Source: Thermoplasmata archaeon (GTDB lineage: Archaea > Thermoplasmatota > Thermoplasmata > Lutacidiplasmatales > UBA184). From it: a DNA stretch of 52,331 nt. Below the pieces are notes generated by a model, which was not told the origin of the DNA, did no database searches, and saw nothing but the letters and a program-made list of their open reading frames with translations. The position numbers and the translations under genes are program-made. Position 1 is the first letter of the stretch, and every line of letters begins with the position of its first letter. Below, piece by piece: positions 1-52,331 of this stretch. The stretch lies in the NCBI GenBank assembly GCA_027365105.1, contig DAHXNZ010000011.1:1-52331 (forward strand), given 5' to 3'.

Positions 1-1
1 G

Positions 2-112
2 GACGGCCCGACAGTAGTCCGCGAGCTGGAGCGATGGAAGGCCGAAGTAAAATCGTGGCCGATCACTCTTGACCCCCAAGACGCCCGAGAGCTACGGAGA
101 CGGCTCCCCTAG
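2..112 (+). CDS. C-terminal fragment of an unidentified protein
   Basis: Only the last 36 codons of a plus-strand gene enter from the left edge, ending at a TAG (110-112). The visible peptide is charged, probably helical, and ends in RELRRRLP. Of the other two plus frames, one stops at base 17 and the other at base 72, so this is the longest frame to enter from the edge. The fragment is too short to assign a family. The next 453 bases are non-coding. Confidence 0.45.
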   Translation, partial: DGPTVVRELERWKAEVKSWPITLDPQDARELRRRLP

Positions 113-536
113 TTTTGTCCCAAGGTCTCCTCCGCAGGGCCGCTCACCTGCCGGGCGGACACGGCCTCCCGACTGAATTTGTCTCCTCGCTCCCTTCGAT
201 CGACTCGGGGGGGGGGTGCTGCACCGAACGCCCCCGGGGGAAGAGGTCGGAGGTACGGCCGCCCGTCTCTGGCTCGGTCCCCTGTGGTCCGGTCCTGCGC
301 GCCCCCGCCTTTCGTCTCGCCCCCCACCGCCGGAAGCCTCGGGCCGGGGGAGTCGGGCTCTGGATCCGCCACTACCGAACCCCCCGAGCGCGGCCGACTT
401 TTCGTCGGCGTCCCAGCGGCCCTCCTCGGTCGGACAACCCCGGATTCGCTGCCGGGGCACCGACCGGGCTCTCCGAAGAGACTCGGCCGACGTCGTGGTC
501 GACCTCGTCGGTTGCGATGCCGAAGCCCATCATCTG
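113..536. other. long non-coding stretch upstream of leuS with strong secondary-structure potential
   Basis: No frame here looks like protein; the open frames are Arg/Pro/Gly/Ser-rich high-GC artefacts. It contains two clear inverted repeats. One is a 6-bp hairpin with a 5-base loop (393-409). The other is a two-part stem-loop (427-466): a 7-bp stem, an internal loop of 4 and 2 bases, a 6-bp stem and an 8-base loop. A third short hairpin with a UUCG-type loop is possible at 471-480 on the minus strand. I looked for RNase P, SRP, 5S and tRNA signatures and found none. It may hold an unrecognised ncRNA or a long UTR. Confidence 0.5.
427..466. ncRNA. candidate structured RNA element (two-part stem-loop)
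   Basis: CGGTCGG (427-433) pairs with CCGACCG (460-466), and CCCCGG (438-443) pairs with CCGGGG (452-457). The two helices are separated by an asymmetric internal loop (ACAA/CA) and closed by an 8-base loop. That makes 13 base pairs in 40 bases, more regular than most inverted repeats in the surrounding GC-rich DNA. Strand and function are unknown. It ends 71 bases before the leuS TATA box, so it would not lie in a leaderless leuS mRNA. Confidence 0.3.
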
Positions 537-545
537 TCAAATACC
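537..545 (+). promoter_or_regulatory. TATA-like box of leuS
   Basis: TCAAATACC is centred about 25 bp before the ATG at 566, placing the predicted transcription start at or next to the start codon. This supports the chosen start and a leaderless mRNA. Confidence 0.5.
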
Positions 546-565
546 GATCCTCTCTCGGGCGGGGT

Positions 566-3481
566 ATGGACTTGGGCCGGGCCGCCCGGTGGCAGGAGGC
601 GTGGGCACGGGAACATCTGGCCGTCGCCCGTCGGAAGGAGGGGGTTCCCAAGTTCTACGCGTTGGTGGCCTACCCTGGTCCGAGCGGGTTTCTGCATGTC
701 GGGCACTTCCTCGGGTTGGTCTATGCCGACATCCTCCACCGGTACCATCGGATGCTCGGGGAGCAGGTCTTCTTCCCGACCGGGGTCCATGCCTCGGGCC
801 TGCCCGCCGTCGTCTTCGCGGCCAAGGTCCGGGAGGGGGACCCGTCGATCCGGCAGGCGCTCGACGAACGGGGGGTTTCGGCCGAAGAGCGGGTCCGCAT
901 CGGCGACCCCGCGGCGGCCGCCCGCTTCCTCGGCGCCCGGTACCTGGAGGATTTCGCCGCGATGGGGATCCTGGTCGACCCGACGGCCCATCTGACCACG
1001 ATCGATGACGACTATCGGGCCTTCATCCGGTGGCAGTTTCACCGGCTGAGGGATCGGGACGGGTTGATCCAGAAGGCGTACTTCGCCCCGGTCTGCCCGG
1101 TCTGCGGCCCGGTGGCGGTCGACGCCTCCGAAACCGACCTCTCGGCGGGAGGCGGCGCCGAGGTCGTCCTGTACACCGCGGTTCCGTTCACCCTGGCCGA
1201 TGGCCGCAGGCTGCTCGCCGCGACGCTCCGGCCGGAGACCGTCTACGGGGTCACCAATCTGTGGGTCCACCCCGCCGAGCCGCTCCGGACCTGGAGCCGG
1301 GGCGGCCAGCGCTACCTGGTCGGCGAGGCCGCGGCCCCCCGACTCATCGAGCAGCACGGAGGCGAACTGGGCGAGCCGGTGGCGGTCTCCGAAGTGATCG
1401 GCCAGACGGTGAAGGTGCCGCTGACCGACCGGCGGGTCCCGGTCCTTTCGAGCCGGATCGTCGACCCTCGGATCGGGACCGGCGTCGTGATGTCGGTCCC
1501 GGCCCACGCCCCGGCCGATGCGCTGGCGCTCCAGGAGATCCCGGCCGAGCGTCGCGGAGCGCTCCCCCCGATCCTCGAGGTGCTGGAGGTCCCGGAGGAC
1601 GCCCCCCTGAGCGGCTCCGAGCGGGCGTTGAGGGCCGCCGAAGGATCCCCGGCCGAACGGGCCCTGCGGGCCACCGGCGCCCGGTCGTTGGACGACCGGG
1701 CGCCGCTCGCCGAGGCGACCGAACGGCTGTACCGGCTGGAGCTCGTCCGGGGCCGGATGACGGTCGAGCCTTGGAAGGGCCACCCGGTCCGGGAGGTCCG
1801 GGAGGCCGTGGGGGCCGAACTGATCTCCGGCGCCGGAGGCCTCGAGTTCCGGCAGTTCTCCGAGCCCGTCACCTGTCGGAACGGTCACGCGGTCGTGATC
1901 CGCCGGATTCCGGATCAGTGGTTCCTCGCGTACGGGAACTCCGCCTGGAAGGCCGAGGTCCGGCGCCGGTTGCCGACGCTCCGGGTCCAGCCCGACGACT
2001 ACGCCCGGGAGCTCCCCGAGGTGGTCGAGTGGCTCGACGACCGTCCCTGCATCCGGCGGGGCCGGTGGCTCGGGACCCCCTTCCCGTTCGCGCCCGACTG
2101 GACGATCGAGCCGATCGCCGACTCGACGTTCTACCCCGCCTACTTCATCGTGCGCCGGTTCGTCCACGACGGCCGCCTCTCGACGGCCCAGCTGACCGAC
2201 GCCCTCTTCGACTACGTTTTCCGGGGCGAAGGTCCGGGCGAACCGACCGTCGGGCCGGAGCTCCAGCAGGAGCTCAGGGCCGAGTTCGAGTACTGGTATC
2301 CGCTCGACTGGAACATCGGAGGGAAGGAGCACAAGCGGGTCCACTTCCCGGTCTTCCTGTTCGCGCATGCCAAGCTCCTGCCCCCCGGACAGTTCCCGCG
2401 GGGGATCTTCGTGCACGGATGGGTGACGAACCCGACCGGAGCCAAGCTCTCGAAGAAGGACATCGGGACCAAGGGCGGGGCGGTGCCGCCGCTCGCCGAG
2501 GCCCTCCGGGAGTGGGGGGCCGACACCCTCCGGCTGCTCTACACCTTGGGATCCTCGCCGAGCCAGGACCGGGAGTGGGATCCCGCCCTGGTGGAGACGA
2601 TCCGGGGCCGTCTCGCCGAGGTGGAGCGGCTGGTCCGCTGGACTCGGGGCGAAGGGGACGGCCCCCCCGAGCTGGAGGCCTGGCTGGAGAGCGAGGTCGG
2701 CCGGCAGCTTTCCGAGGGACGCCAGGCGCTCGACCGGCTCGACCTGAGGGGGTTCGCGGAGACCGTCTATGTCTCGATCCCGGCCACGTTGCGGAGGTTC
2801 GTCGTCCGGGGCGGGGCGCCGAGCGCCACCACGCAGCGGCTCGGCGACCTCTGGGTACGGCTGCTCTCCCCGGTCACCCCCTTCCTGGCCGAGGAGCTTG
2901 GTGAGGGGCGGTTCCCGACCCTGGTCGCCCAGGCTCCGTTTCCCGACCCGGCGGAGCTCCGGCGCTCGCCGAACGCGGAGGCCGCCGAGGGCTTCCTGGC
3001 CCGGGTCGAGGAGGACCTCCGCGAGGTCCTGCGGCCGTCGCAGGAACGGGGTGAGCCGGCCCCGAGCGAGGCGATCTTCTACGTCGCTGCGGGCTGGAAG
3101 CGCGTCATCGATCCGTGGCTCCGGGCGGCCGGAGCCGCGGGCGACGCTCCTTCCCCCAAGGCGATCCTCGAACGGCTCTCCCGGGAGGCCCCGGAGCTCT
3201 CCGTCCCCAAGGCCGAGCTCGCCCAGTACGTCCTCCGGGCCCGATCGCTGGTCCGGACCGATCCGGTCACTCCCGAGGGCCTGCATGAGGAGGGAGTGCT
3301 GCGGGCGGCCGAGGGCTACCTCGTCCGCCGGTTCGGGTTCCGTCAGGTCTCGGTCCATCGGGAGGAGTCCGCGGCATCGCACGACCCGCTCCGTCGGCGG
3401 GAACGGGCCCGGCCCGGCCGGCCCGCCTTTTACCTGGTCCGCGAGGCCCGGTCCGCGGAACCGGACCGCCGCCCGGAGTGA
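566..3481 (+). CDS. leuS: leucyl-tRNA synthetase, archaeal type
   Basis: Class Ia aminoacyl-tRNA synthetase that charges tRNA-Leu, 971 residues as started here. The HIGH-type motif HVGH is at residues 44-47, within a YPGPSGFLHVGHFLG context. A CP1 editing insertion follows, with Cys residues (CPVCG) near 170-175. The KMSKS-type loop, KLSKK followed by DIG, is near residue 628 and is somewhat degenerate. The segment EYWYPLDWNIGGKEH is typical of archaeal LeuRS. The open frame extends far upstream, but the ATG at 566 has a TATA box 25 bp before it and the upstream translation is low complexity. Its 3' end overlaps the convergent dcd gene by 52 bases. Confidence 0.9.
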   Translation: MDLGRAARWQEAWAREHLAVARRKEGVPKFYALVAYPGPSGFLHVGHFLGLVYADILHRYHRMLGEQVFFPTGVHASGLPAVVFAAKVREGDPSIRQALDERGVSAEERVRIGDPAAAARFLGARYLEDFAAMGILVDPTAHLTTIDDDYRAFIRWQFHRLRDRDGLIQKAYFAPVCPVCGPVAVDASETDLSAGGGAEVVLYTAVPFTLADGRRLLAATLRPETVYGVTNLWVHPAEPLRTWSRGGQRYLVGEAAAPRLIEQHGGELGEPVAVSEVIGQTVKVPLTDRRVPVLSSRIVDPRIGTGVVMSVPAHAPADALALQEIPAERRGALPPILEVLEVPEDAPLSGSERALRAAEGSPAERALRATGARSLDDRAPLAEATERLYRLELVRGRMTVEPWKGHPVREVREAVGAELISGAGGLEFRQFSEPVTCRNGHAVVIRRIPDQWFLAYGNSAWKAEVRRRLPTLRVQPDDYARELPEVVEWLDDRPCIRRGRWLGTPFPFAPDWTIEPIADSTFYPAYFIVRRFVHDGRLSTAQLTDALFDYVFRGEGPGEPTVGPELQQELRAEFEYWYPLDWNIGGKEHKRVHFPVFLFAHAKLLPPGQFPRGIFVHGWVTNPTGAKLSKKDIGTKGGAVPPLAEALREWGADTLRLLYTLGSSPSQDREWDPALVETIRGRLAEVERLVRWTRGEGDGPPELEAWLESEVGRQLSEGRQALDRLDLRGFAETVYVSIPATLRRFVVRGGAPSATTQRLGDLWVRLLSPVTPFLAEELGEGRFPTLVAQAPFPDPAELRRSPNAEAAEGFLARVEEDLREVLRPSQERGEPAPSEAIFYVAAGWKRVIDPWLRAAGAAGDAPSPKAILERLSREAPELSVPKAELAQYVLRARSLVRTDPVTPEGLHEEGVLRAAEGYLVRRFGFRQVSVHREESAASHDPLRRRERARPGRPAFYLVREARSAEPDRRPE

Positions 3482-4059
3482 CCCCCCCCGGGGGCGTCCC
3501 GACCGCGGGCGGATCGGGCGCGGGACCGGAAGTTGAGGTACATCCGGGAGGGGGTCGGGCGGTTCGAAACTGTGCGGTACTTGGCCGACTTCTTGTCCGA
3601 GTAGCTCCGCTCGACGGCTCCCGAGATCTCGAAGTAGATCAGCTGCCCGATCGGCATGCCGGCGTAGATCCGGACCGGAAGCTTCACCGACATCTCGAGC
3701 GTCCAGTAGTTGCAGAACCCTTCGTCGCCCTTGCCGGCGGTCGAGTGGATGTCGATGCCGAGGCGGCCCACGCTCGACTTCCCCTCCAGGAAGGGGACAA
3801 AGCCGTGGGTCTCGGTATACTCCTCGGTGATGCCGAGGTAGAGCTGCCCGGGCAGGAGGACATGACCCTCGGGCGGGATGCGGAACTCGCGGACCGGGTT
3901 GGGTTTGCGGGCGTCGAGTCCGCCCCCGGTGTAGACGGACAGCCAGGGGCCGAGGTGCACGTCGTAGGAGTTGGTGCCGAGCGACTCCGGACGGAACGGC
4001 CGGATCACGAGCTGCCCGGAACGGAGTTCCTCCCGGATCCGGGCGTCGCTCAGGATCAT
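3430..4059 (-). CDS. dcd: dCTP deaminase
   Basis: Predicted to deaminate dCTP to dUTP in pyrimidine deoxynucleotide synthesis; some archaeal members also hydrolyse dUTP. The 209-residue protein opens with MILSDARIREEL and carries the trimeric dUTPase-like fold signature, including FLEGKSSVGRLGIDIHSTAG, where Ser-Ser-x-Gly-Arg contacts triphosphate. The last 40 or so residues are an Arg/Gly-rich tail, encoded opposite the end of leuS, that is probably not part of the conserved fold. A TATA box at 4085-4091 overlaps the stop of the upstream MEMO gene, so dcd may have its own near-leaderless transcript. Confidence 0.9.
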   Translation of the reverse strand: MILSDARIREELRSGQLVIRPFRPESLGTNSYDVHLGPWLSVYTGGGLDARKPNPVREFRIPPEGHVLLPGQLYLGITEEYTETHGFVPFLEGKSSVGRLGIDIHSTAGKGDEGFCNYWTLEMSVKLPVRIYAGMPIGQLIYFEISGAVERSYSDKKSAKYRTVSNRPTPSRMYLNFRSRARSARGRDAPGGGHSGRRSGSADRASRTR

Positions 4060-4083
4060 GCCGGACCGCGGCAGCGGGACGCG

Positions 4084-4956
4084 CTATTTAACGGGCGGGC
4101 GCCCCGGATCGGTCCGCTCGAAAGTCAGGGCGCCATAGCCGACGACCTGGGCCATCGGGGCGACCTCGCCGGAGTGTCCGTACTTCAGTAGCCGCGCGGA
4201 GCTCGGCTCCCCCGCCAGCGCGGCCAGCAGCACGGTCGTCGGGGCGATCCCGCACATCGTGATCTGACGCCGCGCCACGACCTCATAGAGCCCGGCCGGA
4301 TCCCCGCGGAGGATCGCGTCGAGGGCGAATCGGTCCTCGGCGGCCGCGACCTCGGGCGGCACATAGTGGGAGAGGTCGGTCGAGGCGACCAGGAGCACGT
4401 CCCGGCCCCGGATCGCCTCGGCGACCCGCTCGCCGACCGTCCGGAGCTCGCGCAGGGAGGCCATGGTCACCTGGAGCGCGACCATGCGGGGTTTCGGTTC
4501 GACGTACTCCAGGAACGGAAGCTGGACTTCGATCGAGTGCTCGAGCCCGTGGGCGGCCTCATCGACCGCAAGGGGGGCCCGGTCGAGCCGGTCGACCAGG
4601 GCCTCGTCGACCTCCGTCGTTCCCAGGGGCGTCGCCCAGGGACGGCGGGAGAGGGCGAATCCGCCTTTCCCGTGGTGGTCGACGCCGAGGATCAGGACCG
4701 TCGGAAACGGGGGCTCCTCGGCGACCTTTCGATAGGCGCAGGCGGCGATCGCACCCGAGAAGACCAAGCCCGCGTGGGGCACGACGATTGCGCGGAGCCG
4801 GCGGGGGCCGTCCCGACGGTGACCCGGAAGCCCGCCCGGCCCTCGGACCGGGTCGCGGAAGCCGGCCTCCACGAGCCCGGCCAAGGCCGCGCCATCGGCC
4901 GGGTAGAACGTCCCGGCGACCGCCGGGGGACGGGCAGACCGCGCCGAGCTACCCAT
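4084..4956 (-). CDS. MEMO1 family protein (AmmeMemoRadiSam system protein B)
   Basis: A 290-residue member of the MEMO family, a dioxygenase-like fold related to the LigB class III extradiol enzymes. Family hallmarks are the opening PPAVAGTFYPAD, the VPHAGLVFSGA segment with a conserved His, ILGVDHHG, and STDLSHY towards the C-terminus. In many archaea and bacteria MEMO genes sit near AMMECR1 and radical SAM genes, but neither partner is adjacent here. The gene overlaps the upstream HIT gene by 8 bases and is probably co-transcribed with it. The substrate is not established for archaeal members. Confidence 0.85.
   Translation of the reverse strand: MGSSARSARPPAVAGTFYPADGAALAGLVEAGFRDPVRGPGGLPGHRRDGPRRLRAIVVPHAGLVFSGAIAACAYRKVAEEPPFPTVLILGVDHHGKGGFALSRRPWATPLGTTEVDEALVDRLDRAPLAVDEAAHGLEHSIEVQLPFLEYVEPKPRMVALQVTMASLRELRTVGERVAEAIRGRDVLLVASTDLSHYVPPEVAAAEDRFALDAILRGDPAGLYEVVARRQITMCGIAPTTVLLAALAGEPSSARLLKYGHSGEVAPMAQVVGYGALTFERTDPGRPPVK
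4085..4091 (-). promoter_or_regulatory. TATA box of dcd
   Basis: Read on the minus strand the sequence is CGTTAAATAGC, a close match to the archaeal TATA consensus. It is centred 29 bp before the dcd ATG and overlaps the stop codon of the MEMO gene. Confidence 0.55.
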
Positions 4957-5368
4957 CGCCCAGTTCCCGGACCAAGGCCTGGGCGTCGGCGTCCGAGAGC
5001 CGCGCTCTCGGAGACTGGTGGAACGGATTGGGTTCTCCGTAGCGGGGGATGATGTGGAAGTGGAGGTGGAAGACGATCTGGCCGGCCCGGGCCCCCTGGT
5101 TGAGCGCCACGTTGTAATCCGGGCTCAGCCGGTCGGCTCGGCGGCAGACGGTGGCGAGGGCGTGGAAGAATCCCTCGTACTCCGATCGCCTCAGTTCGGT
5201 GAGCCGCGGCACGTGTCGCTTCGGGATCACCAGGAGGTGGCCCCGGGTGAAGGGGAACAGGTCGAGGAAGGCCAGGCAGTCCGGATCCTCGTAGACGATC
5301 CAGGCCGGTGCCCGCCGCGCGACGATCGCGCAGAAGACGCAGTCGTTCGCCGGAGGGCTCTCGGTCAC
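4949..5368 (-). CDS. HIT family nucleotide hydrolase
   Basis: A 139-residue histidine-triad protein. The catalytic motif HLHFHIIPR near residue 98 fits the H-x-H-x-H-x-x pattern, whose central His forms the nucleotidyl intermediate. The N-terminal CVFCAIVARRAPA contains a CxxC pair typical of the Zn-binding HINT/Fhit-like branch. It probably hydrolyses AMP-linked or dinucleoside polyphosphate substrates. The start is GTG at 5368, with a TATA-like box 28 bp upstream (5392-5400). It overlaps the MEMO gene by 8 bases, suggesting translational coupling. Confidence 0.9.
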   Translation of the reverse strand: MTESPPANDCVFCAIVARRAPAWIVYEDPDCLAFLDLFPFTRGHLLVIPKRHVPRLTELRRSEYEGFFHALATVCRRADRLSPDYNVALNQGARAGQIVFHLHFHIIPRYGEPNPFHQSPRARLSDADAQALVRELGDG

Positions 5369-5391
5369 GGGCGCCCCGATGGCGGCGGCGA

Positions 5392-5400
5392 CCTAAAGAG
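5392..5400 (-). promoter_or_regulatory. TATA-like box of the HIT-MEMO operon
   Basis: The minus-strand sequence CTCTTTAGG is centred about 28 bp before the GTG start of the HIT gene, consistent with a near-leaderless transcript. Confidence 0.45.
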
Positions 5401-5426
5401 TTGTCGAGACCCTCGCACGGGGGCGG

Positions 5427-6044
5427 TCAGTTCGCCGGGGGAGCCGTCTCGGACGCCCCGGCGGGCGCGGCCGGTGCGGGGCCGTCGGACGGCCCCGGCT
5501 CGGCCGGGGGCGCGGGGGACGCGGGGACGGCAACCCCGAGCTTCTGCTCGAGGAACCGGCGGATCTCCTCCGGTTTGGTCGACGCGATCCCGAAGTATTC
5601 GGCGAACCGTCGGGTCGTCGTGAGTTCGAGCGTGGCGCCCGAGGGATCGGTCCGGATCAGATTCATCCCCCGGAGCCGCTGCACCTCCTCGTACGCCGAG
5701 TCGCCGACCATCCGGACCAGTGCGCTCTGGAGGATCGGCTGGTGGTAGGCGATGAGGGTCAGGGTCCGGAGCGTCCTCGGGGCCATCTCGACCGGGGTGA
5801 CCGAATGGACGGTGGGCACCCACTCCTCCCGGAGCTGGAGCGCGTAGCGGTCGCCGACCCGCCGGACCTCGAGGGCCGACTGGCGGTGGGCGTAGTTCTC
5901 CTGCAGGGTCCGGACGGCCGACTGGACCGGGCGGTAGTCATCGAGTTCGAGGGCCTGGGTGATCTCCTTGACGCTGAGCGGTTTGCCCGCCGCAAAGAGG
6001 AGCGCCTCGACCCGAAGGACCTCGGGGGTGATCTTGGTCGGCAT
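5427..6044 (-). CDS. scpB: segregation and condensation protein B
   Basis: ScpB is the winged-helix (kite) subunit that dimerises and binds ScpA in the SMC condensin. The 205-residue protein has the typical start ITPEVLRVEALLFAAGKPLS, two winged-helix domains (about residues 1-80 and 85-160) and the conserved segment LTLIAYHQPILQSALVRMVG. The last 35 residues are a Pro/Ala-rich tail ending in ASETAPPAN, without conserved structure. It lies 5 bases downstream of scpA in the order smc-scpA-scpB. Confidence 0.93.
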   Translation of the reverse strand: MPTKITPEVLRVEALLFAAGKPLSVKEITQALELDDYRPVQSAVRTLQENYAHRQSALEVRRVGDRYALQLREEWVPTVHSVTPVEMAPRTLRTLTLIAYHQPILQSALVRMVGDSAYEEVQRLRGMNLIRTDPSGATLELTTTRRFAEYFGIASTKPEEIRRFLEQKLGVAVPASPAPPAEPGPSDGPAPAAPAGASETAPPAN

Positions 6045-6049
6045 TCCCG

Positions 6050-7021
6050 TCAGGCCTCCGGACCCGGGGGCACGCGGGTCTCGACCATCCGGGTCACCAG
6101 GATCGGGCTCTCGCAGACGATCTCCTGAGAGAGCTCGATTGCATGCTCTCGGGCGAGGTAGAGGAGCGCCAGGAAGGTCGCCACGAACCGGTCGACGCCT
6201 TGGGCCCGGTTCCAGAGGTCGAGCAGCGGGAACGGCTCGCCGACCCGGTGGCGCTGGGCAACGGCCCAGGCCTCCTCGACGTCCCGTTCGGGGATGTCGC
6301 CGTGGACGAGGATCTCGGGGGCCGCCCGCTGCTCCTCGCGCAGCCGGTCCCGGAGCTCCTCGACCCGGATCGCCCGTCGGGCGTCCTGCTCGGCCTCCCC
6401 AAAGGCCCGGACGAGCTCCAGGAGAGAAACGGGACGGGTCTCCGGATGCCGGACCATCTCCAAGAGCGGAGGGGGTCCGGCCGAGGCGAGCACGGCGGTG
6501 GTGACGTCGACCGCTTCGGGGGTCTCCAAGGAGTCAAGGTAGCTCTCCTCCACCCCCGCCGGACCCCCCTCGGTCCCGAGATCGGGCGTGTCGAGTCCCG
6601 GGGCCGGGCCCTCCCGGGAGCGGAGCACCGCTTCCGACTGGAGGTAGAGGATCCCCCACGCCATGCCGACGAGCCGGCCCGCAATCGCGAAGTTGACCGA
6701 GCCGTCCTCCTGGACCCGGTCGAGATAGGCGTGGGTGAACTTCGCGAGGTCGATCTCCCAAGGGTCGAACTCCTTGTCGAGGACGAGTTCGAAAAGGAGC
6801 GCGGTCGCCTTCTGGAACGGGTCGTCGATGACCACATGGACCCCCTCCTTCAGGTTCTGGACCAGACTCAGGTACCGCTCCAAGAGCGGGGAACTCGTCT
6901 CTCCCTCGCCGCCGAGGAGCGAGCGGTGGAAGGACAGGTACTGCAGGACCTTCTCGGCCGTCTCCCGCGGCACCGCCTCCTCCCGGTCGACCGGGAGGGC
7001 CATCGCCGGCAACGCGGTCAT
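6050..7021 (-). CDS. scpA: segregation and condensation protein A (kleisin)
   Basis: ScpA is the kleisin that bridges the two SMC heads and recruits ScpB. The 323-residue protein has the N-terminal kleisin region with DPFQKATALLFELVLDKEFDPW (about residues 62-83) and the C-terminal winged helix ending near ATFLALLYLAREHAIEL. The middle third is acidic and Gly/Pro-rich, the expected flexible linker. Its ATG overlaps the smc stop in an ATGA (7018-7021), so translation is probably coupled. Confidence 0.93.
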   Translation of the reverse strand: MTALPAMALPVDREEAVPRETAEKVLQYLSFHRSLLGGEGETSSPLLERYLSLVQNLKEGVHVVIDDPFQKATALLFELVLDKEFDPWEIDLAKFTHAYLDRVQEDGSVNFAIAGRLVGMAWGILYLQSEAVLRSREGPAPGLDTPDLGTEGGPAGVEESYLDSLETPEAVDVTTAVLASAGPPPLLEMVRHPETRPVSLLELVRAFGEAEQDARRAIRVEELRDRLREEQRAAPEILVHGDIPERDVEEAWAVAQRHRVGEPFPLLDLWNRAQGVDRFVATFLALLYLAREHAIELSQEIVCESPILVTRMVETRVPPGPEA

Positions 7022-10000
7022 CGCGCCTCCATCGGAGCCGCGGGGACCACCCCCTTCGGGCCGTCCCGCTCGTCGACGTCCCGGATATCCTCGAGCCTCA
7101 GCCCGACCACCCGGGAGCAGCCGTCCCCCCGCATCGTGACCCCGAAGATCCGGTGGGCGAACTTGAGGGTGACCTTCCGAAGGGAGATGACGATGAACTG
7201 GGCCTTTTCGGCGTTGTGCCGGAGCATCCGACCGACGTATTCGGAGTTGATGCCGTCGAGCGACATGTCGACCTCATCGAAGACGTAGAGAGGGCTCGGG
7301 TCGTGCCGTTGGACGGCGAAGATGAAGGCGAGGCTCGCGAGCGACTTCTCCCCGCCGGAGAGCTGCTCGAGCCGTTGGACGACCTTGCCGGTCGGGCTCG
7401 CCCGGATCAGGAGCCCCCCGGCCAGAGGGTCCGTGGGGTTCTCGAGCACGATCTCGCCGTGCCCCCCCGCCGACAGCTCGTGGTAGATCTCCTGGTACGC
7501 CGTGTTGACGTGGCCGACGATCTCGGTGATCTTCTCGCGCTTCTTGGTCTCGATCGCTTGGACCAGGCCCGTCAGCTCGGCCTTCTCGTTGGTCAGCCGG
7601 GCGACCTCCCCCTCGAACTCATCCAGTCGAGCCTTCTCCGCATCGTACTCCTCGACGGCGCGCTGGTTCACCGTACCCAGGGCATCGATCTGGCGGGTAA
7701 CCTGGGTGAGGGTACGCTGAAGTTCGTCGACCGCCACGACCGGCTCATCGGGCGCCGCGGGAGGCAGCTCCCGGAGGGCGGCCTCGACCTCGGCCAGGTG
7801 GGTCCGGGCGGCGGCAACCGCGACCTCCTCACGGTGGAGGAGCTCCTGCTGGCTCACCAGCGACTGCTCGACCTTGCCGAGGAGGCCCGCGACCTCGACC
7901 AGGCCCGCGTCGAGTTCCCGCTTGCGGGCGGCCTGCCGGCGCATCGCGTCGGACTGCTTGCTCTCGACGCCCCGGAGCCCCTCGAGGGCTTCGCGCGCCG
8001 CGGCAAGGTCCCGTTCGGTCCGCCCGACATCGGCCTGGCGGGCGGCCATCGATTCCCGGGCCGTGGACAGGAGGTTCTGCTTTTCGGTACGGGAAGCCTC
8101 GAGGGCTCTCCGGGAAGCCCGGACCCCCTCAAGCTCGCCGTTGACCCGGGAGTGGTCCGCGCCGGCCGCCTGGAGCTCCTCCTGGAGGGCGCGCAGCCGG
8201 GCCGAGAGGTTCTCGGGCAACTGGCCGAGATAGCTTTCCCGGGCCGCCTTGAGTCGGGTCTTGATCTCGTCCAGGGCCCGGGCCGCTTCGGTGACCCTCG
8301 ATTCGGCGTCCCGGAGGCTTGCCTCCGCCGCGGCCCGCTGCTGTTCGGCCGCCCGGATCCGCTCCCGGGACTGCTGAAGCCGGAGCTTCGCCTGGCCGAG
8401 CTCCCGCTCGAGGCTCTCCCGGTTACCCTGGGATTTGGAGTCCTCGATCGACCGCCGGGCGAGTTCTTCGCTGGTCTGCCGGATCTGGACGGTGATCGTC
8501 TGGAGTTCCTCACGGGCGGCCGCTTCGGCCGCGCTCTTCTCCCGGAGCTCCTCCCCGAGCCGCTTGAGTTCGACCGGACTGTCGAGCCCCCGACCCTGCG
8601 TCGAAGTGTCGAGGAACCCGCCCGTGATCGCCCCGGTCGCCTCAATGAGATCGCCCTGCAGGGTCACGAGCCGGACCCCACCCATCTGCTCCCGGGCGTG
8701 GGCGAGATCGTCCATGACGACCGTCTCGCCGAAGACGTACCAGAAGGCCGGGCGGAACGCTTCGTCGAACTTGACGAGGTCCAGGGCGAAGCCGGTCGCG
8801 CCGGCCGCGTGGGCGGCGACCAGCGACTTCCCGTGGGGCCGGCCCCCGAGCATCTTGTTGAGCGGAAGGAACGTCGCCCGGCCCCGCTTTTCCTGGCGGA
8901 GCAGCCGGATACACTCCTCGGCGACCTGGTCGCTTTCGACGACCAGGGCCTGGAACCGGCTCCCCGCCGCGACCTGGAGGGCCGTGCGGTGCTGGGCATC
9001 GAACGAGGCGAGCTCCTCGACCGTTCCGCGGATCCCCTGGACCTTCCCGAGGTTCCGCTGGGAAAGGAGGAAATCCACGGCGGCCCGAGGGCCGGACCGC
9101 CCGGTCGGGTCGCTGCGGGCCTTCAACCGGGCGTCCAGGGCACTGTACCGGCGATTGAGCTCCAGCAGCTCCCGGGAGAGCCGTTCGGTCGCCTCGCTCA
9201 GGCTCTTTTCCTTGGACCGCCACTGGAAGAGCTGCTTCTGCAGCTCCCCCGTCGTCGGGCCGTTTCCGGCCTTTCCCGGGGTCGCCTCCTTGAGCTGGAG
9301 CTGCAGGTCTTGGATCTCGACCTCCTTCGAGCGGTGATCGTCCTCGGCCTGGGCCTGGGCCCGCTCGCTGGTATCGAGGGCCCCCTTGGCGGCCTCGCGG
9401 CGCTCGACGGCCGACTGCCACTGGCCCTGGAGCTGGCCCTCCGATTTCTCGAGCTCCAGAACCTGCTTGCGGGAGCTGGCCAGCTTTCCTTTCGGTCCCG
9501 AGTCGCCGGTCAGATCGGCGATCTGCCGAGAGCGCTCGGACGACCGGCCCTCCAGTTCGGTCAGCTGCTTGGAGAGACTCGCTTCCGAGGCCTCGAGCTT
9601 CTTTGCGGTCTGGGCCATCTGATCGAGCTCCTCGGTGTACGCCCGCACTCGCGGCTCGATCTCCTCGATCCCTTCGCGCAGCTGGGTCAGCGTCGTCTCC
9701 AGACGCATGACGGCGAGGCGGCGGTCGTTGAGCTCCGCCTGGAACTTCTGGGCCCGCTCCCCGCCAATCTCGGCCATCTCCCGCTCGACCTGGGCGATTC
9801 CCGCCTGGACCGAAGCCCGGCGCTCGAGGAGGGAGTTCCGCTCCTTCTGCAGCCGGTCGATCTGGGCCTGGAAGTCGGTGAGTTGGCGCTCTCGGGTCGC
9901 GACCTCCTGACGGGCCGCGAGCTGGCCCGCTCGGGCGAGGCGGGCCTCGGTCTTCTTCCGCTCTTCCAAGAGCGCCGTATACTGGATGGCGAGCAGCCGC

Positions 10001-10641
10001 TGGGACTCGAGCCCGGTGAGTCGCCCCTTGATCTCGCCGAGGAGGGTGCGGATCCGGTCGAGGTTGGCCTCCAGATCGGTCTTCTTGGCCTCCGCCCGGT
10101 CCAGTTCCTCATCATACTGGGAGATCCCCGCGAGCCGCTCGACGAGCTGCCGCCGCGGGACCGGGCCCATGCTGACGATCTTGTTGACGTCCCCCTGCTG
10201 AACGAGGTTGTACCCGTCCCCCGAAAGCCGGGCGTGGGAGAGCAGGGCGTCGATCTCGCCCTGGGTCGTTCGCTTCCCGTTGACATAGAAGTAGGAGTAG
10301 TACCCGTCCGGGTCGCTGGGCATCAGCTTCACGTACCGGGTGACCTCGACCTCGGGGGACTCGAGCGGCAGCATGCGATCCTGGTTGTCGAACACCAGGG
10401 AGACCTCGCACTCGCTCGCCGGCTTCTTGGCGGCGCCGCCGTTGAAGAAGAGGTGGGTCAGGCGGTCGGCGCGCAGGGCCTTGGAACTCGTGGGACCCAG
10501 GACGAAGAGGATGGCATCGGAGATGTTCGACTTTCCCATCCCGTTCGGGCCCGCGACCCCCGTGAATCCCGGCTCGAACGGGATCTCCGCGGCCCCAGCG
10601 AACGACTTGAAATTCCGCACCTTGAGCTTCTTCAGATACAT
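7018..10641 (-). CDS. smc: chromosome segregation protein SMC
   Basis: A full-length 1207-residue condensin ATPase that compacts and segregates the chromosome. Walker A GPNGMGKS is at residues 31-38, with Met where Ser or Cys is common. Two long coiled coils, rich in Glu, Arg, Gln and Ala, flank a hinge at about residues 510-670 (RGTVEELASFDAQHRTAL, GAITGGFLD). The C-terminal head carries the ABC signature LSGGEKSLASLA and Walker B LYVFDEVDMSLDG. First gene of smc-scpA-scpB. A TATA box and a tandem TTTGTCAG repeat lie upstream. Confidence 0.97.
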   Translation of the reverse strand: MYLKKLKVRNFKSFAGAAEIPFEPGFTGVAGPNGMGKSNISDAILFVLGPTSSKALRADRLTHLFFNGGAAKKPASECEVSLVFDNQDRMLPLESPEVEVTRYVKLMPSDPDGYYSYFYVNGKRTTQGEIDALLSHARLSGDGYNLVQQGDVNKIVSMGPVPRRQLVERLAGISQYDEELDRAEAKKTDLEANLDRIRTLLGEIKGRLTGLESQRLLAIQYTALLEERKKTEARLARAGQLAARQEVATRERQLTDFQAQIDRLQKERNSLLERRASVQAGIAQVEREMAEIGGERAQKFQAELNDRRLAVMRLETTLTQLREGIEEIEPRVRAYTEELDQMAQTAKKLEASEASLSKQLTELEGRSSERSRQIADLTGDSGPKGKLASSRKQVLELEKSEGQLQGQWQSAVERREAAKGALDTSERAQAQAEDDHRSKEVEIQDLQLQLKEATPGKAGNGPTTGELQKQLFQWRSKEKSLSEATERLSRELLELNRRYSALDARLKARSDPTGRSGPRAAVDFLLSQRNLGKVQGIRGTVEELASFDAQHRTALQVAAGSRFQALVVESDQVAEECIRLLRQEKRGRATFLPLNKMLGGRPHGKSLVAAHAAGATGFALDLVKFDEAFRPAFWYVFGETVVMDDLAHAREQMGGVRLVTLQGDLIEATGAITGGFLDTSTQGRGLDSPVELKRLGEELREKSAAEAAAREELQTITVQIRQTSEELARRSIEDSKSQGNRESLERELGQAKLRLQQSRERIRAAEQQRAAAEASLRDAESRVTEAARALDEIKTRLKAARESYLGQLPENLSARLRALQEELQAAGADHSRVNGELEGVRASRRALEASRTEKQNLLSTARESMAARQADVGRTERDLAAAREALEGLRGVESKQSDAMRRQAARKRELDAGLVEVAGLLGKVEQSLVSQQELLHREEVAVAAARTHLAEVEAALRELPPAAPDEPVVAVDELQRTLTQVTRQIDALGTVNQRAVEEYDAEKARLDEFEGEVARLTNEKAELTGLVQAIETKKREKITEIVGHVNTAYQEIYHELSAGGHGEIVLENPTDPLAGGLLIRASPTGKVVQRLEQLSGGEKSLASLAFIFAVQRHDPSPLYVFDEVDMSLDGINSEYVGRMLRHNAEKAQFIVISLRKVTLKFAHRIFGVTMRGDGCSRVVGLRLEDIRDVDERDGPKGVVPAAPMEAR

Positions 10642-10687
10642 CGTTGCCTCACCACGACCCTTGGATCCAGAGACCGGCCAATGCCTG

Positions 10688-10706
10688 TTTGTCAGACATT
10701 TGTCAG
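10688..10706 (-). promoter_or_regulatory. tandem 8-bp repeat at the smc transcription start (candidate operator)
   Basis: TTTGTCAG occurs at 10688-10695 and again at 10699-10706, a period of 11 bp, or about one helical turn. The junction also contains the near-palindrome TGTCAGACA. The pair lies directly downstream of the smc TATA box, at and just after the expected transcription start, where a bound repressor would block initiation. Confidence 0.4.
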
Positions 10707-10728
10707 CAGCCGCCTTTCGGGCGCGGGC

Positions 10729-10737
10729 TATTTAACC
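10729..10737 (-). promoter_or_regulatory. TATA box of smc-scpA-scpB
   Basis: The minus-strand sequence GGTTAAATAG is a strong archaeal TATA match. It predicts transcription starting near 10706 and a leader of about 65 bases before the smc ATG at 10641. Confidence 0.55.
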
Positions 10738-10891
10738 GTATGGCCGGAGAAGAATCGGGACCGATGGGCCGGGGCCTCGGAGGGCCGGGCCCCGGCCCAC
10801 GGATCCCCCGCCGGCCGGTCCCGGCATGGCCCGGCCCGCTCCCGAGCCGCCGGAGGGGCGGACTCCCGAGATGCCGACGCTGTGAAAATGC

Positions 10892-10897
10892 TTTAAG
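10892..10897 (+). promoter_or_regulatory. possible TATA box of the nitroreductase-ITPase operon
   Basis: TTTAAG in the context GCTTTAAGCGG is the only AT-rich promoter-like site before the ATG at 10989. It would imply a leader of roughly 70 bases containing the hairpin at 10938-10957. Confidence 0.3.
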
Positions 10898-10988
10898 CGG
10901 CCTTGGTTGATACCGGTCAGATGGATCGCCGCCCCTTGGAGGGATGATTTCCCCTCCCACCGAACGACCGAGCCTGGATTAGTCAGAG

Positions 10989-11528
10989 ATGGACGTTCTG
11001 GAGGCTATCCGCTCGTATCGGCCGTGCGGTCAATTTGACCCCCGGCCGGTGCCTCCCGAGAAGCTCCAGACCGTCCTCTCGGCCGCCCGTCTGGCCCCGT
11101 CCCACCAGAACCTCCAACCCTGGCGCTTCGTGATCGCTCAGGACGACGAGCACCGTCGGCAGCTGGCCCAGGCCTGCTCCCGGGGAGCTAAGCTGGTCCT
11201 GGAGGCGCCCGCCACCATCGTGGCCTTCGAGGTGGAGGAGGACATCCCCATCACGGTAGGGGGGTTCATGTCGGCCTATCCCCTTGACGTGGCCGTCGCG
11301 GTCTCCCTCCTCCAGCTGGCCGCGACCGCCGAGGGCCTCGGCACCCAATGGATCGTCGAGTTCAACGAGCAGAAGGTCCGCCAGGTCCTCCAGGTCGCGG
11401 ACGGAATCCACCCCATCGCTGTGATCCCGATCGGATTTCCGGCGCCGGTCAACGGGGGTCGCCCCCCCGCCCCCGAAGGCCGCAAGAGCCCGGGCGAGAT
11501 CATCGCCTACGACGCGTACCCGTGGTGA
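10989..11528 (+). CDS. nitroreductase family flavoprotein
   Basis: A 179-residue member of the FMN-dependent nitroreductase superfamily. The N-terminus, MDVLEAIRSYRPCGQFDPRP, has the usual conserved Arg-Ser-x-Arg contact to the FMN phosphate. LAPSHQNLQPWRFVIAQD matches the SxxNxQPW motif, and LLQLAATAEGLGTQWIVEF matches the helix near the flavin. The physiological substrate cannot be told from sequence. The stop overlaps the GTG start of the ITPase gene (GTGA, 11525-11528), indicating coupled translation. Confidence 0.9.
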   Translation: MDVLEAIRSYRPCGQFDPRPVPPEKLQTVLSAARLAPSHQNLQPWRFVIAQDDEHRRQLAQACSRGAKLVLEAPATIVAFEVEEDIPITVGGFMSAYPLDVAVAVSLLQLAATAEGLGTQWIVEFNEQKVRQVLQVADGIHPIAVIPIGFPAPVNGGRPPAPEGRKSPGEIIAYDAYPW

Positions 11529-12130
11529 ATCGGGCGTCTCGGGCCACCCCCGGCCCCCGGATCAAGTTCGCGACGCGCAATCCCGGAAAGCTCCGCGAGG
11601 TCCGTGAGATCCTCGGCGGTTTCGGGGTCAGGGTCGAGCCGCTGCCGACGCGCTTTGTCGAGCCGCAGGCCGACGACCTCGCGGTGGTGGTGCGCGCCAA
11701 GTTGGAGGCCCTCCGCTCCATCCGAAGTCCGGTGCTGGTGGAGGATTCGGGGCTCTTCCTCCCCGGTCTCGGCGGCTTCCCGGGCGTTTACTCAGCCTAC
11801 GTCTCCGAGCTCTGGGGGGGTCCGAAGCGGTTTCGGCCGCTGCTGCGGGCCCTGGAAGGGTCTTCCCGGAAGGCGATCTTCCGCACCGTCGCCGGGGTGT
11901 CGATCCGCGGGCGCGACACCCTCTTTGTGGGAGAGTCCCTCGGGAGTGTGGCTCGTCGGCCGCGGGGTTCGGGCGGATTCGGATACGACCCGATCTTCGT
12001 CCCGGGGGGAGAACACCGCACCTTCGCCGAAATGGGCGCGGAGGAGAAGCACCGCTACTCCCATCGGGGCCGGGCGCTCCGGAAGGTCGGACGCTTTTTG
12101 CTCCGACAGAGCCTGTCCGGTCCCCCTTAG
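11525..12130 (+). CDS. non-canonical purine NTP pyrophosphatase (RdgB/HAM1 family)
   Basis: Predicted to hydrolyse ITP, XTP and dITP to monophosphates, cleaning the nucleotide pool. The 201-residue protein has the family signatures FATRNPGKLREVREIL near the N-terminus, LVEDSGLFLPGLGGFPGVYSA in the middle, and RGSGGFGYDPIFVP followed by TFAEMGAEEKHRYSHRGRA at the C-terminus. The GTG at 11525 was chosen because it overlaps the previous stop and leaves only a short N-terminal extension. The 3' end overlaps the convergent epimerase gene by 4 bases. Confidence 0.93.
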   Translation: MNRASRATPGPRIKFATRNPGKLREVREILGGFGVRVEPLPTRFVEPQADDLAVVVRAKLEALRSIRSPVLVEDSGLFLPGLGGFPGVYSAYVSELWGGPKRFRPLLRALEGSSRKAIFRTVAGVSIRGRDTLFVGESLGSVARRPRGSGGFGYDPIFVPGGEHRTFAEMGAEEKHRYSHRGRALRKVGRFLLRQSLSGPP

Positions 12131-13110
12131 CCGGTCCGGGGAGGCTCCAGCGTCTGCGACTCCGCGTTCCGCACCAGGTCGACCAGGTCGCCCGCGAGGG
12201 AGTGGCGAAGCCGGATCCCGAGGAGTTCGAGCGACGCGCGGGGATCGACCGTGAACCGCTCGTCGAGGAGTTCTACGTCCCCCCGGGGATTCGGCACGAT
12301 ATCGATCCGAAGCGGCGGCGCCTCCGGGTGGACCACCCTCCGGGCGGCCTCGACCAGGTGGGCCACGCCGAGGACCGAATGGTCCTCTCCGCTCGCCACC
12401 AGGACTCGGCTCCAGCGGTCCGGAACCGTTCCGTCGGCCAGGTGACGGGCGACGGATGCCCACGCGGCGGCCACGTCTTCGATGTGGACGAAATCGCGCC
12501 GCTGGGTGCCCGGGGCATTCACCGTCAGCGTCCCGGAGACGGCCTGGCGGGCGAAGAGGTTGATCACATTGCCCTTGCCGATTGGCCGTCCTCCGACCTC
12601 ATAGGTCCCGTAGAGGTTGCTCATTCGGAGCGCCAGTGACGGGACCGACGCGAGCCGTTCCCGAAGCACGATCGCCTCGCCTTCGGCCTTCTGTCGGGCG
12701 TACTCGTGGGTCGGCGCCGCCGGGGTCGCCTCGGTCACCGGGAGCCGCTCGGGCCGGCCGACAACCGAGAGGCTGCTCGCCAGCGCGACCGGGATCCGAC
12801 GGGCATGGCAGAACTCGGCGAGGCGGGCCGTGCCCTCGATGTTGACCCGTCGGGAGCCGACCGGGTCTTGGGCGCAGGCCATCACCCCCGAGACCGCGGC
12901 GAGGTGGAGCACGGCGTCGCAGTCCGAGAGGTAGGCGAGCGCGGCGGGAGACGCAAAGTCCTCCCGGCACAGCGGAAGCTCCGGCGGCGGGGTGGAGACT
13001 GGGCCGGTCATGTTGTCGACCAGACGGAGCTCGCAGGTGGTCCGGCGCAGGGCCTGGACGATCGCTCCGCCGATGTACCCCGCGGCTCCGGTGATGCCGA
13101 TCGTGGTCAT
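12127..13110 (-). CDS. NAD-dependent epimerase/dehydratase (extended SDR)
   Basis: A 327-residue extended short-chain dehydrogenase/reductase, likely acting on a nucleotide sugar. The NAD-binding GITGAAGYIGGA (GxxGxxG) is at residues 5-16. HLAAVSGV follows, then the catalytic YARQK (YxxxK), with a Ser-containing ASSLSVVG upstream. The C-terminal half contains RRDFVHIEDVAAAW, common in UDP-glucose 4-epimerase-like enzymes. It is transcribed away from two glycosyltransferases, so a role in making a sugar donor for them is plausible but unproven. No strong TATA box is seen upstream. Confidence 0.87.
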   Translation of the reverse strand: MTTIGITGAAGYIGGAIVQALRRTTCELRLVDNMTGPVSTPPPELPLCREDFASPAALAYLSDCDAVLHLAAVSGVMACAQDPVGSRRVNIEGTARLAEFCHARRIPVALASSLSVVGRPERLPVTEATPAAPTHEYARQKAEGEAIVLRERLASVPSLALRMSNLYGTYEVGGRPIGKGNVINLFARQAVSGTLTVNAPGTQRRDFVHIEDVAAAWASVARHLADGTVPDRWSRVLVASGEDHSVLGVAHLVEAARRVVHPEAPPLRIDIVPNPRGDVELLDERFTVDPRASLELLGIRLRHSLAGDLVDLVRNAESQTLEPPRTG

Positions 13111-13181
13111 CGGGCGCTCACCGTTCGGGGGGGTATCAGGTTTGAGGGGCGGCTGTCGGGGGCTTCCTCCGGACGCAAAGG

Positions 13182-13188
13182 CTTACTC
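13182..13188 (+). promoter_or_regulatory. weak TATA-like box of the glycosyltransferase pair
   Basis: CTTACTC is centred about 25 bp before the GTG at 13210. It is a poor consensus match but sits at the right distance for a leaderless start. Confidence 0.25.
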
Positions 13189-13209
13189 GGAAGCGGCGTT
13201 CGACCGGGC

Positions 13210-14355
13210 GTGTGGGTGGTCCTGGCGAGCCATCGATACCCGCCGGCGACCGGTGGGTCGGAACGGATCGCCGAACTCATCGCCACCGGGCTGGTTCGCC
13301 GGGGCCACCGGGTGACGGTCGTGACCGCCCGCGAACCCGCGACCCCGGACCGGGAGGAGCGCGACGGCGTCGAGGTGATCCGGCTCGCGCTACGTCCGGT
13401 GGGCGGCGTCCGGTTCCCGATCCGCTACCTTCGTACCCTGCGTTCGCTGCCCGCCGACCTTTTCCACCTCTCGGGGAACCGAATCTGGTGCGCCGACTTT
13501 TACCTCCCCTTCCAGCGCCTCTTCGAGTGGCCCCAGGTGGTGACCGGGCACGGATTCTACCAGTACGCGATCCATCCGGGCCGGTGGGATCGGTGGTACT
13601 TCGAGCGGTATTACGTCGGGCGGCTCAAGGGGGTCGATGCCTACGCCGCCATCTCGGAGCTCGAGCGCGGCCAACTGATCCGATGGGGCCTCCCCGCCGA
13701 CCGGATCGAGCGGGTCCCGAACGGGATCGCGCTCGCCGAATTCGACCCGCCGGTCGACCCGCCCGCGGAGTTCCGGGAGGCGTGGGGGTTGCGCAGCCCC
13801 TTGGTCGCCCTCTACGTCGGGGGGTTCTTCGAGAACAAGCGGGTCGATCGACTGGTTCGGGCATTGGCGGCCCGGGACGGCCGCTGGGGGCTCGTCGTCT
13901 ACGGCCCCGACCGGGCCGCTCCCCCCTTCGACGCCGGGAGCGTCGGTCGGCTCGCCGCCGAGCTTCGGGTCCCGTTCCGCTGGATGGGGGTCCGGCCACG
14001 ACCGGAGGTCCGCGCGGCGCTCCGGGCGGCCGATCTCGTCGCCCTCGGGAGCAGCTACGAGGGATTCGGCCTCCTGCTGCTCGAGGCCATGGCGTCGGCC
14101 CGGCCCTTCGTCAGCTTTGACGTGGGGGTCGCCCGGGAGCTGGCCGAGACCGGCGCCGGCCGGGTGGTCGGGACCGTATCAGAGTTCGGGGGTGCCCTGG
14201 CGGAGTACGAAGATGCCGAGCGGAGGGCGGCGTCGGGGGCGATGGGGCGGGCGGCGGTCTCCCGGTGGTCGGATCAGGCGATGGTCGATCGCTATCTCGC
14301 CGTCTATGGGCGGGCGATGGCCCGGCGGGCGGAGCGATCTGGACGGTCGATATGA
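13210..14355 (+). CDS. glycosyltransferase family 4 protein
   Basis: A 381-residue GT-B fold retaining glycosyltransferase. The N-terminal domain begins WVVLASHRYPPATGGSE, the donor/acceptor cleft start of GT4 enzymes. The C-terminal domain has VALYVGGFFENKRVDRLVRA and the EGFGLLLLEAMASARPFV motif (Glu-x7-Glu) that binds the nucleotide-sugar donor. The frame is open far upstream, but homology begins at this GTG and a weak TATA box fits. The stop overlaps the ATG of the next glycosyltransferase in ATGA. Likely role: building a surface or protein-linked glycan. Confidence 0.9.
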   Translation: MWVVLASHRYPPATGGSERIAELIATGLVRRGHRVTVVTAREPATPDREERDGVEVIRLALRPVGGVRFPIRYLRTLRSLPADLFHLSGNRIWCADFYLPFQRLFEWPQVVTGHGFYQYAIHPGRWDRWYFERYYVGRLKGVDAYAAISELERGQLIRWGLPADRIERVPNGIALAEFDPPVDPPAEFREAWGLRSPLVALYVGGFFENKRVDRLVRALAARDGRWGLVVYGPDRAAPPFDAGSVGRLAAELRVPFRWMGVRPRPEVRAALRAADLVALGSSYEGFGLLLLEAMASARPFVSFDVGVARELAETGAGRVVGTVSEFGGALAEYEDAERRAASGAMGRAAVSRWSDQAMVDRYLAVYGRAMARRAERSGRSI

Positions 14356-15602
14356 GGCCGATCCGGATCCTTCGGATCCACAGCTGGGACGGCCGGATCG
14401 GCGGGGCCGAGAACTACGTCCACGCCATCGATCGCGCCCTGGCTCCCCGGGGGTTCGAAAGCCGTCTTCTGTCCCTCGTCAGCACCCTCCCCGACACGGC
14501 CGCCCCGGCCGAAGCCTTCATCCGGGTCCCGCCCCCCCGCCCCCGCCGCTACCTTTCCGACCTCCGGGCGCGCGGCCCCGTGGCGCGGGCCATCACTGAA
14601 GCCTGTCGGGAGTTTGCACCGGACCTCATCCACCTGCACCACTTCGATGCCGCCTTCGCCGAGGTGGCGGCGGCGCTCCAACCGACCCGGGTGCCGATCC
14701 TCTTCACCGCCCACGACGCCGAGCTGGTCTGCCCGAACGGACAGTTGGTCCGACCGGGGGGCATCATCTGCGAAGGCGGCATCCGGCCCCGGTGCCGGTT
14801 CACCGGGTGCCCCGTGGGCTGGGGGCTTCCCTACGAACTCGCCCAGCGGGCGGTCTTCGACCGGTATCTGGCCCCCCGGATCCGCGCCTACCTCTGCCCG
14901 AGCGAGTCGCTCTGCCGCTACCTCGGCGCCCACGGCTACCGGCCGACGGTCCATCTCCCCTCCTTTGCGGCCCTTCCGCAGGAGATCGCCCGGGCCGCTC
15001 CCGACTATCCGGAGCCCTCGGAACCCCTGACGATTGGATTCCTCGGCCGGGTCGAGCTCTACAAGGGGCTCCACGATCTGGTCGACGCGGTGGTCCTGCT
15101 GCGCCGACGGCTTGCCGGGGTCCGGTTGGCCATCGCCGGGGCCGGAGCCGCGGACCGGGAACTGGACCAGTACCTCGCCGAGCGGGGGGTCGCCGACGTC
15201 ACCCGCCACTACGGCGTGGTCGGTGGTCCGGCCAAGGAGGAGTTCTTCCGGTCGATCCACCTTCTCGTCGTTCCCTCCAACAAGTTTGAAAACACCCCCT
15301 TGAGCGCCATGGAGGCGATGGCCCGTGCCCGGCCGGTCGTCGGGACCGATATCGGGGGGATCCCCGAGGTTCTCGGGGCGGACCTCGCGGGCCTCGTGGT
15401 CCCCATCTCCAGCCCCGGGAGGCTGGCGGACGTGCTGGAGCACCTGCTTACCCACCGACCGGAGGCAATTCGGTTGGGGCAGCTGGCCCGCCAGCGCGCC
15501 CTCCAGGTGTACACGGAGGACCACCACGTCGATCGATTGGTCGAGGTCTACCGGACCGTGCTGGGATCGCCGACGCTTCCGAGGAGCCCTTCTCCTCGGT
15601 AG
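14352..15602 (+). CDS. glycosyltransferase family 4 protein
   Basis: A second GT-B glycosyltransferase, 416 residues, coupled to the previous one by a 4-base overlap. The start is ILRIHSWDGRIGGAENYV. The middle carries a cysteine cluster (CPNGQL, ICEGG, RCRFTGC) seen in a subset of GT4 enzymes. The C-terminal domain has IGFLGRVELYKGLHDLVDAV and the donor-binding ENTPLSAMEAMARARPVVG. With its partner and the divergent epimerase it probably forms a small glycan-synthesis locus. The acceptor and sugar are unknown. Confidence 0.9.
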   Translation: MRPIRILRIHSWDGRIGGAENYVHAIDRALAPRGFESRLLSLVSTLPDTAAPAEAFIRVPPPRPRRYLSDLRARGPVARAITEACREFAPDLIHLHHFDAAFAEVAAALQPTRVPILFTAHDAELVCPNGQLVRPGGIICEGGIRPRCRFTGCPVGWGLPYELAQRAVFDRYLAPRIRAYLCPSESLCRYLGAHGYRPTVHLPSFAALPQEIARAAPDYPEPSEPLTIGFLGRVELYKGLHDLVDAVVLLRRRLAGVRLAIAGAGAADRELDQYLAERGVADVTRHYGVVGGPAKEEFFRSIHLLVVPSNKFENTPLSAMEAMARARPVVGTDIGGIPEVLGADLAGLVVPISSPGRLADVLEHLLTHRPEAIRLGQLARQRALQVYTEDHHVDRLVEVYRTVLGSPTLPRSPSPR

Positions 15603-15713
15603 CCGGTCCGCCGCCCGCCGGGGTCCAACCCCACGGGAACTCCCCCGCGGAATCGAGCCCGAAGGCGGGCCGAGTTCCGCTCGTGCAAGAAAAGTGGGAA
15701 GGAATGGGTTGGA

Positions 15714-15737
15714 CCCCTTCCCAGACGGGGGAAGGGG
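15714..15737 (-). terminator. candidate terminator hairpin after the thermosome gene
   Basis: CCCCTTCCC (15714-15722) and GGGAAGGGG (15729-15737) form a 9-bp stem with a 6-base loop, 24 bases beyond the thermosome stop. About 20 bases further, on the minus strand, is a T-rich tract (ACTTTTCTT, near 15687-15695), which suits archaeal termination better than the hairpin alone. Confidence 0.45.
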
Positions 15738-15761
15738 TGGCTCGAAGTCGAGGGTACGGGT

Positions 15762-17435
15762 CTAGTCGTCGCCGAAGTCCCCGCCGCCCATGCCGCCCAT
15801 GCCCCCCATACCGCCCATGCCGCCGGGGCCGCCCGGGCCACCGCCGGAGGGCGGAGGGCTCGACTTGGAGGCGATCACATCGTCGATCCGCAGGATCATG
15901 ACCGCCGCATCGGTGGCGCTCTGGATGGCCTGGCGGCCGACCCGGATCGGCTCGATGACGTGCAGCTTCGCCATGTCGTCCACCTTGCCGGTCGCGATGT
16001 TGACTCCCGCACCCTTCTGACCGCCCTTGTGGGCCTTCCTGAGCTCGATCAGGATGTCGATCGGGTCGAGCCCAGCGTTCTCGGCCAGGGTCCGCGGGAT
16101 GGTCTCAAGCGCCTCGGCAAAGCTCTCGAAGGCGATCTGCTCGCGGCCGCCGATCTTCGCGGCTTCGTCGCGGAGCCGGAGGGCGATTTCGCTCGCGCTC
16201 GATCCGCCCCCGGTCACAGTCCGGCCATCCTCGACCGCCACCGCCACCACATTGAGGGCATCGTCGAGCGAACGCTCGATCTCGTCGAGGACATGCTCGG
16301 TGCCGCCCCGCATCAGGATCGAGACCGCCCGGGCCTTCTTGGCGCCGGTCACGAAGGTGAGGGCGTCCTCCCCGATCTTCCGCTCCTCGACCCGGCCGGC
16401 ACTGCCGACATCGTCCTTGGAGAGTTCGCTCACCTTGCTCACGATGTTGCCGCCGATCGCCTTGGCGAGCTTCTCCATGTCCGATTTCTTGACGCGCCGG
16501 ACGGCGTAGATGCCCTCCTTGGCGAGGAAGTGCTGGGCAAGGTCGTCGATGCCCTTCTGGCAAAAGACGACGTTGGCGCCGGACTTCTTGACCTGGTCGA
16601 CCATCCGCCGCAGCATGTTCTCCTCCTCCTGGAGGAAGGCGTTGAGCTGGGACGGGTCGTTGATCTCGATCTTGGCGTCGATCTCGGTCTTCTTGATCTC
16701 AAGGGCCGCATCGAGCAGCGCAATCCGGGGGTTCTCCACGACCGACGGCATGCCCGAGTGGACCTTCTCCTTGTCCACGATCACACCCTCGATGAGCTGG
16801 GTATCGGTCATCGAGCCTCCCTGCTTCTTGATGAGCTGGATGTTGTCGAGGTCGACGTAGTAGCCATCGCCCTTCTTCTCGGCGACGCTGGTGACCGCCT
16901 TGACCGCGATCTCCCCGAGCATCTCCCGGTTGGAGGAGACCGACTTCGACGACATCGAGGTGACCGCAATCTGCTTCAGGCCCTCGATGTCGTCGATCTT
17001 GATGGGCTGGCTGATCGAGGTCAGGACCTCGAGCGCCTTGGTGGCCGCGAGGCGGTAGCCCTGCGAGATGATCGTCGGGTGGATGTTCTGCTCGACGAGG
17101 GTCTCGGCCCGCTTGAGCAGCTCGCCGGCGAGCACGACCGCGGTGGTCGTCCCGTCGCCGCACTCCTGGTCCTGGGTCTTGGCGACTTCGACGAGCATCT
17201 TGGCGGCCGGGTGCTCGACATCCATCTCCTTGAGGATGGTAACCCCGTCGTTGGTGACGACGACATCGCCCATCGAGTCGACCAGCATCTTGTCGAGGCC
17301 CCGGGGACCCAGGGTCGACCGGACCGCATCCGCGATCGCCTTGGCCGCTTGGATGTTGTTCGAGAGAGCTCCTCGGCCCCGCTCGCGCTTCGTTCCTTCC
17401 TTCAGCACCAGAATCGGCGTCTGTCCAGTTAGCAT
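15762..17435 (-). CDS. thermosome subunit (group II chaperonin)
   Basis: ATP-driven protein-folding chaperonin of the CCT/thermosome family, 557 residues, the usual length. Nucleotide-binding motifs include the [20 protein letters not shown] region (about residues 42-61) and [12 protein letters not shown] near residue 93. The equatorial C-terminal part has [15 protein letters not shown] and ends in a tandem Gly-Gly-Met tail before GDFGDD, typical of archaeal subunits lining the ring cavity. On the mRNA a GGAGGG Shine-Dalgarno-like motif lies about 8 bases before the ATG. A strong TATA box is at 17487-17494. Only one subunit gene is in this window. Confidence 0.97.
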
Positions 17436-17486
17436 GGTTCTTCCCTCCGGGATCGCCCGGAAACAGTTTCGGTAGAAAAGCGGTTG

Positions 17487-17494
17487 TATTTAAA
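17487..17494 (-). promoter_or_regulatory. strong TATA box of the thermosome gene
   Basis: The minus-strand TTTAAATA, in the context ACCTTTAAATACAAC, is a near-perfect archaeal TATA box. The predicted start near 17465 gives a leader of about 30 bases that contains a GGAGG Shine-Dalgarno motif. Confidence 0.7.
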
Positions 17495-17543
17495 GGTGAC
17501 TTAGACGAATCTCTTCCCCGGCGGGGCTTAAAAGGCGAGCGCT

Positions 17544-17634
17544 GGGTGGGGCATCCGAAGCGGGGAGTTGTCGGGCGAAGGGCTCGGCCTCGCCCACCGA
17601 CCCGTGTCCTTAGGCGTGAGTGCTCAACCCACCC
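17544..17634 (+). ncRNA. candidate structured small RNA between thermosome and orphan cassette
   Basis: GGGTGGG (17544-17550) can pair with CCCACCC (17628-17634), closing a 91-base element. Inside it, GGGCGA (17573-17578) pairs with TCGCCC (17590-17595), with a possible GGC/GCC extension. A plus-strand TTAAAA box at 17528-17533 is somewhat too close to the closing stem to place the transcription start exactly at it. No known RNA family is recognised, and the strand is a guess based on that box. Confidence 0.25.
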
Positions 17635-17651
17635 CGGCGACGGGGTTAAGC

Positions 17652-17658
17652 TTTAACT
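17652..17658 (+). promoter_or_regulatory. TATA-like box of the orphan two-gene cassette
   Basis: CTTTAAC, in the context AAGCTTTAACTCG, is centred about 32 bp before the ATG at 17687, giving a leader of roughly 7 bases. Confidence 0.4.
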
Positions 17659-17686
17659 CGACCATATCATTCCGGCCAACGCAACC

Positions 17687-17929
17687 ATGAAGCTCATCTC
17701 GATTCGTCAGGCTCCGAAGGAGTTCAAGGTCGCTCTCGTGGAGGCGATGGGATACAAGGTCGAGGACGGCCGAATCCTCCTCGCGAACGGAGAGAATTAT
17801 CTTGACCCGTACTGTGACACCCCCGTCAAAATCGACCACATGATAATCGTCCCAGGTAGCACCCTGATCCTTGATGACAATCCGCTGAGCATCGCGGCGT
17901 ACGATCAAGATCACCCTAACGTTTTGTGA
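17687..17929 (+). CDS. small protein of unknown function (first gene of orphan cassette)
   Basis: An 80-residue protein beginning MKLISIRQAPKEF that I do not recognise. It appears soluble and mixed alpha/beta, with no Cys pair motif, signal peptide or membrane segment; the C-terminal part IIVPGSTLILDD looks like beta strands. Base composition differs from the neighbours: one block (17821-17880) is 50% GC by hand count, against 73% for a block in a downstream core gene, and AT-ending codons are frequent. The TGA overlaps the GTG of the next gene (17926-17929), so the two are probably translated together. The composition suggests horizontal acquisition. Confidence 0.7.
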   Translation: MKLISIRQAPKEFKVALVEAMGYKVEDGRILLANGENYLDPYCDTPVKIDHMIIVPGSTLILDDNPLSIAAYDQDHPNVL

Positions 17930-18636
17930 GCGACACCCCACTGGATCCGAACGACCCACTGGGCCAGCTCGCGGCTGGTTTGGCTCGGGGAGCGCTTCAG
18001 TGGACCACCGACAGGATTTCTGCGCTGCTCAAACAGATTAGTGATCGGCAGCTCGCGTTCGTCGGAAATCCCGACCTCATTGCCGAGGTGAAGGACCACA
18101 GGTCCCGGCCCGAATATCTGTTCTACATTGAATATCTGACTGACAGGAGGCTGAGGCTTCTCGCCCTCATGGGACTGACGCTGAGAGACTACCAGAACGA
18201 CCCGCTGCGGCAGTCGGAACTCAAGGTGCTCCGGAGCCGAATCAAGACGAAGTATCGAGAAGCGGGACTCCATGTGGCGCAGATAGTCCAGTCGGGAATC
18301 CTTGCCGAGCTAATCCCTCCCGTGCTCAGTTCACCGGGAGACAAGACCGATGCCGCCCGAAGGATCGAGGCCTTTCTCAACGACTCCGAAAGGCTCTGCC
18401 TGTTCATCCAAGACAAGGATCCTATTGATCGGCGCGTCTCGGAAATCCAAGTCTACCTGGGCGGAAGCAAGCCGCCCCTGTTCGTACTATTTGCGCGAGG
18501 GAAGGCCAAGGCTACGTTGACCGAAATCGTCCACATTCTGAAGCAGCGGTTGATTCCCTACGGGTTCATTGCGAAGGATCTCGACAAATCGTTACTTGTC
18601 ATCTTCATCACGAATACAATTTCCATCGGCGTCTGA
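17926..18636 (+). CDS. protein of unknown function (second gene of orphan cassette)
   Basis: A 236-residue protein starting at GTG, coupled to the 80-residue gene by a GTGA overlap. I recognise no family. The N-terminal two thirds look largely helical (GALQWTTDRISALLKQI, EYLTDRRLRLLALMGL). The last 70 residues look alpha/beta, with strands such as PPLFVLFARG and KSLLVIFIT. No membrane segment or catalytic motif is evident. GC is visibly lower than in the surroundings: blocks at 18301 and 18541 are 63% and 48% GC by hand count. A strong inverted repeat follows 44 bases after the stop. Confidence 0.7.
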   Translation: MSDTPLDPNDPLGQLAAGLARGALQWTTDRISALLKQISDRQLAFVGNPDLIAEVKDHRSRPEYLFYIEYLTDRRLRLLALMGLTLRDYQNDPLRQSELKVLRSRIKTKYREAGLHVAQIVQSGILAELIPPVLSSPGDKTDAARRIEAFLNDSERLCLFIQDKDPIDRRVSEIQVYLGGSKPPLFVLFARGKAKATLTEIVHILKQRLIPYGFIAKDLDKSLLVIFITNTISIGV

Positions 18637-18680
18637 GGCAAGCCGCCGGCCGAGGGCGAGACATAGTCCCTGGGCGCGAT

Positions 18681-18734
18681 GCGCTCCGGGCGCCCCGGCG
18701 GCTGGTCGCCGGGGGCTCGGCGCCCGGGGAGCGC
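18681..18734. repeat. strong imperfect inverted repeat after the orphan cassette
   Basis: GCGCTCC (18681-18687) pairs with GGAGCGC (18728-18734), and GGGCGCC (18688-18694) pairs with GGCGCCC (18719-18725), with a 2-base bulge. Inside, CCGGCG (18695-18700) pairs with CGCCGG (18707-18712). That is 20 base pairs in 54 bases. It lies between the convergent orphan cassette and the toroid-fold gene, so it may be a terminator, a structured RNA or a cassette boundary. Confidence 0.5.
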
Positions 18735-18774
18735 GCAAGGGAACCGGGGGCTTCCCAGCGGGTCCCGACGAGGC

Positions 18775-19731
18775 TCACTCCCCGACCCGGTCGAGAATCC
18801 GAAGCGCCGTGAGGGTGATCATCCGGCTGGGCCGGCCCGGGGTCTCGAGCGCGAGCGGCGTCGGCCGGTCCTTCGGGTGGGCCGCAAACCACTCGGCGGT
18901 CCGGCCCTCCACGTCGGGGTGGTGGGCATCGAGATTCCACCGGCCGTCCTTCCGCCGCTTCCTCCGCAGCAGGTCGAGCGCGAACCGCAACCGCCGGTCG
19001 TCGCCGTACCCGAGCGAAGTCAACACGTCGAGGCCGACGAGGACGTCGTAGTAGTAGTGGACCGGGTAGTGGAACCGTTGCCACGGGGGGTAGGGATCGC
19101 CCTGGAGATGGAGTTCCCGGTCGAGAAAGAACCCGGCCGCCCGCTCGACGCACGCCGCATCCGAGGGCCGCCACTTCGATCGAGGATAGGCCGCGAACGC
19201 GCTCAGCCCTTCCCACGAGTCCAGGTTGCGCCCGCGGCCAAAGCAGGACCAGCCGCCCCGGGGATCGGCGGTCTCCACGAGCCAGTCGAGGCTCCGGCGG
19301 ACCCGGGGGTCCTCCCCGTACCCGAACCGGATCGCCGCCCGGGCGAGGTTGCCCACGACGCAGTGGTGGCCCGTGCCCTTGGAGTTCCCGCCGAGCCCTC
19401 CGCCGGCGAGAGGGAACCCCGTGAACCAGTATTCGCAGGACCGGGCCACCTCGGGATCCTCGCGCGTGAGACCGAGGTCGGAAAGGACGAGCATGCTCCA
19501 GTTTGTCGAGAGGTATTTCGGGAGGTAGCAGGACCGGTCGATGGCCCAGCCGCCGGTGGAGTCCCGGCCGGCGAGGAGCCGGGCGGCCCAGCCCCGCCGC
19601 GGGATCTCGGCCCGTGCGCGGACGACCTCCGGATCGCTTTGGGGGCGGCCGTCGAGCTCGGTGAGGGTGCGATACCGTATCGCCGGCTCGACCGGATCCT
19701 CGAGCCAGTCGAGAACCGCTCGGCTCACCAT
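18775..19731 (-). CDS. prenyltransferase/squalene-oxidase-like toroid-fold protein
   Basis: A 318-residue protein with repeats typical of the alpha/alpha toroid of terpenoid cyclases and prenyltransferases. Gly-Gly-Trp repeats are visible (DSTGGWAID, DPRGGWSCFGRG, KDGRWNLDAHH), as are helix pairs containing RAAIRFGYGEDPRVRRSLDW. It lacks a recognisable DxDD or QW catalytic set of squalene-hopene cyclase. Related archaeal and bacterial proteins are usually annotated only by fold. It is upstream-convergent with the orphan cassette and lies near uppS, but has its own TATA box 26 bp before the ATG. Role unknown. Confidence 0.75.
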   Translation of the reverse strand: MVSRAVLDWLEDPVEPAIRYRTLTELDGRPQSDPEVVRARAEIPRRGWAARLLAGRDSTGGWAIDRSCYLPKYLSTNWSMLVLSDLGLTREDPEVARSCEYWFTGFPLAGGGLGGNSKGTGHHCVVGNLARAAIRFGYGEDPRVRRSLDWLVETADPRGGWSCFGRGRNLDSWEGLSAFAAYPRSKWRPSDAACVERAAGFFLDRELHLQGDPYPPWQRFHYPVHYYYDVLVGLDVLTSLGYGDDRRLRFALDLLRRKRRKDGRWNLDAHHPDVEGRTAEWFAAHPKDRPTPLALETPGRPSRMITLTALRILDRVGE

Positions 19732-19753
19732 GGGCCCGGGAGTCCGGCCCGGG

Positions 19754-19761
19754 CTATGAAT
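19754..19761 (-). promoter_or_regulatory. TATA-like box of the toroid-fold gene
   Basis: The minus-strand ATTCATAG is centred about 26 bp before the ATG at 19731, consistent with leaderless transcription. Confidence 0.4.
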
Positions 19762-19947
19762 CCCTCGCAGCAGAGAGCGGGGGAGGCCGGTCCAGATACG
19801 GCTCAGGGCCCGGGTCTCGGGTATCCTCGACCGGGACCACCATTCGCCGGCCGCGGGTCGGGTCCCGGGCCGTGGGCTCCGGAGGGGGCCCGGGGCCGGG
19901 GCGCGTCGGGGCCGGCGGGAACCCGAACCAAAGCCTGCCCGGGCACC

Positions 19948-19968
19948 GTCCCCGCCTGCCCCGGGGAC
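19948..19968 (-). terminator. candidate hairpin after uppS
   Basis: GTCCCCG (19948-19954) and CGGGGAC (19962-19968) form a 7-bp stem with a 7-base loop, starting 3 bases beyond the uppS stop. There is no T-run, so a role in mRNA 3' end stability is as likely as termination. Confidence 0.3.
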
Positions 19969-19971
19969 CGG

Positions 19972-20772
19972 TCAGTGGCCGTAGCGGCGCCGTCGGGTCT
20001 GGTAGGCCCGGATCGCCCGCAGGAAATCAAGCTCGGTGAGCCCCGGCCAGAGGACGTCCGAAAAGTAGAGCTCGCTGTAGGCCGACTGCCAGAGCAGGAA
20101 GTTCGAGATCCGCTCCTCCCCGCTCGTCCGGAAAACCAGATCGGGGTCGGGAAGGTCGGCCGTGTAGAGGTTCTGCGCCACGAGTTCGGGGGTGATCTGC
20201 TCCGGTTCCAGCCGGCCGGCCCGGACCTCCTGGGCCAGCCGGCGGATCGCCTCGACGATCTCGTCACGGCCCCCGTAGGCGATCGCCACGTTGTAGAAGT
20301 ACTGGTCGTACCGGGCCGTCGCCTCCTCGGCACGCCGGATGGCCTCCTGGACCCGGACCGGCAGCGCGGCGCGGTCGCCGATGGCCCGGACCCGGATCTG
20401 GTGGCGGTGCACCCGCGCGTCGGTCGCAATCTCGTCGAAGCTGCGGGTGAACAGGTCCATCAGCACCTCGAGCTCCTCGGGGGGCCGGGCAAAATTCTCC
20501 GTCGAGAGGGCGTAGACGGTCAAGATCCGGATCCCGACGTCCAGGCACCAGTTGAGCAGCTGTTCCAGGGTGTCCCGGCCCTTGCGGTGCCCTTCGGTGG
20601 CGAGCAGTCCATGGGCCTCGGCAAACCGTCGGTTGCCGTCCATGATGATCGCGAGGTGCCGCGGGACCGGTTCCGACTTCACCAGGTCGAGGAGCCGCCG
20701 TTCGGTCGCCTGCCGGATGGCGTCCCCGACGACGTGGGAGAGGTAGGCCGGCGGTCGCGGCTCGTCGGGCAT
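19972..20772 (-). CDS. uppS: polyprenyl diphosphate synthase (UppS/cis-prenyltransferase family)
   Basis: Condenses isopentenyl diphosphate in cis to make the polyprenyl lipid carrier used in glycan assembly. The 266-residue protein has all family regions: HLAIIMDGNRRFAEAHGL with the catalytic Asp (about residues 39-56), GHRKG, TVYALSTENFARP, and the C-terminal RTSGEERISNFLLWQSAYSE followed by LYF. The N-terminus has a 38-residue extension before the fold, as in other archaeal members. A TATA-like box 26 bp upstream supports the start. It follows the tRNA-Asp gene on the same strand. Confidence 0.95.
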   Translation of the reverse strand: MPDEPRPPAYLSHVVGDAIRQATERRLLDLVKSEPVPRHLAIIMDGNRRFAEAHGLLATEGHRKGRDTLEQLLNWCLDVGIRILTVYALSTENFARPPEELEVLMDLFTRSFDEIATDARVHRHQIRVRAIGDRAALPVRVQEAIRRAEEATARYDQYFYNVAIAYGGRDEIVEAIRRLAQEVRAGRLEPEQITPELVAQNLYTADLPDPDLVFRTSGEERISNFLLWQSAYSELYFSDVLWPGLTELDFLRAIRAYQTRRRRYGH

Positions 20773-20793
20773 GCCGGGGGGAACGCCGGTCTA

Positions 20794-20802
20794 GGAATAA
20801 CC
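20794..20802 (-). promoter_or_regulatory. TATA-like box of uppS
   Basis: The minus-strand GGTTATTCC is centred about 26 bp before the uppS ATG and lies just 3' of the tRNA-Asp gene. Confidence 0.45.
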
Positions 20803-20821
20803 GTTGGGGGTCGTCCCGGAG

Positions 20822-20926
20822 CGCCCTGGTCGGGAGTTCCGGAGGAGAGCCGCAGACTCCCGCATCCTTCGAACCCGAGTTCCAGGCTCGACAGGCCTAG
20901 ATCCTAGACCACTAGACTACCAGGGC
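20822..20926 (-). tRNA. tRNA-Asp (anticodon GTC) interrupted by a 32-base intron in the T loop
   Basis: After intron removal the 73-base tRNA folds perfectly. The acceptor stem is GCCCTGG/CCAGGGC and the D stem GTCT/GGAT with two wobbles. The anticodon stem is TAGGC/GCCTG with loop CTGTCGA, giving anticodon GTC. The variable loop is GAAC, the T stem TCGGG/CCCGA, the T loop TTCGAAT and the discriminator G. CCA is not encoded. The uninterrupted gene would fail a standard tRNA search because the T loop is split between positions 59 and 60. A weak TATA-like TTGATAG lies about 28 bp upstream. Confidence 0.93.
20836..20867 (-). other. archaeal tRNA intron with bulge-helix-bulge splice motif
   Basis: The intron splits TTCGAA|T in the T loop. 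On the transcript the T stem is the outer helix. TTCG pairs with CGGA as the 4-bp central helix, with one wobble. The 5' bulge is AA^G and the 3' bulge is AC^T. The inner helix is GA/TC followed by GGGAG/CTCTC around a 7-base loop. Both bulges are 3 bases on opposite strands with cuts after the second base, exactly the substrate of archaeal tRNA splicing endonuclease. Confidence 0.88.
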
Positions 20927-20994
20927 GCGGGCAGCCGTACCCCCGACCCTCTATCAACCTTGCGCCAAAGAGGGGCCCCGGGCCCTCGGGGGCA

Positions 20995-21474
20995 TCAGGT
21001 CGTCGGGTCCGGCTCCCGGGGGGCGGCCCGAAGGCTCCGCCGGGAGGTCACCAGGGTGATCGCGTAGGCCAGGAGGGCCCCCACGAATCCGGCGATCATG
21101 AGCGCGAGGGAGGAGGTACTCTGATACGTGACGAAGAGGAACCGGTAGCCGCCGATGGCCGCGAGCGCCAGGAAGGCCAGGCCGAAGACCCCGTCGACGA
21201 TCACACCGGTCTTTCGGGTGGTGAGGGCGAGGGCCAGCAGGATGAGGCCGGCCAGCAGGAGGAGCGCCGTGAGGGCGATGTGGGCGACGACCCCCGCGTT
21301 GCCCTGGCCCATCAGGTACTGGGAGAGGGTGAGCGGCGTCGAGGGAAGGGCGACCTGCACCGAGACGTAGATCCCGAGCAGCAGCTGGACGACCAGCAGG
21401 CCGAGCAGGAGATGCGCGCTCGCGGAGAGACGGAGCCAGCGTCGGGTGTCCCGGAGGGTCTCTGGAGTCGGCAT
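20995..21474 (-). CDS. small integral membrane protein of unknown function
   Basis: A 159-residue protein with four likely membrane helices: about residues 19-42 (HLLLGLLVVQLLLGIYVSV), 63-85 (VVAHIALTALLLLAGLILLAL), 91-113 (GVFGLAFLALAAIGGY) and 122-143 (ALMIAGFVGALLAYAITLV). The N-terminus is charged, with MPTPETLRDTRRWLRL, and the C-terminus is Arg/Pro-rich. No catalytic motif is seen. A four-helix cytochrome-like or DoxX-like fold is possible, but the needed His ligands are not obvious. A TATA box at 21511-21519 and a short leader precede it. Confidence 0.75.
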   Translation of the reverse strand: MPTPETLRDTRRWLRLSASAHLLLGLLVVQLLLGIYVSVQVALPSTPLTLSQYLMGQGNAGVVAHIALTALLLLAGLILLALALTTRKTGVIVDGVFGLAFLALAAIGGYRFLFVTYQSTSSLALMIAGFVGALLAYAITLVTSRRSLRAAPREPDPTT

Positions 21475-21510
21475 GGGCCTCGGTTCCGTCGAGGAACGGG
21501 AAGAGCCGGA

Positions 21511-21519
21511 AGATTAACC
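21511..21519 (-). promoter_or_regulatory. TATA box of the four-helix membrane protein gene
   Basis: The minus-strand GGTTAATCT is centred about 41 bp before the ATG at 21474, giving a leader of roughly 16 bases. Confidence 0.4.
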
Positions 21520-21578
21520 TACCGCTCCAGCGCACCTCAGCGGGCCGGGTCCGGGGCCGAGGCCACTGGAGACGACGG

Positions 21579-21586
21579 CTTATCTA
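21579..21586 (+). promoter_or_regulatory. TATA-like box of a 48-residue membrane protein gene
   Basis: CTTATCTA is centred about 35 bp before the ATG at 21618. The short leader contains GGTGAGG (21606-21612), a Shine-Dalgarno-like motif 5 bases before the ATG. Confidence 0.4.
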
Positions 21587-21617
21587 CCCCGACCGGGAAG
21601 GCATCGGTGAGGACGGC

Positions 21618-21764
21618 ATGGCGACGGTGACGACCTGGGTCGTGTTCATCGGGCTCGTGGTGGGCGGAATCCTGCTGCTCCACCACTACGGAATCGAGGT
21701 CCCCCGGATCCTTGGCCAGGGGCTCCGCTCGGTCGAAGCCGAGCTCAATCAGCCGCTCTTCTGA
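21618..21764 (+). CDS. 48-residue single-span membrane protein
   Basis: A short reading frame of 48 residues with one clear membrane helix (TWVVFIGLVVGGILLLHHYG, about residues 6-25) followed by an amphipathic charged tail, RILGQGLRSVEAELNQPLF. It is supported by its own TATA-like box, a GGTGAGG ribosome binding site 5 bases before the ATG, and a natural stop. The 3' end overlaps the convergent mtnA by 16 bases. No family is recognised; it could be a subunit or regulator of a membrane complex. Confidence 0.6.
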   Translation: MATVTTWVVFIGLVVGGILLLHHYGIEVPRILGQGLRSVEAELNQPLF

Positions 21765-22768
21765 GCGGCCGCTCGGCGGGCGAGCCATCCGGGCAGCCGG
21801 CCCGGGGGAATGACCCCGTCGGGGGTGACGAAGCCCCGGACGTAGCGGGCCGGGGTGACGTCAAACGCCGGATTGCGCACGGGGGAGTTCCGGGGCACGG
21901 TCCGGCGGGTCCGCGGTCCCGCGAGCTCCTCGCGGTCGCGCTCCTCGACCGGGATCCGGCGGCCGTCCGCCCGCCCGGCGTCGAAGGTGCTCCACGGGGC
22001 CGCCACGTAGAACGGGATGCCGTTCTCGTGGGCGACGACCGCCTTTTCGTAGGTGCCGATCTTGTTCGCGAAGTCACCGTTGCGGGCGATCCGGTCGGCG
22101 CCGACGATCACCGCGTCGACCTCGCCGGAGCGCATGAAATGGCCGGCCGCGTTGTCGGTGATGACCGCATGGGCGATCCCCTCCCGGCCGAGTTCCCAGG
22201 CCGTCAGCCGGGCGCCCTGGAGCAGCGGGCGAGTCTCGTCGACCCAGACGAAGAGCCGGTGCCCCTGCTGATGGGCCACCCTCAGCGGAGCGAGGGCGGT
22301 CCCCCACTCGACGGTCGCGAGGGCGCCTGCGTTGCAGTGGGTCAGGACCCGGGGACGGCGCTCGAACAGCGGCGCACCGACCCGGCCGATCCGGTGGCAC
22401 TCCTCGACGACCCGATGGCGGTACGCCTCGGCCGCGGCCTCGGGGTCCTCCCCGGCCGCCCAGGCCGCCCGGACCGCCTCGACCCCGACCGAGAGATCGA
22501 CCGCGGTCGGACGGGTCGCGAGGAGCGTCCGCGCGGCCCGCTGGGGATCCCGGCACCCCTCCCGGAAAGCGAGAAGCATGCCGTACGCCCCGGCGACACC
22601 GATCGCCGGGGCGCCCCGGACCGTCAAGGTCCGGATCGCCTGGGCGACGTCGGCCAGACGCCGGAGCCGGAGCCAGACCACCCGACCGGGAAGCGCCCGC
22701 TGATCGAGGACCCGGAGGGTCCCGTGGCGGTACTCGAGGGCCCGGACGGGCGGGAGGGATCTAGCCAT
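21749..22768 (-). CDS. mtnA: S-methyl-5-thioribose-1-phosphate isomerase
   Basis: Isomerises methylthioribose 1-phosphate to methylthioribulose 1-phosphate in methionine salvage. The 339-residue protein has the eIF2B-like fold with the family motifs IRTLTVRGAPAIGVAGAYG (residues about 45-63), LTHCNAGALATVEWGTAL with the catalytic Cys, and DAVIVGADRIARNGDFANKIG with the catalytic Asp. Archaeal relatives also include ribose-1,5-bisphosphate isomerase, but the RGAPAIG signature favours MtnA. It is the last gene of the gcvPA-gcvPB-M24-pfk-mtnA run and overlaps pfk by 8 bases. Confidence 0.9.
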   Translation of the reverse strand: MARSLPPVRALEYRHGTLRVLDQRALPGRVVWLRLRRLADVAQAIRTLTVRGAPAIGVAGAYGMLLAFREGCRDPQRAARTLLATRPTAVDLSVGVEAVRAAWAAGEDPEAAAEAYRHRVVEECHRIGRVGAPLFERRPRVLTHCNAGALATVEWGTALAPLRVAHQQGHRLFVWVDETRPLLQGARLTAWELGREGIAHAVITDNAAGHFMRSGEVDAVIVGADRIARNGDFANKIGTYEKAVVAHENGIPFYVAAPWSTFDAGRADGRRIPVEERDREELAGPRTRRTVPRNSPVRNPAFDVTPARYVRGFVTPDGVIPPGRLPGWLARRAAAQKSG

Positions 22769-23783
22769 CGAAGGTGTGGAGGAGGTCGAGCCAGTCGGCG
22801 GTCACCTGCTTCGGGCGGCCCAGGGCTTCGTCAAACGGGATTCCCGTCACCGCGCCGCCCCGGAGCACCGCAACCTGCCCCCACCGGCCCGCGTGGGCGA
22901 GATCCGCGGCGCACGCCCCGAGGCGGGTCGCGAGGAGCCGGTCGAAGAGGACCGGCCCGCCGCCGCGCTGGATGTGGCCGATCTGGGCGCTCCGGGTCTC
23001 AATCCCGGTCGCCGCCTGGATCCGGTCGGCAAGTTCGGCGCCGACCTCCCGTTCCCGGAGCAGCTCGTGACCGAACTCGTCGGTCGCCCCGGCCCGTCCG
23101 TGCCGCCGGCCGAGATCGATCCCCTCGCTCGCGACGACCAGGGCAAAGCCCCGCTCCCGGACGGCCCGGCGGACGTGCTCGAGCAGCCGCGGCTCATCGT
23201 ACTTCTCCTCGGGCAGGAGGGTGTAGTCGGCGGCTCCGCCGAGCCCGGTCGCGAGAGCGACCCAGCCCGCGTGCCGGCCCATCACCTCGAGGACCATCGC
23301 CCGGTGGTGGCTCGCCCCGGTGTCACGGAGCCGCTCGAGCGCATCCAGGGAGACCGAACTGGCCGAGAAGAACCCGAAGGTCCAGTCGGTGCCGTCGACG
23401 TCGTTGTCCATGGTCTTCGGCACCCCGACCACCGACCGCCCCCGACGGGCGAGTTCCCGGGCCGCCGAGAGCGTGTCGTCCCCCCCGATCGCCACGAGGC
23501 CGTCCAGCCGGTGCTTCGACCAGGTCGCGAGGACCTTCTCGGCATCCTCGGGCCGCTGGAACGGGTGGGTCCGGGAGCTGCCGAGTACCGTGCCGCCGCG
23601 GCCGATGATCCCGTGGACCTCGGCCGGCCCGAGCGGCATCGTGAGATCGTCGCGCAGCCCCTTCCATCCGTCCCGGAAGCCGACGGTCGTGTGGCCGAGC
23701 GCGTGGGCCCGGAGCACGACGGCCCGGATCGCCGGATTGAGCCCGGGGCAGTCGCCGCCTCCGGTCAGGACGCCGATCTTCAC
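22761..23783 (-). CDS. 6-phosphofructokinase, family A, with PPi-type signature residues
   Basis: Phosphorylates fructose 6-phosphate. The 340-residue protein starts MKIGVLTGGGDCPGLN, typical of the PfkA superfamily. The residue equivalent to E. coli Gly104 is Asp (GGDD, residues 100-103), and the position equivalent to Gly124 is Lys (PKTMDND, Lys123). In characterised enzymes this Asp/Lys pair marks pyrophosphate-dependent PFK, which is reversible. The catalytic TMDND and the substrate-binding MGRHAGW are intact. The gene overlaps the M24 peptidase gene (ATGA) and mtnA. Archaea more often use ADP-dependent PFK, so this points to an unusual glycolytic step. Confidence 0.9.
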   Translation of the reverse strand: MKIGVLTGGGDCPGLNPAIRAVVLRAHALGHTTVGFRDGWKGLRDDLTMPLGPAEVHGIIGRGGTVLGSSRTHPFQRPEDAEKVLATWSKHRLDGLVAIGGDDTLSAARELARRGRSVVGVPKTMDNDVDGTDWTFGFFSASSVSLDALERLRDTGASHHRAMVLEVMGRHAGWVALATGLGGAADYTLLPEEKYDEPRLLEHVRRAVRERGFALVVASEGIDLGRRHGRAGATDEFGHELLREREVGAELADRIQAATGIETRSAQIGHIQRGGGPVLFDRLLATRLGACAADLAHAGRWGQVAVLRGGAVTGIPFDEALGRPKQVTADWLDLLHTFDG

Positions 23784-24898
23784 GCCGAAACCTCGAGGTA
23801 CCCCCGAGGGGTGGTGGTGAGGAACTCGTAGCCGTTGCGGGTGATCAGGATATCGTCCTCGATCCGCACGCCCCCGCGGCCGGGAAGGTAGATCCCCGGC
23901 TCAATCGTGATCGCCATCCCCTCGACAAGCCGTTCGTCGGTCAGGGGGCCCATCCCGAACCCGTCGTGGACCGCGAGGCCAATCGAGTGGCCGAGACCGT
24001 GGGTGAACCGCCCCTTCCAGGGGGAGCCATCGATCACCTGGGCGGCGGCGTTATGGAGCTCCTTACCGGTGACCCTGGGCCGGGCGAGCGACAGCGCCGC
24101 CTGCTGGGCGACCTCGACGGTCTCGTGGACCCGCTTGAGCTCGTCGTCCCGGCGCCCGAAGTGGAACGACCGGGTGATGTCGCTCGCATACCGCCGGTAG
24201 AAGGCGCCGAAGTCGCAGACGATCGAGTCGCCCGGGGCGAGCCGTTTCTCCCCCGGCATGTAGTGGGGCTCGGCGCCGCTCGCACCAAAGCCGACGATCG
24301 TCGAGAACGACCGACCGCTCGCCCCGTGCTTCATCATCGAATACTCCATCTCCGCGGCGAGCTCCAGTTCGGTCATGCCGGCCTTCAACATGCCGGGGAT
24401 CTCGCGGCCGGTGGCCGAGGCGATCTCGGCGGCGCGCTGGAGCCGCTCGATCTCCCGGGCATCCTTGGTGACCCGCGCCTTGCGCAAGGCGGCGCTCGCG
24501 TCGACCCACTCCCGATCCCCGATGAGCTTGGTGAGCCGAAGATACGACTCGTGGGTGACCTCATGGTAGTTGAGGGCGATCCGCTGGGTCCCCCCGAGGA
24601 TCCGGCGGACCTCCGCCTCCATCTCGCTCGGCTTCGGCACGTGGACCGTGACCGTCGGATCCAGCTTCGCCGCCTGGTGGGCGCTTTCGGCCTCGAGCGG
24701 CGAACTGAAGACGTGGAGCTCGCCGTCGGGCAGGGCGATCGCGAGGGAACCTTCGAAGATGCCGCTCGCGCAGTCGAAGAGGTAGAAGAAACTGTGGTCG
24801 ATCAGTGGATCGACCGAGTTGGCGAGGACCAGGGCATCGGCCGGAGCGGCGAGGTTTCCGAAGACCTTCAGGACGCGATCTTTCATCGCGTCGGCCAT
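23780..24898 (-). CDS. M24 family metallopeptidase (Xaa-Pro aminopeptidase type)
   Basis: A 372-residue pita-bread-fold peptidase that removes N-terminal residues next to proline. An N-terminal creatinase-like domain (about residues 1-130) is followed by the catalytic domain. All five metal ligands are visible: Asp in VCDFGAFYRRYA, Asp in SDITRSF, His in THGLGHSIGL, Glu in ITIEPGIYLPG and Glu in GVRIEDD. The assignment as prolidase versus aminopeptidase P is uncertain. It lies 13 bases after gcvPB and overlaps pfk by 4 bases. Confidence 0.9.
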   Translation of the reverse strand: MADAMKDRVLKVFGNLAAPADALVLANSVDPLIDHSFFYLFDCASGIFEGSLAIALPDGELHVFSSPLEAESAHQAAKLDPTVTVHVPKPSEMEAEVRRILGGTQRIALNYHEVTHESYLRLTKLIGDREWVDASAALRKARVTKDAREIERLQRAAEIASATGREIPGMLKAGMTELELAAEMEYSMMKHGASGRSFSTIVGFGASGAEPHYMPGEKRLAPGDSIVCDFGAFYRRYASDITRSFHFGRRDDELKRVHETVEVAQQAALSLARPRVTGKELHNAAAQVIDGSPWKGRFTHGLGHSIGLAVHDGFGMGPLTDERLVEGMAITIEPGIYLPGRGGVRIEDDILITRNGYEFLTTTPRGYLEVSA

Positions 24899-24911
24899 GG
24901 CGGTCAGGGCT

Positions 24912-26414
24912 TCAAGGTTTAGGGGGGGGCGGCGCCGGGGCCGGTCCGGCCGTCGCCGGCGGGGCCACGGCCGCCCGGAGGTCCTTCCAGCTGAGGCGGG
25001 GGTGCCGGGCGGCCCCGACCTCGTCGACCCGCTGGACCGCCAAGTTCTGGGGCGCCCGGTGGAGCGCCTCGGGAGTGTCCTGGATCGCGCGCTCGAAGGC
25101 CTCGGCGAACCGGTCGAGCTCCCGGCGGCTTTCGGTCTCGGGTGGTTCGATCATCAGGGCCTCCTCCACGATCGTCGGGAAGTAGACCGTGGGGGCGTGG
25201 ACCCCCTCGTCGAGCAGCCGCTTCGCGAGGTCGATCGTCCGAAGACCCCGCTCGCGCAGCCGGGCCCCCGAAAGGACGAACTCATGCTTCACGAGGGGCC
25301 GGAACGGCCGGTCCAGGAGCGCCGAGAGCCGGTGGGCGAGGTAGTTGGAGTTCAGGACCGACCGCCGGGCCACGTGCTTGAGCCCCTCCTCGCCGTGCGA
25401 GAGCAGAAAGACGTACGCGCGGAGATCGAGGCCGATGTTGCCGTAGCCGGTCTTGATCTTGCCGATCGACTTGGGCCGGTCGTAGTCCCAGCGGAACGTG
25501 CGCCCGTGACGGACCACCCGGGGGATCGGAAGGTACGGGGCGAGCCGTTCGGAGGCGGCCAGCACTCCGGCGCCCGGCCCGCCTCCGCCGTGGGGGGTGG
25601 CGAAGGTCTTGTGGAGATTCAGGTGGGCGACGTCGAACCCCATCCGCCCCGGGCTGGTGATCCCGAGGATCGCGTTCAGGTTCGCCCCGTCGTAGTAGAG
25701 CAGCGCCCCGGCGGAGTGAACGGCTTCGGCGATCTCGAGGATCTCCGATTCGAACAGCCCCGCGGTATTGGGGTTGGTGAGCATGAAGCAGGCGGTCCGG
25801 TCCGAGAGGGAGGCGCGGAGCTGCGCGAGGTCGACGCATCCGTTTGACGACGGGATCTCGCGGGCCGTGAATCCGGCCATCTGGGCCGAGGCCGGGTTGG
25901 TGCCGTGGGCGGTGTCCGGCAGCAGGACCTCGGTGCGCCGGTCCAGGTCGCCCCGCTCCGCGAGGTAGCGCCGGACCATGAGCAGCGCCGCGTACTCCCC
26001 GTGGGCCCCGGCCGCCGGCTGGAGGGAGGCTTCGGCCATGCCGGTGATCTTGGCGAGCGCCCGCTCGAGCCGCCAGATGAGCTCCATCGATCCCTGGGCG
26101 GTGGCTTCCGGTTGGTACGGGTGCATCGCGGTCGCGCCGGGGCGGCGGGCCAGGAGTTCGGAGACCTTCGGGTTGTACTTCATCGTACAGGAGCCGAGCG
26201 GATAGAACGAGGTCTCGATCCCGAAGTTCATCTGGGAGAGGCGGGTGTAGTGGCGGACGACCTCGAGCTCGGAGAGTTCGGGCCACCGGACCCCCCGCGT
26301 GCGCCGGAGCCGTTCGGGCACGCCGGGGATCGGCGGAGGGGCCGCGGGGGCCTCCGGCACCGCCGCCAGCTCCCAGATCGGCGGCTCGTCCCAGCGGGCC
26401 TGCCGGAAGCTCAT
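24912..26414 (-). CDS. gcvPB: glycine dehydrogenase (decarboxylating) subunit 2
   Basis: The PLP-binding half of the split P-protein of the glycine cleavage system, which decarboxylates glycine and passes aminomethyl to lipoyl-H-protein. The 500-residue protein contains SFYPLGSCTMKYNPKV, LPDTAHGTNPASAQMAGF and the PLP lysine in HLNLHKTFATPHGGGGPG. The C-terminal 20 residues are a Pro/Ala-rich tail. Its ATG overlaps the gcvPA stop (26411-26414), as expected for subunits made in equal amounts. No gcvT or gcvH gene is in this window. Confidence 0.95.
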   Translation of the reverse strand: MSFRQARWDEPPIWELAAVPEAPAAPPPIPGVPERLRRTRGVRWPELSELEVVRHYTRLSQMNFGIETSFYPLGSCTMKYNPKVSELLARRPGATAMHPYQPEATAQGSMELIWRLERALAKITGMAEASLQPAAGAHGEYAALLMVRRYLAERGDLDRRTEVLLPDTAHGTNPASAQMAGFTAREIPSSNGCVDLAQLRASLSDRTACFMLTNPNTAGLFESEILEIAEAVHSAGALLYYDGANLNAILGITSPGRMGFDVAHLNLHKTFATPHGGGGPGAGVLAASERLAPYLPIPRVVRHGRTFRWDYDRPKSIGKIKTGYGNIGLDLRAYVFLLSHGEEGLKHVARRSVLNSNYLAHRLSALLDRPFRPLVKHEFVLSGARLRERGLRTIDLAKRLLDEGVHAPTVYFPTIVEEALMIEPPETESRRELDRFAEAFERAIQDTPEALHRAPQNLAVQRVDEVGAARHPRLSWKDLRAAVAPPATAGPAPAPPPPKP

Positions 26415-27793
26415 GCGCTCACCCCCACCGATTCGAGGGCGGCCCGGGCCGAACGGACGTAGCGCTGGATCGCCTTGTCGTCGACGGCCTCGGTCGCGGC
26501 GACCAGGATCCGTTCGGCGTCGTGGGGTCGGCCCGGCCGGGGGTCGGCGAGGGGGTGGCCGCCGAGGACCTTGCGGCGGCGCAGCCGGTCGAGGAACTCG
26601 AGGGCCGACCCCCGGCGGATCTCGACGGTGAATTCGTGGAGGTAGGGCGCGTTGAACCTCGGCGCCGAGAGTCCTTCGAGCCCGCCGAGGCCGCTCGCGA
26701 GCGTGCGGGCCTTCTCCGAGAGCCGGCGTTCGAGCTCGGCGAGTCCCCGCGGCCCGACCAGGCTCGCGTAGAGGACAAAGCCGAGGGCGACGAGCGACTG
26801 GTTGGTGCAGATGTTGGAGGTGGCCCGGGAGCGGCGGATGTGCTGCTCTCGGGTCGTGAGGGTGAGCGTGTAGGCGGGCCGGCCGGCGGCGTCGACGGTC
26901 GCCCCGACGATCCGGCCCGGCGAGGCGCGCACCAGTTCGCGGCGGCAGGCGAAGAGCCCCAGGAGGGGGCCGCCGTAGGCGGGCGGAATCCCGAAACCCT
27001 GCCCTTCCCCCACGACGATGTCGGCGCCGTACTCCCCGGGCGGGGCGAGGACCGAAAGGGCGAGCGGGTCGGCCGAAACCACCAGCGGGATCGTCCCGAG
27101 CCGGGACTTGAGGTCCGGGAGCGCCTCGTCGAGGTGGCCGAAGCCGTTGGGCACGTCGATCAGCATCCCGAACACGTCCCCCGACGCGACCGCCCGGTCG
27201 ACCGCTCCGAGGTCGAGCGATCCGGTCGAGGCGTCCCAGGGGATCTCCTCCACCACGAGGCCCGGGCCGGTCGCATAGTTCTCCAGGACGCTCTTCTCCT
27301 CCCAGGGCAGGCTCGCCGGAATCAGGAAGCGGCGGCCTTCATGGATCCGGCGGCAGAGAAGGAGGGCCTCGCCCGTGGCGGTCGCCCCGTCGTAGAGCGA
27401 CGCGTTGGCGACGTCCAGGCCGGTGAGCTCGACCCAGAGGCTCTGGAACTCGAAGAGGGCCTGGAGCATCCCCTGGCTCGCCTCCGGCTGGTACGGCGTA
27501 TAGGCGGTGGAGAACTCGCTCCGCGAGAGGAGGGCGTCGAGCGCCGCCGGGGCGTAGCGCGGCGCGATCCGCCCCCCGAGGAAGTTCGCGAATTTGGAGT
27601 AGGGGCGGTTGCGGTCGAGCAACCGGTCGACCTCGGCGACGACCTCCGGCTCCGCCTTGCCGGCCCCGAGGCCGAGCCGGCCGATCCGGGCCTTGCGCGG
27701 GATGTCGGAGAACAGTTCCTCCACATCCGAGAGCCCGAGGGCCTCCAGGAGCCCTCGCTCCTCACCGGGTTCGTCCGAAATCCATCGAGGCAC
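26411..27793 (-). CDS. gcvPA: glycine dehydrogenase (decarboxylating) subunit 1
   Basis: The structural half of the split P-protein, 460 residues. Family segments include YTPYQPEASQGMLQALFEFQ, ASLYDGATATGEALLL, GEYGADIVVGEGQGFGIPP and SNICTNQSLVALGFVLY. The frame is open further upstream, but the GTG at 27793 fits: the homology begins with PRWISDEPGEE and a TATA box lies about 37 bp before it. It heads a five-gene minus-strand run ending in mtnA, and is divergent from the NOG1 gene with which it shares an AT-rich promoter core. Confidence 0.94.
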   Translation of the reverse strand: MPRWISDEPGEERGLLEALGLSDVEELFSDIPRKARIGRLGLGAGKAEPEVVAEVDRLLDRNRPYSKFANFLGGRIAPRYAPAALDALLSRSEFSTAYTPYQPEASQGMLQALFEFQSLWVELTGLDVANASLYDGATATGEALLLCRRIHEGRRFLIPASLPWEEKSVLENYATGPGLVVEEIPWDASTGSLDLGAVDRAVASGDVFGMLIDVPNGFGHLDEALPDLKSRLGTIPLVVSADPLALSVLAPPGEYGADIVVGEGQGFGIPPAYGGPLLGLFACRRELVRASPGRIVGATVDAAGRPAYTLTLTTREQHIRRSRATSNICTNQSLVALGFVLYASLVGPRGLAELERRLSEKARTLASGLGGLEGLSAPRFNAPYLHEFTVEIRRGSALEFLDRLRRRKVLGGHPLADPRPGRPHDAERILVAATEAVDDKAIQRYVRSARAALESVGVSA

Positions 27794-27826
27794 AGTGTCC
27801 CCGAGTGGGCCGCGAGCGGGGCCTAC

Positions 27827-27833
27827 CATAAAT
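27827..27833. promoter_or_regulatory. shared bidirectional TATA element of gcvPA and the NOG1 gene
   Basis: CATAAAT (minus strand ATTTATG) is the only AT-rich site between the divergent GTG starts at 27793 and 27877. It sits at a usable distance from both: about 37 bp on the minus side and 47 bp on the plus side. The two promoters may therefore compete. Confidence 0.4.
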
Positions 27834-27876
27834 GCCTTCGCCCTCTCCCCGTCGGTCCGATGAGCGAGGCACGGCC

Positions 27877-28917
27877 GTGAAGGGGCGGCGCCCGGCCACC
27901 TCCCGCCCCGCGCCCCGGCCCGTCCGACCGCTCCCGACCGTGGCCCGGGGGGAGCGGCAGCCGGACTCGGTCGAGCTCCTCGACATCGCCTTCCGGAGGG
28001 CGAGCAAGGCGACCCCGAGGTCCGACTCACGATCGGACCGCAACCTGCTGCGGGCCCGGCTCAAGATCCTGCGCAGTTCGGCGACCCTGCTGCGGCACCT
28101 CCGATCCCGTCTGGCGTTCGCCGAGCGACCTCCGCTCACCGACTTCCAGAAGTCGCTGGTCGACGGGCGGTTCGGGGCCGGGACCCTCGATCGATCGATC
28201 GCCCGGCTCCGACGGGCCACCGAGCGGATCCGGGGCCTGACCCGGGAATCGGAGGGGGCGATCGACCGGGCCGCCCCGGATCCGGAGGCGATCGGCCGGG
28301 AGGTCCGGGCCTTCTACGGGCGGGTCTCGAGCCATGTCCGCGAAATCGACCGGGACCTCGCCCGGTTGCGGGAGATCCACGGATTTTTGAGGGCCCGCCC
28401 CCGCCTCGATCCGGCCGAACCTTCGGTCGTGGTCGCCGGATTCCCGAATGTGGGCAAGTCGTCGCTCGTCGCCCGGCTCTCGAGCGCCCGACCGGAAATC
28501 GCCGACTACCCCTTCACCACCCGATCGATCGCGGTCGGCCACGCCGACCTGGGCTTCGACCGGCTCCAGGTGGTCGACACCCCCGGCATCCTGGGCCGGG
28601 CCCGGGCCACCAACCCGATCGAGCGGGAGGCCGAGGCGGCGATGGCCGGTGCGGCCACGATCGTGCTTTTCCTGCTCGACCCGTCCGAGAGTTCGGGCTA
28701 TCCCTTGGCCGAGCAGGAGGGGCTCCTGGCCCGCTGGAAGGAGAACCGGCCGGACCTCACGATCGTGGAAGTGGAGACGAAGAGTGATCTGGCCCGCCGA
28801 TCCGCCGGCCGGCTCGCGGTCTCCTCGGTCACCGGGGAGGGGGTGCCGGAACTCCTCGCGACCCTCAAGTCGATCCTGCGCGATCGGCTCCGGGCCGCCC
28901 CGGGGGGCGATGCGTAG
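27877..28917 (+). CDS. NOG1-type GTPase (Obg/HflX class)
   Basis: A 346-residue GTPase related to eukaryotic NOG1, which acts in large ribosomal subunit assembly. The N-terminal helical bundle begins near LPTVARGERQP and contains SVELLDIAFRRASKA, the NOG1 N-terminal signature. The G domain has G1 GFPNVGKSSLVA (near residue 188), the switch region DYPFTTRSIAVGH, G3 VVDTPGIL and G4 ETKSD (TKxD). An ATG at 27832 is in frame but falls inside the TATA element, so the GTG at 27877 is preferred. Divergent from gcvPA. Confidence 0.9.
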   Translation: MKGRRPATSRPAPRPVRPLPTVARGERQPDSVELLDIAFRRASKATPRSDSRSDRNLLRARLKILRSSATLLRHLRSRLAFAERPPLTDFQKSLVDGRFGAGTLDRSIARLRRATERIRGLTRESEGAIDRAAPDPEAIGREVRAFYGRVSSHVREIDRDLARLREIHGFLRARPRLDPAEPSVVVAGFPNVGKSSLVARLSSARPEIADYPFTTRSIAVGHADLGFDRLQVVDTPGILGRARATNPIEREAEAAMAGAATIVLFLLDPSESSGYPLAEQEGLLARWKENRPDLTIVEVETKSDLARRSAGRLAVSSVTGEGVPELLATLKSILRDRLRAAPGGDA

Positions 28918-29090
28918 CCGACCGGCGAAGAGCCGGGTCCACGATGCCGGATCGGCGGATCTGGGTCGGCTCGACCCGGGGGCCCGGCCGTCCGGACCCG
29001 AACGATCACCGATCCGGAAGGGCGCCGCGGCCCGGAACCGCAGGCAACGACCGCCGACGAGGGTCCCCGTCGGCCTCCGAACCGCCCGGG

Positions 29091-29111
29091 CCGGAGGGGA
29101 CTCCCCGCCGG
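29091..29111 (-). terminator. candidate hairpin after the beta-CASP RNase gene
   Basis: CCGG (29091-29094) pairs with CCGG (29108-29111) and GGGG with CCCC, with one mismatch and a 3-base loop, ending 4 bases beyond the stop codon. A second hairpin, CCGACG/CGTCGG, lies at 29054-29073. No T-run is present. The rest of the 198-base convergent gap (28918-29115) shows nothing recognisable. Confidence 0.3.
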
Positions 29112-29115
29112 TCCA

Positions 29116-30348
29116 CTAGGCCGTGAACAGCTCGCCGTTCGAGGGCGTGATCACCCGGACCTCGCTCTCCAGGTCGTCCTTGAGGAGCTCGCGCTGGTCG
29201 CCGTGCATGAGGACGACCGTGGTCGCCCCGGTCGCCCGGACCAGCTTGAGGAGCTCCGAGTGGCTGGCATGGGCCGAGAAGTCGAACTTGCGGACCTCGC
29301 ACTCCGGCCGCACGGTCGTCTCGTCGATCGTGAGGGTGCCTTCGGTCAGCAACTGCCGGCCGTTGGAGCCTTCGACCTGGTAGCCAGTGAGGAAGATCGA
29401 ATGCCGGGGATCCCGGTAACACTCGCCGATGTAGTACAGCACCGGTCCGCCGTCCAGCATGCCGCCCGTCGTCACGATCACATCGGCTTCCCGAAGGGCC
29501 CGCTTCCGGTCGCCGGGGTGTTCGACGACGTGGACCGCCTCGAGCGCCCGCTTGAACTTCCGGGAGTCGGCGAGGTACTCCGGGGCACTCGCGTAGATCG
29601 AGTTCACCGCCCGGGCCATGCCGTCCAGGTACGTGGTGTAGCCCGACGCCGCCAGGGCGAGGAGGACCTCCTGGGCGCGGCCGACGGCGAACGCCGGGAC
29701 GATCGCGGTCCCGCCCCGATCGATCGTCTCCTCGATCCGGGCCCGGAACTGCCGTTCGGTCTCGGCCCGGTCGGGATGCTCGCGGCCGGCGTAGGTCGAC
29801 TCGACCACCAGGATGTCGCAGCGCGGGGGCTCGGCGCCCTTGACGAGATGGGTCTCGATGGTCTGCACGTCCCCCGTGAAGAGGAGGTCCTGGCTCCCGC
29901 GGTAGAGGAACATCGTGGCGCCGGGGATGTGGCCGGCCGGGAGGAGGTCGACCTCGAGCCCATGGTTCCGGTAGACCCCGTGCGCGGGGACCGCCGTCGC
30001 CCGCTGATGCACCGTGCGGATGTCCCCGGCATTGTACGGGGACACGTACCCCTCGAGCCGGGCGATCTTGAGCGCATCCTTGGTGAGGAGGTCGGCGACC
30101 GCGAGGGTCACCGGGGTCGCGACCAGCTGGGCCCGGGGCAGCCGGCCGAGCATCGGGGTCATCCCCGAGTGGTCCAGGTGGGCGTGGGTCAGGAACGCCG
30201 CCTCGACCGCGTCGGGCGGCAGCGGCGGATAGGTCGGCGGATCGGACGGGGTCATGCCGTAGTCGAAGAGCAGCGTGCGGGCGTCGTCGCGGACCACCAG
30301 GCCGAGCGATCCGATCTCGGAGGCGCCTCCGAGGAACCGTAACTCCAT
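29116..30348 (-). CDS. beta-CASP metallo-beta-lactamase fold ribonuclease
   Basis: A 410-residue nuclease with the metal motif THAHLDHSG (HxHxDH) at about residues 56-64, GHIPGATMFLY (motif 3), and FTGDVQT (motif 4). The beta-CASP part has VESTYAGREHPDR (motif A), VPAFAVGRAQEVLLAL (motif B), and near the C-terminus DFSAHASHSELLKLV and VVLMHGDQREL. It lacks the KH domains of archaeal CPSF1 (FttA), so it matches the shorter archaeal CPSF2 or RNase J-like group, acting in RNA processing or 5'-3' decay. A TATA box 26 bp before this ATG excludes the in-frame ATG at 30372. Confidence 0.92.
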   Translation of the reverse strand: MELRFLGGASEIGSLGLVVRDDARTLLFDYGMTPSDPPTYPPLPPDAVEAAFLTHAHLDHSGMTPMLGRLPRAQLVATPVTLAVADLLTKDALKIARLEGYVSPYNAGDIRTVHQRATAVPAHGVYRNHGLEVDLLPAGHIPGATMFLYRGSQDLLFTGDVQTIETHLVKGAEPPRCDILVVESTYAGREHPDRAETERQFRARIEETIDRGGTAIVPAFAVGRAQEVLLALAASGYTTYLDGMARAVNSIYASAPEYLADSRKFKRALEAVHVVEHPGDRKRALREADVIVTTGGMLDGGPVLYYIGECYRDPRHSIFLTGYQVEGSNGRQLLTEGTLTIDETTVRPECEVRKFDFSAHASHSELLKLVRATGATTVVLMHGDQRELLKDDLESEVRVITPSNGELFTA

Positions 30349-30370
30349 GGGCGCGCGACCTGGCTCCTCC

Positions 30371-30377
30371 ATTTAAG
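30371..30377 (-). promoter_or_regulatory. TATA box of the beta-CASP RNase gene
   Basis: The minus-strand CTTAAAT is centred 26 bp before the ATG at 30348, predicting a leaderless transcript. Confidence 0.55.
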
Positions 30378-30505
30378 GTCACGTCGGGGCCGGGGCCCCG
30401 GGAGCGGGCTTGGGCCCGGTCGGCGCGGGCCGCCGGATCGGGCCGGACCCTGGACCCCGAGTCCGCTCCCTCGCCGGGGAGATCGTCCGAGCGCATCGAC
30501 GGGGC

Positions 30506-30523
30506 CCCGGGCGGCCGCCCGGG
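30506..30523. repeat. 18-bp perfect palindrome in a divergent promoter region
   Basis: CCCGGGCGGCCGCCCGGG is its own reverse complement. It lies about 45 bp upstream of the TATA box of the downstream phosphatase gene and 130 bp from that of the divergent RNase gene. It could be an operator, but in DNA this GC-rich palindromes arise easily by chance. Confidence 0.35.
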
Positions 30524-30552
30524 AGGATCGGGCCCGGCTCAGGGTAAAGGGC

Positions 30553-30560
30553 TCTATAGG
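30553..30560 (+). promoter_or_regulatory. TATA box of the phosphatase-NAD kinase-JAMM operon
   Basis: TCTATAGG is centred about 24 bp before the ATG at 30580, predicting leaderless transcription of the three overlapping genes. Confidence 0.55.
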
Positions 30561-30579
30561 GCCTCGCCCGTCCCGGGCG

Positions 30580-31392
30580 ATGGCGTCACCGGCGGATGAC
30601 GACCTGGAACTCCTGGTGCGGCTCAGTACCAGTGTCCATCGGGTCGTCCGGGAATGGGCCCGGGCCCCCCGACGGGCCGAAGTCGTCGGCATGGGGGCCG
30701 ACGGATCCCCCACCGAGGCGCTGGACCGGGTGGCGGAGGCGGAGATCCTCCTCCAGCTGGACCGCGAGGGGGTGGATTGGAACCTGCTCAGCGAGGAGAG
30801 CGGGTATGTGGCCCGGGGCGGGCGAAAGACCCTCGTCGCGGATCCCATCGACGGGAGCCTGAATGCGCTCGGCGGCTTCGCTCCCGCGACGGTCTCCCTG
30901 GGTCTCGGCGAAGACCGCCTGGCGGGCATCGAGGTCGGCCTCGTCCACGACCTCTTCCGCGGCACCACCTTCTGGGCGATCCGCGGCCGCGGTGCGTTCC
31001 GGGACGGGGAACGGATCGCGCCCCGGCGGTACCGGCCCGGTCACGACCTGCTCTGCGCCAGCCTGGGGAGCCAGGCGACCCGCGAGGTACGGGACCGGGC
31101 CGTCGCGGCCCGAAGGGTCCGGGCCCTGGGGTGCGCGTCGATGGAGATCCTCGCGATCGCCGAAGGGTATGCGGACGGCTACCTTTTCGCCCACCGGGAT
31201 CCGGCGCGGAATCTGCGGGTGACCGACATCGCGGCCGCCTATCGGATCCTGCTGGAGGCCGGGGGAGGCGCCGCGACGGCCGACGGGGGCCCGCTCGACG
31301 CGTTCCCGTTGCGCCTCGACCCGCGGACCAGCCTCGCCGCCTGGGGGGACCCGGCCTACAGGGCCGTCCTCCTCGGAGAGAGCCCCGGATGA
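30580..31392 (+). CDS. inositol monophosphatase family protein
   Basis: A 270-residue Mg-dependent phosphatase of the IMPase/archaeal FBPase family. Metal-binding motifs are LLSEESGY (near residue 68), VADPIDGSLNALGG (near residue 87) and RVTDIAAAYRIL (near residue 213). Archaeal members often act on both inositol 1-phosphate and fructose 1,6-bisphosphate. The stop overlaps the NAD kinase start (ATGA). In some archaea an IMPase domain is fused to NAD kinase and acts as an NADP phosphatase, so this adjacency hints at control of the NADP pool. Confidence 0.9.
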   Translation: MASPADDDLELLVRLSTSVHRVVREWARAPRRAEVVGMGADGSPTEALDRVAEAEILLQLDREGVDWNLLSEESGYVARGGRKTLVADPIDGSLNALGGFAPATVSLGLGEDRLAGIEVGLVHDLFRGTTFWAIRGRGAFRDGERIAPRRYRPGHDLLCASLGSQATREVRDRAVAARRVRALGCASMEILAIAEGYADGYLFAHRDPARNLRVTDIAAAYRILLEAGGGAATADGGPLDAFPLRLDPRTSLAAWGDPAYRAVLLGESPG

Positions 31393-32273
31393 CCGAGATC
31401 GGGATCCTGGCCAACCCGACCAAACCCCGGGCCCTGGCGCTGGCCGCGGAGATCGGGGACCGGCTCGCGTCCCGGACCCGGGTGGTGTACACGGACGAGA
31501 CCGCCGAACGGATCGGCGGAGGGCGGCCCCACGCCCCGCTCGCCGACCTCGAGGTCGAAGTGATCGTCGCGGTGGGCGGGGACGGGACCTTCCTCCATGC
31601 GGCCCGGTCGACCGCGGCGCCGATCCTGCCGATCAACGCCGGCACGGTCGGCGTCCTCGCGGAGCTCCACGCCGGCGCCCCGACGGTGGTCGAGGAGACC
31701 GTCGAGCGGCTCCTGGCGCGCCGCTACAGCATCGAGGCCCGGCTCAAGCTGGCGGTCCGCGGGCCCGGCGCCGCACTGCCCGACGCGACCAACGAGGTCA
31801 CGGTCCACGATCCCGCGATCGGGCGGATGGGAATCTTCGAGATCGCGGTCGACGGCCGGCCGGTCGGCCGGCTGCGCTCCGACGGGGTGCTGCTGGCCAC
31901 CCCGACCGGGTCGACGGCCTACTCCTTGAGCGCCCACGGCCCGATCGTCGACCCGCTCGTCGAGGCGATCGTCATGAGCCCGCTCGCACCCTTTCGGACC
32001 CCCCTCCGGTCGGTCGTCCTCGATCCCCACTCCGAGATCACGGTCCGCCCGGTCGGCACCGGCCGGGGGGCGCTCGTCCAGGTCGATGGGGAGGCCGACA
32101 CCGTCCTCCCCGACGGGAGCCGACTGACCGTGTACCGGTCGGCCCGTCGGACCCGGCTGGTCCGCTTCGGGGCGCCGTTCATCGACCGGCTTCGGGGCAA
32201 GGGGATCCTTCCGTGGGTCGAACTCGACGGGGAGGTGGGGCCCCACGGCTCCGATGTTCCGCCCCCAGCGTAG
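31389..32273 (+). CDS. nadK: NAD kinase
   Basis: Phosphorylates NAD to NADP. The 294-residue protein has the GGDGTFLHAAR motif near residue 62, NAGTVGVLAEL, the TNEVTVHD segment, and the diphosphate-binding SDGVLLATPTGSTAYSLSAHG near residue 170. The last 30 residues lie beyond the usual fold. It starts within the stop of the IMPase gene and overlaps the JAMM gene by 20 bases, so the three form a tight unit. Confidence 0.94.
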   Translation: MTEIGILANPTKPRALALAAEIGDRLASRTRVVYTDETAERIGGGRPHAPLADLEVEVIVAVGGDGTFLHAARSTAAPILPINAGTVGVLAELHAGAPTVVEETVERLLARRYSIEARLKLAVRGPGAALPDATNEVTVHDPAIGRMGIFEIAVDGRPVGRLRSDGVLLATPTGSTAYSLSAHGPIVDPLVEAIVMSPLAPFRTPLRSVVLDPHSEITVRPVGTGRGALVQVDGEADTVLPDGSRLTVYRSARRTRLVRFGAPFIDRLRGKGILPWVELDGEVGPHGSDVPPPA

Positions 32274-32724
32274 GAACGAGCGGCCGCCGAGGCTCGGGGA
32301 GAGCCCGATCGCGATCACCCGGTCGGTCCTCGACAGCGCGCTGGCGAGCGCCCGTTCCTCCTACCCGAACGAATTCGGGGGGGTGCTCCGGGTGACCGCG
32401 CCCCGGGTGATCGGCGAACTCCTGCTGCTTCCCGGGACGACCAGCGGTCGCCGGCATGCCAACTTCCAGCTCTATATGCTCCACGCCGACCTCGCGGTCG
32501 TCGGAACGGTCCACTCCCACCCCTCCGGAGCGCTCCACCCCTCGGAGCCGGACCTCCGGCTGTTTCGGGGCTGGGGGCGCCGGCATGTGATCCTGGGCGC
32601 GCCGTTCACCGCCGACTGCTGGCGGTCGTACGACGGGAACGGTCGGCCGGTCCCGCTCACCGTCGTCGCCTCGGCGAACGCCCCGTTGCCCGAGCCGGAC
32701 TCCTCCGACCCGGACGGCGCCTGA
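32254..32724 (+). CDS. JAMM/MPN family metalloprotease
   Basis: A 156-residue MPN+ protein. The zinc motif is complete: Glu in YPNEFGGVL (about residue 40), then GTVHSHPSGALHPSEPDL with H-S-H-P and S-x-x-D (about residues 88-105). Archaeal relatives cleave ubiquitin-like small modifiers (SAMPs) from targets, or process sulfur-carrier tails. A candidate ubiquitin-fold substrate, the MoaD-like protein at 50950-51225, is encoded in the same window but not nearby. The acidic Pro/Ser-rich C-terminus is non-conserved. It overlaps nadK by 20 bases. Confidence 0.88.
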   Translation: MFRPQRRNERPPRLGESPIAITRSVLDSALASARSSYPNEFGGVLRVTAPRVIGELLLLPGTTSGRRHANFQLYMLHADLAVVGTVHSHPSGALHPSEPDLRLFRGWGRRHVILGAPFTADCWRSYDGNGRPVPLTVVASANAPLPEPDSSDPDGA

Positions 32725-32728
32725 GCCT

Positions 32729-34321
32729 TCAGTCCCGGAGCGGGATGGTGGGCATCGGGAGGTTCTCGGGACGCAGGTTGGGGTCGGCGATCGGGCGGCC
32801 GGGATGGCTCGTCGGGCTCCAGAGGCCGTTGAGCTTCGCGACCATTTCGAGGAAGGTCACGAACCCCCGGAAGGCGCCCCGGAAGGCGGTGGTGTGGTGC
32901 CCTTCCCAGTCGAAGAAGTCGTTGAGGAGCCCCTTCGACTGGCGGATCCCGTGGGTCAGCGCGCGCTTCAGGAGCTCCTCCTGGAGCGGGCTCAGCCGGT
33001 CCCGCCGGAACCAGTCGCGGGACTTGAGGTGGCCGAGCGGGACGAAGAACATCGGCACCAGGATCGCCTTGAAGTCCCAAAGGTCGTCGATCAGATCGAT
33101 TGTCCGGGCGACATCGTCCTCGGTCTCCTGCGGAAGCCCGACGATGAAGGTACACGCCGGATAGACATGGTTGTCGTTCATGAGGCCGGCGGCCTGGACC
33201 ACGAGCTCGGGCCACTGCGACGCCTTGAACGGGGCGACCTTGCCCGGCATCGCCGCGGTGATCATCCGCGGGGATCCGGTCTCGACGCCGACCTCGACCC
33301 CCCACCAGGACTGCCGATCGTCGATCAGCACCTCGGCGCACTTCGAGAGGAGCTTCGGCTTGGTCATGAGCGACGCGATGGCCACGTGGCTCCAGCCGAC
33401 CTGGGGGTAGTACTTCTTGGCGAGCCGGAGCAGCGGGATCAGCTTCTCCTCCCGCGGCATGACGTTCGGGCTGCCGTAGAAGTAGACATCGTCGGAGTGC
33501 AGGATGCCCTTGCGGACCGGCACCCGGGTGTTGACCTTGAGTTCCTCCTCGATCTTCTCGAGCGGGTACCACCGGGTCGGACGGGTCGTCACCGAGCAGA
33601 AGGAGCATCCCCGGCAGCAACCGCGGCCGATCTCGATGAGGCCGTTGACGCTGGGGAACTTGATCGAGGAGATCTGCTCGACCTTGGGCGACTCCTTCGG
33701 GGTGAGCACGACGTGCGGAGGCAGGAACTCGTCCCGGAGCGCCTTGGCGACGATCTCCCGGACAAAGACGTCCCCCTCCCCTTCCACGACCGTGTCGATG
33801 CCGCCGAACGAATCGACGAACTCCTGGATCCAGGGCAGCTTCATCCGGGTCGCGGGCGCGAGCTGCCAGGCACACGGCCCCCCGGCGATGATCTTGAGGC
33901 CCTGCTGGCGCGCCTGGACGACGCACGGCTGGGTCAGCATCCGCTTGAAGTTGACGCAGTTCATCGGCTCTTTGTGCATGACGCCGCTGAAGGTCGAACT
34001 CGGCGGGTTGAGGCCGAAGTAGTCGTGGCCAGAGATGAGGAGCACCTTCGCGGCGCCGGGCATGTACCGGTCCAGGTGGCTCGGGTGGACGATCCGCGCG
34101 TCGATCCCGGCGTCGATCAGGGACGCTTCGATCTTCCGCATCCCGTACGGGGCCGCCTGGGGGTAGCCGTTCTCGTCGACCGGCATGTCGGGGAAGAAGA
34201 GCCGCTTGTAGACGCGCTCGGGGAAGACGTAGGCCGGGGTCGTCGTGCCGAACCCCAGGAACTCCTTCCCGTTGTGGTTGCTCATCATGGTCCAGTCGCA
34301 GGTGATGACAACTTCGGGCAT
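32729..34321 (-). CDS. B12-binding-domain radical SAM protein
   Basis: A 530-residue radical SAM enzyme of the broad COG1032 class. The N-terminal 190 residues resemble a degenerate cobalamin-binding Rossmann fold (IDAGIDARIVHPSHL, LKIIAGGPCAW). The radical SAM core has IGRGCCRGCSFCSV, a CxxxCxxC [4Fe-4S] site, followed by GVEVGVETGSPRMI and a C-terminal region with QSKGLLNDFFDWEGHHT. An in-frame ATG lies 13 codons upstream; this ATG has GGAGG 8 bases before it and a TATA-like box at 34375-34382. The substrate is unknown; archaeal enzymes of this class include membrane-lipid ring synthases and methylases. Confidence 0.85.
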   Translation of the reverse strand: MPEVVITCDWTMMSNHNGKEFLGFGTTTPAYVFPERVYKRLFFPDMPVDENGYPQAAPYGMRKIEASLIDAGIDARIVHPSHLDRYMPGAAKVLLISGHDYFGLNPPSSTFSGVMHKEPMNCVNFKRMLTQPCVVQARQQGLKIIAGGPCAWQLAPATRMKLPWIQEFVDSFGGIDTVVEGEGDVFVREIVAKALRDEFLPPHVVLTPKESPKVEQISSIKFPSVNGLIEIGRGCCRGCSFCSVTTRPTRWYPLEKIEEELKVNTRVPVRKGILHSDDVYFYGSPNVMPREEKLIPLLRLAKKYYPQVGWSHVAIASLMTKPKLLSKCAEVLIDDRQSWWGVEVGVETGSPRMITAAMPGKVAPFKASQWPELVVQAAGLMNDNHVYPACTFIVGLPQETEDDVARTIDLIDDLWDFKAILVPMFFVPLGHLKSRDWFRRDRLSPLQEELLKRALTHGIRQSKGLLNDFFDWEGHHTTAFRGAFRGFVTFLEMVAKLNGLWSPTSHPGRPIADPNLRPENLPMPTIPLRD

Positions 34322-34374
34322 CCAGCATTCCTCCACCGTCGACCGGTGGCCGAACGTCACACGAAGGGGGGCCT

Positions 34375-34382
34375 CTTATGGG
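34375..34382 (-). promoter_or_regulatory. TATA-like box of the radical SAM gene
   Basis: The minus-strand CCCATAAG is centred about 57 bp before the chosen ATG. It predicts a leader of about 30 bases that contains the GGAGG ribosome binding site. Confidence 0.35.
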
Positions 34383-34433
34383 TTGCGTTTCGATGGCCGC
34401 GACACTCCGGCGGCCGGGAAGCCGGCCGGGGGG

Positions 34434-34694
34434 TCAGCCGCCGAAGTCCCCTTCGTCATCGTCCCGGGTCAGGATGGTTTCCGGGTCGTCGTCCGGGTCG
34501 TCCTCCCCCCGGGCCGTGGCCAGCTCGGTGAACGCCGGATCCTGCTGGAGCAGATGGACCCGGACGCACTCCCGATGGGCCGGCCGGCCGTTCCAGGCGC
34601 TGGTCTCGTCGGGGCTCCCGAGAGGCTCCTTGCAGAGGAAGCAGATCTCGGGTGGGGCGACCACCCAGGCGGTCCGGCGGGGCGGGGCTGCCAT
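34434..34694 (-). CDS. small zinc-binding (CxxC) acidic protein of unknown function
   Basis: An 86-residue protein with CFLCKEPLG and PAHRECVRVHLLQ, giving Cys-x2-Cys and His-x3-Cys, a plausible single zinc site. The C-terminal 25 residues are strongly acidic (DDPDDDPETI, RDDDEGDFGG). The ATG at 34694 has a TATA box (34723-34730) about 33 bp upstream. It is divergent from an HTH-CBS regulator with promoters only about 45 bp apart, so the regulator could control it. Small acidic zinc-ribbon-like proteins are common in archaea and mostly uncharacterised. Confidence 0.65.
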   Translation of the reverse strand: MAAPPRRTAWVVAPPEICFLCKEPLGSPDETSAWNGRPAHRECVRVHLLQQDPAFTELATARGEDDPDDDPETILTRDDDEGDFGG

Positions 34695-34722
34695 GGCCCA
34701 CCTAACCCGGGGGAGGCCTTCT

Positions 34723-34730
34723 ACTTTTAC
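34723..34730 (-). promoter_or_regulatory. TATA box of the small zinc-binding protein gene
   Basis: The minus-strand GTAAAAGT is centred about 33 bp before the ATG at 34694. Confidence 0.45.
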
Positions 34731-34771
34731 GTCCGGCGGGCCCGCCGGGGCGCCCGGCGGACCGGCCGGGG

Positions 34772-34779
34772 GTTTAAGG
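34772..34779 (+). promoter_or_regulatory. TATA box of the HTH-CBS regulator gene
   Basis: GTTTAAGG is centred about 27 bp before the ATG at 34803, predicting a leaderless transcript. Confidence 0.55.
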
Positions 34780-34802
34780 GGTCGGTCCGCGTCCCAGGGC
34801 CG

Positions 34803-35378
34803 ATGGAGTCGCTGAAGGAGCTCCGCAGGCGCCGCCTTTCGCTCGGGATTCCGTTGGGCGAGATGGCCCGGGCCGTCGGCCGGTCCGACGCGACCCTCTC
34901 CCGGATCGAACGGGGCCAGATCCAGCCGTCGTACGATCTGGTGCAGCGGATCGTCCGCTTCCTGGAGGAGCGGGAAGGGGTGGCCGCGCCCCATCTCACG
35001 GCCGGGGATCTCCTGCGGCCGTCCCCGGTGACGGTCGACGGTTCGGCCACGCTCCTCGCGGCGGCGAAGCTCATGGAGGAGGGGGCCTTCTCCCAACTGC
35101 CGGTGGTGGAGGGATCGGTCGTCTCCGGATCGCTCTCCGAATCGTCGCTCCTCCGGGCCCTGGCCGATCCGGCCGCGCGGCGTACCCGGGTGCGGGAGGT
35201 CCAGGAGCCGGCGTACCCCCAGGTCGACGAGGGGTTCCCGGCGGAGCTCCTGGCGGTGATCCTGACCCGCTACCCCGCCGTCCTGGTGGTCGTCCGGGGG
35301 GAGGTCAAGGGGATCGTCACCAAGACCGACCTCATCCGGGGGCTCCGGGGCACCCCCCTCACGCGGGGCCGAGCATAG
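34803..35378 (+). CDS. HTH (XRE-type) transcription regulator with CBS domain pair
   Basis: A 191-residue predicted regulator. Residues 5-58 form an XRE-type helix-turn-helix (IPLGEMARAVGRSDATLSRI, then ERGQIQPSYDLVQRI). Residues 65-185 hold two CBS motifs (DLLRPSPVTVDGSATLLAAA and the C-terminal AVLVVVRGEVKGIVTKTDLI), which usually sense adenosyl nucleotides. The architecture is widespread in archaea. It is divergent from the small zinc-binding protein gene and upstream of an MFS transporter, either of which may be its target. Confidence 0.9.
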   Translation: MESLKELRRRRLSLGIPLGEMARAVGRSDATLSRIERGQIQPSYDLVQRIVRFLEEREGVAAPHLTAGDLLRPSPVTVDGSATLLAAAKLMEEGAFSQLPVVEGSVVSGSLSESSLLRALADPAARRTRVREVQEPAYPQVDEGFPAELLAVILTRYPAVLVVVRGEVKGIVTKTDLIRGLRGTPLTRGRA

Positions 35379-35408
35379 CCGACCGGACGGTTGCCCTACG
35401 AACTGAGG

Positions 35409-35416
35409 CTTTATCC
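35409..35416 (+). promoter_or_regulatory. TATA box of the MFS transporter gene
   Basis: CTTTATCC is centred about 46 bp before the GTG at 35458, giving a leader of roughly 20 bases. Confidence 0.4.
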
Positions 35417-35457
35417 CCGAGAACGCGCAGTTCCTCGGATCGGTTCAGGGGTCGGTC

Positions 35458-36843
35458 GTGGACATCAAGGCACGCATCCCCATCCGCCCGTCCACCAGCG
35501 ACCTCTGGTTTTTGTCCTACCTGCCGCTCGCGATTTCCGACGGGATCGCCTCCCCGCTCATCCCGCTGCTGGCGCTCCAGCATTTCGGCGCATCGGCCCT
35601 CGTCGTGACGCTGGTGATCGCGGCGAGCGGGGTGAGCCAGGTCCCGTTCACGATCATCTGGGGCAACCTCTCCGACCGGGTCGCGCATCGGAAGTATTTC
35701 CTGGTCGGCTCCTTCCTGGCGACCGGGGCGGCCGTCATCCTGATCGGTCTCTCTTCGAACCTGGAGTCGTTCTTCTTCTTCAACGTCTGCGAGGGGCTCG
35801 CGTCGGCCGCCAGCGCGCCGATCGGGACGATGCTCCTCCTGGAGACCCGGCACAAGCGCTGGTGGCCGGAGGACATCGGGCTGTTCGGCCTGATCTCCGG
35901 GATCGGGACGACGTTGGGGCTCGCCCTCGGGTTCGTCTGGCTGTTCGTCCTTGGGCTCAACCAGACCGAGGTCACGGTGATGACCTTCCTCCTCTTCGTC
36001 TCGGGCGCGTTCGCGATCCTCTCGGGCCTCATGGCCTGGGCGTGGATCGAGGAGCCGATCCGTCGGATCGAACGCCGGAGCGTCGCCGAGCTGGCGAACC
36101 TCCACCGCGGGGTCGTCGAGCGGCTCCGGCACGCCCGCAGTCGGGTCCTGAACATCATCGAATTCTCCCGCCAGCCGATGGGCCGTCTGCCCCGCCGGGA
36201 GTACCTCTTCCTGATCGCCCTCGGGGTGATGACCGTCGGCTTCAACGTCTTCTACGGGCCGTTCCCGGTCTTCCTCATCCGGAACGCGAAATTCAGCGAC
36301 GCCGGAGTCTTCATCGCCTACCTCGGCGCCAGCGCGGCGTCGACCGCGCTCTTCTTCCACTCCGGACGGGCGGTCGAGAAATACTCGCCCAAATCGGTCT
36401 TCCTGGGATCGCTCGCGGGGCGGGTCCTGCTGATCCTGCTCTTCATCTGGGGCCCGATCTACATCCTCTTCGCCCGGGGCTCGCCCGAGCTGGTCGGCTG
36501 GGTCACCCTCCTGAACGCTCTGCTCGGGGTGAGCTGGGCGTTCATCAGCACCGCGAGCACCCTCTTCCTGATCCGGCTTGTCGGCCGATCGAACCGGGGG
36601 AACGCCCTCGGCCTCTACAATGCCATTGCCGGCGCCGGGGGTCTCCTGGGAACCGTCCTGGGCGGGTACCTCTTCACGTCGTTCGGGGTCCAGACGACCT
36701 ACACGCTGGCGGCCGGCGCGGTCGCGTTGGGCGGGCTCCTGCTCCTCCCGATCCCGTACCATACCTTCCTGGTCGGAAGGATCCCGCACGCACGTCGGCG
36801 GACCCCGGGGGGCCGGCGGGCCGACCCGGAGCCGCCCGGCTGA
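35458..36843 (+). CDS. major facilitator superfamily transporter
   Basis: A 461-residue membrane protein with 12 likely helices in two halves. The first helix is about residues 18-38 (FLSYLPLAISDGIASPLIPLL). The loop 2-3 motif WGNLSDRVAHRKYF matches the MFS motif A (GxLaDrxGrkxxl). A long basic cytoplasmic loop of about 45 residues (IRRIERRSVAELANLHR onward) separates the halves, and the C-terminus is Arg-rich. The substrate is not predictable; such proteins include drug and sugar exporters. The start is GTG. Confidence 0.9.
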   Translation: MDIKARIPIRPSTSDLWFLSYLPLAISDGIASPLIPLLALQHFGASALVVTLVIAASGVSQVPFTIIWGNLSDRVAHRKYFLVGSFLATGAAVILIGLSSNLESFFFFNVCEGLASAASAPIGTMLLLETRHKRWWPEDIGLFGLISGIGTTLGLALGFVWLFVLGLNQTEVTVMTFLLFVSGAFAILSGLMAWAWIEEPIRRIERRSVAELANLHRGVVERLRHARSRVLNIIEFSRQPMGRLPRREYLFLIALGVMTVGFNVFYGPFPVFLIRNAKFSDAGVFIAYLGASAASTALFFHSGRAVEKYSPKSVFLGSLAGRVLLILLFIWGPIYILFARGSPELVGWVTLLNALLGVSWAFISTASTLFLIRLVGRSNRGNALGLYNAIAGAGGLLGTVLGGYLFTSFGVQTTYTLAAGAVALGGLLLLPIPYHTFLVGRIPHARRRTPGGRRADPEPPG

Positions 36844-36889
36844 TTCCCCGCGGCGTCCGGTCGAAGCCGACCTCGAGCCCGGGGGAATC
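36842..36889 (+). terminator. candidate hairpin at the end of the MFS gene
   Basis: GATTCCCC (36842-36849, overlapping the stop codon) pairs with GGGGAATC (36882-36889), enclosing a small GGTC/GACC stem (36859-36872). An 8-bp AT-containing match in such GC-rich DNA is less likely to be chance. The rest of the 201-base gap to 37044 holds only the next gene's promoter. Confidence 0.35.
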
Positions 36890-37009
36890 GGAGAGGAACG
36901 GAGCCGGGAGGCCCGACCGGGAAGGGCTTCGGTCGAACGGGGGGGCCTGTCCCGCCGCCCCGGCCCGCGCGGCGGCCCGGATCGGGGGCTCCTCTCTGCG
37001 GGCCACAGC

Positions 37010-37018
37010 CTTAATTTG
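37010..37018 (+). promoter_or_regulatory. TATA-like box of the methyltransferase-truD pair
   Basis: CTTAATTTG is centred about 31 bp before the ATG at 37045, giving a leader of only a few bases. Confidence 0.45.
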
Positions 37019-37044
37019 GAACGGGGTTCGACCGCGCGGGAGCC

Positions 37045-37881
37045 ATGAGCGAGACCATCGGGGAGCGGACCCGGCGGAGGGTCTACTGGTTGGGCCGCCA
37101 TCCGCTCCTCTGGAGCCGCTACCTGCTGCTCCACGAGCTCGGTCGCCGGGAGGTGGCCTTCGGCGACGATCCCCGGTTCCGCGACCCGACGACCCTCTAC
37201 CGGGTCGCCCGGATCCCGCTCGCCCGGGCCCTCGGCATCGACGTCCGTCGGCTCGACCCGATCGCCGCCGAACTCCGGCCCCTGACCGCGGCGATGTCCA
37301 CCGAGCTCGCCCGGGAGCCGAAGGCCGGGGCGCTGATGCAGGCGCCTCTTCTCTACCTCCTCGCCCGGGTCGCCCGCCCCCGGATCGTGGTCGAGACGGG
37401 GGTCTCCTCCGGATACAGCGCCCGTTTCCTGCTCGAGGCGCTCGAACGGAACGGGGCGGGCGCCCTCCACTCGATCGGGCTCCCTCGGCTCGCGATGGAT
37501 CCGGCCCAGGCCGCCCGGTTCCCCGCGGCCCCGGACGTCGCCGACCGGCCGATCGGCTGGCTGGTTCCCGATCGGCTCAAGGGCCGATGGACGGTCCATG
37601 TGGGCCGGAGCGACGATCTCCTCGAGCCGCTCCTCCGCCGCCTCCCGGAGCCGATGGGGATCTTCCTTCACGACAGCCTTCACCAGTACGCGACGATGGC
37701 CTTCGAATATCGGACCGCGTGGGCGCACCTTCCGCCCGGTGGGCTCCTGGTCTCCCACGACATCCACACGAGCCGGGCCTGGTCCGAGTTTCTCCGCCTC
37801 GAGGCCCCGCGGTGCCCGGACGGGGAGCTCGACCACGACCTCGGGGTGGTCCGTCGACCGGCCGCGGGTCCCTCCCCATGA
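37045..37881 (+). CDS. class I SAM-dependent methyltransferase
   Basis: A 278-residue protein with a Rossmann-like methyltransferase domain starting near residue 110. IVVETGVSSGYSARFLLEAL is the SAM-binding motif I, and FLHDSLHQYATMAFEYRTAW with PPGGLLVSHDIHTS resembles the Methyltransf_24 family. The first 100 residues are helical and basic (RRVYWLGRHPLLWSRYLLL) and may bind a membrane or RNA. The target is unknown. The stop overlaps the truD start (ATGA), so a link to RNA modification is possible but unproven. Confidence 0.8.
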   Translation: MSETIGERTRRRVYWLGRHPLLWSRYLLLHELGRREVAFGDDPRFRDPTTLYRVARIPLARALGIDVRRLDPIAAELRPLTAAMSTELAREPKAGALMQAPLLYLLARVARPRIVVETGVSSGYSARFLLEALERNGAGALHSIGLPRLAMDPAQAARFPAAPDVADRPIGWLVPDRLKGRWTVHVGRSDDLLEPLLRRLPEPMGIFLHDSLHQYATMAFEYRTAWAHLPPGGLLVSHDIHTSRAWSEFLRLEAPRCPDGELDHDLGVVRRPAAGPSP

Positions 37882-39188
37882 TCCGGCCGGGCCCGACGCC
37901 CCCTCCGGCCGACCGGGCGATCGGGATCGAGTTCTACTGGACCCGGTCGCCCGGAGCCCCGGGCCGGCTCAAGCTCACCGCGCAGGACTTCGAAGTCTCG
38001 GAGATCTCCGCCTTCCCGACCCCCGATCCGGACGGTCCGCAGACGGTCCTGCAGATCGAGAGCGAGAACTGGGAGCAGCACGAGCTCGCCGAGGCGATCG
38101 CCCGCCGCCTCCGGCTCGCGCCGCACGCCCTCCAGTGGGCCGGCACGAAGGACCGACGGGCGGTCGCGACCCGGCTCTTCTCCTATCTCGGTCCGCCGCC
38201 TTCCGGCGATCTCGGTCTCCCCCGGGTCCGTCTGGTCGAGGCGTACCGGGCCCGGGAGGGGCTCTCGCTCGGCCACCACTACGGCAACCGCTTCTCGATC
38301 CGGATCGAGACCTCGGACGCTCCCGCCGAGGCGATCGGGCGCTACGCCGAGGTCCGGGCCGAGCTGGGGGAGCTCGGCGGGTTCCCGAACCTCTTTGGCC
38401 CCCAGCGGTTCGGCGAGGTCCGCCCGATCACCCATGAGGTCGGCCGGGCCCTCGTCCGCGGCGACGCCGACCGGGCCGTCGAGATCTACCTGGTGGACCA
38501 CGACGAGGCGTCGGGGACGCCGGGATCGGTCGCCCGGCGGGCGTATGCGGAGCACCGGGATCCGGCCCGGGCGCTCCGGGAGTTCCCGCCCGCCTACCGG
38601 TTCGAGCGGCTCCTGCTGGAGCGGCTCGCCCGGGGCTACCCCGCCGACCGGGCCCTCCGGGGCCTCTCGAGGGAGTTGAGGCTCCTCTTCGTCCACGCCT
38701 TCCAGTCGCTCCTCTTCAACCGCTGGGTGAGCGGACGGGTCGCGCGGGGACTGCCGCTGGATCGGCCGGTCGAGGGCGACGTCCTGCTGCGTGTCGGCCG
38801 CGACGGAACGTTCGTGGGCCATCCCGGGATCCCGGTCGGCCCCGACAACCTTGCCGAAGCCGGTCGCTGGGTGGCGGAGGGGGGCGCCCGCCTCGCGGGC
38901 CCGCTGGTGGGCTATGCCACGCCCCCCAGCCGCGGCGCCCCGGGGGAGATCCTCGAGGAGATCCTCGCCCGGGAAGAGGTGACCCGGGAGTCGTTCCGGG
39001 TCTTTCCGGCGCCGGAGGTGGCCAGCGCGGGAGCGTTCCGGCCGGTGCTGGTCCCGACCCCTCCGATCGCCGTCCAGGAGGCGGAGGCCGGGGTCCGGTT
39101 CGGGTTTGCCTTGCCGAAGGGCGCCTACGCGACGATCCTGCTCCGGGAGTTCCTCAAGACGCCGGACCCGGCGTTCCCCTCCAACTGA
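37878..39188 (+). CDS. truD: tRNA pseudouridine(13) synthase
   Basis: Isomerises U13 (and in archaea sometimes U35) of tRNA to pseudouridine. The 436-residue protein has RLKLTAQDFEVSEIS near the N-terminus, the catalytic WAGTKDRRAVATRLFS with Asp near residue 92, GNRFSIRI, NLFGPQRFG, and the long TRUD insertion containing FVHAFQSLLFNRWVS. It ends with the family segment FALPKGAYATILLREFLK. Length is within the archaeal range. It overlaps the methyltransferase gene by 4 bases. Confidence 0.95.
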   Translation: MIRPGPTPPPADRAIGIEFYWTRSPGAPGRLKLTAQDFEVSEISAFPTPDPDGPQTVLQIESENWEQHELAEAIARRLRLAPHALQWAGTKDRRAVATRLFSYLGPPPSGDLGLPRVRLVEAYRAREGLSLGHHYGNRFSIRIETSDAPAEAIGRYAEVRAELGELGGFPNLFGPQRFGEVRPITHEVGRALVRGDADRAVEIYLVDHDEASGTPGSVARRAYAEHRDPARALREFPPAYRFERLLLERLARGYPADRALRGLSRELRLLFVHAFQSLLFNRWVSGRVARGLPLDRPVEGDVLLRVGRDGTFVGHPGIPVGPDNLAEAGRWVAEGGARLAGPLVGYATPPSRGAPGEILEEILAREEVTRESFRVFPAPEVASAGAFRPVLVPTPPIAVQEAEAGVRFGFALPKGAYATILLREFLKTPDPAFPSN

Positions 39189-39190
39189 GG

Positions 39191-39200
39191 ATACAAATAC
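39191..39200 (+). promoter_or_regulatory. TATA-like box of the KaiC-KaiC-DinB unit
   Basis: ATACAAATAC is centred about 32 bp before the ATG at 39228. It lies just after the truD stop and is the only promoter-like site before the three overlapping genes. Confidence 0.5.
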
Positions 39201-39227
39201 TCCTCGGGACGACCCTTCTCCGGTCCT

Positions 39228-40136
39228 ATGCTCGGCCCCGCGACGAACCTCCCGGTCTGTGACCCCACGGCCCCCCCCGCTCCGCGGGCCGAGGAGCGAC
39301 CGTCGGGAATCCCGACCGGTGTGCCCGACTTCGACTCGATCACCGGGGGACTGCCGGCCGGTTCGGTCGTGCTCCTCTGGGGGGAGGCGGGGGCCGGGGC
39401 GGTCGAGTTTGCGGTGACGAGCGCCGTCCATCTGATGCTCCACTACGACGATCCCGAGCGCCACCGGGTCTTCCTCGGGGGGGCGGCCGGACCGTTCACC
39501 TACCCCCGCGGCATCGTCTATGTCAGCGTCACCCGCTCGGAGCGCCAGGTCGTCGCGGAGATTGAGGCGGCCTTCGATCCGACCTATGCCCGGACCCTCG
39601 CGGGCCACACCCGGTTCGAGGATCTCTCGGCCGAGTACTTCCAGGACACCGCGGTGCCGGGCGCCTGGGCGTCGCTCGACCGGCCGCTGCTCACCTCGGC
39701 CCCGGCGAACCGGGGCGCCGGCCGCGGGCCGGTGCGCCGGCTCGTCGAGATCCTCGACCGGGACGGACCGGGAAACCTGATCCTGGTCGACTCGTTGACC
39801 GACCTTCTGGTCCGGCCGGGCATCGACCCCATGGAGATCCTGACCTTCCTCAAGGGGCTGCGCCGTCAGGCGAAGCAGTGGGGGGGGCTCGTCTACCTCC
39901 TCTTGACCCGCGGGGTCGCTCCCCCCTCGACCGAACTCGCGGTCGTCGACTCGGTCGACGGGGTGCTCTCCTTCCGCTGGTCGGTGAGCCCGACCCTGGC
40001 GCAACGCCGCCGGACCCTCCTGGTCGAGAAGTTCCTGCCGGTCCTCGCCCGGATCCCCGAGGAACGCCAGGGGCGGTTCGTGCTCCGGGTCGATGCCGGA
40101 ACGGGACTGGTGACGACCCAGCATGAACGGATCTGA
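39228..40136 (+). CDS. KaiC/RadA-like RecA-fold protein with a degenerate Walker A
   Basis: A 302-residue RecA-superfamily protein of the archaeal KaiC-like group. The opening SGIPTGVPDFDSITGGLPAG matches the family, but the Walker A loop reads GEAGAGAVEF instead of GxxGxGKT, so the Lys and Ser/Thr that bind phosphate are missing. Walker B is recognisable (NLILVDSLTDLLV), as is the following LKGLRRQAKQWGGLVYLLLT. ATP binding is therefore doubtful and a structural or regulatory role more likely. It overlaps the next, intact KaiC-like gene by 14 bases. Confidence 0.85.
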   Translation: MLGPATNLPVCDPTAPPAPRAEERPSGIPTGVPDFDSITGGLPAGSVVLLWGEAGAGAVEFAVTSAVHLMLHYDDPERHRVFLGGAAGPFTYPRGIVYVSVTRSERQVVAEIEAAFDPTYARTLAGHTRFEDLSAEYFQDTAVPGAWASLDRPLLTSAPANRGAGRGPVRRLVEILDRDGPGNLILVDSLTDLLVRPGIDPMEILTFLKGLRRQAKQWGGLVYLLLTRGVAPPSTELAVVDSVDGVLSFRWSVSPTLAQRRRTLLVEKFLPVLARIPEERQGRFVLRVDAGTGLVTTQHERI

Positions 40137-40854
40137 GGTGGCCGGCCCCGCGGCCCGGGTCTCGACGGGGGTCGCCGGGCTCGACGAGATGCTCGGCGGA
40201 GGGGTGCCGGCGGGGCATCTGATCCTGGTCACCGGCCTCCCGGGCACCGGGAAGACGACCCTCGCCCTCCAGTTCCTCTTCGCCGGCGTCGCGCTCGGCG
40301 AGCGGACCCTCTTCCTTTCCCTCGACGAGGAGATCGACAGCCTCGCCGCGACGGCGCGCGGCTTCGGTCTGCCGGTCGATGCCGCGCTGGCCGACGGGCG
40401 GCTCGAGGTCCTCCGGCTCGACCCCCAGGAGACCAAACAGAACATCCACCGCCTGCAGGGCGAGTTCGTGGCCGACCTGCGCCGGCGCGGGGCGCGGCGG
40501 CTGGTCGTCGACTCGGTCTCCCTCCTGCACATGCTCAGCGACGACGAGACCGGGCGACGGACGACCCTCTTCGCCCTCGCGTCGGCGTGCCGGGAGGCCG
40601 GCCTGACCGTCCTCCTCACGGCCGAGGCCGACCCGATGCACCCCGAGGTGAGCCGGGATGGGCTCTCCGAATACATCGCGGACGGGGTCCTGCTGCTCGG
40701 CTACACCCGCGACGCCGACGGGCGTCGGATCTCGCTCGCGCTCCGGATCCTCAAGATGCGGCGCACCGCGCATGCCCGGACCGTCCAGCCGTACACGATC
40801 ACGCCCCGGGGGCTCGAGGTCAATGCCAAGGCCGTCGACTTTGGCCGCGGCTGA
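40123..40854 (+). CDS. KaiC-like RecA-superfamily ATPase
   Basis: A 243-residue single-domain KaiC-like ATPase. Start VSTGVAGLDEMLGGGVPAGH, intact Walker A GLPGTGKTTLALQFLFAG (near residue 37), FLSLDEEIDSL with the catalytic Glu pair, and Walker B RRLVVDSVSLLHML. The C-terminal LALRILKMRRTAHARTVQPY is the family's hallmark. Archaeal KaiC-like proteins are linked to signalling and, in RadA-paralogue form, to DNA repair. It overlaps the degenerate partner by 14 bases and the Y-family polymerase gene by 32 bases, suggesting the three products are made and act together. Confidence 0.9.
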   Translation: MNGSEVAGPAARVSTGVAGLDEMLGGGVPAGHLILVTGLPGTGKTTLALQFLFAGVALGERTLFLSLDEEIDSLAATARGFGLPVDAALADGRLEVLRLDPQETKQNIHRLQGEFVADLRRRGARRLVVDSVSLLHMLSDDETGRRTTLFALASACREAGLTVLLTAEADPMHPEVSRDGLSEYIADGVLLLGYTRDADGRRISLALRILKMRRTAHARTVQPYTITPRGLEVNAKAVDFGRG

Positions 40855-42250
40855 TCGCCCGCCGTTCGACCTGGGCGGCCCGGCCGACGACGACCGCTGG
40901 ATCGTCTACGTCGACATGGACGCCTTCTACGTCTCGTGCGAGCGGCTCCGTCGCCCCGAACTCGTCGGGCGCCGGGTGATCGTCGGCTTCCCGCCGGGCC
41001 CGCGCCCGGGCCGGTCGGTGGTGCTCTCGGCGAGCTACGAGGCGCGGGCGGCGGGGGTGCGCAGCGCCCAGCCGGTCGAGGAGGCCGCCCGCCGGGCCCC
41101 GGACGCGGTCTGGGTCCCCCCCGACTTCGATCTCTACGAGGCGACGGCCGGCGCGGTCCGGGACCGGTTGAGGGAGTTCGATCCGGCTCCCGCCATCCGA
41201 TCGATCGACGAGGCGGCGCTCACGGTCACCGCGCCCACGCCCGAAGCGGTCCGGGCCCGGGCCCGGGAGATCCAGCGGCGGCTCGATCGGGAGCTGGGCC
41301 TGCCGTGCTCGATCGGCGCCTCCCCCTTCGAGACGGTGGCGAAGATCGCCTCGGACCGGGCGAAGCCGGGCGGCATCGTGGTCGTCCCGCGGGAGGAGAC
41401 CCGGGAGTTCCTGGCTCCGCTCCCGGTCCGATCGGTGCCGGGGATCGGACCGAAGACCGAGACCCGGCTGCGCGCCCGCGGCTGGTCGACGCTCGGCGAG
41501 ATCGCCCGGGCCCGGCGGACCGAACTCCGGTCGGTGCTCGGCCCCGGGGCGGGGGGGCTTCTCGACCTCGCCCGGGGATCGCCGAGGCCCTCGACCGACC
41601 GCGCGGGCGGCGGCGGATTCCGCTCGGCGGATCGGACCTTCGAGGAGGACCGGAGCCGATGGGAGGAGATCGTCCCGACGATCGAGGAACTGGCCCTCGC
41701 CCTCGGCCGGGCGCTCGCCGCCCAGCGGCTGAGGTTCTCCGCCGTCTCGGTCGCGTTCCGCTGGGACGACTTTACCCGGAGCCAGCGGCGCCGGAGCCTG
41801 CCGGGCTCCGACGACGCCCCGACGACGATCCAACGCAGCGCCGTGCGGCTGGGCCGGGAGCTCTGGGACGACCGGCGGGGCCAACCGGGGGTCCGGACGG
41901 TATCGGTCCGGGCCGAGGGACTGATCCCGCGTCGGGGCGTCCAGCGTTCGCTCGACCGGTTCTTCGATCCCCCGGCTCCGCGCCGCCCGTTATGTAGGCC
42001 GGCCGGGTGCGACCCCGCATGCCGGCCCGCGACCGCCGGGATTGGATCGGGCGGGCCCGGAGCCTGGCCGAGCCCCGGCCTCCGTGGGGGCTCCCCCGAC
42101 CGGCGTACGACGGCGCCTCGCTGCCGAATGTCACCGCGACCGTCGCCCGGGCCCTCGAGCTCCCGGTGGATCCGGCCCGGCCGCTGGCCCCGCCGCTCGA
42201 GGCGTCGCTCGACCCGCTCGAGGGCCGGCGGCCGGAGGGTCCGGTCGTGA
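40823..42250 (+). CDS. dinB: Y-family DNA polymerase (DNA polymerase IV) with PIP box
   Basis: Translesion polymerase, 475 residues as the frame stands. Catalytic residues are intact: VDMDAFYVSCE with the first Asp pair and steric-gate aromatic, and RSIDEAALTVT with the Asp-Glu pair. The KPGGIVVVP segment and the helix-hairpin-helix VPGIGPKTETRLRARG are present. QRSLDRFF (codons at 41942-41965) is a canonical PCNA-binding PIP box, normally the extreme C-terminus. Here the frame runs 95 codons further as Arg/Pro/Ser-rich sequence overlapping the next gene. This tail is probably not functional, or hides a frameshift. The ATG at 40823 is the first plausible start. Confidence 0.9.
   Translation: MPRPSTLAAADRPPFDLGGPADDDRWIVYVDMDAFYVSCERLRRPELVGRRVIVGFPPGPRPGRSVVLSASYEARAAGVRSAQPVEEAARRAPDAVWVPPDFDLYEATAGAVRDRLREFDPAPAIRSIDEAALTVTAPTPEAVRARAREIQRRLDRELGLPCSIGASPFETVAKIASDRAKPGGIVVVPREETREFLAPLPVRSVPGIGPKTETRLRARGWSTLGEIARARRTELRSVLGPGAGGLLDLARGSPRPSTDRAGGGGFRSADRTFEEDRSRWEEIVPTIEELALALGRALAAQRLRFSAVSVAFRWDDFTRSQRRRSLPGSDDAPTTIQRSAVRLGRELWDDRRGQPGVRTVSVRAEGLIPRRGVQRSLDRFFDPPAPRRPLCRPAGCDPACRPATAGIGSGGPGAWPSPGLRGGSPDRRTTAPRCRMSPRPSPGPSSSRWIRPGRWPRRSRRRSTRSRAGGRRVRS
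41990..41997 (+). promoter_or_regulatory. TATA-like box of the phosphodiesterase gene
   Basis: TTATGTAG is centred 26 bp before the ATG at 42019. It lies right after the codons for the DinB PIP box, where that gene would be expected to end. Confidence 0.45.
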
Positions 42251-43323
42251 TCCTCCTGGTCGACGGGCTCGGGTGGGCGGGGTTCGACCGATGGGTCCGG
42301 TCGGCCGGCACCGAGGCCGCCGACCGTTGGGGATCCCTCGCCCGGCCGATCACGACCGTCTACCCCACCTCGACGGCGGCGGCGCTCCTCTCCCTCTCGA
42401 CCGGGGTGCCGCCGGCCCAGCACGGCCTGGTCGGCTACCGTCAGTATCTCCCCGCGTTCGGCGTGGTCGGCGACATGCTCAAGATGACCCCGCTCGGCGC
42501 CCCGGCTCCCGAGGGGCTGATCGGCCCCGGTTGGAGCCCCGCCCTGATGGGCGGGACCCCCACCCTCTTCCGACGAGGGCTCCGGGGCGCGGCCGTCTCC
42601 CGGGACCGGTTCCAGGGCACGGGGTTCACCCGGTGGCTGTACGACGGGGCGGAATACGTCCCGTGGACGACGGCGAGCGACCTGGCCGTGGAGCTCGCCG
42701 GCCTCCTCGACCGGCCGACTCCCCCGGAGCTCATCCTGGCGTACTGGGACGAGCTCGACACGGTCGCCCACTTCCACGGACCCGAGGACCGGCTCTACCG
42801 CTTCGAGCTCGAGCGGCTCGCCGATCTGGTCGGTTTCATCGCCCGACGGGTCGCCCCGGCGCGGGCCCGGTCGACCGCCTTCTGGATGACGGCCGACCAC
42901 GGCCAGGTGCCGCTCGACCCGGCCCGGCAGATCGAACTCGCCGATGCGCCCGAGGTCCTCCGGGAGATGATCCGACCGCTCGCGGGCGATCGGCGCGGGG
43001 GCTACCTGGCGGCCCGGCCCGGGCGACGGTCGGCGCTGCGCGAAGCGCTGACGGCCCGCCTCCCGCCGGGCGCGCGGGTGCTCGAGATGGAGGAGGCGAT
43101 GGCGGCGGGCCTCTGGGGAGGCCCCCCGTTCCATCCGGAGATGCCGGACCGGCTCGGCGACCTTCTCGCGCTCCTGCCGGCGCCGTGGGGGATGCTCCAA
43201 CGGCTTCCGGCCGCGGGCCCCCGCACGCGTTCGCTCCGGGGAGGCCACGGCGGGCTGGATCCGGAGGAACTCCTCGTGCCGCTCCTGGCCGGGCGGCTCC
43301 GGGATCTGGCCGTGCCCAGGTAA
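42019..43323 (+). CDS. alkaline phosphatase/phosphodiesterase superfamily protein
   Basis: A 434-residue member of the type I phosphodiesterase/nucleotide pyrophosphatase family. Two-metal site motifs are visible: VILLVDGLGW (Asp), TVYPTSTAAALLSLSTG with the nucleophile Thr/Ser, AQHGLVGYR, AYWDELDTVAHFHGPED (Asp and His), MTADHGQVPL (Asp-His) and GGHGGLDPEELLVPLL (His). No signal peptide is seen, so it is probably cytoplasmic. The substrate is unknown. An in-frame upstream GTG (42007) exists, but the TATA spacing favours this ATG. Confidence 0.88.
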   Translation: MPARDRRDWIGRARSLAEPRPPWGLPRPAYDGASLPNVTATVARALELPVDPARPLAPPLEASLDPLEGRRPEGPVVILLVDGLGWAGFDRWVRSAGTEAADRWGSLARPITTVYPTSTAAALLSLSTGVPPAQHGLVGYRQYLPAFGVVGDMLKMTPLGAPAPEGLIGPGWSPALMGGTPTLFRRGLRGAAVSRDRFQGTGFTRWLYDGAEYVPWTTASDLAVELAGLLDRPTPPELILAYWDELDTVAHFHGPEDRLYRFELERLADLVGFIARRVAPARARSTAFWMTADHGQVPLDPARQIELADAPEVLREMIRPLAGDRRGGYLAARPGRRSALREALTARLPPGARVLEMEEAMAAGLWGGPPFHPEMPDRLGDLLALLPAPWGMLQRLPAAGPRTRSLRGGHGGLDPEELLVPLLAGRLRDLAVPR

Positions 43324-43331
43324 CCGTAAAG
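43324..43331 (+). promoter_or_regulatory. TATA-like box of the aIF5B gene
   Basis: CCGTAAAG is centred about 27 bp before the GTG at 43355 and directly follows the phosphodiesterase stop. Confidence 0.35.
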
Positions 43332-43354
43332 GTCCGGCGAGGGTGGTCCGGCAC

Positions 43355-45118
43355 GTGGTGACCCTCCGTCAGCCGATCGTCTCCCTCCTGGGCCATGTGG
43401 ACCACGGGAAGACCACCCTCCTGGACCGGATCACCGGGTCGGCCCGGGCCGTCCGGGAGGCCGGCGGGATTACCCAGCACATCGGGGCGTTCGAGGTCCC
43501 GGGAAGCGGGGTCGCCCGGATCTGCGAGGGCATCCTGAAGGCCGATCAGCTGAGGATCCCCGGCTTCCTGTTCATCGACACGCCCGGCCACCGTTCCTTC
43601 GAGACGCTCCGCCGACGGGGCGGAGCGCTGGCCGACCTGGCCCTGCTCGTCATCGACGCCCGGGACGGGGTGATGCCCCAGACCCGGGAGTCACTCCAGA
43701 TCCTCCGGCACGAAAAGACCCCGTTCGCGGTCGCGCTCACCAAGGTCGACATGCTGCCGGGCTGGCACAAGCCGTCGGGACCGGTCCGGCTGCTGGACTG
43801 GATCGGCCGGTCGGGCGACGAGTTCTCCCGGACGCTGGACGACCGGCTCTACCGCGTCGCCGAGTCCCTGAACGAGATCGGATTCTCGTCGGACCGCTAC
43901 GACCGGGTGAGCGACTTCACCCGGAACGTCGGGATCGTCCCGGTCTCGGCCAAGTTCGGCGTCGGAGTCCCGGAGCTGATCGCCCTGCTGGTCGGCCTGG
44001 CCCAACGGTTCCTCGAAGAGGAACTGGAGCTGGTCACCCGCGGCGGCGAGGCGACGATCCTGGAACGGAGCGACCAGAAGGGCGTGGGTCCGGTGGGGCA
44101 CGTGATCATCTACCGGGGCACGCTCGCGGTCGGGGACACGATCGTGGTCACCGGCCGATCGGCCCCGTTCGAGACCCGGATCCGGGGGCTCTTCCGCCCC
44201 CGGCCGGCCAAGGCGGGCCGGTCGGCCGGATCCGGGGGCCTGGATTCGCTCGACCGGGTCCCGGCGGCGGCCGGAGTCTTCCTCGCGGCGCCGGGGATCG
44301 AAGCGGCGCTGCCGGGCGGGCTCCTCAAGGCCGTCCGCACGGAGGCGGAGCGGGTCCAGGTCCAGGGCGAACTGGCCCGGGAGGCGCAGCCGGTCGCCGA
44401 GCTGGCCCCGAGCGGGGTGGCGATCTATGCCGACGCCCTCGGGGGGCTCGAAGCGCTCGCCTTCGAGTGCCGGGAAGCCCAGATCCCGATCCACGAGGCC
44501 GGGGTCGGACCGGTCGGGCGACCGACCGTCCTTCGGATCGCCTCGGTCAAGGAGCCGCTCCACCGGGCGATCCTCGCCTTCAACGTGCCGATCCTGCCGG
44601 ACGCCCTCGTCCCGGGGGAGGAGGACCAGGTCCGGGTCTTCACGGGCGACGTGATGTACCGGCTGCTCGAGGAGTTCGCCGAATGGAAGCTCGCCCGGGA
44701 AGCGGCGCTCAACGCCCAGCGCCGGATCGACTGGGTCCATCCCGCGAGGTTCGAGATCCTGCCGGGGTTTGTCTTCCGGGCGTCGAAGCCGGCGATCGCC
44801 GGCATCCGGGTGGTTGTCGGGACGCTCCGGCCGGGGACCCGGCTCCTGAAACCGGACGGCACGGAGATCGGCAGCCTCCGGGGCCTCCAGAAGGACGGGA
44901 AGCCGGTGGCCTCCGCCACCCAGGGCGAGGAACTGGCCGCGTCGATCGAGGGCGCCGTGATCGGCCGGAACCTCAAGGAGGGGGACCAGCTCATCGTCTC
45001 GCTGCCCGCGGCCGCCGTGCGGGCGCTGCGCGCGGCCACCCTCTCGCCCGAGGAGCGGGATCTCCTGGAGGAACTGGTGCGGATCCGCCGCCGGACCGAC
45101 CCGTTCTGGGGCCAGTAG
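43355..45118 (+). CDS. infB: translation initiation factor aIF5B (IF2 family)
   Basis: GTPase that promotes ribosomal subunit joining, 587 residues. The G domain has G1 [14 protein letters not shown] (near residue 15), G2 [11 protein letters not shown]3 [12 protein letters not shown] and G4 ALTKVDML. Domain II, the long helix and domain IV follow, ending with [20 protein letters not shown] at 43343 is in frame, but only 15 bp from the TATA-like box, so GTG 43355 (or 43358) is preferred. No intein is present, unlike in some archaeal aIF5B genes. Confidence 0.95.
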
Positions 45119-45119
45119 G

Positions 45120-45767
45120 CTAGCCCGGCCCGGGCGGATCGTCCGGAGCATCCGGATCGTTGGCCCAGGCCCACTCCTCGAGCGCTTCGGGCCCCAGGGG
45201 TCCGGGCGGCGGCCGTCCCTGATAGACGCCGGGCCGGAGGAAGAACCCGAGGAACATCCCGGCGCCCCCGATGACCAGCAGCCCCGTCCCCGCCGTCAGG
45301 AACGCCGCGTACGACCACAGCGGCAGGGCCGGCGCGGTCGATGCGTAGGTCTCGACGAGGGTCCAGTTGACCGTAGCGGGCACCGGGGTCGAAGTCGTCG
45401 CCCGAAGGAGGTAGGCCCCGGCGAAGCCCGAGTTCGGACTCCAGCTTCCCCCCTCCGTTTGGCTCCACTGCTGGACCGGGGCTCCGTCCGGGCACAGGCC
45501 GGAGGCGCCGCGGGCGCACGCGACCGCCGGCAGAAGTTCGACCCCGACCGGACGGTCGGATGCCCAGGAGATGACCAGGGTCTGGGGGGCCGCGGACGGC
45601 AGATGGATTCCACTCACGCCAGTCCCCGAGCCGGGCACCACGAACGTTTCCGTGCTCCGTGAGACGGAGGTGGCGGAAGCGGCCAGGGGAAGCACCACCG
45701 CGCTGACCAGGGTGGCCGCACCGACGACGGCCAGGAGGATCCCGACGACGACCAGCCCGGGGCGCAC
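45120..45767 (-). CDS. membrane-anchored exported protein of unknown function
   Basis: A 215-residue protein with an N-terminal hydrophobic segment (about residues 5-32, LVVVGILLAVVGAATLVSAV) and a C-terminal membrane helix (about residues 147-173, WSYAAFLTAGTGLLVIGG). Between them is a Ser/Thr/Ala-rich, strand-forming domain of about 110 residues with two Cys (VACARGASGLC) that could form a disulfide outside the cell. The C-terminus is Pro/Asp/Gly-rich and cytoplasmic. It starts at GTG with a TATA-like box about 29 bp upstream. It is divergent from tfb and no family is recognised. Confidence 0.7.
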   Translation of the reverse strand: MRPGLVVVGILLAVVGAATLVSAVVLPLAASATSVSRSTETFVVPGSGTGVSGIHLPSAAPQTLVISWASDRPVGVELLPAVACARGASGLCPDGAPVQQWSQTEGGSWSPNSGFAGAYLLRATTSTPVPATVNWTLVETYASTAPALPLWSYAAFLTAGTGLLVIGGAGMFLGFFLRPGVYQGRPPPGPLGPEALEEWAWANDPDAPDDPPGPG

Positions 45768-45791
45768 GGGCCAACCATGGGGGATGCAGGA

Positions 45792-45800
45792 CTAATACAC
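45792..45800 (-). promoter_or_regulatory. TATA-like box of the exported membrane protein gene
   Basis: The minus-strand GTGTATTAG is centred about 29 bp before the GTG at 45767. Confidence 0.4.
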
Positions 45801-45845
45801 TTCGATGCGACGAGCCGTGCGGCGGCAGGGGGCGGTACGACGGAG

Positions 45846-45853
45846 ATTTATAG
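45846..45853 (+). promoter_or_regulatory. TATA box of tfb
   Basis: ATTTATAG is centred about 27 bp before the GTG at 45877, a strong consensus match predicting a leaderless tfb mRNA. Confidence 0.6.
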
Positions 45854-45876
45854 AAGTGGACCGTTCGTGATACAGT

Positions 45877-46833
45877 GTGACAGACATTGGCCGGCCCGCG
45901 GGCATTCCTTTGGGGGATTCTCCGGGGGGCGACCCGCCCTGTCCCATGTGCCGCTCCGCCCGACGGATCCTCGATTCGGCCCGTCAGGAGACCCACTGTG
46001 CCGACTGCGGCCTGGTCTTCGACGGGTCGCTCGTCGCCGACCTCCCTCCGGCTTCACCGGAAGGGCCTGCGCAGGCCTCCAGCGGGCGGGGGATCGGCCC
46101 GTTCAACGCCCCCGGGGCATCGAGGCGGAGCCTGGGATCGACGCTCATGATTTCCCGCGACGGGCAGGGGCGCCGCCTGGACTGGCACCGACGCTACGAG
46201 TTCCAGCATCTCCGCCGTGTCATGCAGCGGCAAACCTCCCGGGTCGTCGATGGCCCGCTCGACCACTCCCAGGCCCGATCGGAGATCGCCATGGTCGCCG
46301 AACGGCTGGGGGTGCCTTCGGTCGTCCAGGCCGAGGCGGAGCGGATCTACGGCCTCGCCAAGGTCCACGGACTCTACCGGGGCCGGAGCCTGCCCGCCAC
46401 GGTCGGAGCTTCGATGTACGCCGCCTGTCGGAGATACTCACTCCCCCGGACCCTCGGTGAGATTGCGGCCGCCGTCGGGGCGAGCCGGGCCGAGGTCGGG
46501 CGCACCTTCAAGGTGGTCCAGCGGGGGCTGCCCGAAACCATCCCCTCGATCGGGCTCAAGGCCTTCCTTCAGCGGTATGCCGACGAGCTCGCCCTCTCTC
46601 CGTCGGTCCGCTCGCACGTCGAGGAGATGCTGGCCGAGGCCCAGCAGAACCCGGAGCTCTCCGGGATCAGCCCGCACGGCCTGGTCGCGGCCTTAATCTA
46701 CCTTGCGGCCGAACGGAGCGGAGAGCACCGCTCGAGGGCCCAGGTGGCCCGGGTGAGCGCGATCACGGAAGTGACGCTCCGGTCGACGAGCCGGCTCGTC
46801 GAACGGCTGTTCGGAACCTCGGCCGACTCCTAA
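45877..46833 (+). CDS. tfb: transcription initiation factor B (TFB)
   Basis: The archaeal TFIIB homologue that bridges TBP-bound promoters and RNA polymerase, 318 residues. The N-terminal zinc ribbon CPMCRSARR followed by HCADCGLVFDG is at about residues 21-50. A linker containing GSTLMISRDGQGRRLDWHRR (B-finger region) comes next. Two cyclin folds follow, the first at about residues 110-210 with IYGLAKVHGLYRGRSLPATV, the second from about 215 with IPSIGLKAFLQRYADEL. The GTG start is set by the TATA box. A GTGACAGACATT sequence at the start resembles the smc repeat region, possibly by chance. Confidence 0.95.
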   Translation: MTDIGRPAGIPLGDSPGGDPPCPMCRSARRILDSARQETHCADCGLVFDGSLVADLPPASPEGPAQASSGRGIGPFNAPGASRRSLGSTLMISRDGQGRRLDWHRRYEFQHLRRVMQRQTSRVVDGPLDHSQARSEIAMVAERLGVPSVVQAEAERIYGLAKVHGLYRGRSLPATVGASMYAACRRYSLPRTLGEIAAAVGASRAEVGRTFKVVQRGLPETIPSIGLKAFLQRYADELALSPSVRSHVEEMLAEAQQNPELSGISPHGLVAALIYLAAERSGEHRSRAQVARVSAITEVTLRSTSRLVERLFGTSADS

Positions 46834-46842
46834 GGCGGGCCC

Positions 46843-46883
46843 GGGACGCTTCGCGGCGCTCGTTCAGCGAACAGCCTCGTCCC
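46843..46883 (+). terminator. candidate stem-loop after tfb
   Basis: GGGACG (46843-46848) pairs with CGTCCC (46878-46883), enclosing TTCGC/GCGAA (46850-46871). It begins 9 bases after the tfb stop. No T-run follows. The rest of the gap to 46968 shows only a weak TTGAAGA promoter-like site (46941-46947). Confidence 0.3.
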
Positions 46884-46968
46884 GGTCGTGGCGCCGGGGA
46901 CGGGCGGGAGGACCGGCGGGTGGGCCCCCGGGAGTTTCCCTTGAAGAATCGGTCGTCCTCCCCTCCAC

Positions 46969-48006
46969 GTGCCCGGTCGGATTCGGGTGTCCGCGGACCG
47001 GATCGAAGCCCTGACCGACGCGGTCTTCGGGCTCGCGCTCACCCTGACCGCGATCCAGCTCGCCTTCACGCCGCCGACCCTGGTCTACCAGGTCCTGACC
47101 AACATCCTCGATTTTGCCTTCAGCTTCGGCGTCCTGATCCTGATCTGGTTCGCCTATACCGAGATCGCCCGGGCGATCCGGGTCGAGATCCCGGTCCTGC
47201 TGACCCTCAACCTCCTGCTGCTCCTGCTCGTGACGCTCGAGCCGTACCTGCTCAACATCCTCTGGATCGGGATCTTCGAAGGCCGGGACTCGACGATCCT
47301 CTACTTCTCGGCGATCGCCTACACGTTGGATCTCGCCGGCATGTTCCTCCTGCTCGGCGTCCTCGGGCTGCGGACCTCCCGGGAAGGGACGGCCCGGCCG
47401 ACGCCGGGCGGGCGGCTCCGCCTTCGGCGGCAGGGATGGGTTCGGGTCGCGGTCGCCGGCGGGTTCCTGGTCACCCTGGCCCCGGTCTTCTGGACCCTCA
47501 AGTTCGGCCTTCCGGGACTCACCGACGGCCTCGGCGAACCGGTCCACTTCCATCTGGCCTACATCGCCTGGGTGGCCCTGTTCGCGGCGGCCGCCCTCGG
47601 TGCCTCGGTCGGTCGTTCCGCGAAGGAGGAGGACCGGACGGACAGGGTCGACCCGGCCGACGCCGAGCCCGAACCGGTCCCCTCAGAGCCGTTCACCGGT
47701 GCTGGGCCGATCGAGAAGGTCCAGGTCGGTGGCCCGGATGCCGACCGCGAGGGCCGGCGCGTCGAGCCGCTCGAGCGCCGGCCCCTCGATCCCGGCGAGG
47801 AACCCGGCCCGGTCGAGCACCTCCCCCGCGATCTCGTCGAGAGCCGCGCGAAGGCCGGCTTCGAAGGCGTCGAGATCGGCGGGCTCCGCGCACCCTTCGA
47901 CGATGCCGAGGAGGGCGTCGCGCTCGACCCAGTAGTCCAGGTAGCCCCGCCAGAGCCGTTCGGCGTCGGGGGTCATCGATGGCCCCCGGCCGGGAAGGCG
48001 GGATGA
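46969..48006 (+). CDS. TMEM175-like membrane channel protein
   Basis: The first 215 or so residues form six likely membrane helices. The opening SADRIEALTDAVFGLALTL resembles the TMEM175 (DUF1211) pore motif, usually R-x-x-x-F-S-D-x-V-x-A-I-x-x-T; here Phe-Ser is replaced by Leu-Thr. TMEM175 proteins conduct potassium or protons. From about residue 225 the reading frame is Pro/Glu/Arg-rich and antisense to the YkgJ-type gene, overlapping it by 324 bases, so the true protein may be shorter. The start is GTG with a weak TATA-like site 24 bp upstream. Confidence 0.75.
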   Translation: MPGRIRVSADRIEALTDAVFGLALTLTAIQLAFTPPTLVYQVLTNILDFAFSFGVLILIWFAYTEIARAIRVEIPVLLTLNLLLLLLVTLEPYLLNILWIGIFEGRDSTILYFSAIAYTLDLAGMFLLLGVLGLRTSREGTARPTPGGRLRLRRQGWVRVAVAGGFLVTLAPVFWTLKFGLPGLTDGLGEPVHFHLAYIAWVALFAAAALGASVGRSAKEEDRTDRVDPADAEPEPVPSEPFTGAGPIEKVQVGGPDADREGRRVEPLERRPLDPGEEPGPVEHLPRDLVESRAKAGFEGVEIGGLRAPFDDAEEGVALDPVVQVAPPEPFGVGGHRWPPAGKAG

Positions 48007-48714
48007 GCCCCGGGCCACGGGCCGATCGCCCTCGGCCGTGAGCTCGAACACGGTCCACCGGGCGCCCTCGCGGCCGAGGGCCCACGGCCGGGGGGTCGGA
48101 GAGGGCACGAGGGGCAACCGGTCGAATCCGGCCGACCGGGGCGGGATCGACCCCGCCGCGACCGTGGCGGGGTCGAGGGCTCCGACCCATCGATGCAGGC
48201 GGGATCGCAGGGTCTCGGCCTCCGCGATGGCCGACCCGGCGAATCCGCGGGCGGATCGACGACGATCGAACTCCTCCCGGTACCGCTCGAGCCGGGCGGC
48301 GCCCATCACCTCCAGCCGGGCGCGGGCGGCTTCCAGTTCCGGTCCCAGGCCCGGCCCGCCGTGGCCCCGACCGCCCACGAGCGGCTCGAGGGGGACCCCC
48401 GGGCAGGTCAGGACGACCGAGGCCTGCGCCCGGAATCCGAGGTGGACCGTGAGAGGGAAGATCCGGCAGGGCGAGGGCCGGAGCGGCCGGATCCCACATC
48501 GGGAGGACCGGAGGAAGTGGCAGGCCCCTCCCCGGGGGCGGGCCTCGATCGCGACCTCCCCGTCCTCGAGGTCGATCAGCGGGATCGTGGGGATCGCCCG
48601 GCGGAGCTGCGCCTCCTCCCGCCGGTCGACGCGGGGGGTGGTGAAGCAGCAGAGGCCACAGCCCGGCCGACAGGCGAAGTCAAACCCTTCGATGAGGCGG
48701 GTCTCGAGATCCAT
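47683..48714 (-). CDS. YkgJ family cysteine-cluster protein
   Basis: A 343-residue protein with the YkgJ-type (UPF0153) cluster near the N-terminus: FACRPGCGLCCFTTP (C-x3-C-x2-C-C, residues about 14-25) followed by ACHFLRSSRCGIRPLRPSPC and RIFPL. The cluster probably binds zinc or an Fe-S centre; the function is not established. The C-terminal 200 residues are helical without known motifs. The cysteine spacing and long conserved-looking helical region show that this strand is coding, rather than the opposite plus-strand tail. It follows thrB on the same strand, possibly in one transcript. Confidence 0.8.
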   Translation of the reverse strand: MDLETRLIEGFDFACRPGCGLCCFTTPRVDRREEAQLRRAIPTIPLIDLEDGEVAIEARPRGGACHFLRSSRCGIRPLRPSPCRIFPLTVHLGFRAQASVVLTCPGVPLEPLVGGRGHGGPGLGPELEAARARLEVMGAARLERYREEFDRRRSARGFAGSAIAEAETLRSRLHRWVGALDPATVAAGSIPPRSAGFDRLPLVPSPTPRPWALGREGARWTVFELTAEGDRPVARGSSRLPGRGPSMTPDAERLWRGYLDYWVERDALLGIVEGCAEPADLDAFEAGLRAALDEIAGEVLDRAGFLAGIEGPALERLDAPALAVGIRATDLDLLDRPSTGERL

Positions 48715-49709
48715 CGCCGGCCGACACCCTCCTCTCCGCCCGACCCGACGCCTCGATTAGGGCTTTCGGTCCGCGCCGGTCCGTCTCGGGCCGGGGCGAT
48801 CCGCGCCCCGGCCCCGGCGCCGGTGATCCACGCGCGGGTGCCGGGCCGGATCCGGTCGAACCTCTCGGCCATCGCCCGGGCCACCGACGGGGCGTATCGG
48901 GCCGGTGCGAGGGCGAAGACCGACGGGCCGCTCCCCGCGAGGGCGGCCCCCCACGCCCCCTCGGCCCGGGCGGCCGCGATCGCCTCGAGGCAGCCGGGGA
49001 CCAGCGGCGCCCGGTACGGCTCGGCGATTCGATCGGTGAGCGCCCGCCCGACCGTGCGGAGATCGCGACCGACGAACCCCAGGAGGAGGGCGCCCAGGAA
49101 CCCGAGGTTGGCGATCGCGTCGCGGCGCGGGATCCGGTCCGGGATCGCCCGCCGGGCCACCCGGGTGGCGAGCCGACCGACCGGGGTGACGACGACGATG
49201 CGGAATCCGGACCCGGGTTCGATCCGGTGCACCCGGAGCGGAGCGTCCGATTCGATGAGGACAAGCCCCCCGAAGAGGCTCGCGGCGACGTTGTCGAAGT
49301 GGGCAGTCCCGGCGGCCCCTCGTTCCCCTTGGGCGGCCCCCCGGAGGATCGCGACGAGGACCTGAGGGTCCGAGACCGGTGCCCCCGCCCAACGGGCCCC
49401 CAGCAGGGCGCCCGCCAGGGCCGAGGCCCCGCTGGAGCCGAGCCCGCTTCCGGCCCGCACCCGTTTCACCAGCGTGAGCCGCCCGTCGGGAGTGGGGGCG
49501 CCCAGCCGACGCGCGGTCCAGCGGAAGGCGAGCGCGGCGACGTTGCGGTGCGGGGTCCGCGGGATCCGGGAGTCACCGATCACCTCGATCCGGAGCCCCC
49601 GGCCGCCCGGGGCGAAGGCCGCCCACTCGCGCCGCCCGTCGAGGCAGAGCCCGAGCCGGTCGAACCCCGGGCCGACGTTCGCGATGCTGTACGGCACTTC
49701 GACTGCCAT
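48576..49709 (-). CDS. thrB: homoserine kinase (GHMP family)
   Basis: Phosphorylates homoserine for threonine synthesis. The fold covers the first 305 or so residues: VEVPYSIANVGPGFDRLGLC at the N-terminus, the GHMP ATP-binding loop VRAGSGLGSSGASALAGAL, GTAHFDNVAASLFGGLVLI, and the C-terminal GAALAGSGPSVFAL. The frame then runs about 70 more codons of Arg/Ser/Gly-rich sequence, overlapping the next gene by 139 bases; a TAA in another frame sits where the protein would normally end. The frame upstream of the ATG at 49709 is low complexity. Part of the thrC-like/moaD-like/hom/thrB run. Confidence 0.9.
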   Translation of the reverse strand: MAVEVPYSIANVGPGFDRLGLCLDGRREWAAFAPGGRGLRIEVIGDSRIPRTPHRNVAALAFRWTARRLGAPTPDGRLTLVKRVRAGSGLGSSGASALAGALLGARWAGAPVSDPQVLVAILRGAAQGERGAAGTAHFDNVAASLFGGLVLIESDAPLRVHRIEPGSGFRIVVVTPVGRLATRVARRAIPDRIPRRDAIANLGFLGALLLGFVGRDLRTVGRALTDRIAEPYRAPLVPGCLEAIAAARAEGAWGAALAGSGPSVFALAPARYAPSVARAMAERFDRIRPGTRAWITGAGAGARIAPARDGPARTESPNRGVGSGGEEGVGRRWISRPASSKGLTSPVGRAVASAASPPPASTGGRRRSSAGRSPRSR

Positions 49710-49807
49710 GGGAGACCCGGGCGGCCCGGCCCCGCCCGGGGACCGACCGAGCCGGGACGCCGGGGGGAGGTCGGCCCCGCGGAACGGCGGGTCCCGGGCC
49801 GCCGGCG

Positions 49808-50953
49808 TCAGAGGATCGTCTCCGCCGTCTCGGCGCCCCGGGAGGGGACCGGACCCTCGGGGAGGGGGCCGACGGCCCGGTGGACCCGCTCCCGCCCGTC
49901 CGCGATCTCCTGGAGCTCCGCGAGCAGGCCGGCCGCCGTCGCCTCCGGCCCGGCGCCCGGCCCGGTGAGGGTCAGCGTGCCGGCCCGCTCGGTCTCGATC
50001 ACGAACCGGTTGGTGGCGGAGGGGAGGTCCCAGGGATCGCCGTGGCCCACCTCGACCCAGCGGAGCCGCGCCCCGGCCGAAGTGACCTCGGTCAGCACGA
50101 CCAGGCGCCGCCCGCACTTGCCGAGGCGGCGGGCCCGGTCTTCGATTGACGCGTCGACCGGCCGTCGGGCCACCCGGCTCGGGTCGAGGGGAGGCGCAAA
50201 CAGGACGTTGTGGAGGATCGCCGCCTTCATCGCGGCGTCGTGCCCGTCCAGGTCATGGCGGGGATCCGGCTCGGTGATCCCTTCCCGCACGGCCGCGGCC
50301 AGCGCCTCCGTCCAGCGGTCCCCGGCGGCCAGTCGGCCGAGCACGTACTGGGTGGTGCCGTTGACCACCGCCTCGATCCGGGTCACCCCACACTCCCGCA
50401 GCGGGCCGCGGATCGATTCCAATATCGGGACGATCCCCCCGACCGTGGTGCCGAACTTGAGCTCCCGGCCCATGAGTCCGGCGCTCTCGATGACCTCGGC
50501 ACTGTGCCGGGCCAGCGGGCCCTTGTTCGAGGTCACCACATCCGCACCGGCCAGGAGGGCCGCCAGGATGTGACGACGGCCGGGCTCACCCGGCCGAGGC
50601 TCCGACCAGGTGGTCTCGACGACCACCTGGGGCGCCAGCTCGCGCAGGACCGCATCGAGATCCCAGGCTGCGGCCCCCGGGCCGCCGACCCGCCCGGTCC
50701 GGAGTTTGCGGAGGATGAGGGCGTCGAGGTCCACCCCCCGGGGATCGATCGCGCAGCTGCGGGAGTCGAGGACGGCGACCACCCGGAAGCGGGGCGGGCC
50801 CGCCGGCTTCCCCGGCGGGCCGGCGAGACGGCGGGCGAGCGCCCGGGCGACGCGCCCGAAGCCGACCAGGGCGAGCCGAAGCGGCGGCGGCCCGGCCGGT
50901 CCCGCCGCGCGACCCGGCTTCGGCGGGCCCAGGGCCACGGGCCGTCGGGTCAT
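49808..50953 (-). CDS. hom: homoserine dehydrogenase
   Basis: Reduces aspartate semialdehyde to homoserine, the branch point to threonine and methionine. The 381-residue protein has the Rossmann motif LALVGFGRVARALARRL (near residue 27), VVTSNKGPLARHS with the catalytic Lys, GTTVGGIVPILESIRGPL and NGTTQYVL, and the catalytic KAAILHNVLF late in the substrate domain. It lacks an aspartokinase fusion and a C-terminal ACT domain. A 25-residue Pro/Gly-rich segment precedes the fold. The ATG overlaps the stop of the MoaD-like gene (ATGA). Confidence 0.93.
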   Translation of the reverse strand: MTRRPVALGPPKPGRAAGPAGPPPLRLALVGFGRVARALARRLAGPPGKPAGPPRFRVVAVLDSRSCAIDPRGVDLDALILRKLRTGRVGGPGAAAWDLDAVLRELAPQVVVETTWSEPRPGEPGRRHILAALLAGADVVTSNKGPLARHSAEVIESAGLMGRELKFGTTVGGIVPILESIRGPLRECGVTRIEAVVNGTTQYVLGRLAAGDRWTEALAAAVREGITEPDPRHDLDGHDAAMKAAILHNVLFAPPLDPSRVARRPVDASIEDRARRLGKCGRRLVVLTEVTSAGARLRWVEVGHGDPWDLPSATNRFVIETERAGTLTLTGPGAGPEATAAGLLAELQEIADGRERVHRAVGPLPEGPVPSRGAETAETIL

Positions 50954-51225
50954 CCGCCGGCCACCGCCGGGAGCAGGTCGACCACGGAGTCGGGACCGAG
51001 CCGGATCGGGGGCTCCAGGAACCGGGCGTCCCGCCCGTCCACGAAGATGGTAAGGTACCGCCGGGGGGCTCCGCCTTCGAAGAGCCGGCTCCTCAAGGCC
51101 GGTCCCCCCGCCGTGGCCAGCCGCTCCAGGAGGTCCGGCAGGGTCCCCGAGAACTCCGCGAACTGGGCAAGGTCCAGGCCGGGGGCCGAGGTCCGGAGGA
51201 CCGAACCCAGGTGGAGGGTCACCAT
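50950..51225 (-). CDS. MoaD/ThiS-like ubiquitin-fold protein (sulfur carrier or SAMP-like)
   Basis: A 91-residue protein with the beta-grasp pattern: MVTLHLGSVLRTSAP, a helix with FSGTLPDLLERLATAGGPA, YLTIFVDGRDARFL, and PDSVVDLLPAVAGG ending in Gly-Gly. The terminal diglycine is what E1-like enzymes adenylate to make a thiocarboxylate or a conjugate. Its position between a threonine-synthase-like gene (7-base overlap) and hom (4-base overlap) is unusual for MoaD or ThiS and suggests a role in sulfur transfer to a homoserine-derived substrate. The frame extends upstream, but this ATG matches the fold start. Confidence 0.82.
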   Translation of the reverse strand: MVTLHLGSVLRTSAPGLDLAQFAEFSGTLPDLLERLATAGGPALRSRLFEGGAPRRYLTIFVDGRDARFLEPPIRLGPDSVVDLLPAVAGG

Positions 51226-52259
51226 GGGCTCCCTCCGAGCCCGGGCGGGGCGGACGCCGGGCCCAGCGCCGGGAGCACGGGCCGCCGTGGATCGATCGTC
51301 GCCGACCCGCCCGGGACGCCGGCGGGACGGACCGCCCGGGTGGTCTTCCATCCGGCCCCGGTGATGAACAGCACGACCCGATCGGCTCGTCGGATTTCCC
51401 CCTGCTCCCGCAGCCGACGGAGCGTCGCCACCACGCTGCCCCCGGCCGGTTCGCTCCAGACCCCTTCCCAGCGGGCGAGGTCCCGGACGCCCCGGATGAC
51501 TTCCGATCGCCGCGGGCGATCGGCCCGCCCGTCGGTCGCGCGGATCGCCCGGAGCGCCGACCGGCCCGAGGCGGGATGACCGATGGCCAGGCTCTCGGCG
51601 ATGCTCGTCGAGCGCTCGACCGGCCGGATCTCCTCGTCCCCGCGTTCGAAGGCGTCGACGATCGGCGAACAGCCCTCGGGCTGGGTGCCGATGAGCCGGG
51701 CGAAGGGATCGACCGCTCCGGCCCAGCTCCTAAGCTGCTCCTGAGCCCGGTGGGTGGCACTCAGGAGCGCGCCCGAACCGAGCGGAACGATCAGCACCTC
51801 CGGCAGACGGTGGGAGAGATCGGCCCAGGTCTCGAACAGGAGGGTCTTCGAACCCTCGGCGTAGATCGGCCGGAGCCCGACGTTGACGAACCCGCCGCCC
51901 CCGGCCTCCTCCGCCAGCTGGGCGATCCGGTTCGCATCGTCGTAGCTCCCCGGGACCGTTAGGATCCGCGCGCCGAGGTGGCGGACCAGCAGGAGCTTCG
52001 AGGGCGGGAGGCCGGACGGGACCACGACCACGCAGGCCATCGCGAGCCGGGCGGCCGCGCGAGCGGTGGCGGCCGCGAGATTGCCGGTGGAGGCAGCACC
52101 GACCCAGGCACGCCCGTGGGCCGCGGCCCACCCGACGGCGAGGGCCGCGGGTCGGTCCTTGAACGAACCCGAGGCGAGGACCGTGTCGTCCTTGATCCAG
52201 AGCTGGTCCTGAATAGCAGGCCGTATCAGTAGCAGGTGGGGGCCCACCCTCTCTCCCAC
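51219..52259 (-). CDS. short threonine-synthase-like PLP enzyme (fold type II)
   Basis: A 346-residue tryptophan-synthase-beta-family enzyme. The PLP lysine is in SGSFKDRPAAL (Lys34), followed by ASTGNLAAATARAAAR, LTVPGSYDDANRIAQ, and the glycine-rich VPLGSGALLSA that holds the PLP phosphate. It resembles threonine synthase but begins only about 20 residues before the catalytic segment, lacking the usual N-terminal domain. The GTG at 52259 has a TATA-like box about 37 bp upstream, so the short N-terminus appears genuine. It could be threonine synthase or an O-phosphohomoserine-using sulfhydrylase partner of the MoaD-like protein. Confidence 0.8.
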   Translation of the reverse strand: MGERVGPHLLLIRPAIQDQLWIKDDTVLASGSFKDRPAALAVGWAAAHGRAWVGAASTGNLAAATARAAARLAMACVVVVPSGLPPSKLLLVRHLGARILTVPGSYDDANRIAQLAEEAGGGGFVNVGLRPIYAEGSKTLLFETWADLSHRLPEVLIVPLGSGALLSATHRAQEQLRSWAGAVDPFARLIGTQPEGCSPIVDAFERGDEEIRPVERSTSIAESLAIGHPASGRSALRAIRATDGRADRPRRSEVIRGVRDLARWEGVWSEPAGGSVVATLRRLREQGEIRRADRVVLFITGAGWKTTRAVRPAGVPGGSATIDPRRPVLPALGPASAPPGLGGSPW

Positions 52260-52291
52260 CGATAGTAGCGTCGCGGTTTCTGGGCCGGTGG

Positions 52292-52299
52292 GTTTATCT
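52292..52299. promoter_or_regulatory. TATA-like element upstream of the threonine-synthase-like gene
   Basis: GTTTATCT on the plus strand (AGATAAAC on the minus) is centred about 37 bp before the GTG at 52259. It is a better match in the plus orientation and lies about 29 bp before an ATG at 52324, so a plus-strand gene probably starts at the right edge and leaves the window. Confidence 0.4.
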
Positions 52300-52331
52300 G
52301 GTCATGCCACTTATGTCAGTACCATGTCCTA

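Follow-up and report, generated by a model that had tools for sequence, protein, structure and literature searches.

The window, a stretch of 52,331 nucleotides from a Thermoplasmata archaeon, carries on its minus strand a tRNA-Asp(GTC) gene that is interrupted in the T loop by a 32-nt intron and that adjoins a gene of the undecaprenyl-diphosphate-synthase family (UppS) (Table 1). The joined exons form a 73-nt molecule which ARAGORN reads as a complete tRNA-Asp(GTC), a call that the unspliced precursor does not receive. Acceptor and T stems of the spliced tRNA are fully paired, and the anticodon stem contains one U-G. The insertion falls between positions 59 and 60, a non-canonical intron site, and its junctions lie in a bulge-helix-bulge (BHB) motif in which all four pairs of the central helix TTCG/CGGA are formed, the bulges read AA^G and AC^T, and the T stem acts as outer helix.

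Table 1. Features of the tRNA-Asp locus (positions in the window) and other tRNA genes of the host genome, G000, with an intron at 59/60 (contig:position)
Feature	Position	Strand	Remarks
tRNA-Asp(GTC) gene	20926→20822	minus	5' end 20926, 3' end 20822
Exon 1, tRNA positions 1-59, 59 nt	20868..20926	minus	acceptor 5' strand, D arm, GTC anticodon arm, T stem 5' strand, T-loop TTCGAA; ARAGORN call on spliced tRNA-Asp(gtc)
TTCG, positions 54-57, 5' strand of central helix	20870..20873	minus	pairs with CGGA 20841-20838; unconstrained RNAalifold agrees
Intron at 59/60 (T loop), 32 nt, GGATGCGGGAGTCTGCGGCTCTCCTCCGGAAC	20836..20867	minus	in order: 5' bulge base, inner stem-loop, CGGA, then AC of the 3' bulge; tRNA restored on removal
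CGGA, intron-side strand of central helix	20838..20841	minus	CGRR in 45/45 distinct genus introns
Exon 2, tRNA positions 60-73, 14 nt	20822..20835	minus	T60, T stem 3' strand CCCGA, acceptor 3' strand, G73
UppS gene	19972..20772	minus	PF01255, E=6e-81; adjoins the tRNA gene
Other 12 genes with a 59/60 intron, part 1	C168:59502, C157:24327, C201:51894, C110:28163, C110:12543, C190:24006		
Other 12 genes with a 59/60 intron, part 2	C121:1356, C123:8465, C157:29900, C135:5449, C135:~5254, C11:36775		

An earlier note, made from the sequence of the window, had proposed just such a T-loop BHB intron, with bases 20836-20867 to be removed across a 4-bp helix and 3-nt bulges. This proposal is borne out and its coordinates for the gene are correct, to which we add the strand, left unstated there. 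The same note called the inner stem-loop stable; the structure is real (2 bp, an internal loop, then a hairpin), but in the tRNA-Asp copy it is the least regular part of the motif. The expectation that the gene would escape tRNA finders also held, since neither ARAGORN nor Rfam at the gathering cut-off detected a tRNA in the window, where RF00005 scored 19 bits at best, and only in part. The euryarchaeal type of the host was likewise confirmed.

Most related UppS loci have a tRNA-Asp within 3 kb, and the relatives concerned, UBA184 included, are Thermoplasmata MAGs; UppS is a conserved neighbour in these relatives and stands outside the splicing system. The relatives belong to the order Lutacidiplasmatales (PMC9287336), in which the host, judged by them, would also be placed. 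A 742-aa open frame (window 18679-20907, plus strand) lies antisense to UppS and reaches into the tRNA gene; high GC content is its most likely cause. One record titled 'bacterium isolate clean3188' (DAIDCO010000070.1, our locus L070) contains the lineage's UppS together with a tRNA-Asp bearing the T-loop intron, and looks like a mislabelled archaeal MAG.

Conservation and covariation within the genus

In the same genus, 33 other genomes match the 105-nt precursor over its full length, G023 has at this site an intron that has diverged further, and the exon 2 sequence (TCCCGACCAGGGCG) occurs in all matched genus loci. From 58 loci we obtained 45 distinct introns of 28-34 nt, every one of which (45/45) keeps the 4-bp central helix. 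The exons are 97% identical, against a mean of 64% in the hypervariable middle of the intron. The inner hairpin exceeds dinucleotide-shuffled sequences in stability (mean MFE z -2.5; 42 of the 45 below -1), and the arms of an intron form a stronger duplex with each other (-16.2 kcal/mol on average) than when swapped between species (-9.7 kcal/mol).

Folded without constraint by RNAalifold, 23 T arms returned the T stem, the 4-bp helix and two 3-nt bulges, that is, the BHB. In these arms 91% of cells are paired, against 81% in shuffled and 20-65% in slid controls. The pair count exceeds 500 of 500 shuffles in both pairing and covariation score, and 0 of 5000 permutations of the intron arms came near the observed total, although such permutation figures overstate the strength of the case because related sequences are not independent. 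Relatedness alone does not explain the pairing, since the slid controls preserve it and yet fall well below the observed value. Taken together, the genus pattern indicates selection on a splicing structure. A chance match was considered and is excluded by the conservation and covariation across the genus; the intron pattern, moreover, has nine matches in the host genome against 0 for its reversed form, and forward matches greatly outnumber reversed ones throughout the genus.

T-loop introns in the host genome and its relatives

The host genome, a MAG of 1.83 Mb in 201 contigs and 97.5% complete, was examined by searches and by stretches. Among the 43 tRNA genes found, 19 (~44%) contain introns, 21 in all: 13 at exactly 59/60, four in the D loop and four at 37/38, which makes 17 non-canonical. 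The 59/60 introns are carried by Asp, Glu(CTC), Arg(TCT), Arg(TCG), Ser(CGA), Ser(GCT), Ser(GGA), Asn, Gly(TCC), Ala(GGC), Gln(CTG), Leu(TAG) and Lys(TTT). This set surfaced from a search for missing tRNAs, and most of the 12 genes other than tRNA-Asp are missed or poorly scored by standard tRNA models. Once the T-loop intron is removed ARAGORN names 11 of the 13, Leu(TAG) and Lys(TTT) requiring that a D-loop intron be taken out as well. Initiator Met and Arg(GCG) are the other two tRNAs with an intron in the D loop; in each of the four the central helix is complete at 4 bp and the bulges measure 3 nt. The canonical 37/38 introns are those of Met, Tyr, Leu(TAA) and Trp. The tRNA-Trp gene (L264, C111:117649) has a 92-nt intron at this position; elsewhere among archaea, tRNA-Trp introns harbour a box C/D guide RNA.

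The 13 T-loop motifs differ in how completely the central helix is formed. Four have all 4 bp, eight have three pairs and a purine-purine contact, and one (Lys) is mismatched at position 54. The contact in question involves position 57, next to the 5' bulge, and tRNA-Asp is not among the 8/13 introns that show it. Opposite G57 in TTCG T loops the intron usually gives C, the exception being Asn, which gives A. Opposite A57 in TTCA T loops, introns of family f1 give G and not U (7/7 in the host genome), a choice also seen in tRNA-Asp genes of the family; more distant relatives mostly give U there (6/8). By these pairings the T-loop motifs count as canonical or near-canonical, not all of them strictly canonical.

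In genera of the same family, every tRNA-Asp found has the 59/60 intron and no intron-free copy was seen. Elsewhere in the order, the tRNA-Asp of family f2 has no intron, and that of G050 (family f3) combines a 14-nt T-loop intron with a 37/38 intron. Within the family of the host, two genera have an intron in tRNA-Glu(CTC) and four lack it, from which we conclude that introns were gained stepwise. All 20 candidates with 59/60 introns fetched at class level read as tRNAs, and 17/20 candidates from other Thermoplasmatota families (f30, f48) verify as such; because the pattern demanded exact bases in the T loop and at the junctions, its counts across the phylum are minimum figures for such introns, and they include some chance matches, as judged from reversed controls. 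The tRNA-Asp intron is thus one of 13 at 59/60 in its genome and recurrent in the phylum, and not an isolated oddity. In most class lineages inspected Lys(TTT) has a 59/60 intron, often along with one in the D loop. A T-loop intron with an apparent D-loop intron was observed in the tRNA-Lys(TTT) genes L175 (C11:36775), L228, L230, L235, L242, L243 and L245, from several families of the class, and the pair may be ancestral.

The tRNA-Gly(TCC) and tRNA-Arg(CCT) genes of G154 (L275, L277) carry an identical 45-nt 59/60 intron, and copying between tRNA genes is therefore indicated; near-identical introns in different tRNAs occur in G207 and G152 as well. The two 34-nt introns concerned in G152 (L278, L279) have the hairpin centres CTTTG and CAAAG, seemingly exchanged, as would follow from an inversion of the loop. 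We consider the chances evenly balanced that T-loop introns pass from one tRNA gene to another as mobile sequences or through gene conversion, at no benefit to the host, with selection acting only to keep them spliceable, and that they do so by RNA-mediated transposition or recombination, possibly via attP sites. Besides the pairs just described, this account draws on the acquisition, within the family, of an intron by tRNA-Glu(CTC) after tRNA-Asp had one, and on a precedent in the Thermoproteales (Fujishima 2010, as cited in PMC4033280). It is opposed by the host genome itself, whose 13 introns are not clear copies of one another (mean similarity 0.40 versus 0.34 when shuffled; best pair 0.61). 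Recent transposition within the host genome is unsupported by the same comparison.

The splicing endonuclease and the T arm

The earlier note had asked whether the endonuclease is of a heteromeric or broad-specificity type; the one found appears to be neither. EndA is encoded by one gene, whose single reading frame of 354 aa contains two endonuclease repeats (two PF01974 matches), and no separate alpha or beta EndA gene was found in the host genome. The other aligned EndA sequences of the class have the same single-chain, two-repeat layout (349-363 aa). Y292, H300 and K331 in the C-terminal repeat are invariant in 12 sequences and match the known catalytic Tyr, His and Lys, the N-terminal repeat being without the Tyr and His. 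Among solved structures, the M. kandleri fusion 5x89 and the A. fulgidus dimer 2gjw come nearest to the predicted one (pLDDT 91). Judged by its sequence, the enzyme is of the alpha'2 type, with two repeats in one chain and putative catalytic residues only in the C-terminal repeat. RtcB is also encoded in the host genome (E=6e-165).

It seems rather unlikely that EndA of this lineage gained a broad specificity like that of crenarchaeal or ARMAN enzymes and so permitted the introns. The purine-purine mismatch in the central helix of 8/13 T-loop motifs would be consistent with such a gain. Yet the single-chain, two-repeat layout is maintained class-wide, the alignment revealed no extra loop in intron-rich genomes, and no insertion near the active site was found on alignment to the M. 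jannaschii alpha4 EndA. A CSL or ASL loop with Lys, the mark of broad specificity, thus appears to be lacking. The motifs themselves further weaken the case, as the four in D loops and that of tRNA-Asp are fully canonical.

The arrangement that we favour is as follows. In the pre-tRNA, the T stem would serve as outer helix and positions 54-57 (TTCG) would pair with the intron's CGGA in a 4-bp central helix, setting the junctions in 3-nt bulges. The single-chain, two-repeat EndA, presumably as a homodimer, would cleave both bulges, and RtcB would ligate the exons to yield the normal TTCGAAT T loop; the 12 other tRNAs in the host genome would be served in the same manner. Any tRNA T arm consists of a stable stem and a near-universal TTCR, and would in this sense be half a canonical motif. 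An insert at 59/60 which starts with the bulge base and ends with the four-base complement of TTCR and two further bases would complete a canonical motif in any tRNA. Because T arm and insert together form such a motif, even an enzyme confined to canonical substrates could process non-canonical 59/60 introns. The T arm's contribution of half the motif would likewise be the reason, we infer, that 13/17 non-canonical introns lie at one site. A narrow-type EndA and unusual intron positions could thereby be reconciled, the motifs at these positions being canonical or near-canonical.

An extension of this arrangement, which we advance tentatively and hold at somewhat less than even probability, is that the Thermoplasmatota contain a phylum-wide population of T-arm introns that moves between tRNA genes into 59/60 and is processed by a homodimeric, narrow-type EndA adapted to the purine-purine pair. 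If true, this would run contrary to the rule that non-canonical introns accompany heteromeric or loop-bearing enzymes.

The concentration of introns in the T loop (13 of the 17 non-canonical ones) invites another explanation, namely that they persist by breaking the T-arm attachment site of integrating elements and so shield the tRNA genes. The proposal is that of Randau and Soll, as cited in PMC3293823, and the T stem-loop is among the three tRNA-gene regions used by integrases (PMC8371274). We nevertheless think it improbable here. One pattern scan of IMG/VR contigs with tRNA-Asp exon 1 gave no match and no viral carriers, no element is known to target exon 1, integrations in Thaumarchaeota do use intron-bearing tRNA genes, and the BHB constraint alone accounts for the intron position.

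The tRNA-Asp gene and its setting among archaea

Searched with tRNA-Asp, the host-genome DNA gave matches only to the gene itself and to tRNA-Glu(CTC). A second intact tRNA-Asp, which the earlier note had named as the sign of a decaying copy, was sought in this 97.5%-complete genome by that search, by a tRNA family scan and by an intact-T-arm scan, and none was found. One may still have been overlooked, because the MAG is in 201 contigs and tRNA-His, tRNA-Pro(TGG) and tRNA-Pro(GGG) were not found in them either; these missing genes may lie in gaps or have introns at other positions. A decaying tRNA-Asp copy with a chance insertion, left unprocessed, would suit a gene overlooked by standard finders but is scarcely credible given that the genome searches found no intact second tRNA-Asp, and given a same-site intron with compensatory changes genus-wide, and exons intact at 97% identity. 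A tRNA pseudogene is similarly ruled out by conservation, covariation and single copy, there being no relaxed constraint. We are highly confident that the locus is a functional and, as far as found, the sole tRNA-Asp gene, which would be transcribed with its 32-nt 59/60 intron and spliced by EndA and RtcB. Since the gene is, as far as found, single-copy, the central helix is kept in 45/45 introns and the inner hairpin covaries, the intron is under selection and presumably spliced, as opposed to marking a decaying copy.

Position 59/60 is a listed intron site, and reports of non-canonical introns come chiefly from Crenarchaeota and Nanoarchaeota (PMC4090602). According to reviews, tRNA introns are few in those Euryarchaeota that have α4 or α2 enzymes, and occur singly in a gene, at the canonical 37/38 (PMC4090602); non-canonical introns are linked in reviews to endonucleases of broad specificity, and α'2 enzymes are described as narrow (PMC6379350, PMC12397907). 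In 2014, Korarchaeum was called the sole archaeon to combine non-canonical introns with an α2 enzyme (PMC4033280). Training of tRNAscan-SE 2.0 took in some euryarchaeal non-canonical introns (PMC8450103), so that introns of the 59/60 kind may already be annotated in databases. Introns go unmentioned in the main text of the Lutacidiplasmatales paper (PMC9287336). While 59/60 introns are already known, their prevalence in Thermoplasmatota appears undescribed in the partial set of literature searched.

Comparison with known systems delimits what is unusual in the present one. Thermoproteales such as Pyrobaculum also have short BHB introns, 59/60 included, often several per genome and copied between tRNAs (PMC4090602, PMC4033280, PMC8450103), but their EndA is heterotetrameric and of broad specificity and their introns occupy many positions, as against a single-chain alpha'2 enzyme and 13/17 non-canonical introns at one site here. 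Korarchaeum cryptofilum shares the combination of non-canonical introns and an alpha2-type endonuclease (PMC4033280); its enzyme reportedly has the crenarchaeal specificity loop, whereas the aligned Thermoplasmata EndA sequences are without such an insertion. The alpha'2 EndA of Archaeoglobus fulgidus and Thermoplasma acidophilum resembles ours in its single chain, two repeats and C-terminal catalytic residues and is described as narrow (PMC6379350), yet here it is the sole EndA found beside 17 non-canonical introns. Caldiarchaeum subterraneum, likewise bearing D-, V- and T-arm introns, belongs to a different phylum; intron gain there was modelled via element integration (PMC3293823), whereas no integrated element is linked to the introns here. 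Finally, the Asgard Atabeyarchaeia and Freyarchaeia, archaea of wetland soil, also have tRNA sets rich in introns, often at non-canonical positions (PMC11291895), though 92-95% of their tRNA genes have introns, against ~44% here, concentrated at 59/60.

The host is a soil archaeon in a group whose tRNA introns were described as almost always beside the anticodon. Its lineage breaks the positional part of the rule that ties introns to enzymes and largely keeps the part concerning the motif, whereby intron position becomes separable from the motif that the enzyme needs. The model of their co-evolution is made testable by one enzyme and ~17 natural substrates. Where finders miss T-loop introns, tRNA counts and completeness estimates of Thermoplasmatota MAGs will be too low. 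Beyond the tRNA-Asp locus itself, the part worth following is the phylum-wide concentration of introns at a single site in company with an α'2 enzyme.
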